IMG/VR virus record: IMGVR_UViG_3300042731_006219
Location: 1-40,208 of that record
Reading direction: 5' to 3' (one strand)
Source: a virus
DNA: 40,208 nt
Shown here: piece after piece, positions 1 to 40,208 of the stretch
Numbering within the stretch: position 1 is the stretch's first letter
Layout of the letters: the number at the start of each line of letters is the position of its first letter
Position numbers and translations under genes: made by a program
The notes under the pieces: generated by a model
Databases searched by the model: none
What the model was told of the DNA's origin: nothing
What the model saw: the letters and a program-made list of their open reading frames with translations, nothing else

Positions 1-110
1 TATACAAGAAAGAAAAATGTATTAAAGGAAAATATGTAAAAATAGAGGATGATGAATTATTTGACTGGTGTCACGAAAAAATAATTAAATCTAAAAATAA
101 TGTTCGATAA
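1..110 (+). CDS. Small phage protein, 5'-truncated by window edge
   Basis: This is the last 35 codons of a small charged protein, in the frame beginning at base 3, with stop TAA at 108-110. It is almost identical to the complete 42-residue gene at 39998-40126; in the shared part the only coding difference is His for Tyr after the Trp-Cys pair. The C-terminus differs (ends Asn-Asn-Val-Arg here). It overlaps the next gene by 11 nt. No function is recognised. Confidence 0.75.
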   Translation, partial: YKKEKCIKGKYVKIEDDELFDWCHEKIIKSKNNVR

Positions 111-927
111 AACAAATAAAGGCCAATGGTGGGACTTTGGATGGAAATTAGTAGAAGGTTGTACTCCTGTTTCTCCTGCTTGTAAAAATTGCTGGTCAAT
201 GGCAATGGAAAAAAGATTTAGAAAAGAAACAGGAATAGTTTTTCATAAAGAAAGATTGGAACGGCCATTAAAACGAAAAAAACCTGCTTCTTATGCAATA
301 TGGAATGATCTTTTTCATGAATTTGTAAAAACAGATCAAATAGCACAAGTATTTGCTATTATGTTTTTAAATCCACAACATATATTTCAAATATTAACAA
401 AACGTCCTGATAATGCTTTGGCTGTATTTGAATCAAAAAGGTTTAAAGAATCATTACATAGTTATTGCAATCAATTTCATGATAAATATATAAGACCATT
501 AGAACAAGAATTATATTTTTATGATGAAATAATAAATATGTGGCCATTAGAAAATGTTTGGATTGGTGTAACAGCAGAAAACCAAGAAATGGCAGATAAA
601 AGAATTCCTATTTTATTACAAATTCCTGCTAAAGTTAGATTTGTAAGTTGTGAACCGTTATTAAATGACATACAATTAACGTATGTTGATAATTCAATAA
701 GATATGAATATTTAACTGGTTGGAAATTTGATATAAATAAACCATCAGATTTTGATACTGCTAATAAACTTAATTGGATAATTGCAGGACCTGAAACAGG
801 TCCATTGAAAAGACCTTGTAAAAAAGAATGGATAGAATCATTATACGAACAATGTAAAAGTGCTAATGTTCCATTTTTTGATAAAAAAGACATACTTGGT
901 AAAAACATTCAACAATATCCGATATGA
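100..927 (+). CDS. DUF5131 (phage Gp37/Gp68) family protein
   Basis: This 275-residue protein resembles the phage Gp37/Gp68 (DUF5131) family, which is considered to have a radical-SAM-like fold with no settled reaction. The N-terminus has the expected cysteine cluster, Cys21, Cys28 and Cys31 (CX6CX2C). The middle has a TKRPDNAL stretch, then WIGVTAENQ, and the C-terminal part carries the family pattern WIIAGPETGPLKRPCKKEW followed by QCKSANVPFFDKK. The family is common in phage early regions and often sits beside an ASCH-domain gene, as here. It overlaps both neighbours by a few bases, so it is part of an operon. Family assignment is firm; function is unknown. Confidence 0.85.
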   Translation: MFDKTNKGQWWDFGWKLVEGCTPVSPACKNCWSMAMEKRFRKETGIVFHKERLERPLKRKKPASYAIWNDLFHEFVKTDQIAQVFAIMFLNPQHIFQILTKRPDNALAVFESKRFKESLHSYCNQFHDKYIRPLEQELYFYDEIINMWPLENVWIGVTAENQEMADKRIPILLQIPAKVRFVSCEPLLNDIQLTYVDNSIRYEYLTGWKFDINKPSDFDTANKLNWIIAGPETGPLKRPCKKEWIESLYEQCKSANVPFFDKKDILGKNIQQYPI

Positions 928-1409
928 ACATAGAACAAACAATAAATGACTTGAAGGCAAAACCTATTTTGTTTAAACCGGATATGGTTAGAGCTATACG
1001 GGAAGATCGAAAGACTGAAACCATGATAATTATAAATCCTAAAAATATATATTGGGATTTTAATATTAATAAAGAATTAAGAGAAGATTTAAAAGAAACA
1101 AAAAATAATTGTAAATACGGAAAACCAGGAAATTATTTATGGGTTCGTGAAACTTGGAGAGAAGAATTTTTCACGGTTGATCATACGCAAAGATATGATC
1201 ACAAATATTATTATAAATCTGACAATGAAAAATTTTATTCCTCATATGGAGAAGAAAAAATATTCAAATGGAAATCTTCAATATACATGCCTAAATCAGC
1301 CTGTAGATTGATTCTTAAGATTGAATATTTAGTAGTTGAAAGAATTCAGGATTGGGATAAAAATGTTTTAGTTTTTAGAATTAAATTTTCAAAATATATT
1401 CAATTGTGA
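924..1409 (+). CDS. ASCH-like phage protein
   Basis: The 161-residue product resembles phage ASCH/PUA-like proteins: ILFKPDMVRAIREDRKT near the N-terminus, then YGKPGNYLWVRETWREEF, then WKSSIYMPKSACRLILKI and VVERIQDW. ASCH domains are thought to bind RNA or modified bases. The family's Thr-Arg-Arg motif after the RKT segment is changed to Glu-Thr-Met, and the C-terminus after VERIQDW is shorter than usual, so activity may be altered. The start overlaps the DUF5131 stop by 4 nt, indicating translational coupling. Confidence 0.75.
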   Translation: MNIEQTINDLKAKPILFKPDMVRAIREDRKTETMIIINPKNIYWDFNINKELREDLKETKNNCKYGKPGNYLWVRETWREEFFTVDHTQRYDHKYYYKSDNEKFYSSYGEEKIFKWKSSIYMPKSACRLILKIEYLVVERIQDWDKNVLVFRIKFSKYIQL

Positions 1410-1639
1410 AATTAAAGTTAAAATATAAGACAGTACATTTTAAGAAAAAAAGAAAATGGAAATTGCATGATCAATATTATGTAATAGAAAATCAATTCAA
1501 TACAAAAATAGGAAGGGTATTATTGAATGAATTCAAAAAAAAATACGGGTATTTTCAGGATTATAGTAATTGGATGGATGATGAAATGATGTATGAAATA
1601 ATTGATTTTACAAAACAATTGAATGATGAAAATACTTGA
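1406..1639 (+). CDS. Hypothetical basic protein
   Basis: A 77-residue protein with a very basic N-terminal half (many Lys) and an acidic Trp-Met-Asp-Asp-Glu segment near the end. It overlaps the upstream stop by 4 nt and the downstream start by 17 nt, supporting translation in the operon. No family recognised. Confidence 0.6.
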   Translation: MKLKLKYKTVHFKKKRKWKLHDQYYVIENQFNTKIGRVLLNEFKKKYGYFQDYSNWMDDEMMYEIIDFTKQLNDENT

Positions 1640-1949
1640 CTTTATAAATGCTTTAAAACAAACTGATAAATATATTGAGATAATTTTCAAAAACGGTGGA
1701 TGTTATCAGTTTTACTTATTGATAAAAAAACTTTATACAGAATCAGAAGCATATATAAATTCTGAAAAAGATCATGTAGTTATAAAATATCAAGGAAAAT
1801 TTTATGATATTACTGGAATAATTGATAACAATAATTATGTTAAAATGACTGATTCCGATATAGAAATGTCAAAAAATTGGTCATTTCATAGAAACATGTG
1901 TCTCAAATTGAGAGAATGTCCTTTTTGTTCTGAACCTATTTTAATTTGA
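1623..1949 (+). CDS. Hypothetical protein with GGCYQFY motif
   Basis: A 108-residue protein. A conserved-looking segment GGCYQFYLLIKK is followed by SEAYINSEKDHVVIKYQGK and FYDITG, a pattern I associate with small phage and bacterial proteins of unknown function. A CPFC pair near the C-terminus could bind metal, but only two cysteines are seen there. The ATG at 1626, one codon later, is an alternative start. Confidence 0.6.
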   Translation: MMKILDFINALKQTDKYIEIIFKNGGCYQFYLLIKKLYTESEAYINSEKDHVVIKYQGKFYDITGIIDNNNYVKMTDSDIEMSKNWSFHRNMCLKLRECPFCSEPILI

Positions 1950-1977
1950 AATTAATATAAATATTAACTGAGTAGTT

Positions 1978-2316
1978 ATGAAAAACATTATAATTTGCAT
2001 GTTATTAGTTCTCGTGATAATTTCTATCGAGAGGAATGTTTACCAAGGTCGAAGAATAGTATTTCTTTCACGTCCTTATAACTTGATCGTTGATATCAAG
2101 GAAGAACTTCTTAAAAAATATGTTGAAATTATTGAAATAATCGAGAACGAAGAATTAGAGCGTTCAAGGTTCAAGTATGATTCACTTCAAACATTGCTTG
2201 AAATCCGGCAAATTCAACTGGATTCATTAATGTATGCATACAAATTTGACACTATTCAAGAGTTCAAACATTTAATCCCTGAAATTTTTGACGAAAGTTT
2301 AGGGGGCGAGGAATAA
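1978..2316 (+). CDS. Membrane-anchored coiled-coil protein, unknown
   Basis: A 112-residue protein with a single N-terminal hydrophobic segment (about residues 4-16) followed by Arg and a helical, Glu/Lys/Leu-rich body that probably forms a coiled coil. This layout suggests an inner-membrane anchored protein facing the periplasm; it could be spanin-like, but it is far from the lysis genes, so I do not assign that. Its third positions look less AT-biased than the upstream genes. Confidence 0.55.
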   Translation: MKNIIICMLLVLVIISIERNVYQGRRIVFLSRPYNLIVDIKEELLKKYVEIIEIIENEELERSRFKYDSLQTLLEIRQIQLDSLMYAYKFDTIQEFKHLIPEIFDESLGGEE

Positions 2317-2363
2317 TGTTAAAAATATGAAATGTACTGACGTAGTGTTGTTACTAACGGCAA

Positions 2364-2391
2364 GCGTAAGATGTCTTTGCTATCTTAACGC
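2364..2391 (+). repeat. Hairpin with single bulged base
   Basis: Left arm GCGTAAGAT (2364-2372) pairs with ATCTTAACGC (2382-2391) leaving one unpaired A, with a 9-nt loop. A CTAACGG sequence lies just upstream (2354-2360). It resembles one half of the attC-like separators near 29.6-31.5 kb, but no right-hand GTTA partner is present. Confidence 0.5.
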
Positions 2392-2432
2392 AAAATATTG
2401 ATTTGAAATATTAACGTAATAATAAAAATTTT

Positions 2433-2726
2433 ATGAAAACTTTAATTGATAATACAAAATACCCACCTGGATATAACTATAAGCCAGCCCCTTACAACTA
2501 TGATTTAAAAGTAGCTGCAAACATTAAGAAGCTCCGAAATGCTTTTGGAATGTCACAAGCTAAATTGGGGCGACAAATAGGGCTAAAACATGGCATGATT
2601 AGCAGATATGAACAAGGATTGAATTACCCTGATATTATGCACTTAATTGATATATGCAATACGTTTAAGGTGGGTATTGAAACAATACTATTCAGAGACT
2701 TTGATATAAGTGTAATACCTAAATAA
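2433..2726 (+). CDS. XRE-family helix-turn-helix regulator
   Basis: A 97-residue Cro/CI-like DNA-binding protein. After a 28-residue Pro/Tyr-rich leader, the HTH domain runs about residues 30-85: AANIKKLRNAFGMSQAKLG, then RQIGLKHGMISRYEQGLNYP, then a third and fourth helix ending ETILFRD. It is a candidate regulator for one of the operator sets at 29334-29365, 32956-33066 or 34692-34802, but nothing links it to a particular one. It is preceded by 116 nt of non-coding sequence, so it is probably transcribed from its own promoter. Confidence 0.85.
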   Translation: MKTLIDNTKYPPGYNYKPAPYNYDLKVAANIKKLRNAFGMSQAKLGRQIGLKHGMISRYEQGLNYPDIMHLIDICNTFKVGIETILFRDFDISVIPK

Positions 2727-2782
2727 TTTTTATTATTGGCTTATTCCAAAAACTTAAAATAAAAGTACCTACTAAGCAATGC

Positions 2783-2811
2783 TAACGAATGTATATAACC
2801 AATTAATAATT
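2783..2811 (+). repeat. Intergenic motif shared with 31517-31540
   Basis: TAACG is followed by an 18-nt stretch (2789-2806) identical to 31523-31540, and both copies sit just before the start of a small gene. It belongs to the TAACG...GTATAT separator class found through 29.6-31.5 kb. Confidence 0.6.
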
Positions 2812-2817
2812 TTCATC

Positions 2818-2916
2818 ATGGAAAACAATGAAGGCTGCCGAAACGTATTAATAGTATTTATACTTTTTATAGTAGTAATTATAGGAATTGTGATTGTTAA
2901 ACTTTTAAATTTTTGA
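2818..2916 (+). CDS. Single-pass membrane miniprotein
   Basis: A 32-residue ORF: a polar N-terminus (MENNEGCRN) followed by about 20 hydrophobic residues (Val, Ile, Phe, Leu) and a KLLNF tail. It would be a one-segment membrane peptide. The stop is one base before the next gene's ATG. Its clean hydrophobic composition and position favour a real gene, but it is short. Confidence 0.45.
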   Translation: MENNEGCRNVLIVFILFIVVIIGIVIVKLLNF

Positions 2917-2917
2917 C

Positions 2918-3244
2918 ATGAAAATCATCATTGAAAACACCAAAAAAATTGTAAATTTAAATGGCATGGATATTGAAAATAAAATAGTAAAAATACTAAA
3001 AAGATGGGAGAAAGATAATGGATATTTCTTTAATTCTATTTTAGAAGATGATTATGAAAATATAGCACATGAGATAGTAAAATTATTTGCTATAACAGAT
3101 GTTAGCGGTAATGCTTCTGAGAGATACAGAAAAGCATTAAGCTACATACGTGAATCTACATTTGAACCTGGCATAGGTATTAAAAAAGCTAGTTATGTTT
3201 TAGAAAAGGCATTAAAGATTGCAAGCGGATATAATGTTGATTAG
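2918..3244 (+). CDS. Hypothetical protein
   Basis: A 108-residue, mostly helical protein. A central IAHEIVKLFA segment and an RYRKALSYIRE segment suggest a small helical bundle. No family recognised. It starts 1 nt after the upstream miniprotein stop. Confidence 0.6.
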   Translation: MKIIIENTKKIVNLNGMDIENKIVKILKRWEKDNGYFFNSILEDDYENIAHEIVKLFAITDVSGNASERYRKALSYIRESTFEPGIGIKKASYVLEKALKIASGYNVD

Positions 3245-3405
3245 CATTACCGCTAACAATATGTATAATCAAATGCAACAAGTTTTTAACTTCAAAATAT
3301 GGCAGACAGATTACGGGTAACTTTAATTCGCCAAATGGGTTAAATTTTGACAAATTGAATAATGAAAAACGCCGGGGGTTTCGGCCCCGGTTTAAAACTC
3401 TATAA
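3245..3405. other. Non-coding gap upstream of the csf-like operon
   Basis: This 161-nt gap holds a CGCTAACAATATGTATAATC separator-like sequence just after the upstream gene (about 3251-3270), a 14-codon ORF (3301-3345) too short to credit, and a GC-rich hairpin (3372-3390). No good TAnnTTTG promoter is visible. Confidence 0.5.
3372..3391 (+). terminator. GC-rich hairpin, terminator-like
   Basis: CCGGGG pairs with CCCCGG around a GTTTCGG loop, followed by TTTAAAA. It is very stable in an AT-rich genome, but the T-run is short, so it may be a weak terminator, an attenuator or a structural RNA element. A related CCGGGGG...CCCGG hairpin occurs on the minus strand at 32653-32676. Confidence 0.5.
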
Positions 3406-3594
3406 ATGATAACACTAAAACAAGACATAACTAAAATTAAAAAATTACTTCTCGATAAGAAAATAGATGAAATAAGATCGTTAGATGAAATTTTCACGCC
3501 TTCTTATCGTTTGAAGATAATTTCTAACTTGAACCCGATTGAAAGAAAGGAATGGTCAAAAATCAACGGTTATGACTTTGAATTATGGAATTGA
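3406..3594 (+). CDS. Hypothetical protein
   Basis: A 62-residue basic helical protein, the first gene after the GC-rich hairpin. No family recognised. It overlaps the following gene in another frame. Confidence 0.5.
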   Translation: MITLKQDITKIKKLLLDKKIDEIRSLDEIFTPSYRLKIISNLNPIERKEWSKINGYDFELWN

Positions 3595-3778
3595 AATTAA
3601 CGGCCAGCCTGGCATAAAAATTAATGCCAGGAAGATTAATGAAACTGATAAAGCATTATTTTTAGATTGCGAAGGCGATCTGGAATGGTTCCCTAAACGA
3701 CATGTTAAATTCGATGAAAAGAACGATACTGTAATAATAGCCGAATGGCTTTATAAACTTAAATTTCCAAACGGGTAA
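3572..3778 (+). CDS. Hypothetical small beta-rich protein
   Basis: A 68-residue protein; the ATG at 3572 is preferred over the upstream TTG at 3539 because it shortens the overlap with the preceding gene. The sequence alternates hydrophobic and charged residues with ALFLDCEGDLEWFPKRHVKF, suggesting a small beta-barrel or SH3-like fold. The 52-residue protein at 39319-39477 has similar character. Function unknown. Confidence 0.5.
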   Translation: MTLNYGIEINGQPGIKINARKINETDKALFLDCEGDLEWFPKRHVKFDEKNDTVIIAEWLYKLKFPNG

Positions 3779-3782
3779 AATC

Positions 3783-3935
3783 ATGGGAAAAGGATTATCT
3801 TTCACGATTAAAAACACTCCTGAAGAGCTTATTTTCGAGATTAAAAAACAGGATGGTAAAACTGAATCATTAGGATTATCACATCGAGAAGGAAAAAAAA
3901 TATCTAAATTTTTAAATAAAATTTACAATTTATGA
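3783..3935 (+). CDS. Small protein at the head of the csf-like operon
   Basis: A 50-residue basic protein (MGKGLSFTIKNTPEELIFEI...), overlapping the Csf1-like start by 4 nt (ATGA), so it is translationally coupled to the CRISPR-like cassette. It is much too short for a Cas11 small subunit and no family is recognised. Confidence 0.55.
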   Translation: MGKGLSFTIKNTPEELIFEIKKQDGKTESLGLSHREGKKISKFLNKIYNL

Positions 3936-4624
3936 ACTTAATTTCAAAACATTTAGACAGAAGTAACCTGAAACTTAAAGTGCATCAGGTTGATTCTATT
4001 TGTGCTTTTACTGGAGAAAAAATTATTGAAGGCATTTTGATGAAGGATTTAATAAAAAAAACATTCACGGATCATGAATTGATTAAATTTAATTCTGATT
4101 ATGCGAGTATTGACATTGCACTTCTTATCGAGGAAGTAATAAAAAGCGAAAAAGGGTTTAATTCTTTGCGCAATTATTCTTTTTATGCAGATGAATTAAA
4201 ACTTGAATTATTGAAGCGTAAAAACATCCTTGAATTGCTTCTTGATATTCCAAATAAGCCTTTTCAAATCGGGATTACTTTTAGCAATAAGAAACATATC
4301 GCCTACAAAGCACCTATCAATTTTGACACTGAAAATTATCAGGTTGTTACTGATTTGGGAGTGGTTAATTTTGATAAAAATAAAGCAATTAAAATAATTG
4401 AGATTGTTCAAAAATGGTACACTGTTTTGCCTGAAAAAAAAGAAACAACGGCACTTCCTACTTATTTTACAAAGGAGCAAATCAAAGGTTTATCAATTCC
4501 AAATCATAAGCAAATTGAAGCTTACGGGCTGCAAAAATATTTTAAAGAATTTCAGAAACTTGATAAGTTCCGTGGAACTTCATTATTTAATTTAATTATT
4601 TACTGTTTAAACAAAAAAATATGA
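3932..4624 (+). CDS. csf1-like: Csf1-like (type IV CRISPR large-subunit-like) protein
   Basis: A 230-residue protein whose pattern fits Csf1, the Cas8-like subunit of type IV effectors. The N-terminus has CAFTGEKIIEG (residues 24-34), where Csf1 usually has a zinc-finger CxxCG..G, followed by FTDHE (45-49). An RNYSF segment follows at 80-84, and PNKPFQIGITFSNKKHIAYK (107-126) matches the family's PF...KKH segment. Only one cysteine remains in the finger region, so zinc binding is probably lost. It overlaps its upstream neighbour and csf2 by 4 nt each. Alone, the match is suggestive; with Csf2, CysH and Csf3 downstream it is persuasive. Confidence 0.65.
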   Translation: MNLISKHLDRSNLKLKVHQVDSICAFTGEKIIEGILMKDLIKKTFTDHELIKFNSDYASIDIALLIEEVIKSEKGFNSLRNYSFYADELKLELLKRKNILELLLDIPNKPFQIGITFSNKKHIAYKAPINFDTENYQVVTDLGVVNFDKNKAIKIIEIVQKWYTVLPEKKETTALPTYFTKEQIKGLSIPNHKQIEAYGLQKYFKEFQKLDKFRGTSLFNLIIYCLNKKI

Positions 4625-5835
4625 AAGTAAATTATTCATTTAAAGCATTAACGCCGCTTTTTACTGGTGGAGATGAAAACAACGGCACATTACGGACTTT
4701 GCGCCGTGAAAAAAGACTTTTGACAAATCCTGTCAAATTTAAAAGTGTGTTCAGCAATAAGATTGAACGCACTAAATCACTAATGAACTTGATTTATCCG
4801 GTTTACACAAACATTGACAAAAACTTGAAAGCTGATAATTACGGTTTTTACGAGGCTTACGCAAACAAGGTAAAAGCCGCTTTATCGACTGAAAACAAAA
4901 AGCAATTCCTTAACAAGTTACTTGAAAGTTGCGGAATCGCTGTACTTGCTGATGGAAGTTCGCAACTTGTCCGTGAAACTCTCGACAAATTTTCTGATGT
5001 TGAATTTTTAGAAACGATACGAGAAGAACATCAATATTTGATGATCCTTTTACGCGAGTATGTTTCCTGGTATCGTTCAAATGAAAGTAAAAAAATTGAT
5101 TCTCAAATGAATATTTGGCAACAAGAAACCGAGCCGCTTGTTGAAGAAATTGAATTTGTGAAAAACTTTGAAAACGTGCCTTATTTTGGGGGAAATTCAA
5201 TCCGCGGGTATCTGCGAAGATTAATCATGCATGATTTTTGTAAAAAAATTAATATTACTAAATTAAACAAAGACATGTACCATCAACTTTTCACTGGTGG
5301 AAATATAACGGATTCAACCGGATTTGAGGATATTGCAAAGAGAGAAAAATATATAGAAATGTGCCCGGCTATCGGTCTCTTGGGTTCAGCTATTGGCAAC
5401 ATGACAATTGAAGGTGAAATGAAAGTAACCGGTGCCCGTTTACGTTGTAAAGAAAATGGGACTGGTGATTTAAGTTTCTGGCAATTGATCGAACAGAATT
5501 TTGGCACTCGTTTAGACAGTTCAAAAACTGAAAAAGAAATTGAGATTGTTAATAACATGGAAGAAAAAAGCCAGATGATTTATCAATACGAGAATTTCAT
5601 TACCGGCTCTGTCTTCGATTCTTCTTTTGTTTTAACCACAGAAGATGAACTTATGCTTTCAGCATTTTGGCGAATGATGAAACTTTGGGAAAAAAATAAT
5701 TTCATTGGTGGTAATTCTGCCCGTGATTCGGGAATGATTGAAATAGTAATGGATATTCCTGAAAATGCGGATTTAAAATATTTGGAATATATATCTGGAA
5801 AAAGCGAAGAAATTAAAGAGTATTTTAATGCTTAA
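4621..5835 (+). CDS. csf2-like: Csf2-like (Cas7-family) RAMP backbone protein
   Basis: A 404-residue RAMP-superfamily protein. It begins with a typical RAMP strand and loop, YSFKALTPLFTGGDENNGT (5-23), followed by LRTLRREKRLL. The central VPYFGGNSIRGYLRRLIMHD (186-205) is the diagnostic RAMP pattern (ipGsSlRGxlR). Later CPAIGLLGSAIGN and GGNSARDSGMIEI also fit Cas7-type glycine-rich loops. In type IV complexes Csf2 polymerises along the guide RNA. Length agrees with Csf2. Part of a tightly coupled operon: 4-nt overlap with csf1-like and 8-nt overlap with cysH-like. A type III Csm3/Cmr-like RAMP is the main alternative, but no Cas10 is present. Confidence 0.75.
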   Translation: MKVNYSFKALTPLFTGGDENNGTLRTLRREKRLLTNPVKFKSVFSNKIERTKSLMNLIYPVYTNIDKNLKADNYGFYEAYANKVKAALSTENKKQFLNKLLESCGIAVLADGSSQLVRETLDKFSDVEFLETIREEHQYLMILLREYVSWYRSNESKKIDSQMNIWQQETEPLVEEIEFVKNFENVPYFGGNSIRGYLRRLIMHDFCKKINITKLNKDMYHQLFTGGNITDSTGFEDIAKREKYIEMCPAIGLLGSAIGNMTIEGEMKVTGARLRCKENGTGDLSFWQLIEQNFGTRLDSSKTEKEIEIVNNMEEKSQMIYQYENFITGSVFDSSFVLTTEDELMLSAFWRMMKLWEKNNFIGGNSARDSGMIEIVMDIPENADLKYLEYISGKSEEIKEYFNA

Positions 5836-6523
5836 TTGGGAACAATGGAAACAAGCATGTCTGGTGCATTCTAATTCTATGAAATTTCAAGATAAAATAA
5901 AGAATGCGTCAGATTTATGTTTGTCTGTTTTAGAACAAATAAACAATCCCGCTATTGCTTTTTCAGGCGGAAAAGATAGTACTGTTGTTTATCATCTTGT
6001 CAAAGATATAGCGCCTGATATCGAATCGTTTTATTGGGATGATGAATTTATATTAATAGAAACCGAATTATATATTGATAAAATAGGGGATATTAATATC
6101 AAAAAAAATCAAGCAAAACATACTGATTGGTTTAAAACAAATATTGGTAAAATTGACAATTTAGAAGAGTTTGACACAATTTTTCTTGGATTGAGAGCGG
6201 ATGAAAATTCATATAGAAAAAAACAATTAGCAAATTATGGGCTTGCTTATTTTTCTAAGAAATACCAATATAACATTATTAATCCTATTGGTTGGTGGAA
6301 ACTTATTGATGTCTGGGCTTATATTTTTTCAACTAACAGGGATTATAATAAAGCTTATGAAATAATGGCAAAAAATGATATTGATTATAAAAATCAGCGC
6401 ATAGGACCATTTGCAAATGATAGAGCAATTCAATATGGTCAAATAGCTATATTGAAACAATGTTTCCCGGATGATTATAATAAATTTATTCAAAAATATC
6501 CAATTGCCAAAAGTTATGCCTAA
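5828..6523 (+). CDS. cysH-like: CysH-like PAPS-reductase family protein
   Basis: A 231-residue adenine-nucleotide alpha-hydrolase fold protein. The PP-loop is AIAFSGGKDSTVVYHL (SGGKDST at 46-52). FLGLRADENSYR (118-129) matches the substrate loop of PAPS-reductase-like enzymes, and NPIGWWKLIDVWAYI (151-165) is the downstream family motif. The C-terminal CxxC/ECGLH motif of true PAPS reductases is absent, so sulfate reduction is unlikely; adenylation or thiolation-type chemistry is possible. CysH-like genes are a recognised companion of type IV-B csf loci, and this copy lies inside the csf cassette, overlapping csf2-like by 8 nt and the next gene by 8 nt. Phages also carry free-standing homologues. 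Confidence 0.85.
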   Translation: MLNWEQWKQACLVHSNSMKFQDKIKNASDLCLSVLEQINNPAIAFSGGKDSTVVYHLVKDIAPDIESFYWDDEFILIETELYIDKIGDINIKKNQAKHTDWFKTNIGKIDNLEEFDTIFLGLRADENSYRKKQLANYGLAYFSKKYQYNIINPIGWWKLIDVWAYIFSTNRDYNKAYEIMAKNDIDYKNQRIGPFANDRAIQYGQIAILKQCFPDDYNKFIQKYPIAKSYA

Positions 6524-6800
6524 AGGAATAAAATGGAAATATAGTCAAATAGTATATTTAAAATTGAATTATGGCAGGATGACTTATGCTAAAATGAGAA
6601 AATTTATGCCTGAACATTCAGAAAAGGCAATTTCAAACAAGGCTGTTGAATTAGGTTTAAGCGACAAACAAAACTGGAATCCTTTTGAATGTATAGTTGC
6701 TATTTACTACCCAAACAAAACAGGCGAACTATTAACAAATAGAAGTACAAACGCTTTAAAAATAAAACGATGCAGACTTATAAAATCACTTTCAAATTAA
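6516..6800 (+). CDS. SANT/Myb-like HTH small protein within the csf cassette
   Basis: A 94-residue basic protein. LKLNYGRMTYAKMRKFMP followed by EHSEKAISNKAVELGLS (about 15-50) resembles the small phage SANT/Myb-type DNA-binding domain. The ATG at 6516 is preferred because it overlaps the cysH-like stop by 8 nt; a longer form from 6471 would overlap it by 53 nt. It overlaps the csf3-like start by 31 nt. It occupies the place where a small subunit gene might be expected, but it looks DNA-binding rather than like Cas11. Confidence 0.6.
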   Translation: MPKGIKWKYSQIVYLKLNYGRMTYAKMRKFMPEHSEKAISNKAVELGLSDKQNWNPFECIVAIYYPNKTGELLTNRSTNALKIKRCRLIKSLSN

Positions 6801-7438
6801 TAACCCCGATTTCGTTTATTGATATTCCAACTTTAGACGGAATATTAAGTTATGCTTTTGCCCGTGAAAAGTTAAAAGGACAAGGCTTTGCTCAGAAATT
6901 GAACATTACAAAAGAAGAAATGCTTGATTTTTCAGAAATGCCAATTTCATTGCATGAAAAAGGCTATTTTATGGCTTCAAGGATGTTTTGGGATGAAGAG
7001 ATGGCTATTGAACACACGCAACGATGGCGAAAACGTTGGGCAAATAAGCATGATAAAATTGCCGATTTTGGTAAGCAAATCCGAAAAGTAAGAATCAATG
7101 CAGGTGAATTTAAAAGTTACGACATGCCATTACGGGTTGTTGCAATTGACAAGGTTTGGTTTTATTTCAAATCTGAATCAATGCCGGAAGTTGACAGGCT
7201 TGTTAGAAAATGGATTTATTTTCTTGGTAAAAAACGCTCTCAGGGTTACGGTGAAATTTCGTTTTTTAACATTGAAAAATCAGATTATAATTTTAATGGC
7301 GCATTTCGCCCAATACCAACTTTTTTATTTGATGTTGATTTTACAAAATTTACAAAAGTAGAGATTAAATATTGCGCATGGAAACCCCCATATTGGTTAC
7401 CTGAAAATTTTAATCAATGTATAATGAATTTTTATTAA
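6770..7438 (+). CDS. csf3-like: Csf3-like (Cas5-family) RAMP protein
   Basis: A 222-residue RAMP protein fitting Csf3, the Cas5-like subunit that caps the guide 5' handle in type IV effectors. The N-terminus YKITFKLITPISFID (4-18) followed by LDGILSYAFAREKL (22-35) is the expected first strand and helix. The middle carries MPLRVVAIDKVWFYF (119-133), and GKKRSQGYGEI (153-163) is the glycine-rich RAMP loop, followed by RPIP. A conserved-looking Trp/Arg-rich RWRKRWANKH segment (85-94) could contact RNA. It ends the cassette, 7 nt before the replication gene start. A Cas6-like role cannot be excluded. Confidence 0.72.
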   Translation: MQTYKITFKLITPISFIDIPTLDGILSYAFAREKLKGQGFAQKLNITKEEMLDFSEMPISLHEKGYFMASRMFWDEEMAIEHTQRWRKRWANKHDKIADFGKQIRKVRINAGEFKSYDMPLRVVAIDKVWFYFKSESMPEVDRLVRKWIYFLGKKRSQGYGEISFFNIEKSDYNFNGAFRPIPTFLFDVDFTKFTKVEIKYCAWKPPYWLPENFNQCIMNFY

Positions 7439-7445
7439 ATAAAAC

Positions 7446-8396
7446 ATGGCACGAATAAGGACTATAAAACCGGACTTTTTCAGGCATGAAGAATTACAGG
7501 AACTAGAAGTTAAATACCCTGGGCAATATATAATGCTCGTTTTTGCAGGCTTATGGACACAGGCTGATAAAAATGGTGTGTTTATCTGGAGCCCGAAACA
7601 ATTACACCTTGATATCTTGCCATTTATAGATTTTGATTTCAGTAAAACTCTTGGAATCATTTTGGATAGCCATTTTGTTTCCAAGTTGTTTCTAAATGAC
7701 AAGTTTTATGGCAAAATAAACAAATTTTCCGATCATCAACGGATAACCGGCACTGAATCTACTAGTAAATCAAGATTTCCAGACCCTGAAAAAATGTCGC
7801 CTGCAAACACTGATGAAATCAGCATTGATAGCCATGATGTTTCCAATGGAAACACTTTGGAAACATCTAGGAAACAAGTTGGAAGACAAGGAAAAGGAAA
7901 AGGAAAAGGAAAAGGAAAAGGAAAGGAGGTATTGTCCGGTTTTTTAAAAACAAAAATACCGGACGACCGACCTTTTTTAAAAATTTCTTTTTCTTTCTGG
8001 GAATTATTCAGAAAAATTACTTTAGAGGCGAACTCGAAAACAACAATTCTCGACACAGCAAATGCACAAGAATGGGAAAATCAAGTCAGAATAATGCTTC
8101 AAAAAAATGAAGTTACAGAAGAGGAATTAAGAAAAATTTATATTTGGTTAGATAAACGAAAAACAAAAAATGCTCAGTTTTGGGCTAAAAATATTAAATC
8201 AATAGCAACATTACGTGAAAAAATTCCTAAGATTCTAGAGCAAATGAACTCCGAAAAACCTGAAGAAAATGAACAATCACACGTTTACAAGAAAGATAAA
8301 GTTGAAACAAAATATCCTGGTGTTTTGAAAGCAAATAAAAAAGATGAAAAAATTAAATCTATAGGGGAATTGTTGAAATTAAAAAATAATCAATAA
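7446..8396 (+). CDS. Phage replication initiator-like protein
   Basis: A 316-residue protein beginning MARIRTIKPDFFRHEELQEL, a start typical of phage replication proteins with an N-terminal winged-helix domain (LVFAGLWTQADKNGVFIWSP, DILPFIDFD, GKINKFSDHQRI). After about residue 110 it has a Ser/Thr-rich linker, then a Gly-Lys repeat (about 150-159), then a helical C-terminal domain resembling DnaD/helicase-loader regions. It probably recruits the host replisome to the phage origin. It follows the csf-like cassette and precedes the terminase promoter. Confidence 0.7.
   Translation: MARIRTIKPDFFRHEELQELEVKYPGQYIMLVFAGLWTQADKNGVFIWSPKQLHLDILPFIDFDFSKTLGIILDSHFVSKLFLNDKFYGKINKFSDHQRITGTESTSKSRFPDPEKMSPANTDEISIDSHDVSNGNTLETSRKQVGRQGKGKGKGKGKGKEVLSGFLKTKIPDDRPFLKISFSFWELFRKITLEANSKTTILDTANAQEWENQVRIMLQKNEVTEEELRKIYIWLDKRKTKNAQFWAKNIKSIATLREKIPKILEQMNSEKPEENEQSHVYKKDKVETKYPGVLKANKKDEKIKSIGELLKLKNNQ
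7888..7927 (+). repeat. GGAAAA hexanucleotide repeat
   Basis: About five tandem GGAAAA units inside the replication gene encode the Gly-Lys linker. The unit is six bases, so copy-number change would lengthen or shorten the linker without breaking the frame. Confidence 0.85.
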
Positions 8397-8401
8397 CTTT
8401 G
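8369..8401 (+). promoter_or_regulatory. Candidate Bacteroidota promoter for terminase/tail operon
   Basis: TAACTTTG (8394-8401) exactly fits the -7 consensus TAnnTTTG, and ATTG (8369-8372) lies 21 nt upstream at the -33 position. The expected start of transcription would leave a leader of only about 8 nt before the terminase small subunit ATG at 8413. Confidence 0.55.
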
Positions 8402-8412
8402 ATAAAAAAATT

Positions 8413-8829
8413 ATGCCTGCACAAAAAGGAAATAGATACGCCCAAGAATGGAATTTAGAAAATGCTTTACCTCGTTTTGAAGATGCTCTTAAATTTTCCG
8501 AAGAAGATGATAAATGTTTATGCATTCAAGATGCGATTTTTATAACCGGTATTCCTTCCCGTACTTTTTATTATCTTGCTGAAAATCATGAAGTTTTGCA
8601 AATTATAAAAGAAGATATTGCAAGTAATATAATACGCCGTGTGAATAAAAATTCATTAAAAGGTGAATATAGGGATGCCCCTGCAATCTGGAGAATGAAA
8701 CAACTTGGTGAAAAGGATGAATCTCATCTTGATTTAAAATCAGGAGGTCAGGAAATAAAAGGGACTACCATAATTGTTCAAGATCAACAAACAGTCAAGG
8801 AAATTAAAAAACTTAATGAAAACGACTAA
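8413..8829 (+). CDS. terS: Terminase small subunit-like
   Basis: A 138-residue protein directly upstream of, and overlapping, the large terminase. It starts MPAQKGNRYAQEWN, as many small terminase subunits do, and the CIQDAIFITGIPSRTFYYLA segment (about 37-56) fits the N-terminal HTH that recognises packaging sites. The C-terminal part is charged and probably mediates oligomerisation or TerL contact. Function rests on position plus the HTH pattern. Confidence 0.7.
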   Translation: MPAQKGNRYAQEWNLENALPRFEDALKFSEEDDKCLCIQDAIFITGIPSRTFYYLAENHEVLQIIKEDIASNIIRRVNKNSLKGEYRDAPAIWRMKQLGEKDESHLDLKSGGQEIKGTTIIVQDQQTVKEIKKLNEND

Positions 8830-9970
8830 TGTATTTTCTAGAAATATAACAGCTTATAACAATAAAAAATCGTTAATCGTAAACCAGGGAGGCGAAGGCT
8901 CCAGTAAAACAATTTCAATACTTCAATTGCTTTATCTTATTGCTAAACATAAAAAAAAACCACGCACGATAACTATAGTTTCTTATGCCCTTCCTCATTT
9001 AAAAACAGGTGCAATGCGTGATTTTGATAATATATTGATACAAGAAGGAATTAATATTGATAAGGTTAAAAATAAAACAGATCATATTTATTCGATTAAT
9101 AATAGCAAGATAGAATTTTTCGGGATAGAAGGAAATGAAGCGAAAGCACATGGGCCAAGACGGGATATTTTATATATCAACGAGGCAAACAGAAAAATAA
9201 AATGGGAAATAGCAGATCATTTGCTTTCTCGAACACATGAATGTAAATTTATTGATTTTAACCCATCACGTGAATTTTGGTTCCATGATAAAATCATTCC
9301 TAATTTTGATTATGAATTAATCAAATCAACTTATCTTGATAATCCTTATTTGCCTGAAGGTGAGCTCCAAAACATCCTGATGAAAAAAGATAAGCCTGGT
9401 TTTGAAAACTGGTGGAAAGTATATGGTGAAGGTGAATTAGGTTTTCTGGAGGATGCTATATTAACGAACTGGCGTTACGGTAAATTTAATGATTCATTGC
9501 CTTACGGATATGGCCTTGATTTCGGTAGCAAACATCCTGATGCTACGACTAAGGTAGCCGTTGACAGGAAAGAAAAAAAGATTTATGTCAAGGAAGAAAT
9601 TTATAAAACGGGTTTATCAACAGAACAATTATTAAATTTAATTCAATCAAAAAATATAGGTGATAAATTAGTCGTTGCAGATTCATCAGCTCCGAGGACT
9701 ATTCAAGATTTAAAATCAAAAGGAAAATTAAATATAATACCGGTTAAAAAAGGAGAAATTATTGATGATATTAAAATGTTGTGGGAATATGAAATTATAG
9801 TTGATCCTGATAGTCATAATTTGGCAAGGGAATTAAATAACTGGTTATGGCTTGATAAAAAAGGAGAAATTCCAATGGACGAATTAGACGATCTTATTGA
9901 TTCATTCAGATATTATTCAAGAATGATTATTAAACCTGGCCTTACTAGAAAAGGACATAGATTACTTTAA
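8816..9970 (+). CDS. terL: Terminase large subunit
   Basis: A 384-residue packaging ATPase-nuclease. The start at 8816 is chosen over an upstream TTG because it overlaps the TerS stop by 14 nt. Walker A is GGEGSSKT (25-32) after the adenine-binding IVNQ; Walker B is DILYINEA (117-124), with Glu123 as probable catalytic carboxylate. The RNase H-like nuclease follows: GLDFGSKHPDA with Asp235, VVADSSAP with Asp289 and a C-terminal DDLIDSFRYY. It is slightly short but has all motifs. It packages DNA through the portal encoded at 22335, which is unusually far away. Confidence 0.92.
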   Translation: MKTTNVFSRNITAYNNKKSLIVNQGGEGSSKTISILQLLYLIAKHKKKPRTITIVSYALPHLKTGAMRDFDNILIQEGINIDKVKNKTDHIYSINNSKIEFFGIEGNEAKAHGPRRDILYINEANRKIKWEIADHLLSRTHECKFIDFNPSREFWFHDKIIPNFDYELIKSTYLDNPYLPEGELQNILMKKDKPGFENWWKVYGEGELGFLEDAILTNWRYGKFNDSLPYGYGLDFGSKHPDATTKVAVDRKEKKIYVKEEIYKTGLSTEQLLNLIQSKNIGDKLVVADSSAPRTIQDLKSKGKLNIIPVKKGEIIDDIKMLWEYEIIVDPDSHNLARELNNWLWLDKKGEIPMDELDDLIDSFRYYSRMIIKPGLTRKGHRLL

Positions 9971-9971
9971 A

Positions 9972-10559
9972 ATGGAATTAAAGATAATAACTATCAAGGA
10001 ATATCTTGAACTCGATTTTGAAAAACAATCAGAATATAATTTTTTCATGAAATACTCGATAGTTCTAAATACTCCCGTTGATCATTTTCAATTGAAAGAC
10101 ATGAGCGAAAAACAAACATTTGGAATGATCAAAGATTTACAGCAAGACATGTCGATCGGGATGAATTTTTACCAAGTGATTGAATATCTTGAAAAATTAA
10201 CAGGTAAAAAATTATTATTAGAAAAATTAGATAAAATTTGTCAGCAATGGAAATATGTTATTTCAGAAATCGATAGAATAATAGAAATTGAAAATATTGC
10301 CTTGGCACATAAGGCAACGTATGAAGAAAAAAAGGCTGGAATTGATAGATTATCAAAACTTGGTGTTTATTTGCAATTTAGAAACATAGCTCAATCGATT
10401 AATCTCACTATTAATGAAGTTAAAAATATGCCTTACCTAGAAGCATTCACGGAATTAGTTACTCAAAAAAGATTGAATGATTATGAAATTGAATTGACAA
10501 AAATAAATCAAGAAAAAAATAATTTTTATATCTTTGATAAAAAACTTATCAATGGATAA
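9972..10559 (+). CDS. Hypothetical protein, possible tail assembly chaperone
   Basis: A 195-residue helical protein after the terminase. The C-terminal half (KLGVYLQFRNIAQSI, then INEVKNMPYLEAFTELV) resembles small tail-assembly chaperones in layout but I cannot identify the family with confidence. It overlaps the next gene by 8 nt. Confidence 0.5.
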   Translation: MELKIITIKEYLELDFEKQSEYNFFMKYSIVLNTPVDHFQLKDMSEKQTFGMIKDLQQDMSIGMNFYQVIEYLEKLTGKKLLLEKLDKICQQWKYVISEIDRIIEIENIALAHKATYEEKKAGIDRLSKLGVYLQFRNIAQSINLTINEVKNMPYLEAFTELVTQKRLNDYEIELTKINQEKNNFYIFDKKLING

Positions 10560-10992
10560 TTTTGATCTTATTGGTTCTCTCTCTTCTTACGCTTCAGATA
10601 ACGATATGCATTACCTTTCAGGCGAAAATGCTTACCAAAATTACGAGGCTTCCCAAAATACTTACGATGATGGACAATTGGTTTTAAGCGCTGATTTTGA
10701 CGCTTCGGTTAATTTCTCCAGTGGATTTGCTGTTGGCAGCATAACTTATATCGGAGTATTGGCATTAGGGAGAAAATTCGATGAAGTAGATACCGGATCA
10801 GATTTGGATGAAACATTTTATCAGAAATATCAAAGACGTTTAAAAGACTTAATGACATTGCTCGTTACACATATAGCTGCATTTGCATGTGATAATAAAT
10901 TACAAGTTACTAACTGTCAATTCAGAATGGATTTAAATAAGTTTGATACTAATATTGATTTTATTGCAGCTTCAATAACTTTTGTACAATGA
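10552..10992 (+). CDS. Hypothetical tail/neck protein
   Basis: A 146-residue protein; the ATG at 10552 is preferred over a TTG at 10534 since it gives an 8-nt overlap. It lies just before an HK97 gp10-like gene, where tail-completion or neck proteins are usual. The C-terminal part (RLKDLMTLLVTHIAAFACDN, then RMDLNKFDTNIDFIAASITF) looks alpha-helix then beta-strand, like tail terminator folds. Inference from position only. Confidence 0.5.
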   Translation: MDNFDLIGSLSSYASDNDMHYLSGENAYQNYEASQNTYDDGQLVLSADFDASVNFSSGFAVGSITYIGVLALGRKFDEVDTGSDLDETFYQKYQRRLKDLMTLLVTHIAAFACDNKLQVTNCQFRMDLNKFDTNIDFIAASITFVQ

Positions 10993-11474
10993 CAATAAAA
11001 GAAAATATACAGACATGGTTAAATGAGGCTAAAGGCGATTTAGAAAAAGAATATTTAACCAGGGGGCATAAAGCATCCGGGAATTGGGCTACCCAGTTAG
11101 AAGATAGAATAACGGAAATCAATACAGGTTATCGGGTTGAAATGTTAGGTGCTCCTTATACTGGCATAATGGAAACAGGAAGAAAGCCTAATATAAATCA
11201 AGATAAAGGATCAATAAAGGCATGGGTAGGATGGGCCGGAAACACGTTTATAAAAGATTGGGTAAATAGAAAAGGGATATCAATAAATCCTTTTGCAGTT
11301 GCTTATAAGATAGCTCGTGAAGGTATTAAAGTTCCTAACCATTATAATCCGGGTAATTTGATATCTGACGTGATAACGAATGAAAGAATTGAAAAATTAA
11401 GTAATTCGATTTCAAATATTATAGTAACTAACTTAAAAAGTGATGTAATTAAACAATTAAATAATTATGGATAA
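10989..11474 (+). CDS. HK97 gp10-like tail/neck protein
   Basis: A 161-residue protein with the pattern of HK97 gp10-like virion morphogenesis proteins: MLGAPYTGIMETGRKPNI, KAWVGWAG, then WVNRKGISINPFAVAYKIAR and EGIKVPNHYNPG. These act in head-tail joining or tail completion in siphoviruses. Overlaps upstream by 4 nt and the inserted HNH gene by 8 nt. Confidence 0.7.
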   Translation: MTIKENIQTWLNEAKGDLEKEYLTRGHKASGNWATQLEDRITEINTGYRVEMLGAPYTGIMETGRKPNINQDKGSIKAWVGWAGNTFIKDWVNRKGISINPFAVAYKIAREGIKVPNHYNPGNLISDVITNERIEKLSNSISNIIVTNLKSDVIKQLNNYG

Positions 11475-12051
11475 AGAAATATGGACAGCAGTTCATCAAT
11501 TTAAAGGATATTATGAAGTTTCTAATTTAGGCAAAGTAAAATCTGTAAAAAGAGTTATAAAGCATAAACAAAATGGATTTATGTATATTAATGAAAAAAT
11601 ACTAAAACCTTATAAAGATAAGGGTGGTAGATATAGGGTTTCTTTATCAAGAAACAATAGAAATAGGCCTTATTTAATAAGTAAAATTGTTTATTTTTCT
11701 TTTAATAGACATTTATCATATAATGATAAATTACGTGAAGTTGTTCATATTGATAAATGTGAGGCAAATAATTGTTTAAATAATTTAAAATTAACGACTA
11801 CGAAAGAAAGTGGTATATTATTATCAAAATCAAAAATTAGAAAAGGATGTAATAAAGAAAGAATAGGAGATCGTTATAGGTATGCAAAAGAAAACGGAAT
11901 ATTTATTGATAAAAAAATGATAAAAAATAAATGTAATAAATGTAATATTATAAAAGATATATCTGAATTTGAGCCATTTAGAAACACGTGTTATTCATGT
12001 CGAAAAAAAATGAAAAATTATCAAAAAAGAATGAAAAATGGCAATAAGTAG
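11467..12051 (+). CDS. NUMOD4/HNH homing endonuclease
   Basis: A 194-residue free-standing homing endonuclease inserted in the tail module. Residues 5-30 are a NUMOD4 domain (IWTAVHQFKGYYEVSNLGKV). The HNH core is HIDKCEANNCLNNLKLTT with His94 and Asn105/Asn106. Unlike most relatives it has a C-terminal four-cysteine zinc ribbon: Cys156, Cys159, Cys175, Cys178. The gene is visibly richer in A+T and Lys/Asn than its neighbours, as expected for a mobile gene, and its last 14 nt overlap the next tail gene. It would cut cognate phages lacking it. Confidence 0.85.
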   Translation: MDKEIWTAVHQFKGYYEVSNLGKVKSVKRVIKHKQNGFMYINEKILKPYKDKGGRYRVSLSRNNRNRPYLISKIVYFSFNRHLSYNDKLREVVHIDKCEANNCLNNLKLTTTKESGILLSKSKIRKGCNKERIGDRYRYAKENGIFIDKKMIKNKCNKCNIIKDISEFEPFRNTCYSCRKKMKNYQKRMKNGNK

Positions 12052-13603
12052 TATTGATACAGTACATGACAATATAGTCGGAAATTGCAATTTACTTGCC
12101 GTTCATTCTCCTATAACTTTCATAATTGATGTTGAATATTCTGGAGATTTACCTGAATTATTTGTTGATATAATGGATTTGACAGAGGAAGTTTTAGCAA
12201 CTTTCAGATGTATATTTTACAAGGATTTAAGTTCTACAGTCAGGGAATTTTTATTTATTGCAAGTACCGGGAAAGAATCCGTGTTGCGAGGTTACATGAC
12301 AGAATATGATGATTTCGTGCAAACCGCGGGGACTATTGAACGTGTTATTAATAATATTTTTGATTTTATCTTGAGGTTCAGAGATGAAGGTGAAACTATA
12401 TATGAAGATATACAAATAGTTGCTTTTCATGCTGCAAGACAATTTGGACAAACACCGGCATTGACGAATATTTATGATAATGATAGTGATACTTATATCA
12501 CTGGGCAAAATAAACCTGTTTATATTTATTTTTATAATCCTTATGAAGATGTTACGGCAGAAATAACGGACGGGACAAATACTTATGATTTAGGATCCGA
12601 TACGGAAATATTCGAAGAAACATTTGGTTCATGGGCTGGGGTTGATCCTGAAAGTTATCCTATGGGATGGACTGTTGTCACTAATAATGCTTATAGTTCA
12701 ACATGGCGAATGTATGAATCTTCACCAGGGATTGCCACTTTCGTTTTACATGATGCGCCTGGAAAATATTTCTATCTATATAATGAAAGTCATGAAATAA
12801 CGCCAGGAATTGATAATTATTACCTGACAATCCGATATAGATGTAATGCTGAAATTAACTCTTTTCTAATTGGGTATAAACGAGATGGTGGGGGAACTAC
12901 TTGGACTAGCGTGACATTAGAAGATACTAGTGGTGCATGGGTTGAAAAAAAAATACACGTTTCCTATAATTCATCATTACCTCTTGGTACTAGATATCTC
13001 ATGTTCGGACTTTATTTAACAGATTTGAATGATATTGATTGCGATATTGACACAGCAACACTTAACCTTGTTGCAAGCGCACCAGGTTATTATAGATTGA
13101 AAGTTGATGATTTGACAGAAGATACTACATTTACATTATTGATTGATTCTTCACCGGAAGCAACGAAAGACGTAATAGTGAAACCGACTTGTAGTGATGA
13201 TATTCTCGTTAAATATCTCGATGAAAATGGACAATACAGGTTTTATCTTTTTAACAGGTTTTATGAGATATCAGATAATCCTGAATTGATAGGAAAAACA
13301 AATAAATTTATTACTGATATTCTTGATACGCAAAGTAATACAAAAAATATAGGTTATAAAAACGAGCGAAGATACACGTTAACGGCTGATGATGTTTCAT
13401 CAGAAGAATTAGAAAAACTTTCTTATATATATTCTTCTCCGCAAGTTTTTTTATATATAGGAAGTGTATCAGATTTAGCGAAAGATTGGGTTTTAGTAAC
13501 TATTGAAAACACGGAAGGTTTAGTACATGCTAAGAAAGATAATTTCAGCGAGGTTATAATTGATGTTATTTTACCTGAACATTTCACGCTTTCTTTATTA
13601 TGA
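12038..13603 (+). CDS. Tail structural protein
   Basis: A 521-residue protein, beta-rich, Asp/Thr/Tyr-rich, with no signal peptide. The first 150 residues look like a tail domain; residues about 190-340 (TDGTNTYDLGSDTEIF, then GYYRLKVDDL) resemble immunoglobulin-like or carbohydrate-binding modules; the last 130 residues form another domain. It sits between the neck genes and the tape measure, so it is probably a distal tail or baseplate component. No specific family recognised. Confidence 0.6.
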   Translation: MAISSIDTVHDNIVGNCNLLAVHSPITFIIDVEYSGDLPELFVDIMDLTEEVLATFRCIFYKDLSSTVREFLFIASTGKESVLRGYMTEYDDFVQTAGTIERVINNIFDFILRFRDEGETIYEDIQIVAFHAARQFGQTPALTNIYDNDSDTYITGQNKPVYIYFYNPYEDVTAEITDGTNTYDLGSDTEIFEETFGSWAGVDPESYPMGWTVVTNNAYSSTWRMYESSPGIATFVLHDAPGKYFYLYNESHEITPGIDNYYLTIRYRCNAEINSFLIGYKRDGGGTTWTSVTLEDTSGAWVEKKIHVSYNSSLPLGTRYLMFGLYLTDLNDIDCDIDTATLNLVASAPGYYRLKVDDLTEDTTFTLLIDSSPEATKDVIVKPTCSDDILVKYLDENGQYRFYLFNRFYEISDNPELIGKTNKFITDILDTQSNTKNIGYKNERRYTLTADDVSSEELEKLSYIYSSPQVFLYIGSVSDLAKDWVLVTIENTEGLVHAKKDNFSEVIIDVILPEHFTLSLL

Positions 13604-15306
13604 GATTATTAAGAATAACAACGACGATAGGAACATTCGATGTTGATCTTGATGAAAAAACGGCAATCGGGATTAATTTTCAGGCTTATGATATTAAGGA
13701 ACCAAGTAAAAGAAAAACTAACACGTCTAATTCTTTTACGATACCGGCCACGGCAAAAAACATGAAAATATTTGGATATGCCGGAAATTCTCAATTCACA
13801 TCCACGGCAGTTTATTCTGAGATGACATGCGATTACTGGATTGATAATATTCATCTCATAAAAAATTCAAGGATTAAATTCGATGAATATGATGATGAAA
13901 GAATTTCATTATTTATATTCGAGAAAAAAACGATATGGGATGAAATGAAACTTTTATCCTGGCCTGATTTCGTGGGGGAATATGTTAGCTGGCTTCATTC
14001 AACTAAAGGACTTGAAACGTATAGTTCTCCATTTTCAGGAACATGGCAGCAATTTATTAATTATTATTGTAATATTGACAATGATCATTATTTATTTATA
14101 TGCATGTTTTTTGGAAACATGTATAACCAAGAAGACCCGGATAACCCTGGAACTAATTATGAAACTATAGGTGTTACTTATCCTACTATCTATATAACGG
14201 CCAGGGATTCTGCAATATTCGCAAAAACTGGACATTTTGGAACAGGTATAAAACATATATTTGAATTTCTTGAATATAAATATGATGTAAATTTCTATAC
14301 GTCTGGAGGTAGTTTTTTAGGCAATATTTGGGATGATGAAATCGTGTCAAAAAAATTCACTCTTTTAAGGGACGTGGAAATTTTTCCGGCTTCACCTGCC
14401 GCGCCTGCAACGGGATTTTATTTCGGGATATTACCGACAACGAAATATTATCCTCTTGATATAATTAACGATAAACCTGATAAAACGTTATATGATTTCG
14501 TAAATGCTTTTTTTCAACATCTTAATATAATCATTGATCAAAACACGATAAATGATAATGATACGGATATAAAATTAAGGCGTTTTGATTCACTTGAAAA
14601 TAACGGGGAAATTATAAACTGGACTGGATTATCAACAGGACAAAAAAAATTCAAGCCTTATGTTGATGGTTATAACCGTGAAAATTATATACGCTTTAAA
14701 GAAATTTATCCAGATGGTGATAAAACGATAAATCAAAAGATCATTGAATGTAATAATGTTAATCTTGATTCAAAAGATGATTTATTTGAAATTGATGCTT
14801 ATATAAATAATCTGTTTCAACTTAATGACGGGAGTTTAATTCCTAATCTTACCATACAAGAATCTTTCAAATCATTTCATTTTTTCTTGCCTGATGATAC
14901 CGGGCTTATTGATTTTGTTAATATATATTTCAAATATACATCTGCCGGACAAACATTATATTATGCTTACGGATATCCAACCATACCGGTTCTTTATTCT
15001 CTAGATTCCGAATACACATTTATAGAGAAAATATTAACAAATCCTATATATTATGAGGTAAAAAAATGGTTATCATTATTTGATATTCATAATCTCGAAT
15101 TTTTCAAAAAATATTATTTCAGGGAATTGAATGGGTGTTTTTTTCTTAACAAAATATCCGGTTATAATCCTGAAAAATCAAATGAACCGACCACGCTTGA
15201 GTTAGTTAAAGTGAGCGATGAAACGCCGTTTACCCCTTATGTTGATTATTGGGTTGACGGGATAGATAACATTTGGACTGATGGTGTAGGAAATTATTAT
15301 TATTGA
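13600..15306 (+). CDS. Tail structural protein
   Basis: A 568-residue protein beginning RITTTIGTFDVDLDEKTAIG and DIKEPSKRKTNTSNSFTIP. I recognise this N-terminus as typical of large tail proteins in Bacteroidota siphoviruses. The rest is Tyr/Phe/Asp-rich and beta-rich, without coiled coils. It overlaps the upstream gene by 4 nt and ends 1 nt before the tape measure gene. Likely part of the tail tip or baseplate hub. Confidence 0.6.
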   Translation: MRLLRITTTIGTFDVDLDEKTAIGINFQAYDIKEPSKRKTNTSNSFTIPATAKNMKIFGYAGNSQFTSTAVYSEMTCDYWIDNIHLIKNSRIKFDEYDDERISLFIFEKKTIWDEMKLLSWPDFVGEYVSWLHSTKGLETYSSPFSGTWQQFINYYCNIDNDHYLFICMFFGNMYNQEDPDNPGTNYETIGVTYPTIYITARDSAIFAKTGHFGTGIKHIFEFLEYKYDVNFYTSGGSFLGNIWDDEIVSKKFTLLRDVEIFPASPAAPATGFYFGILPTTKYYPLDIINDKPDKTLYDFVNAFFQHLNIIIDQNTINDNDTDIKLRRFDSLENNGEIINWTGLSTGQKKFKPYVDGYNRENYIRFKEIYPDGDKTINQKIIECNNVNLDSKDDLFEIDAYINNLFQLNDGSLIPNLTIQESFKSFHFFLPDDTGLIDFVNIYFKYTSAGQTLYYAYGYPTIPVLYSLDSEYTFIEKILTNPIYYEVKKWLSLFDIHNLEFFKKYYFRELNGCFFLNKISGYNPEKSNEPTTLELVKVSDETPFTPYVDYWVDGIDNIWTDGVGNYYY

Positions 15307-15307
15307 C

Positions 15308-17635
15308 ATGCCTGATAAAGTAAATTTAATATCATTCGATATTGATACCGATAAAGCATTAAAAGATGCCGTAAAATTAAAAGAAGAAATTACAAAATTA
15401 AAAGAAAGGCTGGATACATTAAAAAAATCCAATCAGGAAAACAGTTCTGCTTTTATCAAATATTCTGCTGAATTAAAAGCTAATCAATCAGAATTAAGAA
15501 CACAGGAAAATCTAATAGCAAAAGTTACACAGGCAAATAACATTACACTTGGAACAATTCCTAAGCTGGAAGCGGCAAATGCAAAATTAAGAAATGAACA
15601 AAGATCATTAAACCTGGAAACAAAAGAAGGTAAAAAAAGAAATGAAGAAATAAATAAACAAATAAATAAAAATACTGAAACAATTAGTAAAAATTCCGAT
15701 AAGCGAAAACAAAACACACTAAATATAGGAAATTACACGAGTTCCTTAGGTTCATCGGGTGTCGCTATAAATGCCGCAACAAGTGCTGCGAAAACATTTG
15801 GCACAGTGTTAAAAATTGCACTAGGGCCAATTGGATTAATAATTGCAGCTATTGCATCTTTGACGGCGTATTTTAAAAGAAGCGAGGAAGGGCAGGACAG
15901 TTTTAATAAAGCAATAAAAGTATTTCAAGTTGTTCTTAATAATGTATTAGATGTAATCGGGAAAGTGGGGGAGGCTTTATTTAAAGCTGTTGAAAATCCT
16001 AAGCAAGCTTGGCAGGATTTTAAAAATTTTATAAAAGGCATAGGTGAATTTTTTAAAGATACATTTGGTAATGTTATAGGTGGATCGATTGAAATATTTG
16101 TCGGATTTCTTCAAAAAGCATTTGCTAATATAGGGCTTGCGTGGCAAAAATTAAAAGGAATATTTGTTGATAACAGCGAAAAAATTAATAAAGCACAGGC
16201 AAAAATAGATGAGTTTAATAAAAAAATACAAGATGGACAAGATCGAGTTAAAGAAGGTGCTGAAAATTTAGGCAATGGAATTAAAGATGCCTTTAATAAG
16301 GCTAAAACAGCATTGCAGGGATTTATATCAGAACAGCAAAAAGAAATAGATATAGCAAAACGTTTAGCTGACCAACAAGCAGCACTTGACAGGCAGATAA
16401 GAAAAAATAGAGTTGAAGAAGCTAAAAGTAGACGTGATCTTGAAAAATTAAAAGGAGAAATAGAAAAAAAAGATAAACTTACTGCACAAGAAAGGATTAA
16501 TTTACTTGATGAAGAAAATAAAATATATGATCGTATTAAAGAAAATAACTTAAATATTTTAAGACAAAAATATAATATTAAAAAAGCTCAAAATAGTTTG
16601 TCGGCCTCTACTAAAGAAGATTTAGACGAAGAATCTCAATTACTTGCAGATATTTATAATTTAGAAGCTTCGATAACTTCACAGCGCAAAGAAGCTATTA
16701 CAAAAAGATTAGAAGTGCAAAGAGAAGCTGCCGGTGAGTCAGTTAAACAATTAGAGACAGAATTAGAATTATACAAACAAAACAACAAATATAAATTAGA
16801 GGATTTAAAAGAAATTTTTAATCGTGAAAAGGCTATTTTGGATGAACAGCTTAAGGGTAAATTAATTCTTGAAAATGATTATAATTTAAAATTAGCTCAA
16901 TTAAAAGACGAATATGCTGATCTTGAAAGAGATCGTGAATTAGAACGTATTCAAGCAGATTATGAAAATCAACTCGAATTAGCTGAAGGTCAAATTTTCA
17001 AAACATTAGAATTAGAACGGCAAGGACTTGAATTGAAAAGACAGCAAGAAATTGAAGCGGCTGAAAAAATAGGCGCCGATACGAAAATAATTTATGAGAA
17101 ATACGAGAAAGCTAAAACAGAAATTAAAAAAGCCGAGGAAGAGGCTAGGTTATTACTTGCTTCCGGTTTTGCCTCCAACGTGGCTTCATTACTTGGCGAA
17201 CAGACTGCACTCGGAAAATTAGCGGCAATAGCTAACACGACAATAAGTACTTATGCATCTGCACAAGGAGCTTTTCAATCATTCGTTTCGCCTCCGATAG
17301 CCGGTCCTCTTAGTGTCCCGCTTGGCATTGCCGCCGCCGCCGCCGCCGTGGCTTCCGGTATAGCAAACGTGAAAAAAATACTTGCTGTAAAATCAGGTCT
17401 TCCGGGTGATTCAGGAGGAAAAGGAGGGGCTTCTATTTCTGCGTCAACAGGTGGTGGGGCAACTTCTGCAGTTGCAAATGTAAACCCACAGATCGGACAA
17501 GGGATAGTAAGCCGTCAAACTACAAAACAAACTATCAAACAAGCTCAACAAGAATATCAAAAAATACTTGTAACTGATGATGTTACGGCAAATCAAATGA
17601 TAAAATCTAAACAAAATAAAATAGCTGCATTATAA
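15308..17635 (+). CDS. Tail tape measure protein
   Basis: A 775-residue protein, one of the largest in the window. The first 130 residues and residues about 330-620 are Lys/Glu/Gln-rich coiled coils. A hydrophobic segment IALGPIGLIIAAIASLTAYF (about 168-187) is typical of tape measure proteins, and the end is Ala/Gly-rich (about 620-740). At roughly 1.5 angstrom per residue it would set a tail near 115 nm. It ends directly against the convergent repressor gene at 17636. Confidence 0.88.
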   Translation: MPDKVNLISFDIDTDKALKDAVKLKEEITKLKERLDTLKKSNQENSSAFIKYSAELKANQSELRTQENLIAKVTQANNITLGTIPKLEAANAKLRNEQRSLNLETKEGKKRNEEINKQINKNTETISKNSDKRKQNTLNIGNYTSSLGSSGVAINAATSAAKTFGTVLKIALGPIGLIIAAIASLTAYFKRSEEGQDSFNKAIKVFQVVLNNVLDVIGKVGEALFKAVENPKQAWQDFKNFIKGIGEFFKDTFGNVIGGSIEIFVGFLQKAFANIGLAWQKLKGIFVDNSEKINKAQAKIDEFNKKIQDGQDRVKEGAENLGNGIKDAFNKAKTALQGFISEQQKEIDIAKRLADQQAALDRQIRKNRVEEAKSRRDLEKLKGEIEKKDKLTAQERINLLDEENKIYDRIKENNLNILRQKYNIKKAQNSLSASTKEDLDEESQLLADIYNLEASITSQRKEAITKRLEVQREAAGESVKQLETELELYKQNNKYKLEDLKEIFNREKAILDEQLKGKLILENDYNLKLAQLKDEYADLERDRELERIQADYENQLELAEGQIFKTLELERQGLELKRQQEIEAAEKIGADTKIIYEKYEKAKTEIKKAEEEARLLLASGFASNVASLLGEQTALGKLAAIANTTISTYASAQGAFQSFVSPPIAGPLSVPLGIAAAAAAVASGIANVKKILAVKSGLPGDSGGKGGASISASTGGGATSAVANVNPQIGQGIVSRQTTKQTIKQAQQEYQKILVTDDVTANQMIKSKQNKIAAL

Positions 17636-17797
17636 TTATTCTTTCCCCGTAACTTTCAAATAAAATTTCAAGGCATACTCGATAAGATTATTTCTCGATC
17701 TATTTTCATCATTCGCTTTTTTATCAATTCTTTCCCTTAAACTATCAGTCAATCTAACTGATATAGCTTTTTTTACCGAGTTTTTTTTGTATGTCAT
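17636..17797 (-). CDS. Ribbon-helix-helix (Arc/CopG-like) repressor
   Basis: A 53-residue minus-strand ORF not expected in a late operon. After a basic leader (MTYKKNSVKKA) comes the RHH strand AISVRLTDSL (11-20), helix RERIDKKANDE and the second helix SRNNLIEYALKFYLKV. This is the complete RHH pattern. The stop abuts the tape measure stop with no gap. It is transcribed away from the head operon, and a perfect inverted repeat with symmetric promoter elements lies between them, so it probably represses itself and the head genes. Confidence 0.8.
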   Translation of the reverse strand: MTYKKNSVKKAISVRLTDSLRERIDKKANDENRSRNNLIEYALKFYLKVTGKE

Positions 17798-17825
17798 TAT
17801 GATATCACTTTGAAACCCAATTTCA

Positions 17826-17868
17826 ATTCAAAATTAGGAAAAATATTTTTATGTATATAATTTTGAAT
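17826..17868. promoter_or_regulatory. Symmetric divergent promoter/operator
   Basis: ATTCAAAATTA (17826-17836) and TAATTTTGAAT (17858-17868) form a perfect 11-bp inverted repeat with a 21-nt spacer. Each arm contains TAATTTTG, a match to the -7 consensus TAnnTTTG: the right arm for the head operon (with TTAG at 17834-17837, 20 nt upstream) and the left arm read on the minus strand for the RHH gene. The two promoters therefore overlap face to face and each arm serves both as a -7 box and as the region near the other's -33. Confidence 0.6.
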
Positions 17869-17885
17869 ATAAATTTTATTAAACA

Positions 17886-19217
17886 ATGCCATATTCAAAT
17901 GAACATTCTGCACGTGTCCGTGATCCGAAAGATTTTGACCAGGATAGTTTTAGGCGAAAAAATATTGATACTGGTGTAGATATAATTATCGGAAAATTAC
18001 ATGGTGAAGATAAAACAGAAACTCAGGCATATAGGTTTGACGTGCAAAAATTCACGGATAGCGAGGCGAAAAAATGGTGTAAAGATCATGACGTAAATTA
18101 TATATTATTCGAGAAAGCCGAAAACGCTTCAATCGTTGAAGGCCATATTTTTGTTTATGGTGAAATTATACCCTGGCAAGATAAAGAACCTGGAAATTAC
18201 GGGGGTATTAATTTGAAAGATGTTGTAAATCAAATAAATAACAATAAAGAAGCTAACAGGCTTATCATTCATGTTCACTCACCAGGGGGGGATTTATGGG
18301 AAGGGTTCGCGATACATGATGCACTTGCAAATTCAGGGAAGGAAATTGTCACGATTATAGAGGGATTATGTGCTAGCATAGCAACTGTTATTGCCCTATC
18401 CGGTTCACGCAGAATGATGACTGAACATTCCGAATTCATGATACATAACCCGTGGGCATTCAGTATTGGTGATTCAGAAGATTTTAAAAAGTTATCGGAA
18501 ACGTTATCTAAAGATGAAAACAAACTTGCTGAATTTTACGCTAAACACACTAATCTATCTACAGATGAGCTTCTTTCTTACATGCATGAAGAAACATTTT
18601 TCACCGCGAAAGAAGCTCAGGATTTTGGCTTTGTAACTGAAATTATTAACACTATAAAACAAGTAGCAAAAATGAGTACTCCAAAAAAATTAGACAAGGA
18701 ACAAACTGAAAAGTTAAATGGCATACAGTCATTGCTTCAGAAAGTTTTCAATCTCCTTAATCCTGTTAAAAACTTGGTTATACAAGATGTTAACGGGACG
18801 GAAATTGATTTTGGCGACCAGGTGGAAACAGAGGATCAAATTACTGTTGGCATGACAGCAACCGTGGACGGAAGTCCGGCAAATGGTGATTACACGAAAC
18901 AATCAGGTGAGGTATATAAATTTGAAAGTGGAAAACTCACGGAAATTATCCCTAAAACTTCTGAATCAGAAGAGATGCAACAACTCAAGGAAGAAAACGA
19001 GAGGCTTAAATCAGAACTTGCCGAGGCACAAGCTAAGAATCAAAATTACGAGAATTCTTTACAGGCCGTGAAAACTGATTTCGATAAACTTACAAAAGAA
19101 TTTAATTCTTTCAAAAACCAATTTTCTGAAGGTAATCCGCCTCTAAATCATCCCCCTAAAACTAATGATAAAAAAGTCTTGATGACAAAAGAAGAATTTG
19201 AAAAATGTTTAAATTAA
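17886..19217 (+). CDS. ClpP-like head maturation protease with scaffold domain
   Basis: A 443-residue protein. Residues 1-60 (MPYSNEHSARVRDPKDFD) form an N-terminal domain common in phage head proteases. The serine protease is ClpP-like (S14/S49 type): HSPGGD at 131-136, nucleophile Ser164 in LCASIA, His187 in FMIHNPW, and a TAKEAQDFGFVTEI segment closing the domain. The C-terminal 170 residues contain a Glu/Gln-rich coiled coil (about 360-420), fitting a fused scaffold that is removed during capsid maturation. It is directly upstream of the capsid gene. Confidence 0.87.
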   Translation: MPYSNEHSARVRDPKDFDQDSFRRKNIDTGVDIIIGKLHGEDKTETQAYRFDVQKFTDSEAKKWCKDHDVNYILFEKAENASIVEGHIFVYGEIIPWQDKEPGNYGGINLKDVVNQINNNKEANRLIIHVHSPGGDLWEGFAIHDALANSGKEIVTIIEGLCASIATVIALSGSRRMMTEHSEFMIHNPWAFSIGDSEDFKKLSETLSKDENKLAEFYAKHTNLSTDELLSYMHEETFFTAKEAQDFGFVTEIINTIKQVAKMSTPKKLDKEQTEKLNGIQSLLQKVFNLLNPVKNLVIQDVNGTEIDFGDQVETEDQITVGMTATVDGSPANGDYTKQSGEVYKFESGKLTEIIPKTSESEEMQQLKEENERLKSELAEAQAKNQNYENSLQAVKTDFDKLTKEFNSFKNQFSEGNPPLNHPPKTNDKKVLMTKEEFEKCLN

Positions 19218-19229
19218 AAAATTAATCCG

Positions 19230-20297
19230 ATGGCTGATATTTTTGACAATTTATCGAATCTTACCCTTAACACTAAGGAAGCAACACAGGATAGTGATCT
19301 TATAAAAGTCAATCCTTACTATTCACCTGAACTCAGGCGAATACACGGTATACAAACCGGTATCATGATGGATCAATATATTCCCATCTTGGGACAATTT
19401 GAGGATATAGGATTGATACATCCAGGTAGTTGCGGATCAAACACGGTTTCAGATGCTTTCCCTGTATCCGAAAAACAATGGGCGCCTAAGCTTATGAGTT
19501 CACGTATCCCGATGTGCGTGGACGATCTTCCGTCAAAAATGAAATTTTGGATGGAAGCACAAAAGGCCTCAAAACGTTGGGAACAAATTAGCGATCCTCT
19601 TAAACAATATGTTCTTGATAAAATAGCCGAGGCAGTTGCAAGGGCTATTATCAGGATTGCAGAATTCGGGGATACCGACGCTGCCGTCGTCGGGTCTGGT
19701 GGAATATTAACAGCAGGTACGACTGCGGGTTTATTTTCAATGTTAGACGGACTTTGGAAACAAATATTTGATGATGACGCCGGGAGCCAGTTAATTTATC
19801 GTTACACGATATCAGAAAATAATGAAGCAAGTAAGGCGGCTCAAATGGCATTAGCCGATAATGCAGCATACGAAATAATGGCCGCGCTTGATGAAAACCT
19901 ACCCCCTGAAGCTCAATCAGGAAATAATATTTATCAAATCACTAAAACATTATGGGATAACTGGGTCAGGTACATTGAAAATAAATCAGGGGCTTATCGC
20001 CCTGAACTCATGCAAGACGGGATGACAAAAGAAACATTTCGCGGATATCCTATTATCGTCCGAAAGGATTGGGACAGGTTAATCAAGAAATATCATGATC
20101 TTGGGGATACTTATCATTTACCCCACAGGGCAATTTTACAAGATATAAATAATGCCCCTGTCGGTACTTCTGATACTCAGTCATTCAATACTTTCGACAC
20201 GTGGTATGAAAAGAAAGATAAAACTATATATACTGACGTGGCATGGAGGGAAGATTGTAAATTATTACTTGAAGAATCAATTTCAGTAGCTTATTAA
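19230..20297 (+). CDS. Major capsid protein
   Basis: A 355-residue protein without membrane segments, directly after the protease-scaffold. The sequence runs from an Asn-rich start through PELRRIHGIQTG, VCVDDLP-like IPMCVDDLPSKMKFW and a long helix ISDPLKQYVLDKIAEAVARA, to FRGYPIIVRKDWD and DTWYEKKDKTIYTDVAWRED near the C-terminus, which fits Bacteroidota capsid proteins of the HK97 fold. Position and length are the main support. Confidence 0.75.
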   Translation: MADIFDNLSNLTLNTKEATQDSDLIKVNPYYSPELRRIHGIQTGIMMDQYIPILGQFEDIGLIHPGSCGSNTVSDAFPVSEKQWAPKLMSSRIPMCVDDLPSKMKFWMEAQKASKRWEQISDPLKQYVLDKIAEAVARAIIRIAEFGDTDAAVVGSGGILTAGTTAGLFSMLDGLWKQIFDDDAGSQLIYRYTISENNEASKAAQMALADNAAYEIMAALDENLPPEAQSGNNIYQITKTLWDNWVRYIENKSGAYRPELMQDGMTKETFRGYPIIVRKDWDRLIKKYHDLGDTYHLPHRAILQDINNAPVGTSDTQSFNTFDTWYEKKDKTIYTDVAWREDCKLLLEESISVAY

Positions 20298-20310
20298 GGA
20301 GGGTATTAAA

Positions 20311-20922
20311 ATGAAAAAATTATTATTATCATTCATATTTTTAAGCGTTGTAATTTTCGCTTATTCTCAAGGAACTCATATTTATCTTGATTCAGATGAG
20401 TCGATAATTAAATATAACGGGCAAACCGGGGATACTTTACGTGCTGATTCAGCATTGTATAAATATATAACTATAAAAGAACCAGGTTATTATAATTATA
20501 CTATCGAGATTGATGCCGACACGGTTGCAACTGCTGGCTATATAACAACTTCATTATATGGAAGGTTTAATTTATATGACGACTGGACGTTTCTGGATTC
20601 CGTGCATTGGGATTTAACTGTTGACACTATCATGATTTTCAGTAATACTACTGATTATACTAATTCAGAAACGATAGCCCAACACACGATTACTATACCA
20701 GCTTTCGTTATTGCCCAGGATTCGGTGACGCAACCATATTTCGCTGATTCTGTTAGAATACCGGAATTGACACAGACAATTGCTGCGCAAACAATAACGA
20801 ATACGGTTACTCAAGGAGGCGTTAATTGGCCTGAACTCAAGATATTATTACAAGCCACGAGTTCAACGGCAAAAATTACAATTGATGATATCGTGGGAAT
20901 TATAAACCGTAAAAAGTATTAA
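20311..20922 (+). CDS. Signal-peptide protein in the head module
   Basis: A 203-residue protein with a clear signal peptide: MKKLLLSFIFLSVVIFAYSQ, with predicted cleavage before Gln20. It has a good Shine-Dalgarno (GGAGGG, 20298-20303), rare in this genome. The mature part is beta-rich and Thr/Asp/Tyr-rich (TQPYFADSVRIPELTQTI). It lies between capsid and tail-tube-like genes, where decoration proteins are common, but the secretion signal suggests export to the periplasm or surface. Confidence 0.65.
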   Translation: MKKLLLSFIFLSVVIFAYSQGTHIYLDSDESIIKYNGQTGDTLRADSALYKYITIKEPGYYNYTIEIDADTVATAGYITTSLYGRFNLYDDWTFLDSVHWDLTVDTIMIFSNTTDYTNSETIAQHTITIPAFVIAQDSVTQPYFADSVRIPELTQTIAAQTITNTVTQGGVNWPELKILLQATSSTAKITIDDIVGIINRKKY

Positions 20923-20924
20923 TC

Positions 20925-21488
20925 ATGAGCTGTATTACTGGAATAGCAAAGGCTATAACTTCGGATTGTACAACGTCGCTAGGCGGTGGATTAGAAGTCG
21001 AAGCATGGATCGGGAACAGAAAAGAATTAAGCCCTACTTATGACGGTTCGCAAGGAAACCTTCTTACAAGCCTTGCGATGGTAGGGGCTGCAACGATGTA
21101 TAAGCTTACAGGCGTGAAAGATTTGTTAAATGCCGGCCATGACATTGTTAGCGCTGAAGACAGGCCGGATAAATTCACCCATTTCTTTTCTTTCCAGGGA
21201 TTTGAAATTTTAGCTTCCGATATCACGAACATTGATGATCTTAACGATATTGCCGTTTTTCTTGAACTTAACGATAAAAATGATACCGGTGAAGGTATTT
21301 TCGTAGGTTACGGGTTGAAAAAAGGGCTTTGGAAATCAACCGATACCCGCCGATGGAATGACATAAACGGTGCAAGAAATATAGAAATGACTTCACGGGC
21401 AGGGAAAGAAGAGCCATATTCGCATTACGTTTTACTCGATACTGATTATGCGACTACAAGGGCCTTACTCGAATCATTATTAACTTAA
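20925..21488 (+). CDS. Virion structural protein, possible tail tube
   Basis: A 187-residue protein with Gly/Asp/Thr-rich beta character (ITGIAKAITSDCTTSLGGGL, then FTHFFSFQGFEILASDI). Its length and place between capsid and portal genes would fit a tail tube or head decoration protein. No family recognised with certainty. Confidence 0.5.
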   Translation: MSCITGIAKAITSDCTTSLGGGLEVEAWIGNRKELSPTYDGSQGNLLTSLAMVGAATMYKLTGVKDLLNAGHDIVSAEDRPDKFTHFFSFQGFEILASDITNIDDLNDIAVFLELNDKNDTGEGIFVGYGLKKGLWKSTDTRRWNDINGARNIEMTSRAGKEEPYSHYVLLDTDYATTRALLESLLT

Positions 21489-21492
21489 AAAT

Positions 21493-21852
21493 ATGGCACT
21501 CACGCATAATGGAACGGCAGTACTTGTAAGTGAAATCCCAAGCGGTTACACGAGACCTACCGTGAGCAAATTTACGGATCATGAACTAAAATATGAGAGC
21601 CGTGAAATAAATATTGCAAAATCAGGTGTTGAAAATGCAACTGCTTCAACAACATTTACGAATATAATCACGGCACTTAACACGGCAATACAATCATTAT
21701 TGAATGCCGATATTGACACGACAGGTTTGACGGTAACATCTTACGCTAATTTAAAAATAATCTCGACTAACGCTAATATTTCAGGGGTTTTATACACGAA
21801 CGGGGCTGTAAATTATGTTTGTACTGTTGATATTTTCGTAAAAACTGCATGA
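21493..21852 (+). CDS. Small virion structural protein
   Basis: A 119-residue protein rich in Thr, Asn and Ala without Cys clusters; the pattern is beta-strand and one helix (TTFTNIITALNTAIQSLLNA). Likely structural by position. It overlaps the next gene by 4 nt. Confidence 0.5.
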   Translation: MALTHNGTAVLVSEIPSGYTRPTVSKFTDHELKYESREINIAKSGVENATASTTFTNIITALNTAIQSLLNADIDTTGLTVTSYANLKIISTNANISGVLYTNGAVNYVCTVDIFVKTA

Positions 21853-22331
21853 TGGATATAGTTGAATCAGTAAATGAGATTCTTAATCATGATTTTAACG
21901 AGATAAAATCATCTACTCTTGTAGCAACTCTTTTAAGCGTTTATTCAAAGTTATATTTAAACGGTGCTCAGCCGAGACTTTGCAATAAATGTCATGAACA
22001 ATATTATAATCAATTAAAAATTAATGGCATGAAAAAAGCTGAATTATTTAAAAAAGCGAAATCAAGAACATGTAAACCGGCATGGAAAGGCAATAGATAT
22101 ATACCGTCCCGTGGCCGGCATTATAATAATGAACTTTTAACCGACGAACAAGCAATTGAATTGCTTTCAACAGGTGATTTAAAAGAAAAAGATTTTTTTA
22201 CTCTTCCTGGTAAAAAAGATATTGAAAAAAAGCCAAAAACTACGAAAAATAAAAAATCAAAAACTAATAAAATTAATCCTGAAAAACAGGAACCTAATGA
22301 AAATATAGAAACCGAGAAAGAAACATTTTAG
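21849..22331 (+). CDS. Hypothetical protein with Cys motif and basic tail
   Basis: A 160-residue protein. The N-terminal half is helical with RLCNKCHEQYY (a CxxC-H motif, possible metal site) and a further Cys in RTCKPAWKGNRYIPSRGR. The last 45 residues are almost entirely Lys/Pro/Glu/Asn and disordered. Such proteins occur next to portals in Bacteroidota phages; function unknown. The second ATG at 21852 is an equally good start. Confidence 0.55.
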   Translation: MMDIVESVNEILNHDFNEIKSSTLVATLLSVYSKLYLNGAQPRLCNKCHEQYYNQLKINGMKKAELFKKAKSRTCKPAWKGNRYIPSRGRHYNNELLTDEQAIELLSTGDLKEKDFFTLPGKKDIEKKPKTTKNKKSKTNKINPEKQEPNENIETEKETF

Positions 22332-22334
22332 TGA

Positions 22335-23537
22335 ATGCGACTTGTAAAATATGATATTGATAAAAATCTTTGTATAAAACTTGATAAATCTATTCAAAAA
22401 GATGATTCAAAAGGTATCATGTCGTTTGGTGAAAAAAATGATTACCCTGAAATCATCGAAAGAATTATCAATAATTCCGTTACTGCTAAAGCGGCTGCCA
22501 GGATTTATGCAAAATTTCTCACGGGTGACGGATTTGTTAATGAAAATCTAAATAAAATTATAATAGCGAAAGATAACAGGGGAAAAAAAATAACATTACG
22601 ATCATTACTTTCCCAAGCGGCTAATTCAATATCATATTTCAACGGGGTTTATTTTCATTGCAATCTTAATTTAAATCGTGAAATTGGTTCAGTTAAAGTT
22701 GTTCCTTTTAAACATTGCAGGTTTGAAAAATTGGATGACACTGGTTACACAGCAAAAATAGCAATGTACGATAACTGGCAGAAAGATAAAGGAATTTCAT
22801 TTGACATGAATAAGATAATTTTTTATAATGTTTTCAACCTGGAAGAAAAGGCATTCGCTGAACAAATTAAAAAAGCTGGCGGGGATATAAAAAAATACAA
22901 AGGACAAATATATTTTCATTTTTTTGATAATCAATATATATACCCGCTTTCACCATTTGACCAGGTATATATGGATTGCGATACCGAATATCAGGTGCAA
23001 TTGTTTAAAAATCGGACTATTAGAAACGGGATGTTTGATAAAACAGTTTTCAGGATTGAGACACCTGAAAATGAAACTGAAAAAAATGATCTTGTTGATG
23101 GAATAAAATCTTTTATGGGCCCTGACGGCGATAGTGTCATAGTACTAGAGGATGAAATTGATCCTGAAACGAATCAAATAAAAAAAACGGGGGCATTTGC
23201 TATTGATAAAATTAACGCAAATGTTAACCCTAGACTTTTTGAAAATTGGGAAAAAGGGCTTGCAAATAATATACGAAAGGCTATGTCGGATATACCTGCT
23301 ATTCTTATTGATTACGAGGAAAGCAAATTAGGCACTACTTCAGGCGAAGCGATAGAACAAGCGACGAATTTTTATAATCAAATGACACAAGATGACAGGA
23401 ACCAGTTAACCGAAATATTCACAGAAATTTTTTCTAATAGTGCTAATGTATCATTAAAAAACGCTAATTTTGAAATAAAAAAATTAGATTTATACGATGG
23501 CACTTCTACTAACATACAGTCAACAACAGGCAATTAA
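22335..23537 (+). CDS. Portal protein
   Basis: A 400-residue portal-like protein: an N-terminal region with GEKNDYPEIIERIINNSVTA and YAKFLTGDGF, a central wing with VYFHCNLNLNREIGSVKVVP, and a C-terminal AMSDIPAILIDYEESKLG, then EQATNFYNQMTQDDRNQLTE, matching the helical stem and the plug region. It forms the dodecameric channel at the capsid vertex. In most siphoviruses it directly follows terL; here it is over 12 kb away, after the capsid gene. Confidence 0.78.
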   Translation: MRLVKYDIDKNLCIKLDKSIQKDDSKGIMSFGEKNDYPEIIERIINNSVTAKAAARIYAKFLTGDGFVNENLNKIIIAKDNRGKKITLRSLLSQAANSISYFNGVYFHCNLNLNREIGSVKVVPFKHCRFEKLDDTGYTAKIAMYDNWQKDKGISFDMNKIIFYNVFNLEEKAFAEQIKKAGGDIKKYKGQIYFHFFDNQYIYPLSPFDQVYMDCDTEYQVQLFKNRTIRNGMFDKTVFRIETPENETEKNDLVDGIKSFMGPDGDSVIVLEDEIDPETNQIKKTGAFAIDKINANVNPRLFENWEKGLANNIRKAMSDIPAILIDYEESKLGTTSGEAIEQATNFYNQMTQDDRNQLTEIFTEIFSNSANVSLKNANFEIKKLDLYDGTSTNIQSTTGN

Positions 23538-24063
23538 AAAAATCTCTGAAAATAATCAGGGAATTTATGATCAATTAGCCTCCGAGGTTGAGGAAAATGA
23601 ATTAAGAAGTATTCTAGGTATAGCGATGTTGCAGGATTTACAAACTAATCCTGAATCAACAGAAAATGAAATACTTCTTGATGGCGGTTTTTATGAAAAT
23701 CGTTTAGGACAAACGATAACTTTTAAAGGGCTCCGTTATGTTATCGCTTATTTGAATTTTAGTAAATATATTGGGCAAAGTTTCGTAAAAGATACTTTTT
23801 CCGGGTTCACGAGAAAAACGAATCAATATTCAGAACCGATAAGCGAGGGAACGATAAAGAGATTACAAGGAGAAAACAGGCAAATTGCAATGTCTGAATG
23901 GGAATTGATCAAGGAATTTCTTGATCTTAATTATAATGATTATCCATTATGGCCATATGCAAAAACAAAAAAACCTTTCACGCCACGGATTTATGGAATT
24001 CGTAAAACAATCAAAGGAAATGACAGAACTTTTGATAATGAACAAATACATTTTCCTGTATAA
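23497..24063 (+). CDS. Head-tail connector-like protein
   Basis: A 188-residue protein overlapping the portal gene by 41 nt. The first 100 residues are helical (QQAIKKISENNQGIYDQLAS, then LRYVIAYLNFSKYIGQS), resembling adaptor or connector proteins that follow portals. The C-terminal part is basic and Pro-rich. Inferred from position and helical layout. Confidence 0.6.
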   Translation: MALLLTYSQQQAIKKISENNQGIYDQLASEVEENELRSILGIAMLQDLQTNPESTENEILLDGGFYENRLGQTITFKGLRYVIAYLNFSKYIGQSFVKDTFSGFTRKTNQYSEPISEGTIKRLQGENRQIAMSEWELIKEFLDLNYNDYPLWPYAKTKKPFTPRIYGIRKTIKGNDRTFDNEQIHFPV

Positions 24064-24073
24064 ATTTTGAAAA

Positions 24074-24442
24074 ATGGCATTAAAAGAACTTTTTAATCAG
24101 ACTTTGAAAACTGAATTAGCCGATGATGACAGGATTGCAACGAGTGTACCAGGTGCGGATGGCGGATATAATATAACGAAACAAAATTTATTGAAACAAT
24201 CCGGGAATTGGAACATTTTAACTGACACATTTGAAAATAGCGATCTTTCTTCTGGAACATTAACAATAAATCATGCAAAAAACACGACATTAATACGATT
24301 AACACTTTATAATCCTGACGGGTACGAGGAAATGACGGCAGGAATATTGAAAATTACAGATGCAAATAATATTGATATTGAATTTGGAGGCGATATACAA
24401 GCAGGAAATTGGGTTTATATTTTGGAATATATTTTAACTTGA
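24074..24442 (+). CDS. Small fiber-type structural protein
   Basis: A 122-residue protein whose second half (FENSDLSSGTLTINHAKNTT, then LTLYNPDGYE and ITDANNIDIEFGGDI) fits the small beta-sandwich knob found at the C-terminus of baseplate and tail-fiber proteins. It probably is a baseplate or fiber component. Confidence 0.55.
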   Translation: MALKELFNQTLKTELADDDRIATSVPGADGGYNITKQNLLKQSGNWNILTDTFENSDLSSGTLTINHAKNTTLIRLTLYNPDGYEEMTAGILKITDANNIDIEFGGDIQAGNWVYILEYILT

Positions 24443-24447
24443 ATATT

Positions 24448-24879
24448 ATGAAAAAATTATTTATTATCTCGTTTTTATTTTACTCGATAAATCTTATCGG
24501 GCAATCTGTATCTTTCAATGCTTCAACAATCGTGCGTGAAGATACTATTTTACAATGCTATTCGTGTGGTAGTGACAGATCAACTTATCATTGGAGGGCA
24601 AGAATAGTTACCGGTGCTGATGATTCATTAATGGTGACTTTTGGAGGCAGATTAAATGGTGGTCATTTTTCACCAATGGCCAGCGATTCATTACCTTTTT
24701 ATATAACGCCAGCAAAGGCGATGAATATAGAATACGGGGATACCGTGTACGAAACATATTTTACTGGAAAAAATACAGTAGCAACTGGAATGTACGGGTT
24801 TAAAATACCGGAAGTTTATATAGATTCTATTGATGCGACTGGAACTCAAACTATTTATTTTGAATTTTATAAGCCATGA
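24448..24879 (+). CDS. Signal-peptide protein of the tail/fiber module
   Basis: A 143-residue protein; ATG 24448 is chosen because it starts a textbook signal peptide, MKKLFIISFLFYSINLIGQS, with predicted cleavage before Gln18. The rest is beta-rich with CYSCGSD near the mature N-terminus and GNIEYGDTVY-like segments. Overlaps the next gene by 4 nt, which also encodes a signal-peptide protein. Confidence 0.65.
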   Translation: MKKLFIISFLFYSINLIGQSVSFNASTIVREDTILQCYSCGSDRSTYHWRARIVTGADDSLMVTFGGRLNGGHFSPMASDSLPFYITPAKAMNIEYGDTVYETYFTGKNTVATGMYGFKIPEVYIDSIDATGTQTIYFEFYKP

Positions 24880-26291
24880 AAAAAATTATTACATTATTAT
24901 TATTTTTTATTTATTTAATATCTAACGCTCAATATGTAACAGTTCGTAAACCTCTAAGAATCGTGTATGATAATGACACGTTAGATATTTATTTTGATAC
25001 GGATACGGTCAATTTTCATTCTAATTTGAATTTTCATAAATTTGAAAACGGGGCTATAATTGCCGATTCAATTTTTGTTAATGGAAATTGGTACAAAGAT
25101 TTCAAAATAGATAGTTCATCTGTTACTTATTCTCTTGACACATTATTTTTATATGAGGATAAAACATATATAACAAAAGATCCAACTACAAATTTTGGAA
25201 TAAAATTACGCTCTGATTGGGGAGGTGCTTTTGATTCTTCTGTTATTAATTTTAAATTGAGTAATTCTTTCGTCGGGATTCAAGATAAAAATAATAATTA
25301 CATTCAATTTGACAATTCAGGAATAACATTTACAAGGGGAGGATCATATACATATGATGGAACATATTTTAGAAGTAACTTGGACACATTGGCAGACAGG
25401 GACTGGGTTAGAAATAATGCTGGTGGTGGAGATGTTTATAAAGTTGGGACTCCTGTTGATAATCAATTAGGTATTTGGACTGGTGACGGTACTATAGAGG
25501 GGGTAAAAATTGAATTTGATGGTACAAATTTTGAACTTGATACTATTCATGAATTAAGATTTAAAAATAATCCAAAATATTTCAATATATATCAGCCAAA
25601 TTATTATTCATTTAGATTTGGATATAATGGATCAGATATATTTGATATGCGAAGTACAGGTTTTGGGGGAATGAATAACGATGAACCTGTATTACTTTTA
25701 GGTGGTACAACGTCTACATCTCCATCTTTATGCCCTCGTAGAGACGACACAAATACAGGAATAGGAAATGCAGGTAGTGATCAATTAAGTTTAATTGCAG
25801 GGGGAAGTGAAGGACTGCGACTTGAAACACAAGCAATAACAGTTTATGACACAATTTACGGTCATTATATTTCCTGCACTGACCAACCAAACTGGGCTGT
25901 TTGGGATTCGTTAACAGGCGCGTTGACAAATGATTCAACATCTGATGCCGGATTCGGGTTAACGATGGAAATACCGGAAACGATAGAAGAATTCATGAAA
26001 GACAGGTATAGGAATGAACTTGCATATTACTATGAAGATAATAACGGGAAAATACAGAAAGTATATACTTTGAAAGGCACTGGCCCGGGAAAAACAATTC
26101 AAAAACTTGCTTCACGGGATGAAATAATAATGCGTTATGTTGAAAAACTAGAACAGCAAAATAAGGATTTGCTTGAACGTGTTGAAATCCTTGAAGAAAA
26201 ATTAAAACATGGATATAAAACAAAAGAACGTAAGACATACTGGTATGATAAGAAAGAAGACAAAATAAAAAGGAATGGGCGTGATGAATAA
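24876..26291 (+). CDS. Signal-peptide tail-fiber-like protein
   Basis: A 471-residue protein with signal peptide MKKIITLLLFFIYLISNAQY and predicted cleavage before Gln19. The mature region is Asp/Thr/Asn-rich, beta-rich, with fiber-like repeats (DSSVINFKLSNSFVGIQDKN; TRGGSYTYDGTYFRSNLD). The region 260-330 (LLGGTTSTSP, then GIGNAGSDQLSLIAGGSEGL) is a pattern common in phage fibers. The end has EELMKDRYRNELA-like and a heptad coiled coil (VEKLEQQNKDLLERVEILEE), where S74-type fibers have an intramolecular chaperone, but the catalytic Ser-Lys pair was not identified. Confidence 0.65.
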   Translation: MKKIITLLLFFIYLISNAQYVTVRKPLRIVYDNDTLDIYFDTDTVNFHSNLNFHKFENGAIIADSIFVNGNWYKDFKIDSSSVTYSLDTLFLYEDKTYITKDPTTNFGIKLRSDWGGAFDSSVINFKLSNSFVGIQDKNNNYIQFDNSGITFTRGGSYTYDGTYFRSNLDTLADRDWVRNNAGGGDVYKVGTPVDNQLGIWTGDGTIEGVKIEFDGTNFELDTIHELRFKNNPKYFNIYQPNYYSFRFGYNGSDIFDMRSTGFGGMNNDEPVLLLGGTTSTSPSLCPRRDDTNTGIGNAGSDQLSLIAGGSEGLRLETQAITVYDTIYGHYISCTDQPNWAVWDSLTGALTNDSTSDAGFGLTMEIPETIEEFMKDRYRNELAYYYEDNNGKIQKVYTLKGTGPGKTIQKLASRDEIIMRYVEKLEQQNKDLLERVEILEEKLKHGYKTKERKTYWYDKKEDKIKRNGRDE

Positions 26292-28080
26292 ACTAATCTA
26301 TATATTATTGTTTGTGCCTGTATTTTGTTTTGGGCAGTTCAACGATAATCGTTCAGATATATCATACAACTGGCAAAAATTATTGACATTTGACGGTGCT
26401 AGTAATAATGACAGCATAGGAAAATTTTATGCTTGTTATTCATATGACACGATAGGCAATATTACTTTTTCATTAGATTCTGCCAGTAACGCATACGGAA
26501 TAACAGCCTCAACAGGTATGTTATATGTTGCTGATAATACTTATTTGACTTGGGGATATGATACTATTAAAGTACAAGTATGTGATGACGGGGCTAGTTG
26601 TGGTATTTATTACGGGTTTATTAGAGTAAAAGATGAAGATAGTTGTGTATTTGTAGACCCAGATTGGTCCGGGACAGAATCAGGAACATTAAGTGAGCCT
26701 TATAATGCATGGTCAGATATTGTTAGTTTTACTCCGAGCTATTGTTATATGCAAAAAAGAGGAACTTCTACATCATCTCATGTTGTACTTAATGCAATAA
26801 TAGCTACAGCAAGCAGTCCTACATTAGTAGGAGCATATAGTACCGGTACTATACCTATCATTACAGAAGTCTCAAGTGCTGGTGGGGTATATTTTGGTTC
26901 ATTTTCAGGAACAGGTTGTCAATATGTTGAAGTATATGATTTTTATTTTTATAATAATGATCCATATTCAGGAGTATACATTGATGCAACTAGCGATGCG
27001 TATAGTATAGAAGTATGGGGATGTAAAGCGCATGGGTGTGGAAATAATGCAGGGTTTTACACAAGAGGAGATTATGAAGATGATGTAAGAGATTTATCTT
27101 ACGGTTTTTATAATTGCGAAAGCAGTAATAATGGAACTAATATACATGGTTTTAAGGTAAATAGATCGGTTGATGTTATTAATTGTTATTCTCATGATAA
27201 TGATAATTCTGGTATTTCTTGTGCAATAGGAACATTAGACACAGTAATGTATTGTTATTCTCATAGTAATGTAGCATCTGGTATTGAATTACAAGGAGAT
27301 AGTATATTGGTTGAAAAAAACGTTGTTTATAATAACGGACTTGGTGGAATTAATATGGATGCAGAGGCTTATTGGGAAGATTGTATAATAAGAAGTAATA
27401 TTGTATTTGGTCAACGTGATCAAGGAATTGGATTATATGATGCTATTAATATACTTGTAGAAAATAATAATATCTACGAAAATGGACAAGGAGGTAATTA
27501 TTTCGCTCGATGGGGTATAAATATACAAGGCTCGATTGATTGTGTTATTAGATATAATAGCATAAGAGATAATGTTGACGGAGGTATAAGGGTACGAAAC
27601 GGTTATGGTGCGAGTACGTATAGTTCTGGAGATTCGGTTTATTATAATTGGATTTCTGAATCACCTGCAAAAGCTATAGCAATGTTTAACGGCAACGGCG
27701 GAAATTTATATTTCCTTAATAATACGATTTATTTAGATTCGATATATGAAAGTAGTTCAAATTATAATGTTGTAGCATATGGTAACATTGTTGAATATAT
27801 AGATTATGATGTAGGGTCAAATAATTTATTAATGAATTCAGATACTATTTTTACTGATGCTTCAAATTATGATTTTACGCTTAAAAAAAATGCAATAAAT
27901 GCAATCGATCAAGGATATGATTGGGGGCAGACAAGAGATTTTACAGGAATAAGAATGGATGATACTCCTGATATCGGTGCTTTTGAATTTGAAAAAAAAA
28001 GAAGATATCCATATTGGAAAGGAACGAAAAAAAAAATATTTTATAAAGGAGTTGAAAAAAAATTATATTGGACAAAATAA
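26284..28080 (+). CDS. Secreted beta-helix tailspike-like protein
   Basis: About 598 residues with signal peptide MNKLIYILLFVPVFCFGQ, cleaved before Gln18. The ATG at 26284 is preferred over one at 26275 for the signal peptide. A cadherin-like module (NITFSLDSASNAYGITASTG, then DTIKVQVCDDGAS) is followed by a right-handed parallel beta-helix (about 170-520) with repeated Asn/Asp/Tyr turns (INCYSHDNDNSGISC, VEKNVVYNNGLGGINMD, VENNNIYENGQGG). The fold is used by polysaccharide depolymerases and lyases. It ends with a basic KKRRYPYWKGTKKK tail. Glycan cleavage is inferred from fold. Confidence 0.7.
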   Translation: MNKLIYILLFVPVFCFGQFNDNRSDISYNWQKLLTFDGASNNDSIGKFYACYSYDTIGNITFSLDSASNAYGITASTGMLYVADNTYLTWGYDTIKVQVCDDGASCGIYYGFIRVKDEDSCVFVDPDWSGTESGTLSEPYNAWSDIVSFTPSYCYMQKRGTSTSSHVVLNAIIATASSPTLVGAYSTGTIPIITEVSSAGGVYFGSFSGTGCQYVEVYDFYFYNNDPYSGVYIDATSDAYSIEVWGCKAHGCGNNAGFYTRGDYEDDVRDLSYGFYNCESSNNGTNIHGFKVNRSVDVINCYSHDNDNSGISCAIGTLDTVMYCYSHSNVASGIELQGDSILVEKNVVYNNGLGGINMDAEAYWEDCIIRSNIVFGQRDQGIGLYDAINILVENNNIYENGQGGNYFARWGINIQGSIDCVIRYNSIRDNVDGGIRVRNGYGASTYSSGDSVYYNWISESPAKAIAMFNGNGGNLYFLNNTIYLDSIYESSSNYNVVAYGNIVEYIDYDVGSNNLLMNSDTIFTDASNYDFTLKKNAINAIDQGYDWGQTRDFTGIRMDDTPDIGAFEFEKKRRYPYWKGTKKKIFYKGVEKKLYWTK

Positions 28081-28349
28081 TGAACGGTGATTGGGAACAT
28101 AGAATTAACAAGATTGAAAAAACGACAGATTCTATTCAATCTGACGTGAAAGAAATCAAACTTGCCTTAGCCGGTTCTGAAAAAATAGGGTTGAAAGGGT
28201 TTGCAAAACGGGTTAATGAAGTGGAATCATATATTGAAAAAGACAAAAAGCAAAAAAACAGGCTATATGGTGGATTTGCAGTGTTTGTATTTATTTGGGG
28301 AATAATAAAATTATCTTGGAATTATATAATAGGATTATTAAATAATTAA
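28080..28349 (+). CDS. Holin-associated XhlA-like membrane protein
   Basis: An 89-residue protein; ATG 28080 overlaps the upstream stop by 1 nt (a TTG at 28068 is possible). An N-terminal helix with heptads (HRINKIEKTTDSIQSDVKEI) is followed by a C-terminal transmembrane segment (YGGFAVFVFIWGIIKLSWNY). The layout is that of XhlA-type proteins that work with holins. Located directly upstream of a holin-like gene and the putative lysin. Confidence 0.55.
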   Translation: MNGDWEHRINKIEKTTDSIQSDVKEIKLALAGSEKIGLKGFAKRVNEVESYIEKDKKQKNRLYGGFAVFVFIWGIIKLSWNYIIGLLNN

Positions 28350-28365
28350 ACAGGAGGATATTAAA

Positions 28366-28659
28366 ATGAAATTAGATTTACCAACGATTTTAACTTTACT
28401 CGGGACTATCGCTGCAATTATAGGGATTAGTTCTGCATTGATTGAAAAACTTAAGAAGGAAATTACTGAGGCTGTGAAAGAAGGTTCCGAAGCTATTGAA
28501 AAAATTAAGGAATTCAGGTCAAAAACTTCTGATGGTGGGGAAAAATTGACAGACGAAGAAATTAGACAAATAATCCCTGAAGTTACAGATGCACTTATTG
28601 AAACATGGGATGTATTTTTAGCATTGAAAGAAATTAAAATTTTTAAAAAGAAAAAATGA
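28366..28659 (+). CDS. Holin-like small membrane protein
   Basis: A 97-residue protein with one N-terminal membrane segment (TILTLLGTIAAIIGISSALI), then a Lys/Glu-rich helix and a polar C-terminus. It has a strong Shine-Dalgarno (AGGAGG at 28352-28357). It precedes the putative lysin and overlaps it by 4 nt. Holin function is inferred from size, topology and position. Confidence 0.55.
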   Translation: MKLDLPTILTLLGTIAAIIGISSALIEKLKKEITEAVKEGSEAIEKIKEFRSKTSDGGEKLTDEEIRQIIPEVTDALIETWDVFLALKEIKIFKKKK

Positions 28660-29270
28660 TAATACCGGAAAAATTTTGTCAGGTAGGGAATATCTTGATG
28701 GTACATAACCCGAGGGGATTAATTCCTAAAACTATTCATAAGGTAATGTGGCATGATGCCAAACGGGCTGGCTACACGAAAAAATATGTAGAAGGATTGG
28801 ATAAAGAATGGCCAGGTATTATTTATAATCATGCTGAAATTTTTGTTCACGGGGATAATAAAATAGGTAATCCGATTAGCCTTGCTTCCGCTATTGAAAA
28901 AGGGGTTAAGGTTAGGCCGATAAGCCAGGTTGCCCTACCCGGGACAAAGAAAAAATTTGCCGTGCTAGTACCTAAAGTTCCATATTCGGATTGGGAAAAG
29001 AATCATATTTCGGACTACGCTCATAACCTGGATAGAAATGATGTATTATATGATGTCCCGTCTCTTGGTTTATATCATGTCATCGCTGCTTACACGGGGG
29101 TGTGGGTTGGAAAGCTTGGTAAAAGTGCAGAAAAATTAATGTATTGTTACGAAGTAGCAAGTACGTGTTCAAATCATTCAGGACGTAGTATGTTTGAGCA
29201 TCCGGGTTACACAAATTTCTGGCACTTATGGCTTAATCAAAAATATTATCTCGGTTGGAAGTCAGGTTAA
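28656..29270 (+). CDS. Permuted NlpC/P60-like putative endolysin/amidase
   Basis: A 204-residue protein, last of the late operon. It has the order His then Cys of permuted papain-like (YiiX/LRAT-type NlpC/P60) enzymes: His59 in YNHAEIFV and Cys164 in LMYCYEVASTC. A GRSMFEHPGYTNFWHLW segment follows. Such enzymes cleave peptide or amide bonds, including in cell-wall peptides. Following two holin-like genes, an endolysin role is most likely. No signal peptide is present, which fits holin-dependent release. Confidence 0.65.
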   Translation: MIIPEKFCQVGNILMVHNPRGLIPKTIHKVMWHDAKRAGYTKKYVEGLDKEWPGIIYNHAEIFVHGDNKIGNPISLASAIEKGVKVRPISQVALPGTKKKFAVLVPKVPYSDWEKNHISDYAHNLDRNDVLYDVPSLGLYHVIAAYTGVWVGKLGKSAEKLMYCYEVASTCSNHSGRSMFEHPGYTNFWHLWLNQKYYLGWKSG

Positions 29271-29304
29271 TTTTTTTCATGGTTTTAGGTTTTAGTTAGT
29301 ATTT

Positions 29305-29332
29305 AACCCTGTCTTTATGACAGGGTTTTTTA
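29305..29332 (+). terminator. Rho-independent terminator of the late operon
   Basis: AACCCTGTC (29305-29313) pairs perfectly with GACAGGGTT (29319-29327) around a TTTAT loop and is followed by TTTT. It sits 34 nt after the putative lysin stop and ends the head/lysis operon. Confidence 0.85.
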
Positions 29333-29333
29333 T

Positions 29334-29365
29334 ATGAAAATTTTTTCATGTGAAATATTTTTCAT
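29334..29365. promoter_or_regulatory. Two abutting 16-bp operator dyads
   Basis: ATGAAAATTTTTTCAT (29334-29349) and GTGAAATATTTTTCAT (29350-29365) are near-palindromes placed end to end. They share TGAAA...TTTTTCA and lie across the -33 region and spacer of the promoter at 29341-29372, so a repressor bound here would block it. Confidence 0.65.
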
Positions 29366-29372
29366 ATATTTG
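29341..29372 (+). promoter_or_regulatory. Candidate promoter of the small-gene block
   Basis: TATATTTG (29365-29372) is an exact TAnnTTTG -7 box; TTTT at 29341-29344 lies 20 nt upstream at the -33 position. It would drive the small genes from 29441 on, under control of the tandem operators that overlap it. Confidence 0.6.
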
Positions 29373-29440
29373 CATAGATATTATAAATTGATAGATGCAC
29401 GATAAAATGGCATTTACATATTGTTATAAATCTGGAAATT

Positions 29441-29617
29441 ATGGATAAAAATAATGTAAAAGAGAAAACACCTACTGAAAAACAAGTAGTTTTAGTCTCT
29501 TCGAATTACCATAGCTTAATTGAGCGTGAGGCTATATATGTTAATGGGCAATACTTTTGGACTGATGATATGCTACCATTAAAACCTAAGTATTGGAGAA
29601 ATAAACCGAGTGAATAA
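29441..29617 (+). CDS. Small gene-cassette protein
   Basis: A 58-residue polar protein (MDKNNVKEKTPTEKQVVLVS... ending KYWRNKPSE). A GTTATAA sequence (29423-29429) lies just upstream and a TTATAACGG just downstream, bracketing it like a cassette. No family recognised. Confidence 0.5.
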   Translation: MDKNNVKEKTPTEKQVVLVSSNYHSLIEREAIYVNGQYFWTDDMLPLKPKYWRNKPSE

Positions 29618-29629
29618 TTTCTTGTTTAT

Positions 29630-29679
29630 AACGGTATTGATATGCCCAGTTTGGGTTTACGAGCTAAAAACTTTGAATT
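29630..29679 (+). repeat. Cassette separator, TTATAACG type
   Basis: TTATAACGG just after the upstream stop is followed by GATATG, a small CCCA-GTT-TGGG hairpin and the next ATG at 29680. It has the same order (TAACG, TATATG-like, hairpin) as the separator after 30715. Confidence 0.5.
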
Positions 29680-30066
29680 ATGAGAGAAAGCGACAACGAT
29701 TTTATGAACAACAAATACCCCACTAACCCCAAATTGGGTATATCTGATGTTAGGGTTAGTACATCTTACATCATTTGTGCAGCAATTTGGTTTAAGGATG
29801 GTAATAAATACAGCCATCAACCAAGAAATGTAGATAGTGGGTTAGTTGTGTGTGGGCGTAGGCATCACAATTGTTATTTAACGGCATTTGAATTAAACGG
29901 AGGTAAAAAGATTGAAGGATTAAATGAACTTAATGCGAAGGCTGTGCAGGGGTTCTTAACAAGCGATGATAGATTTGTTGACCGTAAAGAGGGTGGGCAA
30001 ATTGCTTTTGATGCGGGGCAGACTGCTAAATTAAAAAACTGCCTTTTTTCGGAGGACTTGTATTAA
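29680..30066 (+). CDS. Hypothetical protein with GRRHHNC motif
   Basis: A 128-residue protein. SYIICAAIWFKDGNKYSHQP is followed by GLVVCGRRHHNCYLTAFEL and, at the C-terminus, VQGFLTSDDRFVDRKEGGQI with AFDAGQ. I have seen the last pattern in small phage and prophage proteins of unknown function. The Cys/His-rich CGRRHHNC could bind metal. It is the largest gene of the small-gene block. Confidence 0.65.
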   Translation: MRESDNDFMNNKYPTNPKLGISDVRVSTSYIICAAIWFKDGNKYSHQPRNVDSGLVVCGRRHHNCYLTAFELNGGKKIEGLNELNAKAVQGFLTSDDRFVDRKEGGQIAFDAGQTAKLKNCLFSEDLY

Positions 30067-30129
30067 CCCTAACGTTGGTTGTATGTTGACGGTTTTTAGC
30101 GGAATTTGAAACACTAAAATAAAATAGAT

Positions 30130-30375
30130 ATGAGTTTAATTGAAAAATATAAAGCATGGGCTAAATACTCTGATAAATACACAGCAGCACAAGTACTGAC
30201 TGAAATAGTTGCAGACCTTACATGTCTTGAACAAGAGCAAGCTAAAAACTGCAATATACAACGTGTTATAAAACTGGCTTGCCTTTGTCCAAGAACAAAA
30301 TATGATGATTGCGACAGAGCCGAGCCATGCTTAGAATGTGATGGATGTCATTATTTTAGGCAAGCTTGTTTATAA
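30130..30375 (+). CDS. Cysteine-rich small protein
   Basis: An 81-residue protein with a helical N-terminus (KYKAWAKYSDKYTAAQVLTE-like) and eight or more cysteines, concentrated at the C-terminus (CLCPRTKYDDCDRAEPCLEC, then CHYFRQAC). This would form a zinc-binding or disulfide-rich tail. Its stop codon is inside the left end of the attC-like site. Confidence 0.6.
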   Translation: MSLIEKYKAWAKYSDKYTAAQVLTEIVADLTCLEQEQAKNCNIQRVIKLACLCPRTKYDDCDRAEPCLECDGCHYFRQACL

Positions 30376-30464
30376 CGGTCGAGTGTAGCCATCAGTAGGC
30401 TAATGCACTGACCTATCAATTTAGTAATAATTTTCCGCCTATTGTGGCTACACTTTGTTAGCGG
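30370..30464 (+). repeat. attC-like recombination site
   Basis: This 95-nt site starts TTATAAC (30370-30376) and ends GTTAGCG (30457-30463), like the R'' and R' boxes of integron attC sites. Inside, AGTGTAGCCA (30382-30391) pairs perfectly with TGGCTACACT (30445-30454). After one unpaired T (30392), CAGTAGGC pairs with GCCTATTG (30437-30444) with one G-T wobble. A 5-nt and a 2-nt spacer separate boxes from stem. The bulged base, the unpaired spacers and the position (overlapping a stop, just before the next small gene) are all attC hallmarks. No integron integrase is in the window. Confidence 0.6.
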
Positions 30465-30487
30465 CAGGGCGGGCAAAATAAAAGAAT

Positions 30488-30715
30488 ATGACACACGAAG
30501 AAAAAATCAATTACATGAGAATTGCTGCTAGAATAGCAGGTTTTGGAATTAAAAACGAACACTTAGATTTACTTGTAAGTGTTTATGAACTAATCCTTGA
30601 AAAGAAAGGAAAAGGCAATATTGATGATGTTGTAAAAATAGAAAGCGAGGTTAAACATCGGGCAGATGTAAAGGCTCGTTCTGAATTACTAGATAAAGTA
30701 TCTGAAAAGGTATGA
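30488..30715 (+). CDS. Small gene-cassette protein
   Basis: A 75-residue helical, charged protein (YMRIAARIAGFGIKNEHLDL, then ELILEKKGKGNIDDVVKIES). It begins 24 nt after the attC-like site. No family recognised. Confidence 0.6.
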   Translation: MTHEEKINYMRIAARIAGFGIKNEHLDLLVSVYELILEKKGKGNIDDVVKIESEVKHRADVKARSELLDKVSEKV

Positions 30716-30728
30716 TGTAGCCTTGCCG

Positions 30729-30762
30729 CTAACGGTTACGTATATGGGCTGATTGCCCTTGA
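30729..30762 (+). repeat. Cassette separator, CTAACGG type
   Basis: CCGCTAACGG, then GTATATGGGC, TGATT, GCCC: a TAACG element with a GGGC/GCCC hairpin between the two small genes. Related to the separators at 29630 and 31036. Confidence 0.5.
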
Positions 30763-30796
30763 AATTTAGTAGAAACTTGATAAAATATACAGACTT

Positions 30797-31039
30797 ATGA
30801 ATACAGACAAAACAACAACAGAGAACGGCAATTTGCCTATATACGGTGTTATAAGCCGTGCTTTGGTTAATGCTGTAAAAGAAGAGGCTGATTACGATTA
30901 TGACCAACATGGTGAAAGTTGGCAATGGGCAATAAACGAAATGAGCGATGAAGTAAATGAAGCGTGGAGACAAAAAATGAATAAGATATATGATTTAGCT
31001 TGCCAACTTGATGAACAATTGAAGTTGCATGGCTTATAA
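30797..31039 (+). CDS. Small gene-cassette protein
   Basis: An 80-residue acidic protein (VNAVKEEADYDYDQHGESWQ, then INEMSDEVNEAWRQKMNKIY). Helical, without recognised domain. Its stop overlaps a TTATAACGG separator (31034-31042). Confidence 0.6.
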   Translation: MNTDKTTTENGNLPIYGVISRALVNAVKEEADYDYDQHGESWQWAINEMSDEVNEAWRQKMNKIYDLACQLDEQLKLHGL

Positions 31040-31073
31040 CGGACAGGTATATGAAATTTAAAATTTACGAATT

Positions 31074-31286
31074 ATGAAAGACAAAACATTATTACCAGAC
31101 CAAGAATGGAATCACTTGTATATTGATAAACCCAAGAATGGGCAAAAGTGTATGAGTAAGATTAAAGGTGAACAGGGATATGTAAGTGAATGTATTTATA
31201 ATAACGGGTACTTTGAAACTTACGAAGACAAAAGAAATAGATTTGTTATTACAAGGTGGAAACATGATTTATGGCTACCAGTGTAG
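31074..31286 (+). CDS. Small gene-cassette protein
   Basis: A 70-residue protein with HLYIDKPKNGQKCMSKIKGE, then GYFETYEDKRNRFVITRWKH and DLWLPV. The short Trp/Pro ending resembles small phage proteins that accompany DUF551-type domains (ITHWMPLP-like endings), but the similarity is weak. Confidence 0.6.
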   Translation: MKDKTLLPDQEWNHLYIDKPKNGQKCMSKIKGEQGYVSECIYNNGYFETYEDKRNRFVITRWKHDLWLPV

Positions 31287-31329
31287 TAAATTTTATTTTT
31301 TATATACATTGTTATAAACTGATAAAATT

Positions 31330-31503
31330 ATGGAGACCAAAAAATACGAATACATTATCGAAATAGAATACAAAGAACTAATACCAACAGACTGGCTTAA
31401 TAAACGTGGTGCATTGGGATGGGAATTAGTTGCTGTTGTTGATGATAAAGACATAGACGGAAAAGAATTATTGCGCTATCACTTTAAACGAGCGTGCGAA
31501 TAA
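31330..31503 (+). CDS. DUF4177-like small protein
   Basis: A 57-residue protein: KYEYIIEIEYKELIPTDWLN followed by KRGALGWELVAVVDD and LLRYHFKR. The LNxxGxxGWELV pattern and strand order fit the small DUF4177-like fold. GTTATAA (31312-31318) lies 11 nt upstream of the start and TTATAACG (31514-31521) is downstream, so it is bracketed like a cassette. Confidence 0.65.
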   Translation: METKKYEYIIEIEYKELIPTDWLNKRGALGWELVAVVDDKDIDGKELLRYHFKRACE

Positions 31504-31513
31504 TTTTATTTGT

Positions 31514-31540
31514 TTATAACGTATGTATATAACCAATTAA
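31514..31540 (+). repeat. Cassette separator shared with 2783-2806
   Basis: TTATAACG is followed by an 18-nt stretch (31523-31540) identical to 2789-2806 and then by a similar AT-rich leader into the next gene. Confidence 0.6.
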
Positions 31541-31553
31541 AAATTTTTCATAA

Positions 31554-31838
31554 ATGGCAAATTCAGAAAAGGTAAGGAATAGAATAGTTGAACTTGTAAG
31601 AAATAATGAACTTGAAAAATCAGATTTATTGCAAGTTTTTTCACAATTAGTGCATGATGGTATTTTAAATAATAAGGATATTATCAAAATAATTAAATAT
31701 TTATTTGATGATATTTTACAGGCAAAAACGAGAACAAAATATAGTAAGGCACATGATGGAAGTTATAATAAGCATCAATTCGCTAAGGGAGAAAGATTTA
31801 AATTATGCGGAAAAGAATTTATAACAGATAATAATTAA
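31554..31838 (+). CDS. Hypothetical small helical protein
   Basis: A 94-residue helical protein (RNRIVELVRNNELEKSDLLQ, then LNNKDIIKIIKYLFDDILQA) with a C-terminal FAKGERFKLCGKEFITDNN. It is the last gene before the bidirectional terminator. No family recognised. Confidence 0.6.
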   Translation: MANSEKVRNRIVELVRNNELEKSDLLQVFSQLVHDGILNNKDIIKIIKYLFDDILQAKTRTKYSKAHDGSYNKHQFAKGERFKLCGKEFITDNN

Positions 31839-31881
31839 ATTATAGATTTTCATGGTTTTAGTTTTGTTATGTTAGATGAAA

Positions 31882-31908
31882 AAACCAGGGTTGTTTGCCC
31901 TGGTTTTT
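31882..31908. terminator. Bidirectional terminator
   Basis: AAACCAGGG (31882-31890) pairs with CCCTGGTTT (31898-31906) around a TTGTTTG loop, with T-rich sequence on the right and A-rich on the left. It lies between the rightward small genes and the convergent minus-strand block, so it can end transcription from both sides. Confidence 0.85.
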
Positions 31909-31954
31909 AATATTTAAAAATTTATAAAATCAAGATTTTAATTTTTATTTGTTT

Positions 31955-32206
31955 TTAAATTCTCGTGAAAACTGTTGAATGATAATCTCGTTTTTTCCCA
32001 AAGTCAATTGGTAAAGACCCATGACTTATATAAGTAATAAATGATTTGCCATTTCTTGTTCCCTTTAAAATTGTCTGATAATGATGAAATTTATAAAAAA
32101 ATGGCTGGTTTATCCAATTTTTAAAATTGAAATTTTCAAATGTATAAGAGCCTATATCATTGCCCTTATCATCAACACATGTCATTTTCATTTTTATTTT
32201 TTTCAT
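31955..32206 (-). CDS. Hypothetical protein of minus-strand block
   Basis: An 83-residue basic protein (MKKIKMKMTCVDDKGNDIGS, then FENFNFKNWINQPFFYKFHH). Beta-rich, no family recognised. It is the last gene of the leftward block. On its strand, the 93-nt gap upstream contains two hairpins. Confidence 0.6.
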   Translation of the reverse strand: MKKIKMKMTCVDDKGNDIGSYTFENFNFKNWINQPFFYKFHHYQTILKGTRNGKSFITYISHGSLPIDFGKKRDYHSTVFTRI

Positions 32207-32237
32207 GATTTCTAGTTTTATTGTTTTCTACTGCCAA

Positions 32238-32289
32238 AACCCCGAAGGTCAAAACCAGTTGGGGTTAGTGTCCTGCAGATGTAGCAGGA
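32238..32289 (-). promoter_or_regulatory. Two leader hairpins, attenuator-like
   Basis: AACCCC (32238-32243) pairs with GGGGTT (32261-32266); read on the minus strand this ends GGGGTTTTGG. A second hairpin pairs TCCTGC (32271-32276) with GCAGGA (32284-32289). Both lie between two genes of the minus block and could be terminators or attenuators that step down expression. Confidence 0.45.
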
Positions 32290-32299
32290 ACTAGCATAG

Positions 32300-32608
32300 T
32301 TATTTTTTTATTCTTTCTAATTTAATGTGAAAATCAAATTGTAATGCTTTTAATTTTTTGACAATCTCATTATATTTCCAATCATACACAACATTATTTA
32401 ATTGTTTATAAGTAACACGAAAAATCCATGATTTCTTTTTTGTGTAGTAATATATTTGTTGCATTGTTACATTAATTCCTATTGATCCTAAATAATTCAA
32501 TATAGTATATATATCTCCAGATATAGATCCAATTTCTTTTTGAGTATCTCCAATGAATTCTTTTAATTTTATCGTTGTCGCTTTAAATCTGATATTTGTT
32601 GTTTTCAT
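32300..32608 (-). CDS. Hypothetical protein of minus-strand block
   Basis: A 102-residue basic protein (MKTTNIRFKATTIKLKEFIG, then DIYTILNYLGSIGINVTMQQ). Lys/Tyr-rich; no family recognised. Like several genes in this block it starts with Met-Lys-Thr. Confidence 0.6.
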   Translation of the reverse strand: MKTTNIRFKATTIKLKEFIGDTQKEIGSISGDIYTILNYLGSIGINVTMQQIYYYTKKKSWIFRVTYKQLNNVVYDWKYNEIVKKLKALQFDFHIKLERIKK

Positions 32609-32652
32609 GGCTATGGTTTTTAAATTAATACTAATTCTATCTACTACTAAAA

Positions 32653-32676
32653 CCGGGAGACTGTCTCAACCCCCGG
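32653..32676 (-). promoter_or_regulatory. GC-rich leader hairpin, terminator-like
   Basis: CCGGG (32653-32657) pairs with CCCGG (32672-32676), with an inner GAGAC-T-GTCTC palindrome (32657-32667) as the alternative. Read on the minus strand the stem is followed by TTTT. It sits between the genes at 32692 and 32608 and resembles the + strand hairpin at 3372-3391. Confidence 0.5.
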
Positions 32677-32691
32677 CCATATAAAAACATT

Positions 32692-32964
32692 TTAATTTAA
32701 TGCTATTGTTTCATTTTCAACCATTAATGTACTTACAAAATCTACATATTCAGCCCAAATTTTATAGTTAATGTCTTTCGTATTAAAGACAATTTGTTGG
32801 TCACATTTTGAAGCTAATTTCTCTGATTCTTCTCTATCATAATTAGCAATTACTTTTAATCTGTAATCGGGAAATTCTTTTTTTATTACTTTTCTAATTT
32901 TTTCAATTTCTTTTTTTGATACTTCGTTTTGATTTGCGGTGATAATTAAAGCTAATGTTTTCAT
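32692..32964 (-). CDS. Hypothetical protein downstream of promoter repeat copy 1
   Basis: A 90-residue protein (MKTLALIITANQNEVSKKEI, then IRKVIKKEFPDYRLKVIANY and DREESEKLASKCDQQIVFNT). Alternating strand and helix suggest a small alpha/beta fold. Its start codon and next six bases lie inside the 111-bp repeat, so it is under the same control as the gene at 34407. Confidence 0.65.
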   Translation of the reverse strand: MKTLALIITANQNEVSKKEIEKIRKVIKKEFPDYRLKVIANYDREESEKLASKCDQQIVFNTKDINYKIWAEYVDFVSTLMVENETIALN

Positions 32965-33066
32965 AATTTCTGAGTTTTTAGTTATTAATTATGATATAAA
33001 GATACAAAATATTGTCATTCCGTGCAAGATTTTGTACTATTATTTGACAAAATATTGTCTATTTAT
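32956..33066 (-). promoter_or_regulatory. 111-bp promoter-operator repeat, copy 1
   Basis: Identical over 111 bp to 34692-34802. On the minus strand it carries CTTG (33028-33025), 20 nt, TATCTTTA (33004-32997), a Bacteroidota-type promoter. Three dyads of the form ACAA-N4-TTGT (33004-33015, 33024-33035 with GCAA, 33047-33058) are centred 20 and 23 bp apart, about two helical turns each; the first overlaps the -7 box and spacer, the second the -33. It ends in the first nine bases of the downstream gene. Confidence 0.8.
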
Positions 33067-33081
33067 ATGGAATCTAAATAA

Positions 33082-33267
33082 TCAAGATTCTAATTCTTTC
33101 TTAAGTTCTTCCCACATAACCGAAATTTCATGCCTGAAAAAATTATCGAGAATTTGAATTCTTTTTTTCGAGCACTTAAGCTTATCAAACCGGAAAGAAT
33201 TCACGTTTGATCCAGTTAAATGTTTTGAAAGCGCATACCAATTTATTATTTTCTTAAGATTGTTCAT
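33082..33267 (-). CDS. Hypothetical small protein
   Basis: A 61-residue helical protein (MNNLKKIINWYALSKHLTGS, then ILDNFFRHEISVMWEELKKE). It ends 16 bp before the second copy of the promoter repeat. No family recognised. Confidence 0.55.
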   Translation of the reverse strand: MNNLKKIINWYALSKHLTGSNVNSFRFDKLKCSKKRIQILDNFFRHEISVMWEELKKELES

Positions 33268-33271
33268 AAGT

Positions 33272-33565
33272 TTAATTTTTAATTCGTTTCATAATTGATT
33301 TAGAATATATATCATCCGTGAATTTAATTATATCATTCACGTTATAAGTAGCAGTATCCCGGAAATGATAATAAAATTCAGTTGAATATCCTTTCACATA
33401 AATCATATTATCATATTTTCTTTCTTTGATAGAATCAACAATTACATACCTGGTATTATACATAACCTCCCGTTCAAATTCGAGCTTATCAGCGAGGGAA
33501 TCAATCCCCCACCAAATCGAGCATGAATTTAGAAATAAACATGTTATTAACAATAGTGGTTTCAT
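33272..33565 (-). CDS. Phage-encoded lipoprotein
   Basis: A 97-residue protein with a lipoprotein signal: MKPLLLITCLFLNSCSIWWG, lipobox LNSC with Cys15 as the lipidated residue. The mature part is short, beta-rich and Tyr-rich (YVKGYSTEFYYHFRDTATYN). A small phage lipoprotein expressed outside the late operon fits a superinfection-exclusion or receptor-masking role, but that is inference. Confidence 0.7.
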   Translation of the reverse strand: MKPLLLITCLFLNSCSIWWGIDSLADKLEFEREVMYNTRYVIVDSIKERKYDNMIYVKGYSTEFYYHFRDTATYNVNDIIKFTDDIYSKSIMKRIKN

Positions 33566-33576
33566 GGCTTTAATTA

Positions 33577-33723
33577 TTAATTAATAATAGCTTTACATTT
33601 TGTTTGTGTTATTGAACAATTTTCATTCCACACACACTGATAAAGACAAATTTGATTATCTAATAATTTTTTTTCTACAAGATAACATTTTGAATAATCG
33701 TATTTTCTGATTTTTGTTTTCAT
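33577..33723 (-). CDS. Small Cys-containing protein
   Basis: A 48-residue ORF (MKTKIRKYDYSKCYLVEKKL, then QICLYQCVWNENCSITQTKC) with six cysteines. Starts Met-Lys-Thr and overlaps the upstream gene's stop by 4 nt (ATGA). Likely real because of coupling and composition. Confidence 0.55.
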   Translation of the reverse strand: MKTKIRKYDYSKCYLVEKKLLDNQICLYQCVWNENCSITQTKCKAIIN

Positions 33724-33893
33724 TTCTTTTTGTTTTTAAATCTTCGTTTATTAAAACAGTTTTGCTTCCATTCCTTTTGCCATCCTTTCAATTTTGTCTT
33801 TTTAGGATGAAATTCAGGATTTTGTACTACTGTTTGAATATAAGGATCAAACGTATTATAAGGATTAATTAATGACATTATATCTGTTTTCAT
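33720..33893 (-). CDS. Small basic protein
   Basis: A 57-residue ORF (MKTDIMSLINPYNTFDPYIQ, then GWQKEWKQNCFNKRRFKNKK), with an acidic-neutral N-terminus and very basic C-terminus. Coupled by 4-nt overlap to the next gene. No family recognised. Confidence 0.5.
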   Translation of the reverse strand: MKTDIMSLINPYNTFDPYIQTVVQNPEFHPKKTKLKGWQKEWKQNCFNKRRFKNKKK

Positions 33894-33898
33894 ATCAA

Positions 33899-34087
33899 TT
33901 AATTTAAGTTAATTTTATAAATTTCAGGATTATACTTGTTGAATTCAGCACTCATAAAATCTTCAATTGTTAACAAACCTGTTAAACAAATGTCAATTTC
34001 TATGAATTTATTGTTGAAAATTTCAATTGCTGCCATATACCAGCATTCAAAAATAATTGGGTTGGATACTTTTAAATGTTTTTTCAT
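33899..34087 (-). CDS. Hypothetical small protein
   Basis: A 62-residue protein (MKKHLKVSNPIIFECWYMAA, then IDICLTGLLTIEDFMSAEFN). Amphipathic, no clear membrane segment or family. Confidence 0.5.
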   Translation of the reverse strand: MKKHLKVSNPIIFECWYMAAIEIFNNKFIEIDICLTGLLTIEDFMSAEFNKYNPEIYKINLN

Positions 34088-34157
34088 GACTTTATATTTT
34101 AGTTAACAATGATTCGGAATTACCGAATTTCTTATTCTATAATCAGTAGTGCTTAAT

Positions 34158-34400
34158 TTATATTTTGATTTGAAGTAAATCTTTTCTATTGAATCGGTAA
34201 GAAGGTTGATTATTTATGTCAAATTCATAAAATTCATTCAATTCGTCCCAGGTTCCACGTTCTCCTGTTTTATGATTTATGATATAAATTTCGTTGTTAT
34301 ATCTAACAAGTACAACATCATAATTATTTCCTGTAGTTGTGGAAAAAGTATGAGCTAGTATTTCTCCTTTTTCTATTATTTCATTAAAATTTGTTTTCAT
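34158..34400 (-). CDS. Hypothetical small beta-rich protein
   Basis: An 80-residue protein starting Met-Lys-Thr (NFNEIIEKGEILAHTFSTTT, then YDVVLVRYNNEIYIINHKTG). A small beta-sheet protein; no family recognised. Begins 6 bp after the stop of the gene at 34407. Confidence 0.55.
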   Translation of the reverse strand: MKTNFNEIIEKGEILAHTFSTTTGNNYDVVLVRYNNEIYIINHKTGERGTWDELNEFYEFDINNQPSYRFNRKDLLQIKI

Positions 34401-34406
34401 AATTTT

Positions 34407-34700
34407 TTATTTTGAATATTGTAAAGCTGCTTTTTTGAATGATTCAATATTTTGATTTGCGGCAATAGTTTGATTTTTTTCAAGTTTATCATTCATATAT
34501 ACTTCTGCAAATTCTCTTCCATTGTATGAAATAATTACAAAATTAAAATTTGAATTTTCTACTTTAAAAGAAATTATTTGAATTTCTGAATTATTTTTTA
34601 CATGTTGTATTTCTTCTGAATTCGCTTCTTTATAAGAACTATTAAATTGATTAGCAATGTGTCTGTAGTCAATTTTGTTTTTTAATTCTGTTGTTTTCAT
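34407..34700 (-). CDS. First gene of minus-strand block
   Basis: A 97-residue protein (MKTTELKNKIDYRHIANQFN, then FNFVIISYNGREFAEVYMND and AALQYSK). Alpha/beta, no family recognised. It is the first gene after promoter repeat copy 2 and starts within the repeat with ATGAAAACA, as does the gene at 32692. Confidence 0.65.
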   Translation of the reverse strand: MKTTELKNKIDYRHIANQFNSSYKEANSEEIQHVKNNSEIQIISFKVENSNFNFVIISYNGREFAEVYMNDKLEKNQTIAANQNIESFKKAALQYSK

Positions 34701-34802
34701 AATTTCTGAGTTTTTAGTTATTAATTATGATATAAAGATACAAAATATTGTCATTCCGTGCAAGATTTTGTACTATTATTTGACAAAATATTGTCTATTT
34801 AT
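34692..34802 (-). promoter_or_regulatory. 111-bp promoter-operator repeat, copy 2
   Basis: Identical to 32956-33066. The -7 box TATCTTTA is at 34740-34733, CTTG at 34764-34761, and the dyads at 34740-34751, 34760-34771 and 34783-34794. It drives the start of the leftward block and lies divergent from the + promoter at 34827-34858. Confidence 0.8.
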
Positions 34803-34826
34803 TTTCATTCTAAATTATGGCAAATA

Positions 34827-34858
34827 TTTGCATTTTGATGGAATATATATTATATTTG
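34827..34858 (+). promoter_or_regulatory. Bacteroidota promoter of the rightward early operon
   Basis: TTTG (34827-34830), 20 nt, TATATTTG (34851-34858): a perfect match to the TTTG-N19-21-TAnnTTTG consensus. The first gene starts 24 nt downstream, at 34883. It would drive the recombination genes. Confidence 0.8.
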
Positions 34859-34882
34859 TATATTGAAATTTAATATTGAATT

Positions 34883-35134
34883 ATGAATAATACAAAAAAC
34901 AAACTGGCAATCATCTATAATAAATTGCCTAAAAATAGGTTTAGAACCCAATTTCGCAGGCGGTTTATGCAGGCAATCGGTATAGATTCCCCAAACACTT
35001 TCTACAACCGGTTGAATTCCGAGGAAATTACTGAGGCAGAGATTATTATTGCCGAAAAAGTATATAATGAGATTGCTGGTTTGATGAAAGCATTAGATCA
35101 AAAAATGCCAAATAATTCATTATTAAAACATTAA
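34883..35134 (+). CDS. Small HTH-like regulator
   Basis: An 83-residue protein: RFRTQFRRRFMQAIGIDSPN, then TFYNRLNSEEITEAEIIIAE and KVYNEIAG. The arrangement (basic helix, short turn, TFYNRL recognition-like helix) is typical of Cro-like small regulators of Bacteroidota phages. It is the first gene of the rightward operon, facing the divergent repressed block, which is where a switch regulator would sit. Confidence 0.65.
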   Translation: MNNTKNKLAIIYNKLPKNRFRTQFRRRFMQAIGIDSPNTFYNRLNSEEITEAEIIIAEKVYNEIAGLMKALDQKMPNNSLLKH

Positions 35135-35136
35135 TA

Positions 35137-35346
35137 ATGAACTTATTTGATGAATTAACCATATTGTTCAAACCAGAAAACCAGGTTTTGAACATGCACA
35201 CGGAATGTTGCGGTCAAAAAATGAAATTAATTGATACTCTCGGGCATTATGAAAACAGGACTTATGATCATCCAGGGGATTTTGTCGAAGATCACGAGTT
35301 ATATCAATGTCAAATTTGTGGTGAAGAAATCAAAATATATAAATAA
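35137..35346 (+). CDS. Small zinc-ribbon protein
   Basis: A 69-residue protein with two cysteine pairs: HTECCGQKM (CCG) near residue 22 and YQCQICGEEI near residue 60 (CxxC), suggesting a single zinc ribbon. Starts 2 nt after the upstream stop. Function unknown. Confidence 0.6.
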   Translation: MNLFDELTILFKPENQVLNMHTECCGQKMKLIDTLGHYENRTYDHPGDFVEDHELYQCQICGEEIKIYK

Positions 35347-35348
35347 TT

Positions 35349-35474
35349 ATGACAAAGAAATTACATTATTGCGACTATTCAGATTTCACCGATTTAAGGA
35401 AATCTAATTATAATTCATATGCAATAAACAATAAATATTGTCAATATAATTTGACTAAAATAAATAATCAATAA
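35349..35474 (+). CDS. Hypothetical miniprotein
   Basis: A 41-residue ORF (MTKKLHYCDYSDFTDLRKSN, then YCQYNLTKINNQ), Tyr/Asn/Cys-rich. It fills the gap between the zinc-ribbon gene and recT with 2-nt and 8-nt spacings, which favours a real gene. Confidence 0.45.
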   Translation: MTKKLHYCDYSDFTDLRKSNYNSYAINNKYCQYNLTKINNQ

Positions 35475-35482
35475 TTAAAACA

Positions 35483-36391
35483 ATGAAAAATACACAAGCG
35501 AACTTAGTAGTTTCAGAACTTGAAAAAATGTCAGCTATTGCAATCGTTGAAGATGAACGGGTGCAATCAAAATTTATACAGCAATACAATAATGTACACG
35601 GTAATTCAAGAGGTGAAATGATGTATCATAAGATGAAATTTGATTATCTTAGAATTTTGCAGGAAAAACCGGAACTTCAAAAATGTTCAAAATTAAGCAT
35701 TTATGGTGTTTTTCTTGATATTGCCGTGAATGGCCTTGACATAAGCCAGGGTCGTAAGCCTCTTGTTTATTTCATTCCCCGTAGCGTGAACATAGGGACG
35801 AAAGAAAACCCTAATTATGAAAAAAGGTTATACATGGAATTAAGCCCCCCTGGTGAAGTTTTTATTCGCATAAACGCAAGGCATATACGGCATGCTGATA
35901 ATCCTGTCATAGCTTATGATGGTGATGTTTTCAAGCCTGTTAATGATGAAAAAGGGAAGAGGGTAATTTATGAAGCTGCCGTGCCACGAAAATCAAATAA
36001 AATTATAGGAGGGTTTATAAGAATTACAAAAATTGATGGATCAATTGAATATTCATGGATATTGTCTGAAGACATACCTAGGTTGAAGGCTTATTCCGAG
36101 AATGCTAATAGTTATTATGATGCAACGTTGAAAAAACGTGTTAAAGGTCAAGCTAATAGGCTGTATACTTCAAATGACGGTCAAATTGATCCTGGTTTTC
36201 TGGAGGCAAAAATAACAAAGCATGCTTTTGACAATTACCCCAAGGTCCGTACCGGATCTTTCACGAAGTTACAGACCCAGGAAATTGAAGAAAAGCCTAT
36301 TGATTATGGGGTTGATATTCCCCCGTATACCGATGATGGCGAAATAATTGATGCTGAATCTGAACAAATTGATAACGAGGAAACTTTTTAA
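35483..36391 (+). CDS. recT: RecT-like single-strand annealing protein
   Basis: A 302-residue RecT-family protein. The core is about 10-230: GVFLDIAVNGLDISQGRKPL is the family hallmark, followed by KRLYMELSPPGEVFIRINAR, AYDGDVFKPV and GGFIRITKIDGSIEYSWILS. The C-terminus is acidic and disordered. RecT anneals complementary strands and works with an exonuclease; a candidate partner is at 37969. Together they would support phage recombination or replication. Confidence 0.85.
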   Translation: MKNTQANLVVSELEKMSAIAIVEDERVQSKFIQQYNNVHGNSRGEMMYHKMKFDYLRILQEKPELQKCSKLSIYGVFLDIAVNGLDISQGRKPLVYFIPRSVNIGTKENPNYEKRLYMELSPPGEVFIRINARHIRHADNPVIAYDGDVFKPVNDEKGKRVIYEAAVPRKSNKIIGGFIRITKIDGSIEYSWILSEDIPRLKAYSENANSYYDATLKKRVKGQANRLYTSNDGQIDPGFLEAKITKHAFDNYPKVRTGSFTKLQTQEIEEKPIDYGVDIPPYTDDGEIIDAESEQIDNEETF

Positions 36392-36400
36392 TTATAAATT

Positions 36401-37600
36401 ATGGAAAATCAAATCATTAAATTAGACGAATTCAAACAACAAATTGTTAAGGCACCTGAAATCCTTAACGACAATCAATTAAGATGCCAAAGGGCATTAG
36501 ATGCAGGAAAAATTCTTATAGATAAGATTGAAAAAAACGGGATGAGTAATGAACTTGACAAGGAATGCAATGATTTTCTTGTTAAGCTTCGTAAAACTTA
36601 TTCTCTCGTTAACGAGAACCGTAAACCTGTTACCCAACTTGCTAATCAAATAGTTAAAGCATTTACAAGTATTGAAAATGAAATATCTGATAAAAGCGAG
36701 ATTCATGTTAAAATTCAAAAATACAGGGATGATCATGCCGCTGAAGAATTAAGAAAAAAACAGGAAGCCGAGAGAGAGGCGGAAAGAAAATTGGCGATTG
36801 AAAAGGAAAAGATTACCGTTCAGGCAATCATCGAGGAAGGATTAACGAATCACGTGTATGATTATATTGATGAAACAAGGGAAAGTCTTTACAAAATTTT
36901 CAACGAGGCGACTTTACCGGATTTTGAAACTGTTGAAAAAATCATTAAAGAAATACATGTTCAATATTCTAGTGAACATTTCAACAAGTACAAGCCTTCC
37001 GTGTCTTATATCTACATGAAACCTGATGATATAAACATTATATTAACACGTTATTCACAAGCCAATTTCGCTAAATTAGCCCTTGAATACAAAGAAGCTA
37101 TCATAAAAACAAGGGACATTCTTATAGACAGGTTACCATCAAAAAAACTCGAACTTGAAGCGATTAAAAAAGCCAACGCGGAAGAAAAAGAACGGCTTGA
37201 AAAAGAGAGGGTCAAACGTGAAGAGGAAGAAAAAAAAAGGTTAGCAGATGAAAAAAAGAAGCGAGACGATGAAGCAAAAGCACAAATGGAAATGAACAAA
37301 CAGTCCGCTATTGCCAATTCTCTTTTTGATAACGAGACTAAACTTTCCGGGATTGAAAAGCCGGCTGCCCAGGTTAGAAAAAGTTATGAAATAACGATAA
37401 CAAACGCTATTGGTTACATGAACATAATTTCATTTTACTTTGAGAAGAAAGGAAAAACAGAATCTATTGAAAATCTCGACAAGATGAAATTAAGTTCTAT
37501 GAAAAAATTCTGCGAGGACTGGGCAAAGAAAGAAGGTGAGAAAATTCAAAATCCTTATATAATTTATAAAGAAACAGTAAAAACAATTGTAAAATCTTAA
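36401..37600 (+). CDS. DUF1351-like coiled-coil protein
   Basis: A 399-residue protein with a helical N-terminus (LRCQRALDAGKILIDKIEKN, then VKLRKTYSLVNENRKPVTQL), a long Lys/Glu coiled coil (about 115-150 and 260-310) and a small C-terminal domain (TNAIGYMNIISFYFEKKGKT). The first 110 residues match the DUF1351 pattern seen in phage recombination operons. It probably assists RecT or the exonuclease; mechanism unknown. Confidence 0.65.
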   Translation: MENQIIKLDEFKQQIVKAPEILNDNQLRCQRALDAGKILIDKIEKNGMSNELDKECNDFLVKLRKTYSLVNENRKPVTQLANQIVKAFTSIENEISDKSEIHVKIQKYRDDHAAEELRKKQEAEREAERKLAIEKEKITVQAIIEEGLTNHVYDYIDETRESLYKIFNEATLPDFETVEKIIKEIHVQYSSEHFNKYKPSVSYIYMKPDDINIILTRYSQANFAKLALEYKEAIIKTRDILIDRLPSKKLELEAIKKANAEEKERLEKERVKREEEEKKRLADEKKKRDDEAKAQMEMNKQSAIANSLFDNETKLSGIEKPAAQVRKSYEITITNAIGYMNIISFYFEKKGKTESIENLDKMKLSSMKKFCEDWAKKEGEKIQNPYIIYKETVKTIVKS

Positions 37601-37603
37601 AAC

Positions 37604-37966
37604 ATGAAAGAAATTAAAATTACAAAGATGGGTTATTCTAGGGTTTTCTCTCTAGGTAATTATGAAAACGAAAAAATTTCAGTTGAATGTGATTTTCCTG
37701 AAGGAATGGATACAACTGAAGTTTATATTGAGCTTAAAAAAGTAGTTGATAATGCTCATAATCTTAGGAAAGAATTGAGAGATTATGCAGATGCAAAGAA
37801 GATAGTTAATGATCCTGATTATTATACAGGAAATCAAGTCAAAGAAGCGAAAGAAATTGTTAAAGATTTTGAAAATAAATATCCAAAATTATCTGATGTA
37901 AAGCATCATGCTCTTTTGAAAGAAAATGGCGGTTCATTGAATGATTGTGATAATTTACAATTTTAA
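37604..37966 (+). CDS. Hypothetical recombination-operon protein
   Basis: A 120-residue protein (KITKMGYSRVFSLGNYENEK, then ISVECDFPEGMDTTEVYIEL). It begins with a small beta-sheet and ends with an alpha-helical region. Proteins with the GNYEN-ECDF pattern are usual next to RecT and exonuclease genes. It ends 2 nt before the exonuclease start. Confidence 0.6.
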   Translation: MKEIKITKMGYSRVFSLGNYENEKISVECDFPEGMDTTEVYIELKKVVDNAHNLRKELRDYADAKKIVNDPDYYTGNQVKEAKEIVKDFENKYPKLSDVKHHALLKENGGSLNDCDNLQF

Positions 37967-37968
37967 AA

Positions 37969-38616
37969 ATGGATTATTTTTCCAGGCACGAGATAAGTAA
38001 TTCTGATCTTTCCGAGCTTTTGTTATATTTTTCCTGCGTTGAAGATCAGTCAGAACCGGTCGAGGCGTATCGTTTCGGCCGGCTGATTGACTTCATGATC
38101 ACGGAACCTGAAAAAATTAATTATTTCAATTATACAGCGGATGATGAGCAATACACGAGAGAAGAATTTGATCTTGCTTACAAGATGTTAGAATCTGCAA
38201 GAAAAGATAGATTTTTAGGACCATTACTTCCTCAATTTGTTGGCCAGAAAATATTTTCAAATCAAAATTTTAATATAAAATGGGGCGATTTTTCATTCGA
38301 TATTCCTGTTAGATGCAAATATGACCTTTGGTCTGACATTTTGAAATGGGGCTGCGATATAAAATCAACAACGGCAACAACATTAGAACAATTCGAGGCT
38401 GCTTGCTGGCATTTTTGGTACCCGAGACAACGGTCTTGGTATATGGATATTTCAGGGGCTGAAAAGGATATGCTTGTCGGGATATCGAAGAAAAATTACC
38501 AGGTTTTCAAGATTCCTATTGACAGGAAATCGAAAATGTATATAAAAGGTCGTGAATCTTATTCAGATCTGGCCTTTAAATGGTATAGTTTGTTTTATGA
38601 ATTTAATAAAGAATGA
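37969..38616 (+). CDS. PD-(D/E)XK exonuclease, RecE/YqaJ-like
   Basis: A 215-residue nuclease. FGRLIDFMITEP (about 33-44) is the conserved helix of the family, CKYDLWSD brings the first acidic residue, and WGCDIKSTTATTLEQFEA supplies the D-x-K catalytic pair (Asp-Ile-Lys). QRSWYMDISGAEKDML completes the core. Such enzymes degrade DNA ends to supply single strands to RecT, and the gene lies in the same operon. It overlaps the RNA ligase gene by 4 nt. Confidence 0.8.
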   Translation: MDYFSRHEISNSDLSELLLYFSCVEDQSEPVEAYRFGRLIDFMITEPEKINYFNYTADDEQYTREEFDLAYKMLESARKDRFLGPLLPQFVGQKIFSNQNFNIKWGDFSFDIPVRCKYDLWSDILKWGCDIKSTTATTLEQFEAACWHFWYPRQRSWYMDISGAEKDMLVGISKKNYQVFKIPIDRKSKMYIKGRESYSDLAFKWYSLFYEFNKE

Positions 38617-39317
38617 AAAAACCACTAGGACATAAAGCGTACGGTCATATTCCTCATTTTATAGGTAGTAGAATGACTCCTTCTGATAAACATTGTGAAC
38701 CAGGACAACAGAAAATAATGACAGAAAAAACGAGGGATAAAAAAGATTTAATTATAGTTCAAGAAAAATTAGACGGAAGTAATTGCAGTGTTGCAAAAAT
38801 TGAAGGAAAAATAATTGCATTAGGAAGAGCTGGTTATTTAGCTGAAAGTAGTAATTATAAACAACATAAATTATTTGCTAAATGGGTTAATTGTCATATA
38901 GAAAGATTTGATAAATTATTAAATGAAAACGAACGTGTAACTGGCGAATGGTTAATACAAGCTCATGGCACTAGGTATAATTTAAAACATGAGCCTTTTG
39001 TTGTTTTTGATATAATGAAAAAACATAATAGAATTAATTATCATGAATTTGTAACACGAGTACTTCCTCTAGGGTTTATAATTCCTAGGCTAATTCATAT
39101 AGGCCAACCATTTCAATTAGATTTAGCGAAGTTAGCAATAAAAACAAGTGGTCATGGAGCTATAGATAAAGTAGAAGGTGTTGTTTATAGGTGCGAGCGT
39201 GAAAATAAGGTTGATTTTTTATGTAAATGGGTTGATCCTTATAAAATAGATGGTAAATATTTACCTGAAAGAAATAATGGATATACAATATGGAATTATG
39301 ACATTACTTTAATTTGA
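38613..39317 (+). CDS. RNA ligase-family protein
   Basis: A 234-residue nucleotidyltransferase. Motif I is EKLDGSNCS with Lys52 as the predicted AMP-accepting residue; motif III-like segments follow (WLIQAHGTRYNL; FVVFDIM); motif IV is KVEGVVYR; motif V is FLCKWVDPY. Most like RNA ligases of the DRB0094/Rnl-type group. Such enzymes can mend tRNA cut by host anticodon nucleases. Expression from the early operon, directly after the exonuclease, fits an early repair or counter-defence role. Confidence 0.85.
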   Translation: MKKPLGHKAYGHIPHFIGSRMTPSDKHCEPGQQKIMTEKTRDKKDLIIVQEKLDGSNCSVAKIEGKIIALGRAGYLAESSNYKQHKLFAKWVNCHIERFDKLLNENERVTGEWLIQAHGTRYNLKHEPFVVFDIMKKHNRINYHEFVTRVLPLGFIIPRLIHIGQPFQLDLAKLAIKTSGHGAIDKVEGVVYRCERENKVDFLCKWVDPYKIDGKYLPERNNGYTIWNYDITLI

Positions 39318-39318
39318 A

Positions 39319-39477
39319 ATGAAACAAGAAACATATAAAATAGGCGATTCGGTGACTTACAAAGGAAGTGTCTGGAGAATTGAGAAAGAATTCGATCAAC
39401 ATGTTTTTATCAGATCTGGAAAATTAACAGCCTTTGTATTCAAGGATAATCAAAACCTTAAAAAAGTGAAAAAATGA
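39319..39477 (+). CDS. Small SH3-like protein
   Basis: A 52-residue ORF: TYKIGDSVTYKGSVWRIEKE, then HVFIRSGKLTAFVFKDN and a Lys-rich end. The GDxVTYKGxVWRI pattern is that of small beta-barrel (SH3-like) proteins. Overlaps the next gene by 4 nt. Confidence 0.6.
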   Translation: MKQETYKIGDSVTYKGSVWRIEKEFDQHVFIRSGKLTAFVFKDNQNLKKVKK

Positions 39478-39671
39478 CAGCACAAGAATTTTGTAATAAA
39501 ACTATTAAAGATGATGTTATTGTATTGCCTGAAGATGTCGAAAAAATGCTTATTGATTTCGCTAAAATAAAATGCGATGAACTTAAGGAACTATATGATA
39601 GTAATATCAAGCGCAAATGTTCAGTGGCTTTACAAAACCAACTGCTTAACGTGAAAAAAATAGAATTTTAA
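39474..39671 (+). CDS. Hypothetical small protein
   Basis: A 65-residue acidic helical protein (MTAQEFCNKTIKDDVIVLPE, then IKCDELKELYDSNIKRKC). No family recognised. Confidence 0.6.
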   Translation: MTAQEFCNKTIKDDVIVLPEDVEKMLIDFAKIKCDELKELYDSNIKRKCSVALQNQLLNVKKIEF

Positions 39672-39681
39672 TTCTAAAATT

Positions 39682-40014
39682 ATGGATATAAAGACTGAAT
39701 TAAGCAGGATAGTTGAAAATTATGGGGGTGTTCAGAAAAAAAAACTCATGCTTGAGCTCGAATTATTAATCAATGACATTATTGAAAGTCAAAAGCAAAT
39801 TCAAATTAAGCAAAAAAATAATGTTAGCATATATGCAAACGTGGAAAGATTAATTCAAAATTTGATTCACGGGGAATGGTATCCGATATCGACCATTCCT
39901 GATAATTTGATGATTGATTTTTTTAACATCGCCGACATGAACCATAAAATAGTTTTTGACGCTGATAGAGGGGACCAATATTTTAAAATAACGAGAAATG
40001 ACAAACTGGAGTAA
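39682..40014 (+). CDS. Hypothetical small protein
   Basis: A 110-residue protein, helical N-terminal half (RIVENYGGVQKKKLMLELEL, then IESQKQIQIKQKNN) and a C-terminal half with HGEWYPISTIPDNLMIDFFN. It overlaps the next gene by 17 nt. No family recognised. Confidence 0.55.
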   Translation: MDIKTELSRIVENYGGVQKKKLMLELELLINDIIESQKQIQIKQKNNVSIYANVERLIQNLIHGEWYPISTIPDNLMIDFFNIADMNHKIVFDADRGDQYFKITRNDKLE

Positions 40015-40126
40015 AGTAGAATTAATACAGCTATACAAGAAAGAAAAATGTATTAAAGGAAAATATGTAAAAATAGAGGATGATGAATTATTTGACTGGT
40101 GCTATGAAAAAATAATTAAAAAATGA
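39998..40126 (+). CDS. Small charged protein, near-copy of the gene at 1-110
   Basis: A complete 42-residue protein (MTNWSKVELIQLYKKEKCIK, then YVKIEDDELFDWCYEKIIKK). From 40032 on, 70 bases are identical to 1-70, then three mismatches, then 15 identical bases, after which the sequences diverge. It overlaps the next start by 4 nt. Confidence 0.65.
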   Translation: MTNWSKVELIQLYKKEKCIKGKYVKIEDDELFDWCYEKIIKK

Positions 40127-40208
40127 AACTAATCTACGAAAAGATAGAATTTGAAAAAATTCCTAAAAGAAATGTTCCTGATCAATATAACGTGATTGAA
40201 AAGAAATT
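40123..40208 (+). CDS. Partial gene at right edge
   Basis: An ORF opening ATGAAACTAATC at 40123 and still open at the window end (MKLIYEKIEFEKIPKRNVPD...). It overlaps the upstream stop. It does not match the DUF5131 gene that follows the near-copy at the left edge. No family recognised from 28 residues. Confidence 0.45.
   Translation, partial: MKLIYEKIEFEKIPKRNVPDQYNVIEKK

Follow-up and report, generated by a model that had tools for sequence, protein, structure and literature searches.

The whole stretch of DNA analysed here, hereafter the window, corresponds to the 40,208 bases of the IMG/VR virus record IMGVR_UViG_3300042731_006219 (one strand, possibly a fragment). Between 29.42 and 31.52 kb, it carries an array of small genes that is very likely an integron-type cassette array devoid of its own integrase, with units in which the attC site precedes the gene and with a recombinase that would most likely be a host Bacteroidia integrase acting in trans. 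An earlier note on this DNA had already proposed an attC array without integrase in a phage; this proposal is supported by matches to a covariance model of attC sites, by the paired ends of the units and by the gain and loss of cassettes in other phages. We also consider it rather probable that Bacteroidia possess their own class of integrons, present in about half of the species and relying on a Xer-like recombinase devoid of a domain thought to be essential, and that phages have turned its cassettes around, with an attC that comes first and supplies the start codon, and thereby swap small accessory genes with one another. Three elements are new: units of reversed polarity whose genes start within attC, precise junctions observed between natural phages, and a widespread system of Bacteroidia whose recombinase is non-canonical.

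The record carries terminase, tape measure, head protease and capsid genes, its terminase resembles those of phages of Parabacteroides, Bacteroides and Flavobacterium, and it is a phage of Bacteroidota bacteria. The array is bordered on the left by a terminator located around 29306-29332 (29.31-29.33 kb), after the late genes, and on the right by a block of minus-strand genes. The integron integrase model TIGR02249 matches nothing in the 40 kb of this record, possibly a fragment. Searches of the window against Rfam at gathering scores and against phage records by megablast gave no match, and neither the endolysin used as a probe for kin phages, nor the end-site sequence TAACGNATGTATATAACCAATTA searched in IMG/VR, nor an attC loop motif searched in genome contigs recovered anything; the capsid protein recovered one fragment, from which the array is absent. 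As no close relative of the window phage carrying an array was found among these searches, mobility was tested in other Bacteroidota phages that harbour the same type of site.

The array is delimited by short boxes, which lie where the earlier note had reported them: TTATAACG at 29626, 30370, 31034 and 31514, CCCTAACG at 30067 and CGCTAACG at 30727. Their counterparts, GTTATAA or GTTAG, are found at 29423, 29749, 30265, 30457, 30848 and 31311; several had been described as preceding gene starts, but those at 29749, 30265 and 30848 lie inside ORFs. The count of the TTATAACG motif is by itself insignificant (5 seen versus 2.2 expected, 5 being reached in 7 of 100 shuffles). The pairing of the boxes is more telling. 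Indeed, the start and end boxes of each of the six units are complementary over 9 to 13 of 14 bases (9, 10, 12, 13, 13 and 13), and four of the six units reach 12 or 13 whereas none of 657 pairs taken from the rest of the window reaches 12. The self-complementary ends include GTTAGGGTTAGTAC/GTATTAACCCTAAC, GTTAGCGGCAGGGC/GCCTTGCCGCTAAC and GTTATAAGCCGTGC/GCATGGCTTATAAC, and so on, while the boxes of adjacent units match over only 5-8 of 14 bases, with little in common beyond GTTA. The pairing partner therefore switches at GTTA, each end pairing with the other end of its own unit and not with its neighbour, which is the pattern that would be expected of former circles later set side by side.

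The units, all read on the plus strand, succeed one another as follows. The leftmost one (29423..29632) is a partial end cassette, whose upstream attC half is truncated; it carries gene 1 (29441-29617, 58 aa) and its end boxes match over 10/14 bases. It is followed by the cassette made of attC1 and gene 2 (29633..30073; gene at 29680-30066, 128 aa, family phrog_839, E 3e-16; boxes 13/14), then by attC2 and the Cys-rich gene 3 (30074..30376; 30130-30375, 81 aa; boxes 9/14 ungapped), attC3 and gene 4 (30377..30733; 30488-30715, 75 aa; boxes 13/14) and attC4 and gene 5 (30734..31040; 30797-31039, 80 aa; boxes 13/14). The last cassette (31041..31520; boxes 12/14) combines attC5, which holds gene 6 (31074-31286) in its loop, with gene 7 (31330-31503), whose product shows a weak, below cut-off match to DUF4177 (Pfam E 0.0026). 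The right end of the array corresponds to a terminal half site on the minus strand, TAACGTATGTATATAACCAATTA (31514..31545), and a near-identical sequence is found near 2783. A second, more degenerate plus-strand cassette (2783..3252) has attC arms near 2787 and 3101, an ORF (2918-3244) that begins in the loop and a stem score of 8; the 2.3-3.3 kb region displays weaker stems, together with one perfect end pair, GTTAGCGGTAATGC/GCATTACCGCTAAC.

A second set of arms, located outside the boxes, pairs across the separators and forms five imperfect stems with scores of 14-16, compared with 11 for the best stem elsewhere in the window and 13 for the best one in five shuffled windows. These five attC sites, all on the minus strand, are attC1 (29626..29755, 130 nt, gene 2 beginning in its loop, stem score 15), attC2 (30067..30271, 205 nt, with a long loop that includes the start of gene 3, score 16), attC3 (30370..30463, 94 nt, with a non-coding loop, score 14), attC4 (30727..30854, 128 nt, gene 5 beginning in its loop, score 14) and attC5 (31034..31317, 284 nt, score 16, with 22-nt arms that are 86% complementary). 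The earlier note had recognized a single full separator, that of attC3, and this site does show a paired stem with a bulged T; it is not the only one, however, since the other separators are also complete, being whole sites of 128-284 nt with longer loops, one of which contains an entire small gene. Bulged bases were seen in attC3 and in a site of another virus (L002), most sites displaying instead A/G mismatches at recurring positions. At position 11 from GTT, outside the classical R box, an A/G difference between start and end boxes also recurs in the window and in chromosomal arrays, in reversed form in the phage; the recognized site may reach about 7 nt past the R box.

A covariance model was built from 20 aligned attC sites that all come from bacterial (Bacteroidia) chromosomes, for which RNAalifold predicts 18 pairs with compensatory changes in 14 of them. 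Run unfiltered over the window, it matches three of the five separators, all on the minus strand, at 29626-29755 (E 3.6e-10), 30727-30854 (E 4.1e-8) and 30370-30463 (E 4.9e-7), the next best match in the 40 kb having an E-value of 0.27; these E-values are rough because the calibration was short. The attC search by which the earlier note had proposed to check the block thus gives a positive answer. The model does not match attC2 as a whole and does not match attC5, because their loops of about 190 and 270 nt are too long for it, and both sites carry the same boxes, spacers and arms as those that are matched. Hence, the window sites display R boxes, imperfect hairpins with a covarying stem and strand asymmetry, and three model matches plus two more stems are clustered within 1.7 kb, i.e. 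more than the two close attC sites that define a CALIN (a cluster of attC sites without integrase); no integron integrase was found nearby by TIGR02249 in the 40-kb record, itself possibly a fragment.

The orientation of these sites relative to the genes, missed in the earlier note, is the reverse of the canonical one: the mobile unit is an attC followed by a gene, and the attC points against the genes. In the class 1 control, plasmid R46 (a stretch of plasmid R751 was also examined and carries no integron), the cassettes have self-pairing ends, and A (or C) is the first spacer base after R'' while C is the last one before R'. Likewise, in Bacteroidia chromosomal sites located close to a recombinase, AAC-A on one side is matched by C-GTT on the opposite side, a feature that is invariant in the 20 aligned sites. 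In the phage arrays, this spacer order is reversed relative to the genes. Strand stability follows the same trend, the gene strand folding better than its complement at 21 of 22 phage sites and worse at 22 of 27 chromosomal ones. When gene direction is compared with the strand of the model match, 49 of 56 chromosomal sites are parallel, 5 antiparallel and 2 unclear, whereas all 17 sites of the multi-cassette phage arrays are antiparallel (the window, L002, the Mu-like prophage L010, P12002S and Danklef_1). Five viral IMG/VR contigs found with the chromosomal-site motif comprise four with a solitary parallel cassette and one with an antiparallel cassette; the idea that all phage cassettes are antiparallel was therefore dropped, and the rule is limited to the arrays seen. 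The textbook unit, i.e. a gene and the attC that follows it, had been adopted at the outset and was overturned by the junctions of L002, P12002 and Danklef. In the window, the gene neither precedes its own attC nor runs parallel to it.

These junctions come from phages that can be compared base by base. In the Polaribacter phage pair Danklef_1/Danklef_3, the 2,841 and 4,671 bases (7.5 kb) that flank one difference are 100% identical; this difference corresponds to exactly one unit of about 777 nt carrying an adenine methylase gene and joined in TAAC. Danklef_1 reads ATTAACTCTAAC, then, past a first junction, GGTACTCGTATATG, the attC, GTTACCTGTAGTAATT, the gene and AATTATTACAGGTAAC, then, past a second junction, TAAAAAG; at the same locus, Danklef_3 passes directly from ATTAACTCTAAC to TAAAAAG. 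The joined sites have little in common beyond TAAC. The Polaribacter phages P12002S and P12002L, which are 99.6% identical in their longest common block, differ by several cassettes; four of the five breakpoints are confined to an AACG located 3' of the gene and the fifth lies about 10 nt beyond the core, in TGTAT. Furthermore, virus L002 shares with the window the loop of attC1 and gene 2 (87% nucleotide identity); this stretch ends exactly at the 3' box, where a different attC follows, its left end being less clear. In Danklef, P12002 and L002 alike, the unit has the attC first and the gene second. Phages related by their sites are therefore not co-linear, contrary to what the earlier note had named as the result that would speak against its reading: whole cassettes, in Danklef_1/Danklef_3 and P12002S/P12002L, have been gained or lost as units at the GTT core. 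By analogy with these close counterparts, the window array is probably mobile as well, and the window phage may still exchange cassettes.

The reversed unit places several gene starts within recombination sites. Genes 2, 3 and 5, like the ORF at 2918, begin within an attC and read through its L and R boxes; for genes 3 and 5, the stop codon is the TAA contained in TTATAAC. In the phages PAU, pT24 and csAssE-Sib, the homologues of gene 2 are devoid of most of the residues that precede a conserved CAAIW-like motif; judging from these alignments, the attC-encoded N-terminal part of the gene 2 product seems to have been added. Small proteins would then be made from starts located inside attC. The GTT is read as a codon (frame 0) in 15 of 18 ORFs that cross a box, a bias not counted as strong evidence since it is partly forced, the box itself often providing a TAA or TAG stop in the other frames.

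A candidate source of the recombinase was sought in 295 Bacteroidia genomes, with 120 and 115 genomes of two other classes as controls. A classical IntI scoring above the TIGR02249 cut-off was found in only 1 of the 295 genomes. By contrast, 137 encode an IntI-related tyrosine recombinase of about 345-455 residues that falls below this cut-off (E 1e-50 or better). At E 1e-5, the attC model matches 210 of the 295 Bacteroidia genomes versus 1/120 and 0/115 controls (1/235). Sites and recombinase tend to co-occur (129 genomes with both, 8 with the recombinase only, 81 with attC only and 77 with neither; odds ratio 15, uncorrected for kinship). Two genomes labelled as lying outside Bacteroidia (G417 and G302/L006) have 9-10 attC matches each, several of them very strong, which reflects either misbinned contigs or transfer.

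Among 27 recombinase loci examined, attC sites lie downstream of the gene in 13 and upstream in one more (L033). In 11 of the 13, an attI-like box, often preceded by a motif like TATANACAA, is found 34-112 nt past the recombinase stop and matches the end of the first cassette over 9-11 of 12 bases; of the two remaining loci, one has its box at 773 nt and the other a poor match. Most genes of these arrays are parallel to the sites, stopping shortly before R'' and starting shortly after R'. The larger loci contain up to 12 or more attC sites in a row, codirectional with the recombinase in L109 and L110 and divergent from it, as in class 1 integrons, in L106-L108. Integrase, attI and cassette array thus occur together in Bacteroidia loci, the attI being predicted from sequence. 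The host-integron origin suggested in the earlier note fits this picture, as the same attC family adjoins the recombinase on Bacteroidia chromosomes. Contigs often end soon past the 3' end of the recombinase gene (e.g. L078 and L079); within the first 300 nt of contigs, 16 recombinase matches are on the minus strand (by count of the list) and none on the plus strand, as if the variable array broke the assembly.

The Bacteroidia recombinase has the fold of IntI, since both it and IntI1 match PF00589 and the N-terminal SAM-like PF13495. However, it is devoid of the additional domain of roughly 40 residues found around patch III: KDR and HxLRH are separated by 60-66 residues in each of the 26 recombinases measured, versus 103 in IntI1 and in one classical Bacteroidia IntI. 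The best NCBIfam match of one of these enzymes (L047) is NF040815 recomb_XerA_Arch (236.6 bits, cut-off 220), and like the members of this family it has no insertion in its catalytic domain. Xer proteins act at dif; the Bacteroidia enzyme differs from them by its location, next to an attC array and an attI-like junction.

Inverted repeats between small genes could also be fixed hairpins, i.e. terminators, leaders or RNA processing sites, in a region where nothing moves. Their location, the best folding of the mRNA-sense strand and the terminator found just upstream agree with this possibility, but it is contradicted by the exact gain and loss of units at the boxes in Danklef_1/Danklef_3 and P12002S/P12002L, it hardly accounts for the change of pairing partner at GTTA, for the match to a chromosomal attC model or for the several ORFs that cross stems, and it is the least credible of the explanations considered. 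Another reading retains the standard polarity and unit, the gene preceding its attC, and supposes that exchange at the box located before the gene makes new N-termini. This is indeed the arrangement of classical cassettes, as well as that of 49 of 56 chromosomal sites in Bacteroidia. This reading is nevertheless very improbable for the window, because all the junctions that can be placed are at the box after the gene, the spacers and strand stability are reversed, and such a unit would part three genes from their start codons.

The nature of the enzyme raises two further alternatives, both of which appear unlikely. The elements could be true integron cassettes whose similar attC sites serve as substrates of homologous or RecT-type recombination when phages exchange them, without any integrase: the Danklef phages encode RecT, the window shows a weak RecT match, and one P12002 junction lies in TGTAT, past the core. 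Yet the joined Danklef sites resemble each other in little but TAAC, and exchange by homology should leave junctions dispersed along the 20-nt arms, whereas four of the five P12002 junctions fall within AACG. Alternatively, a classical IntI, with its additional domain, from some host could move the cassettes instead of the Xer-like Bacteroidia recombinase. IntI1 does recombine an attC of P12002L (PMC9892861), and one of the 295 Bacteroidia genomes encodes a classical IntI; such enzymes are, however, very rare in Bacteroidia, in many genomes of which it is the Xer-like enzyme that adjoins attI-like junctions and this attC family.

The mechanism favoured here is therefore transfer of attC-first cassettes by a host integron enzyme. 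Each unit being an attC followed by a gene, the gene runs against the canonical polarity of its own attC. Exchange would occur within the TAAC/GTTA core located 3' of the gene, corresponding to the canonical R' box, and the best-folding strand, which is the bottom one in canonical sites, is here the coding strand. While the phage DNA is in the cell, a host Bacteroidia integron integrase would most likely act in trans on single-stranded hairpins of the phage sites.

CALINs are known in virulent phages, including the Polaribacter phage P12002L (Qi et al. 2023, PMC9892861), and like the window they are attC arrays without integrase. The class 1 integrase IntI1 recombines one attC of P12002L. That study notes divergent attC directions in P12002L but reports neither the reversed unit, nor exact gain and loss between near-identical phages, nor a Bacteroidia source. 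The window also resembles class 1 and sedentary chromosomal integrons by its RYYYAAC/GTTRRRY-like boxes, the strand asymmetry of its hairpins, its self-pairing cassette ends and, in the other phages compared, exchange at a GTT core. It differs from them by stems in which mismatches at fixed places often replace bulges, by antiparallel genes and by a presumed source recombinase that lacks the IntI additional domain. As in the Spirochaetota integrons with a reversed intI (PMC9668308), the Bacteroidia integrase lies outside its usual divergent position, most loci being codirectional with the array; however, the Spirochaetota integrases count as IntI whereas the Bacteroidia enzyme lacks the additional domain, and L106-L108 show the usual divergent arrangement.

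Integrons are a main route by which bacteria stockpile and shuffle unrelated genes, and they are counted as rare in Bacteroidetes. In this group, only lone integrases had been found earlier, with one complete integron, in Salinibacter (IntegronFinder 2.0, PMC9024848), and no published account of attC arrays in Bacteroidia was found in a search that left out most subscription journals and all preprints. If the proposed system is real, standard tools miss most Bacteroidia integrons because their recombinase falls below the model cut-off. According to published descriptions, the additional domain of IntI is essential, although incompletely conserved (PMC8138268), and is a defining feature of these integrases (PMC9668308); its requirement for integron recombination would become directly testable. 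The same system would also explain concretely how the accessory regions of phages become mosaic, the junctions being located to within a few bases.

Other features of the window were noted in passing. From 3932 to 7438, it carries a type IV CRISPR-Cas-like gene set, in which a Csf1/Cas8-like gene (3932-4624) is followed by a Cas11-Cas7-like fusion (4621-5835), a gene for a PAPS-reductase-like protein (5828-6523) and a Csf3/Cas5-like gene (6770-7438); no repeat array was seen. An RNA ligase (PF09414, E 1e-21) is encoded at 38613-39317, in the early region. A 22-23-nt tandem repeat, ACAAAATATTGTCTATTATGTG, occurs twice, at 33004-33063 and 34740-34804, upstream of minus-strand genes and within a longer duplicated stretch; both copies are possibly iterons or operators.
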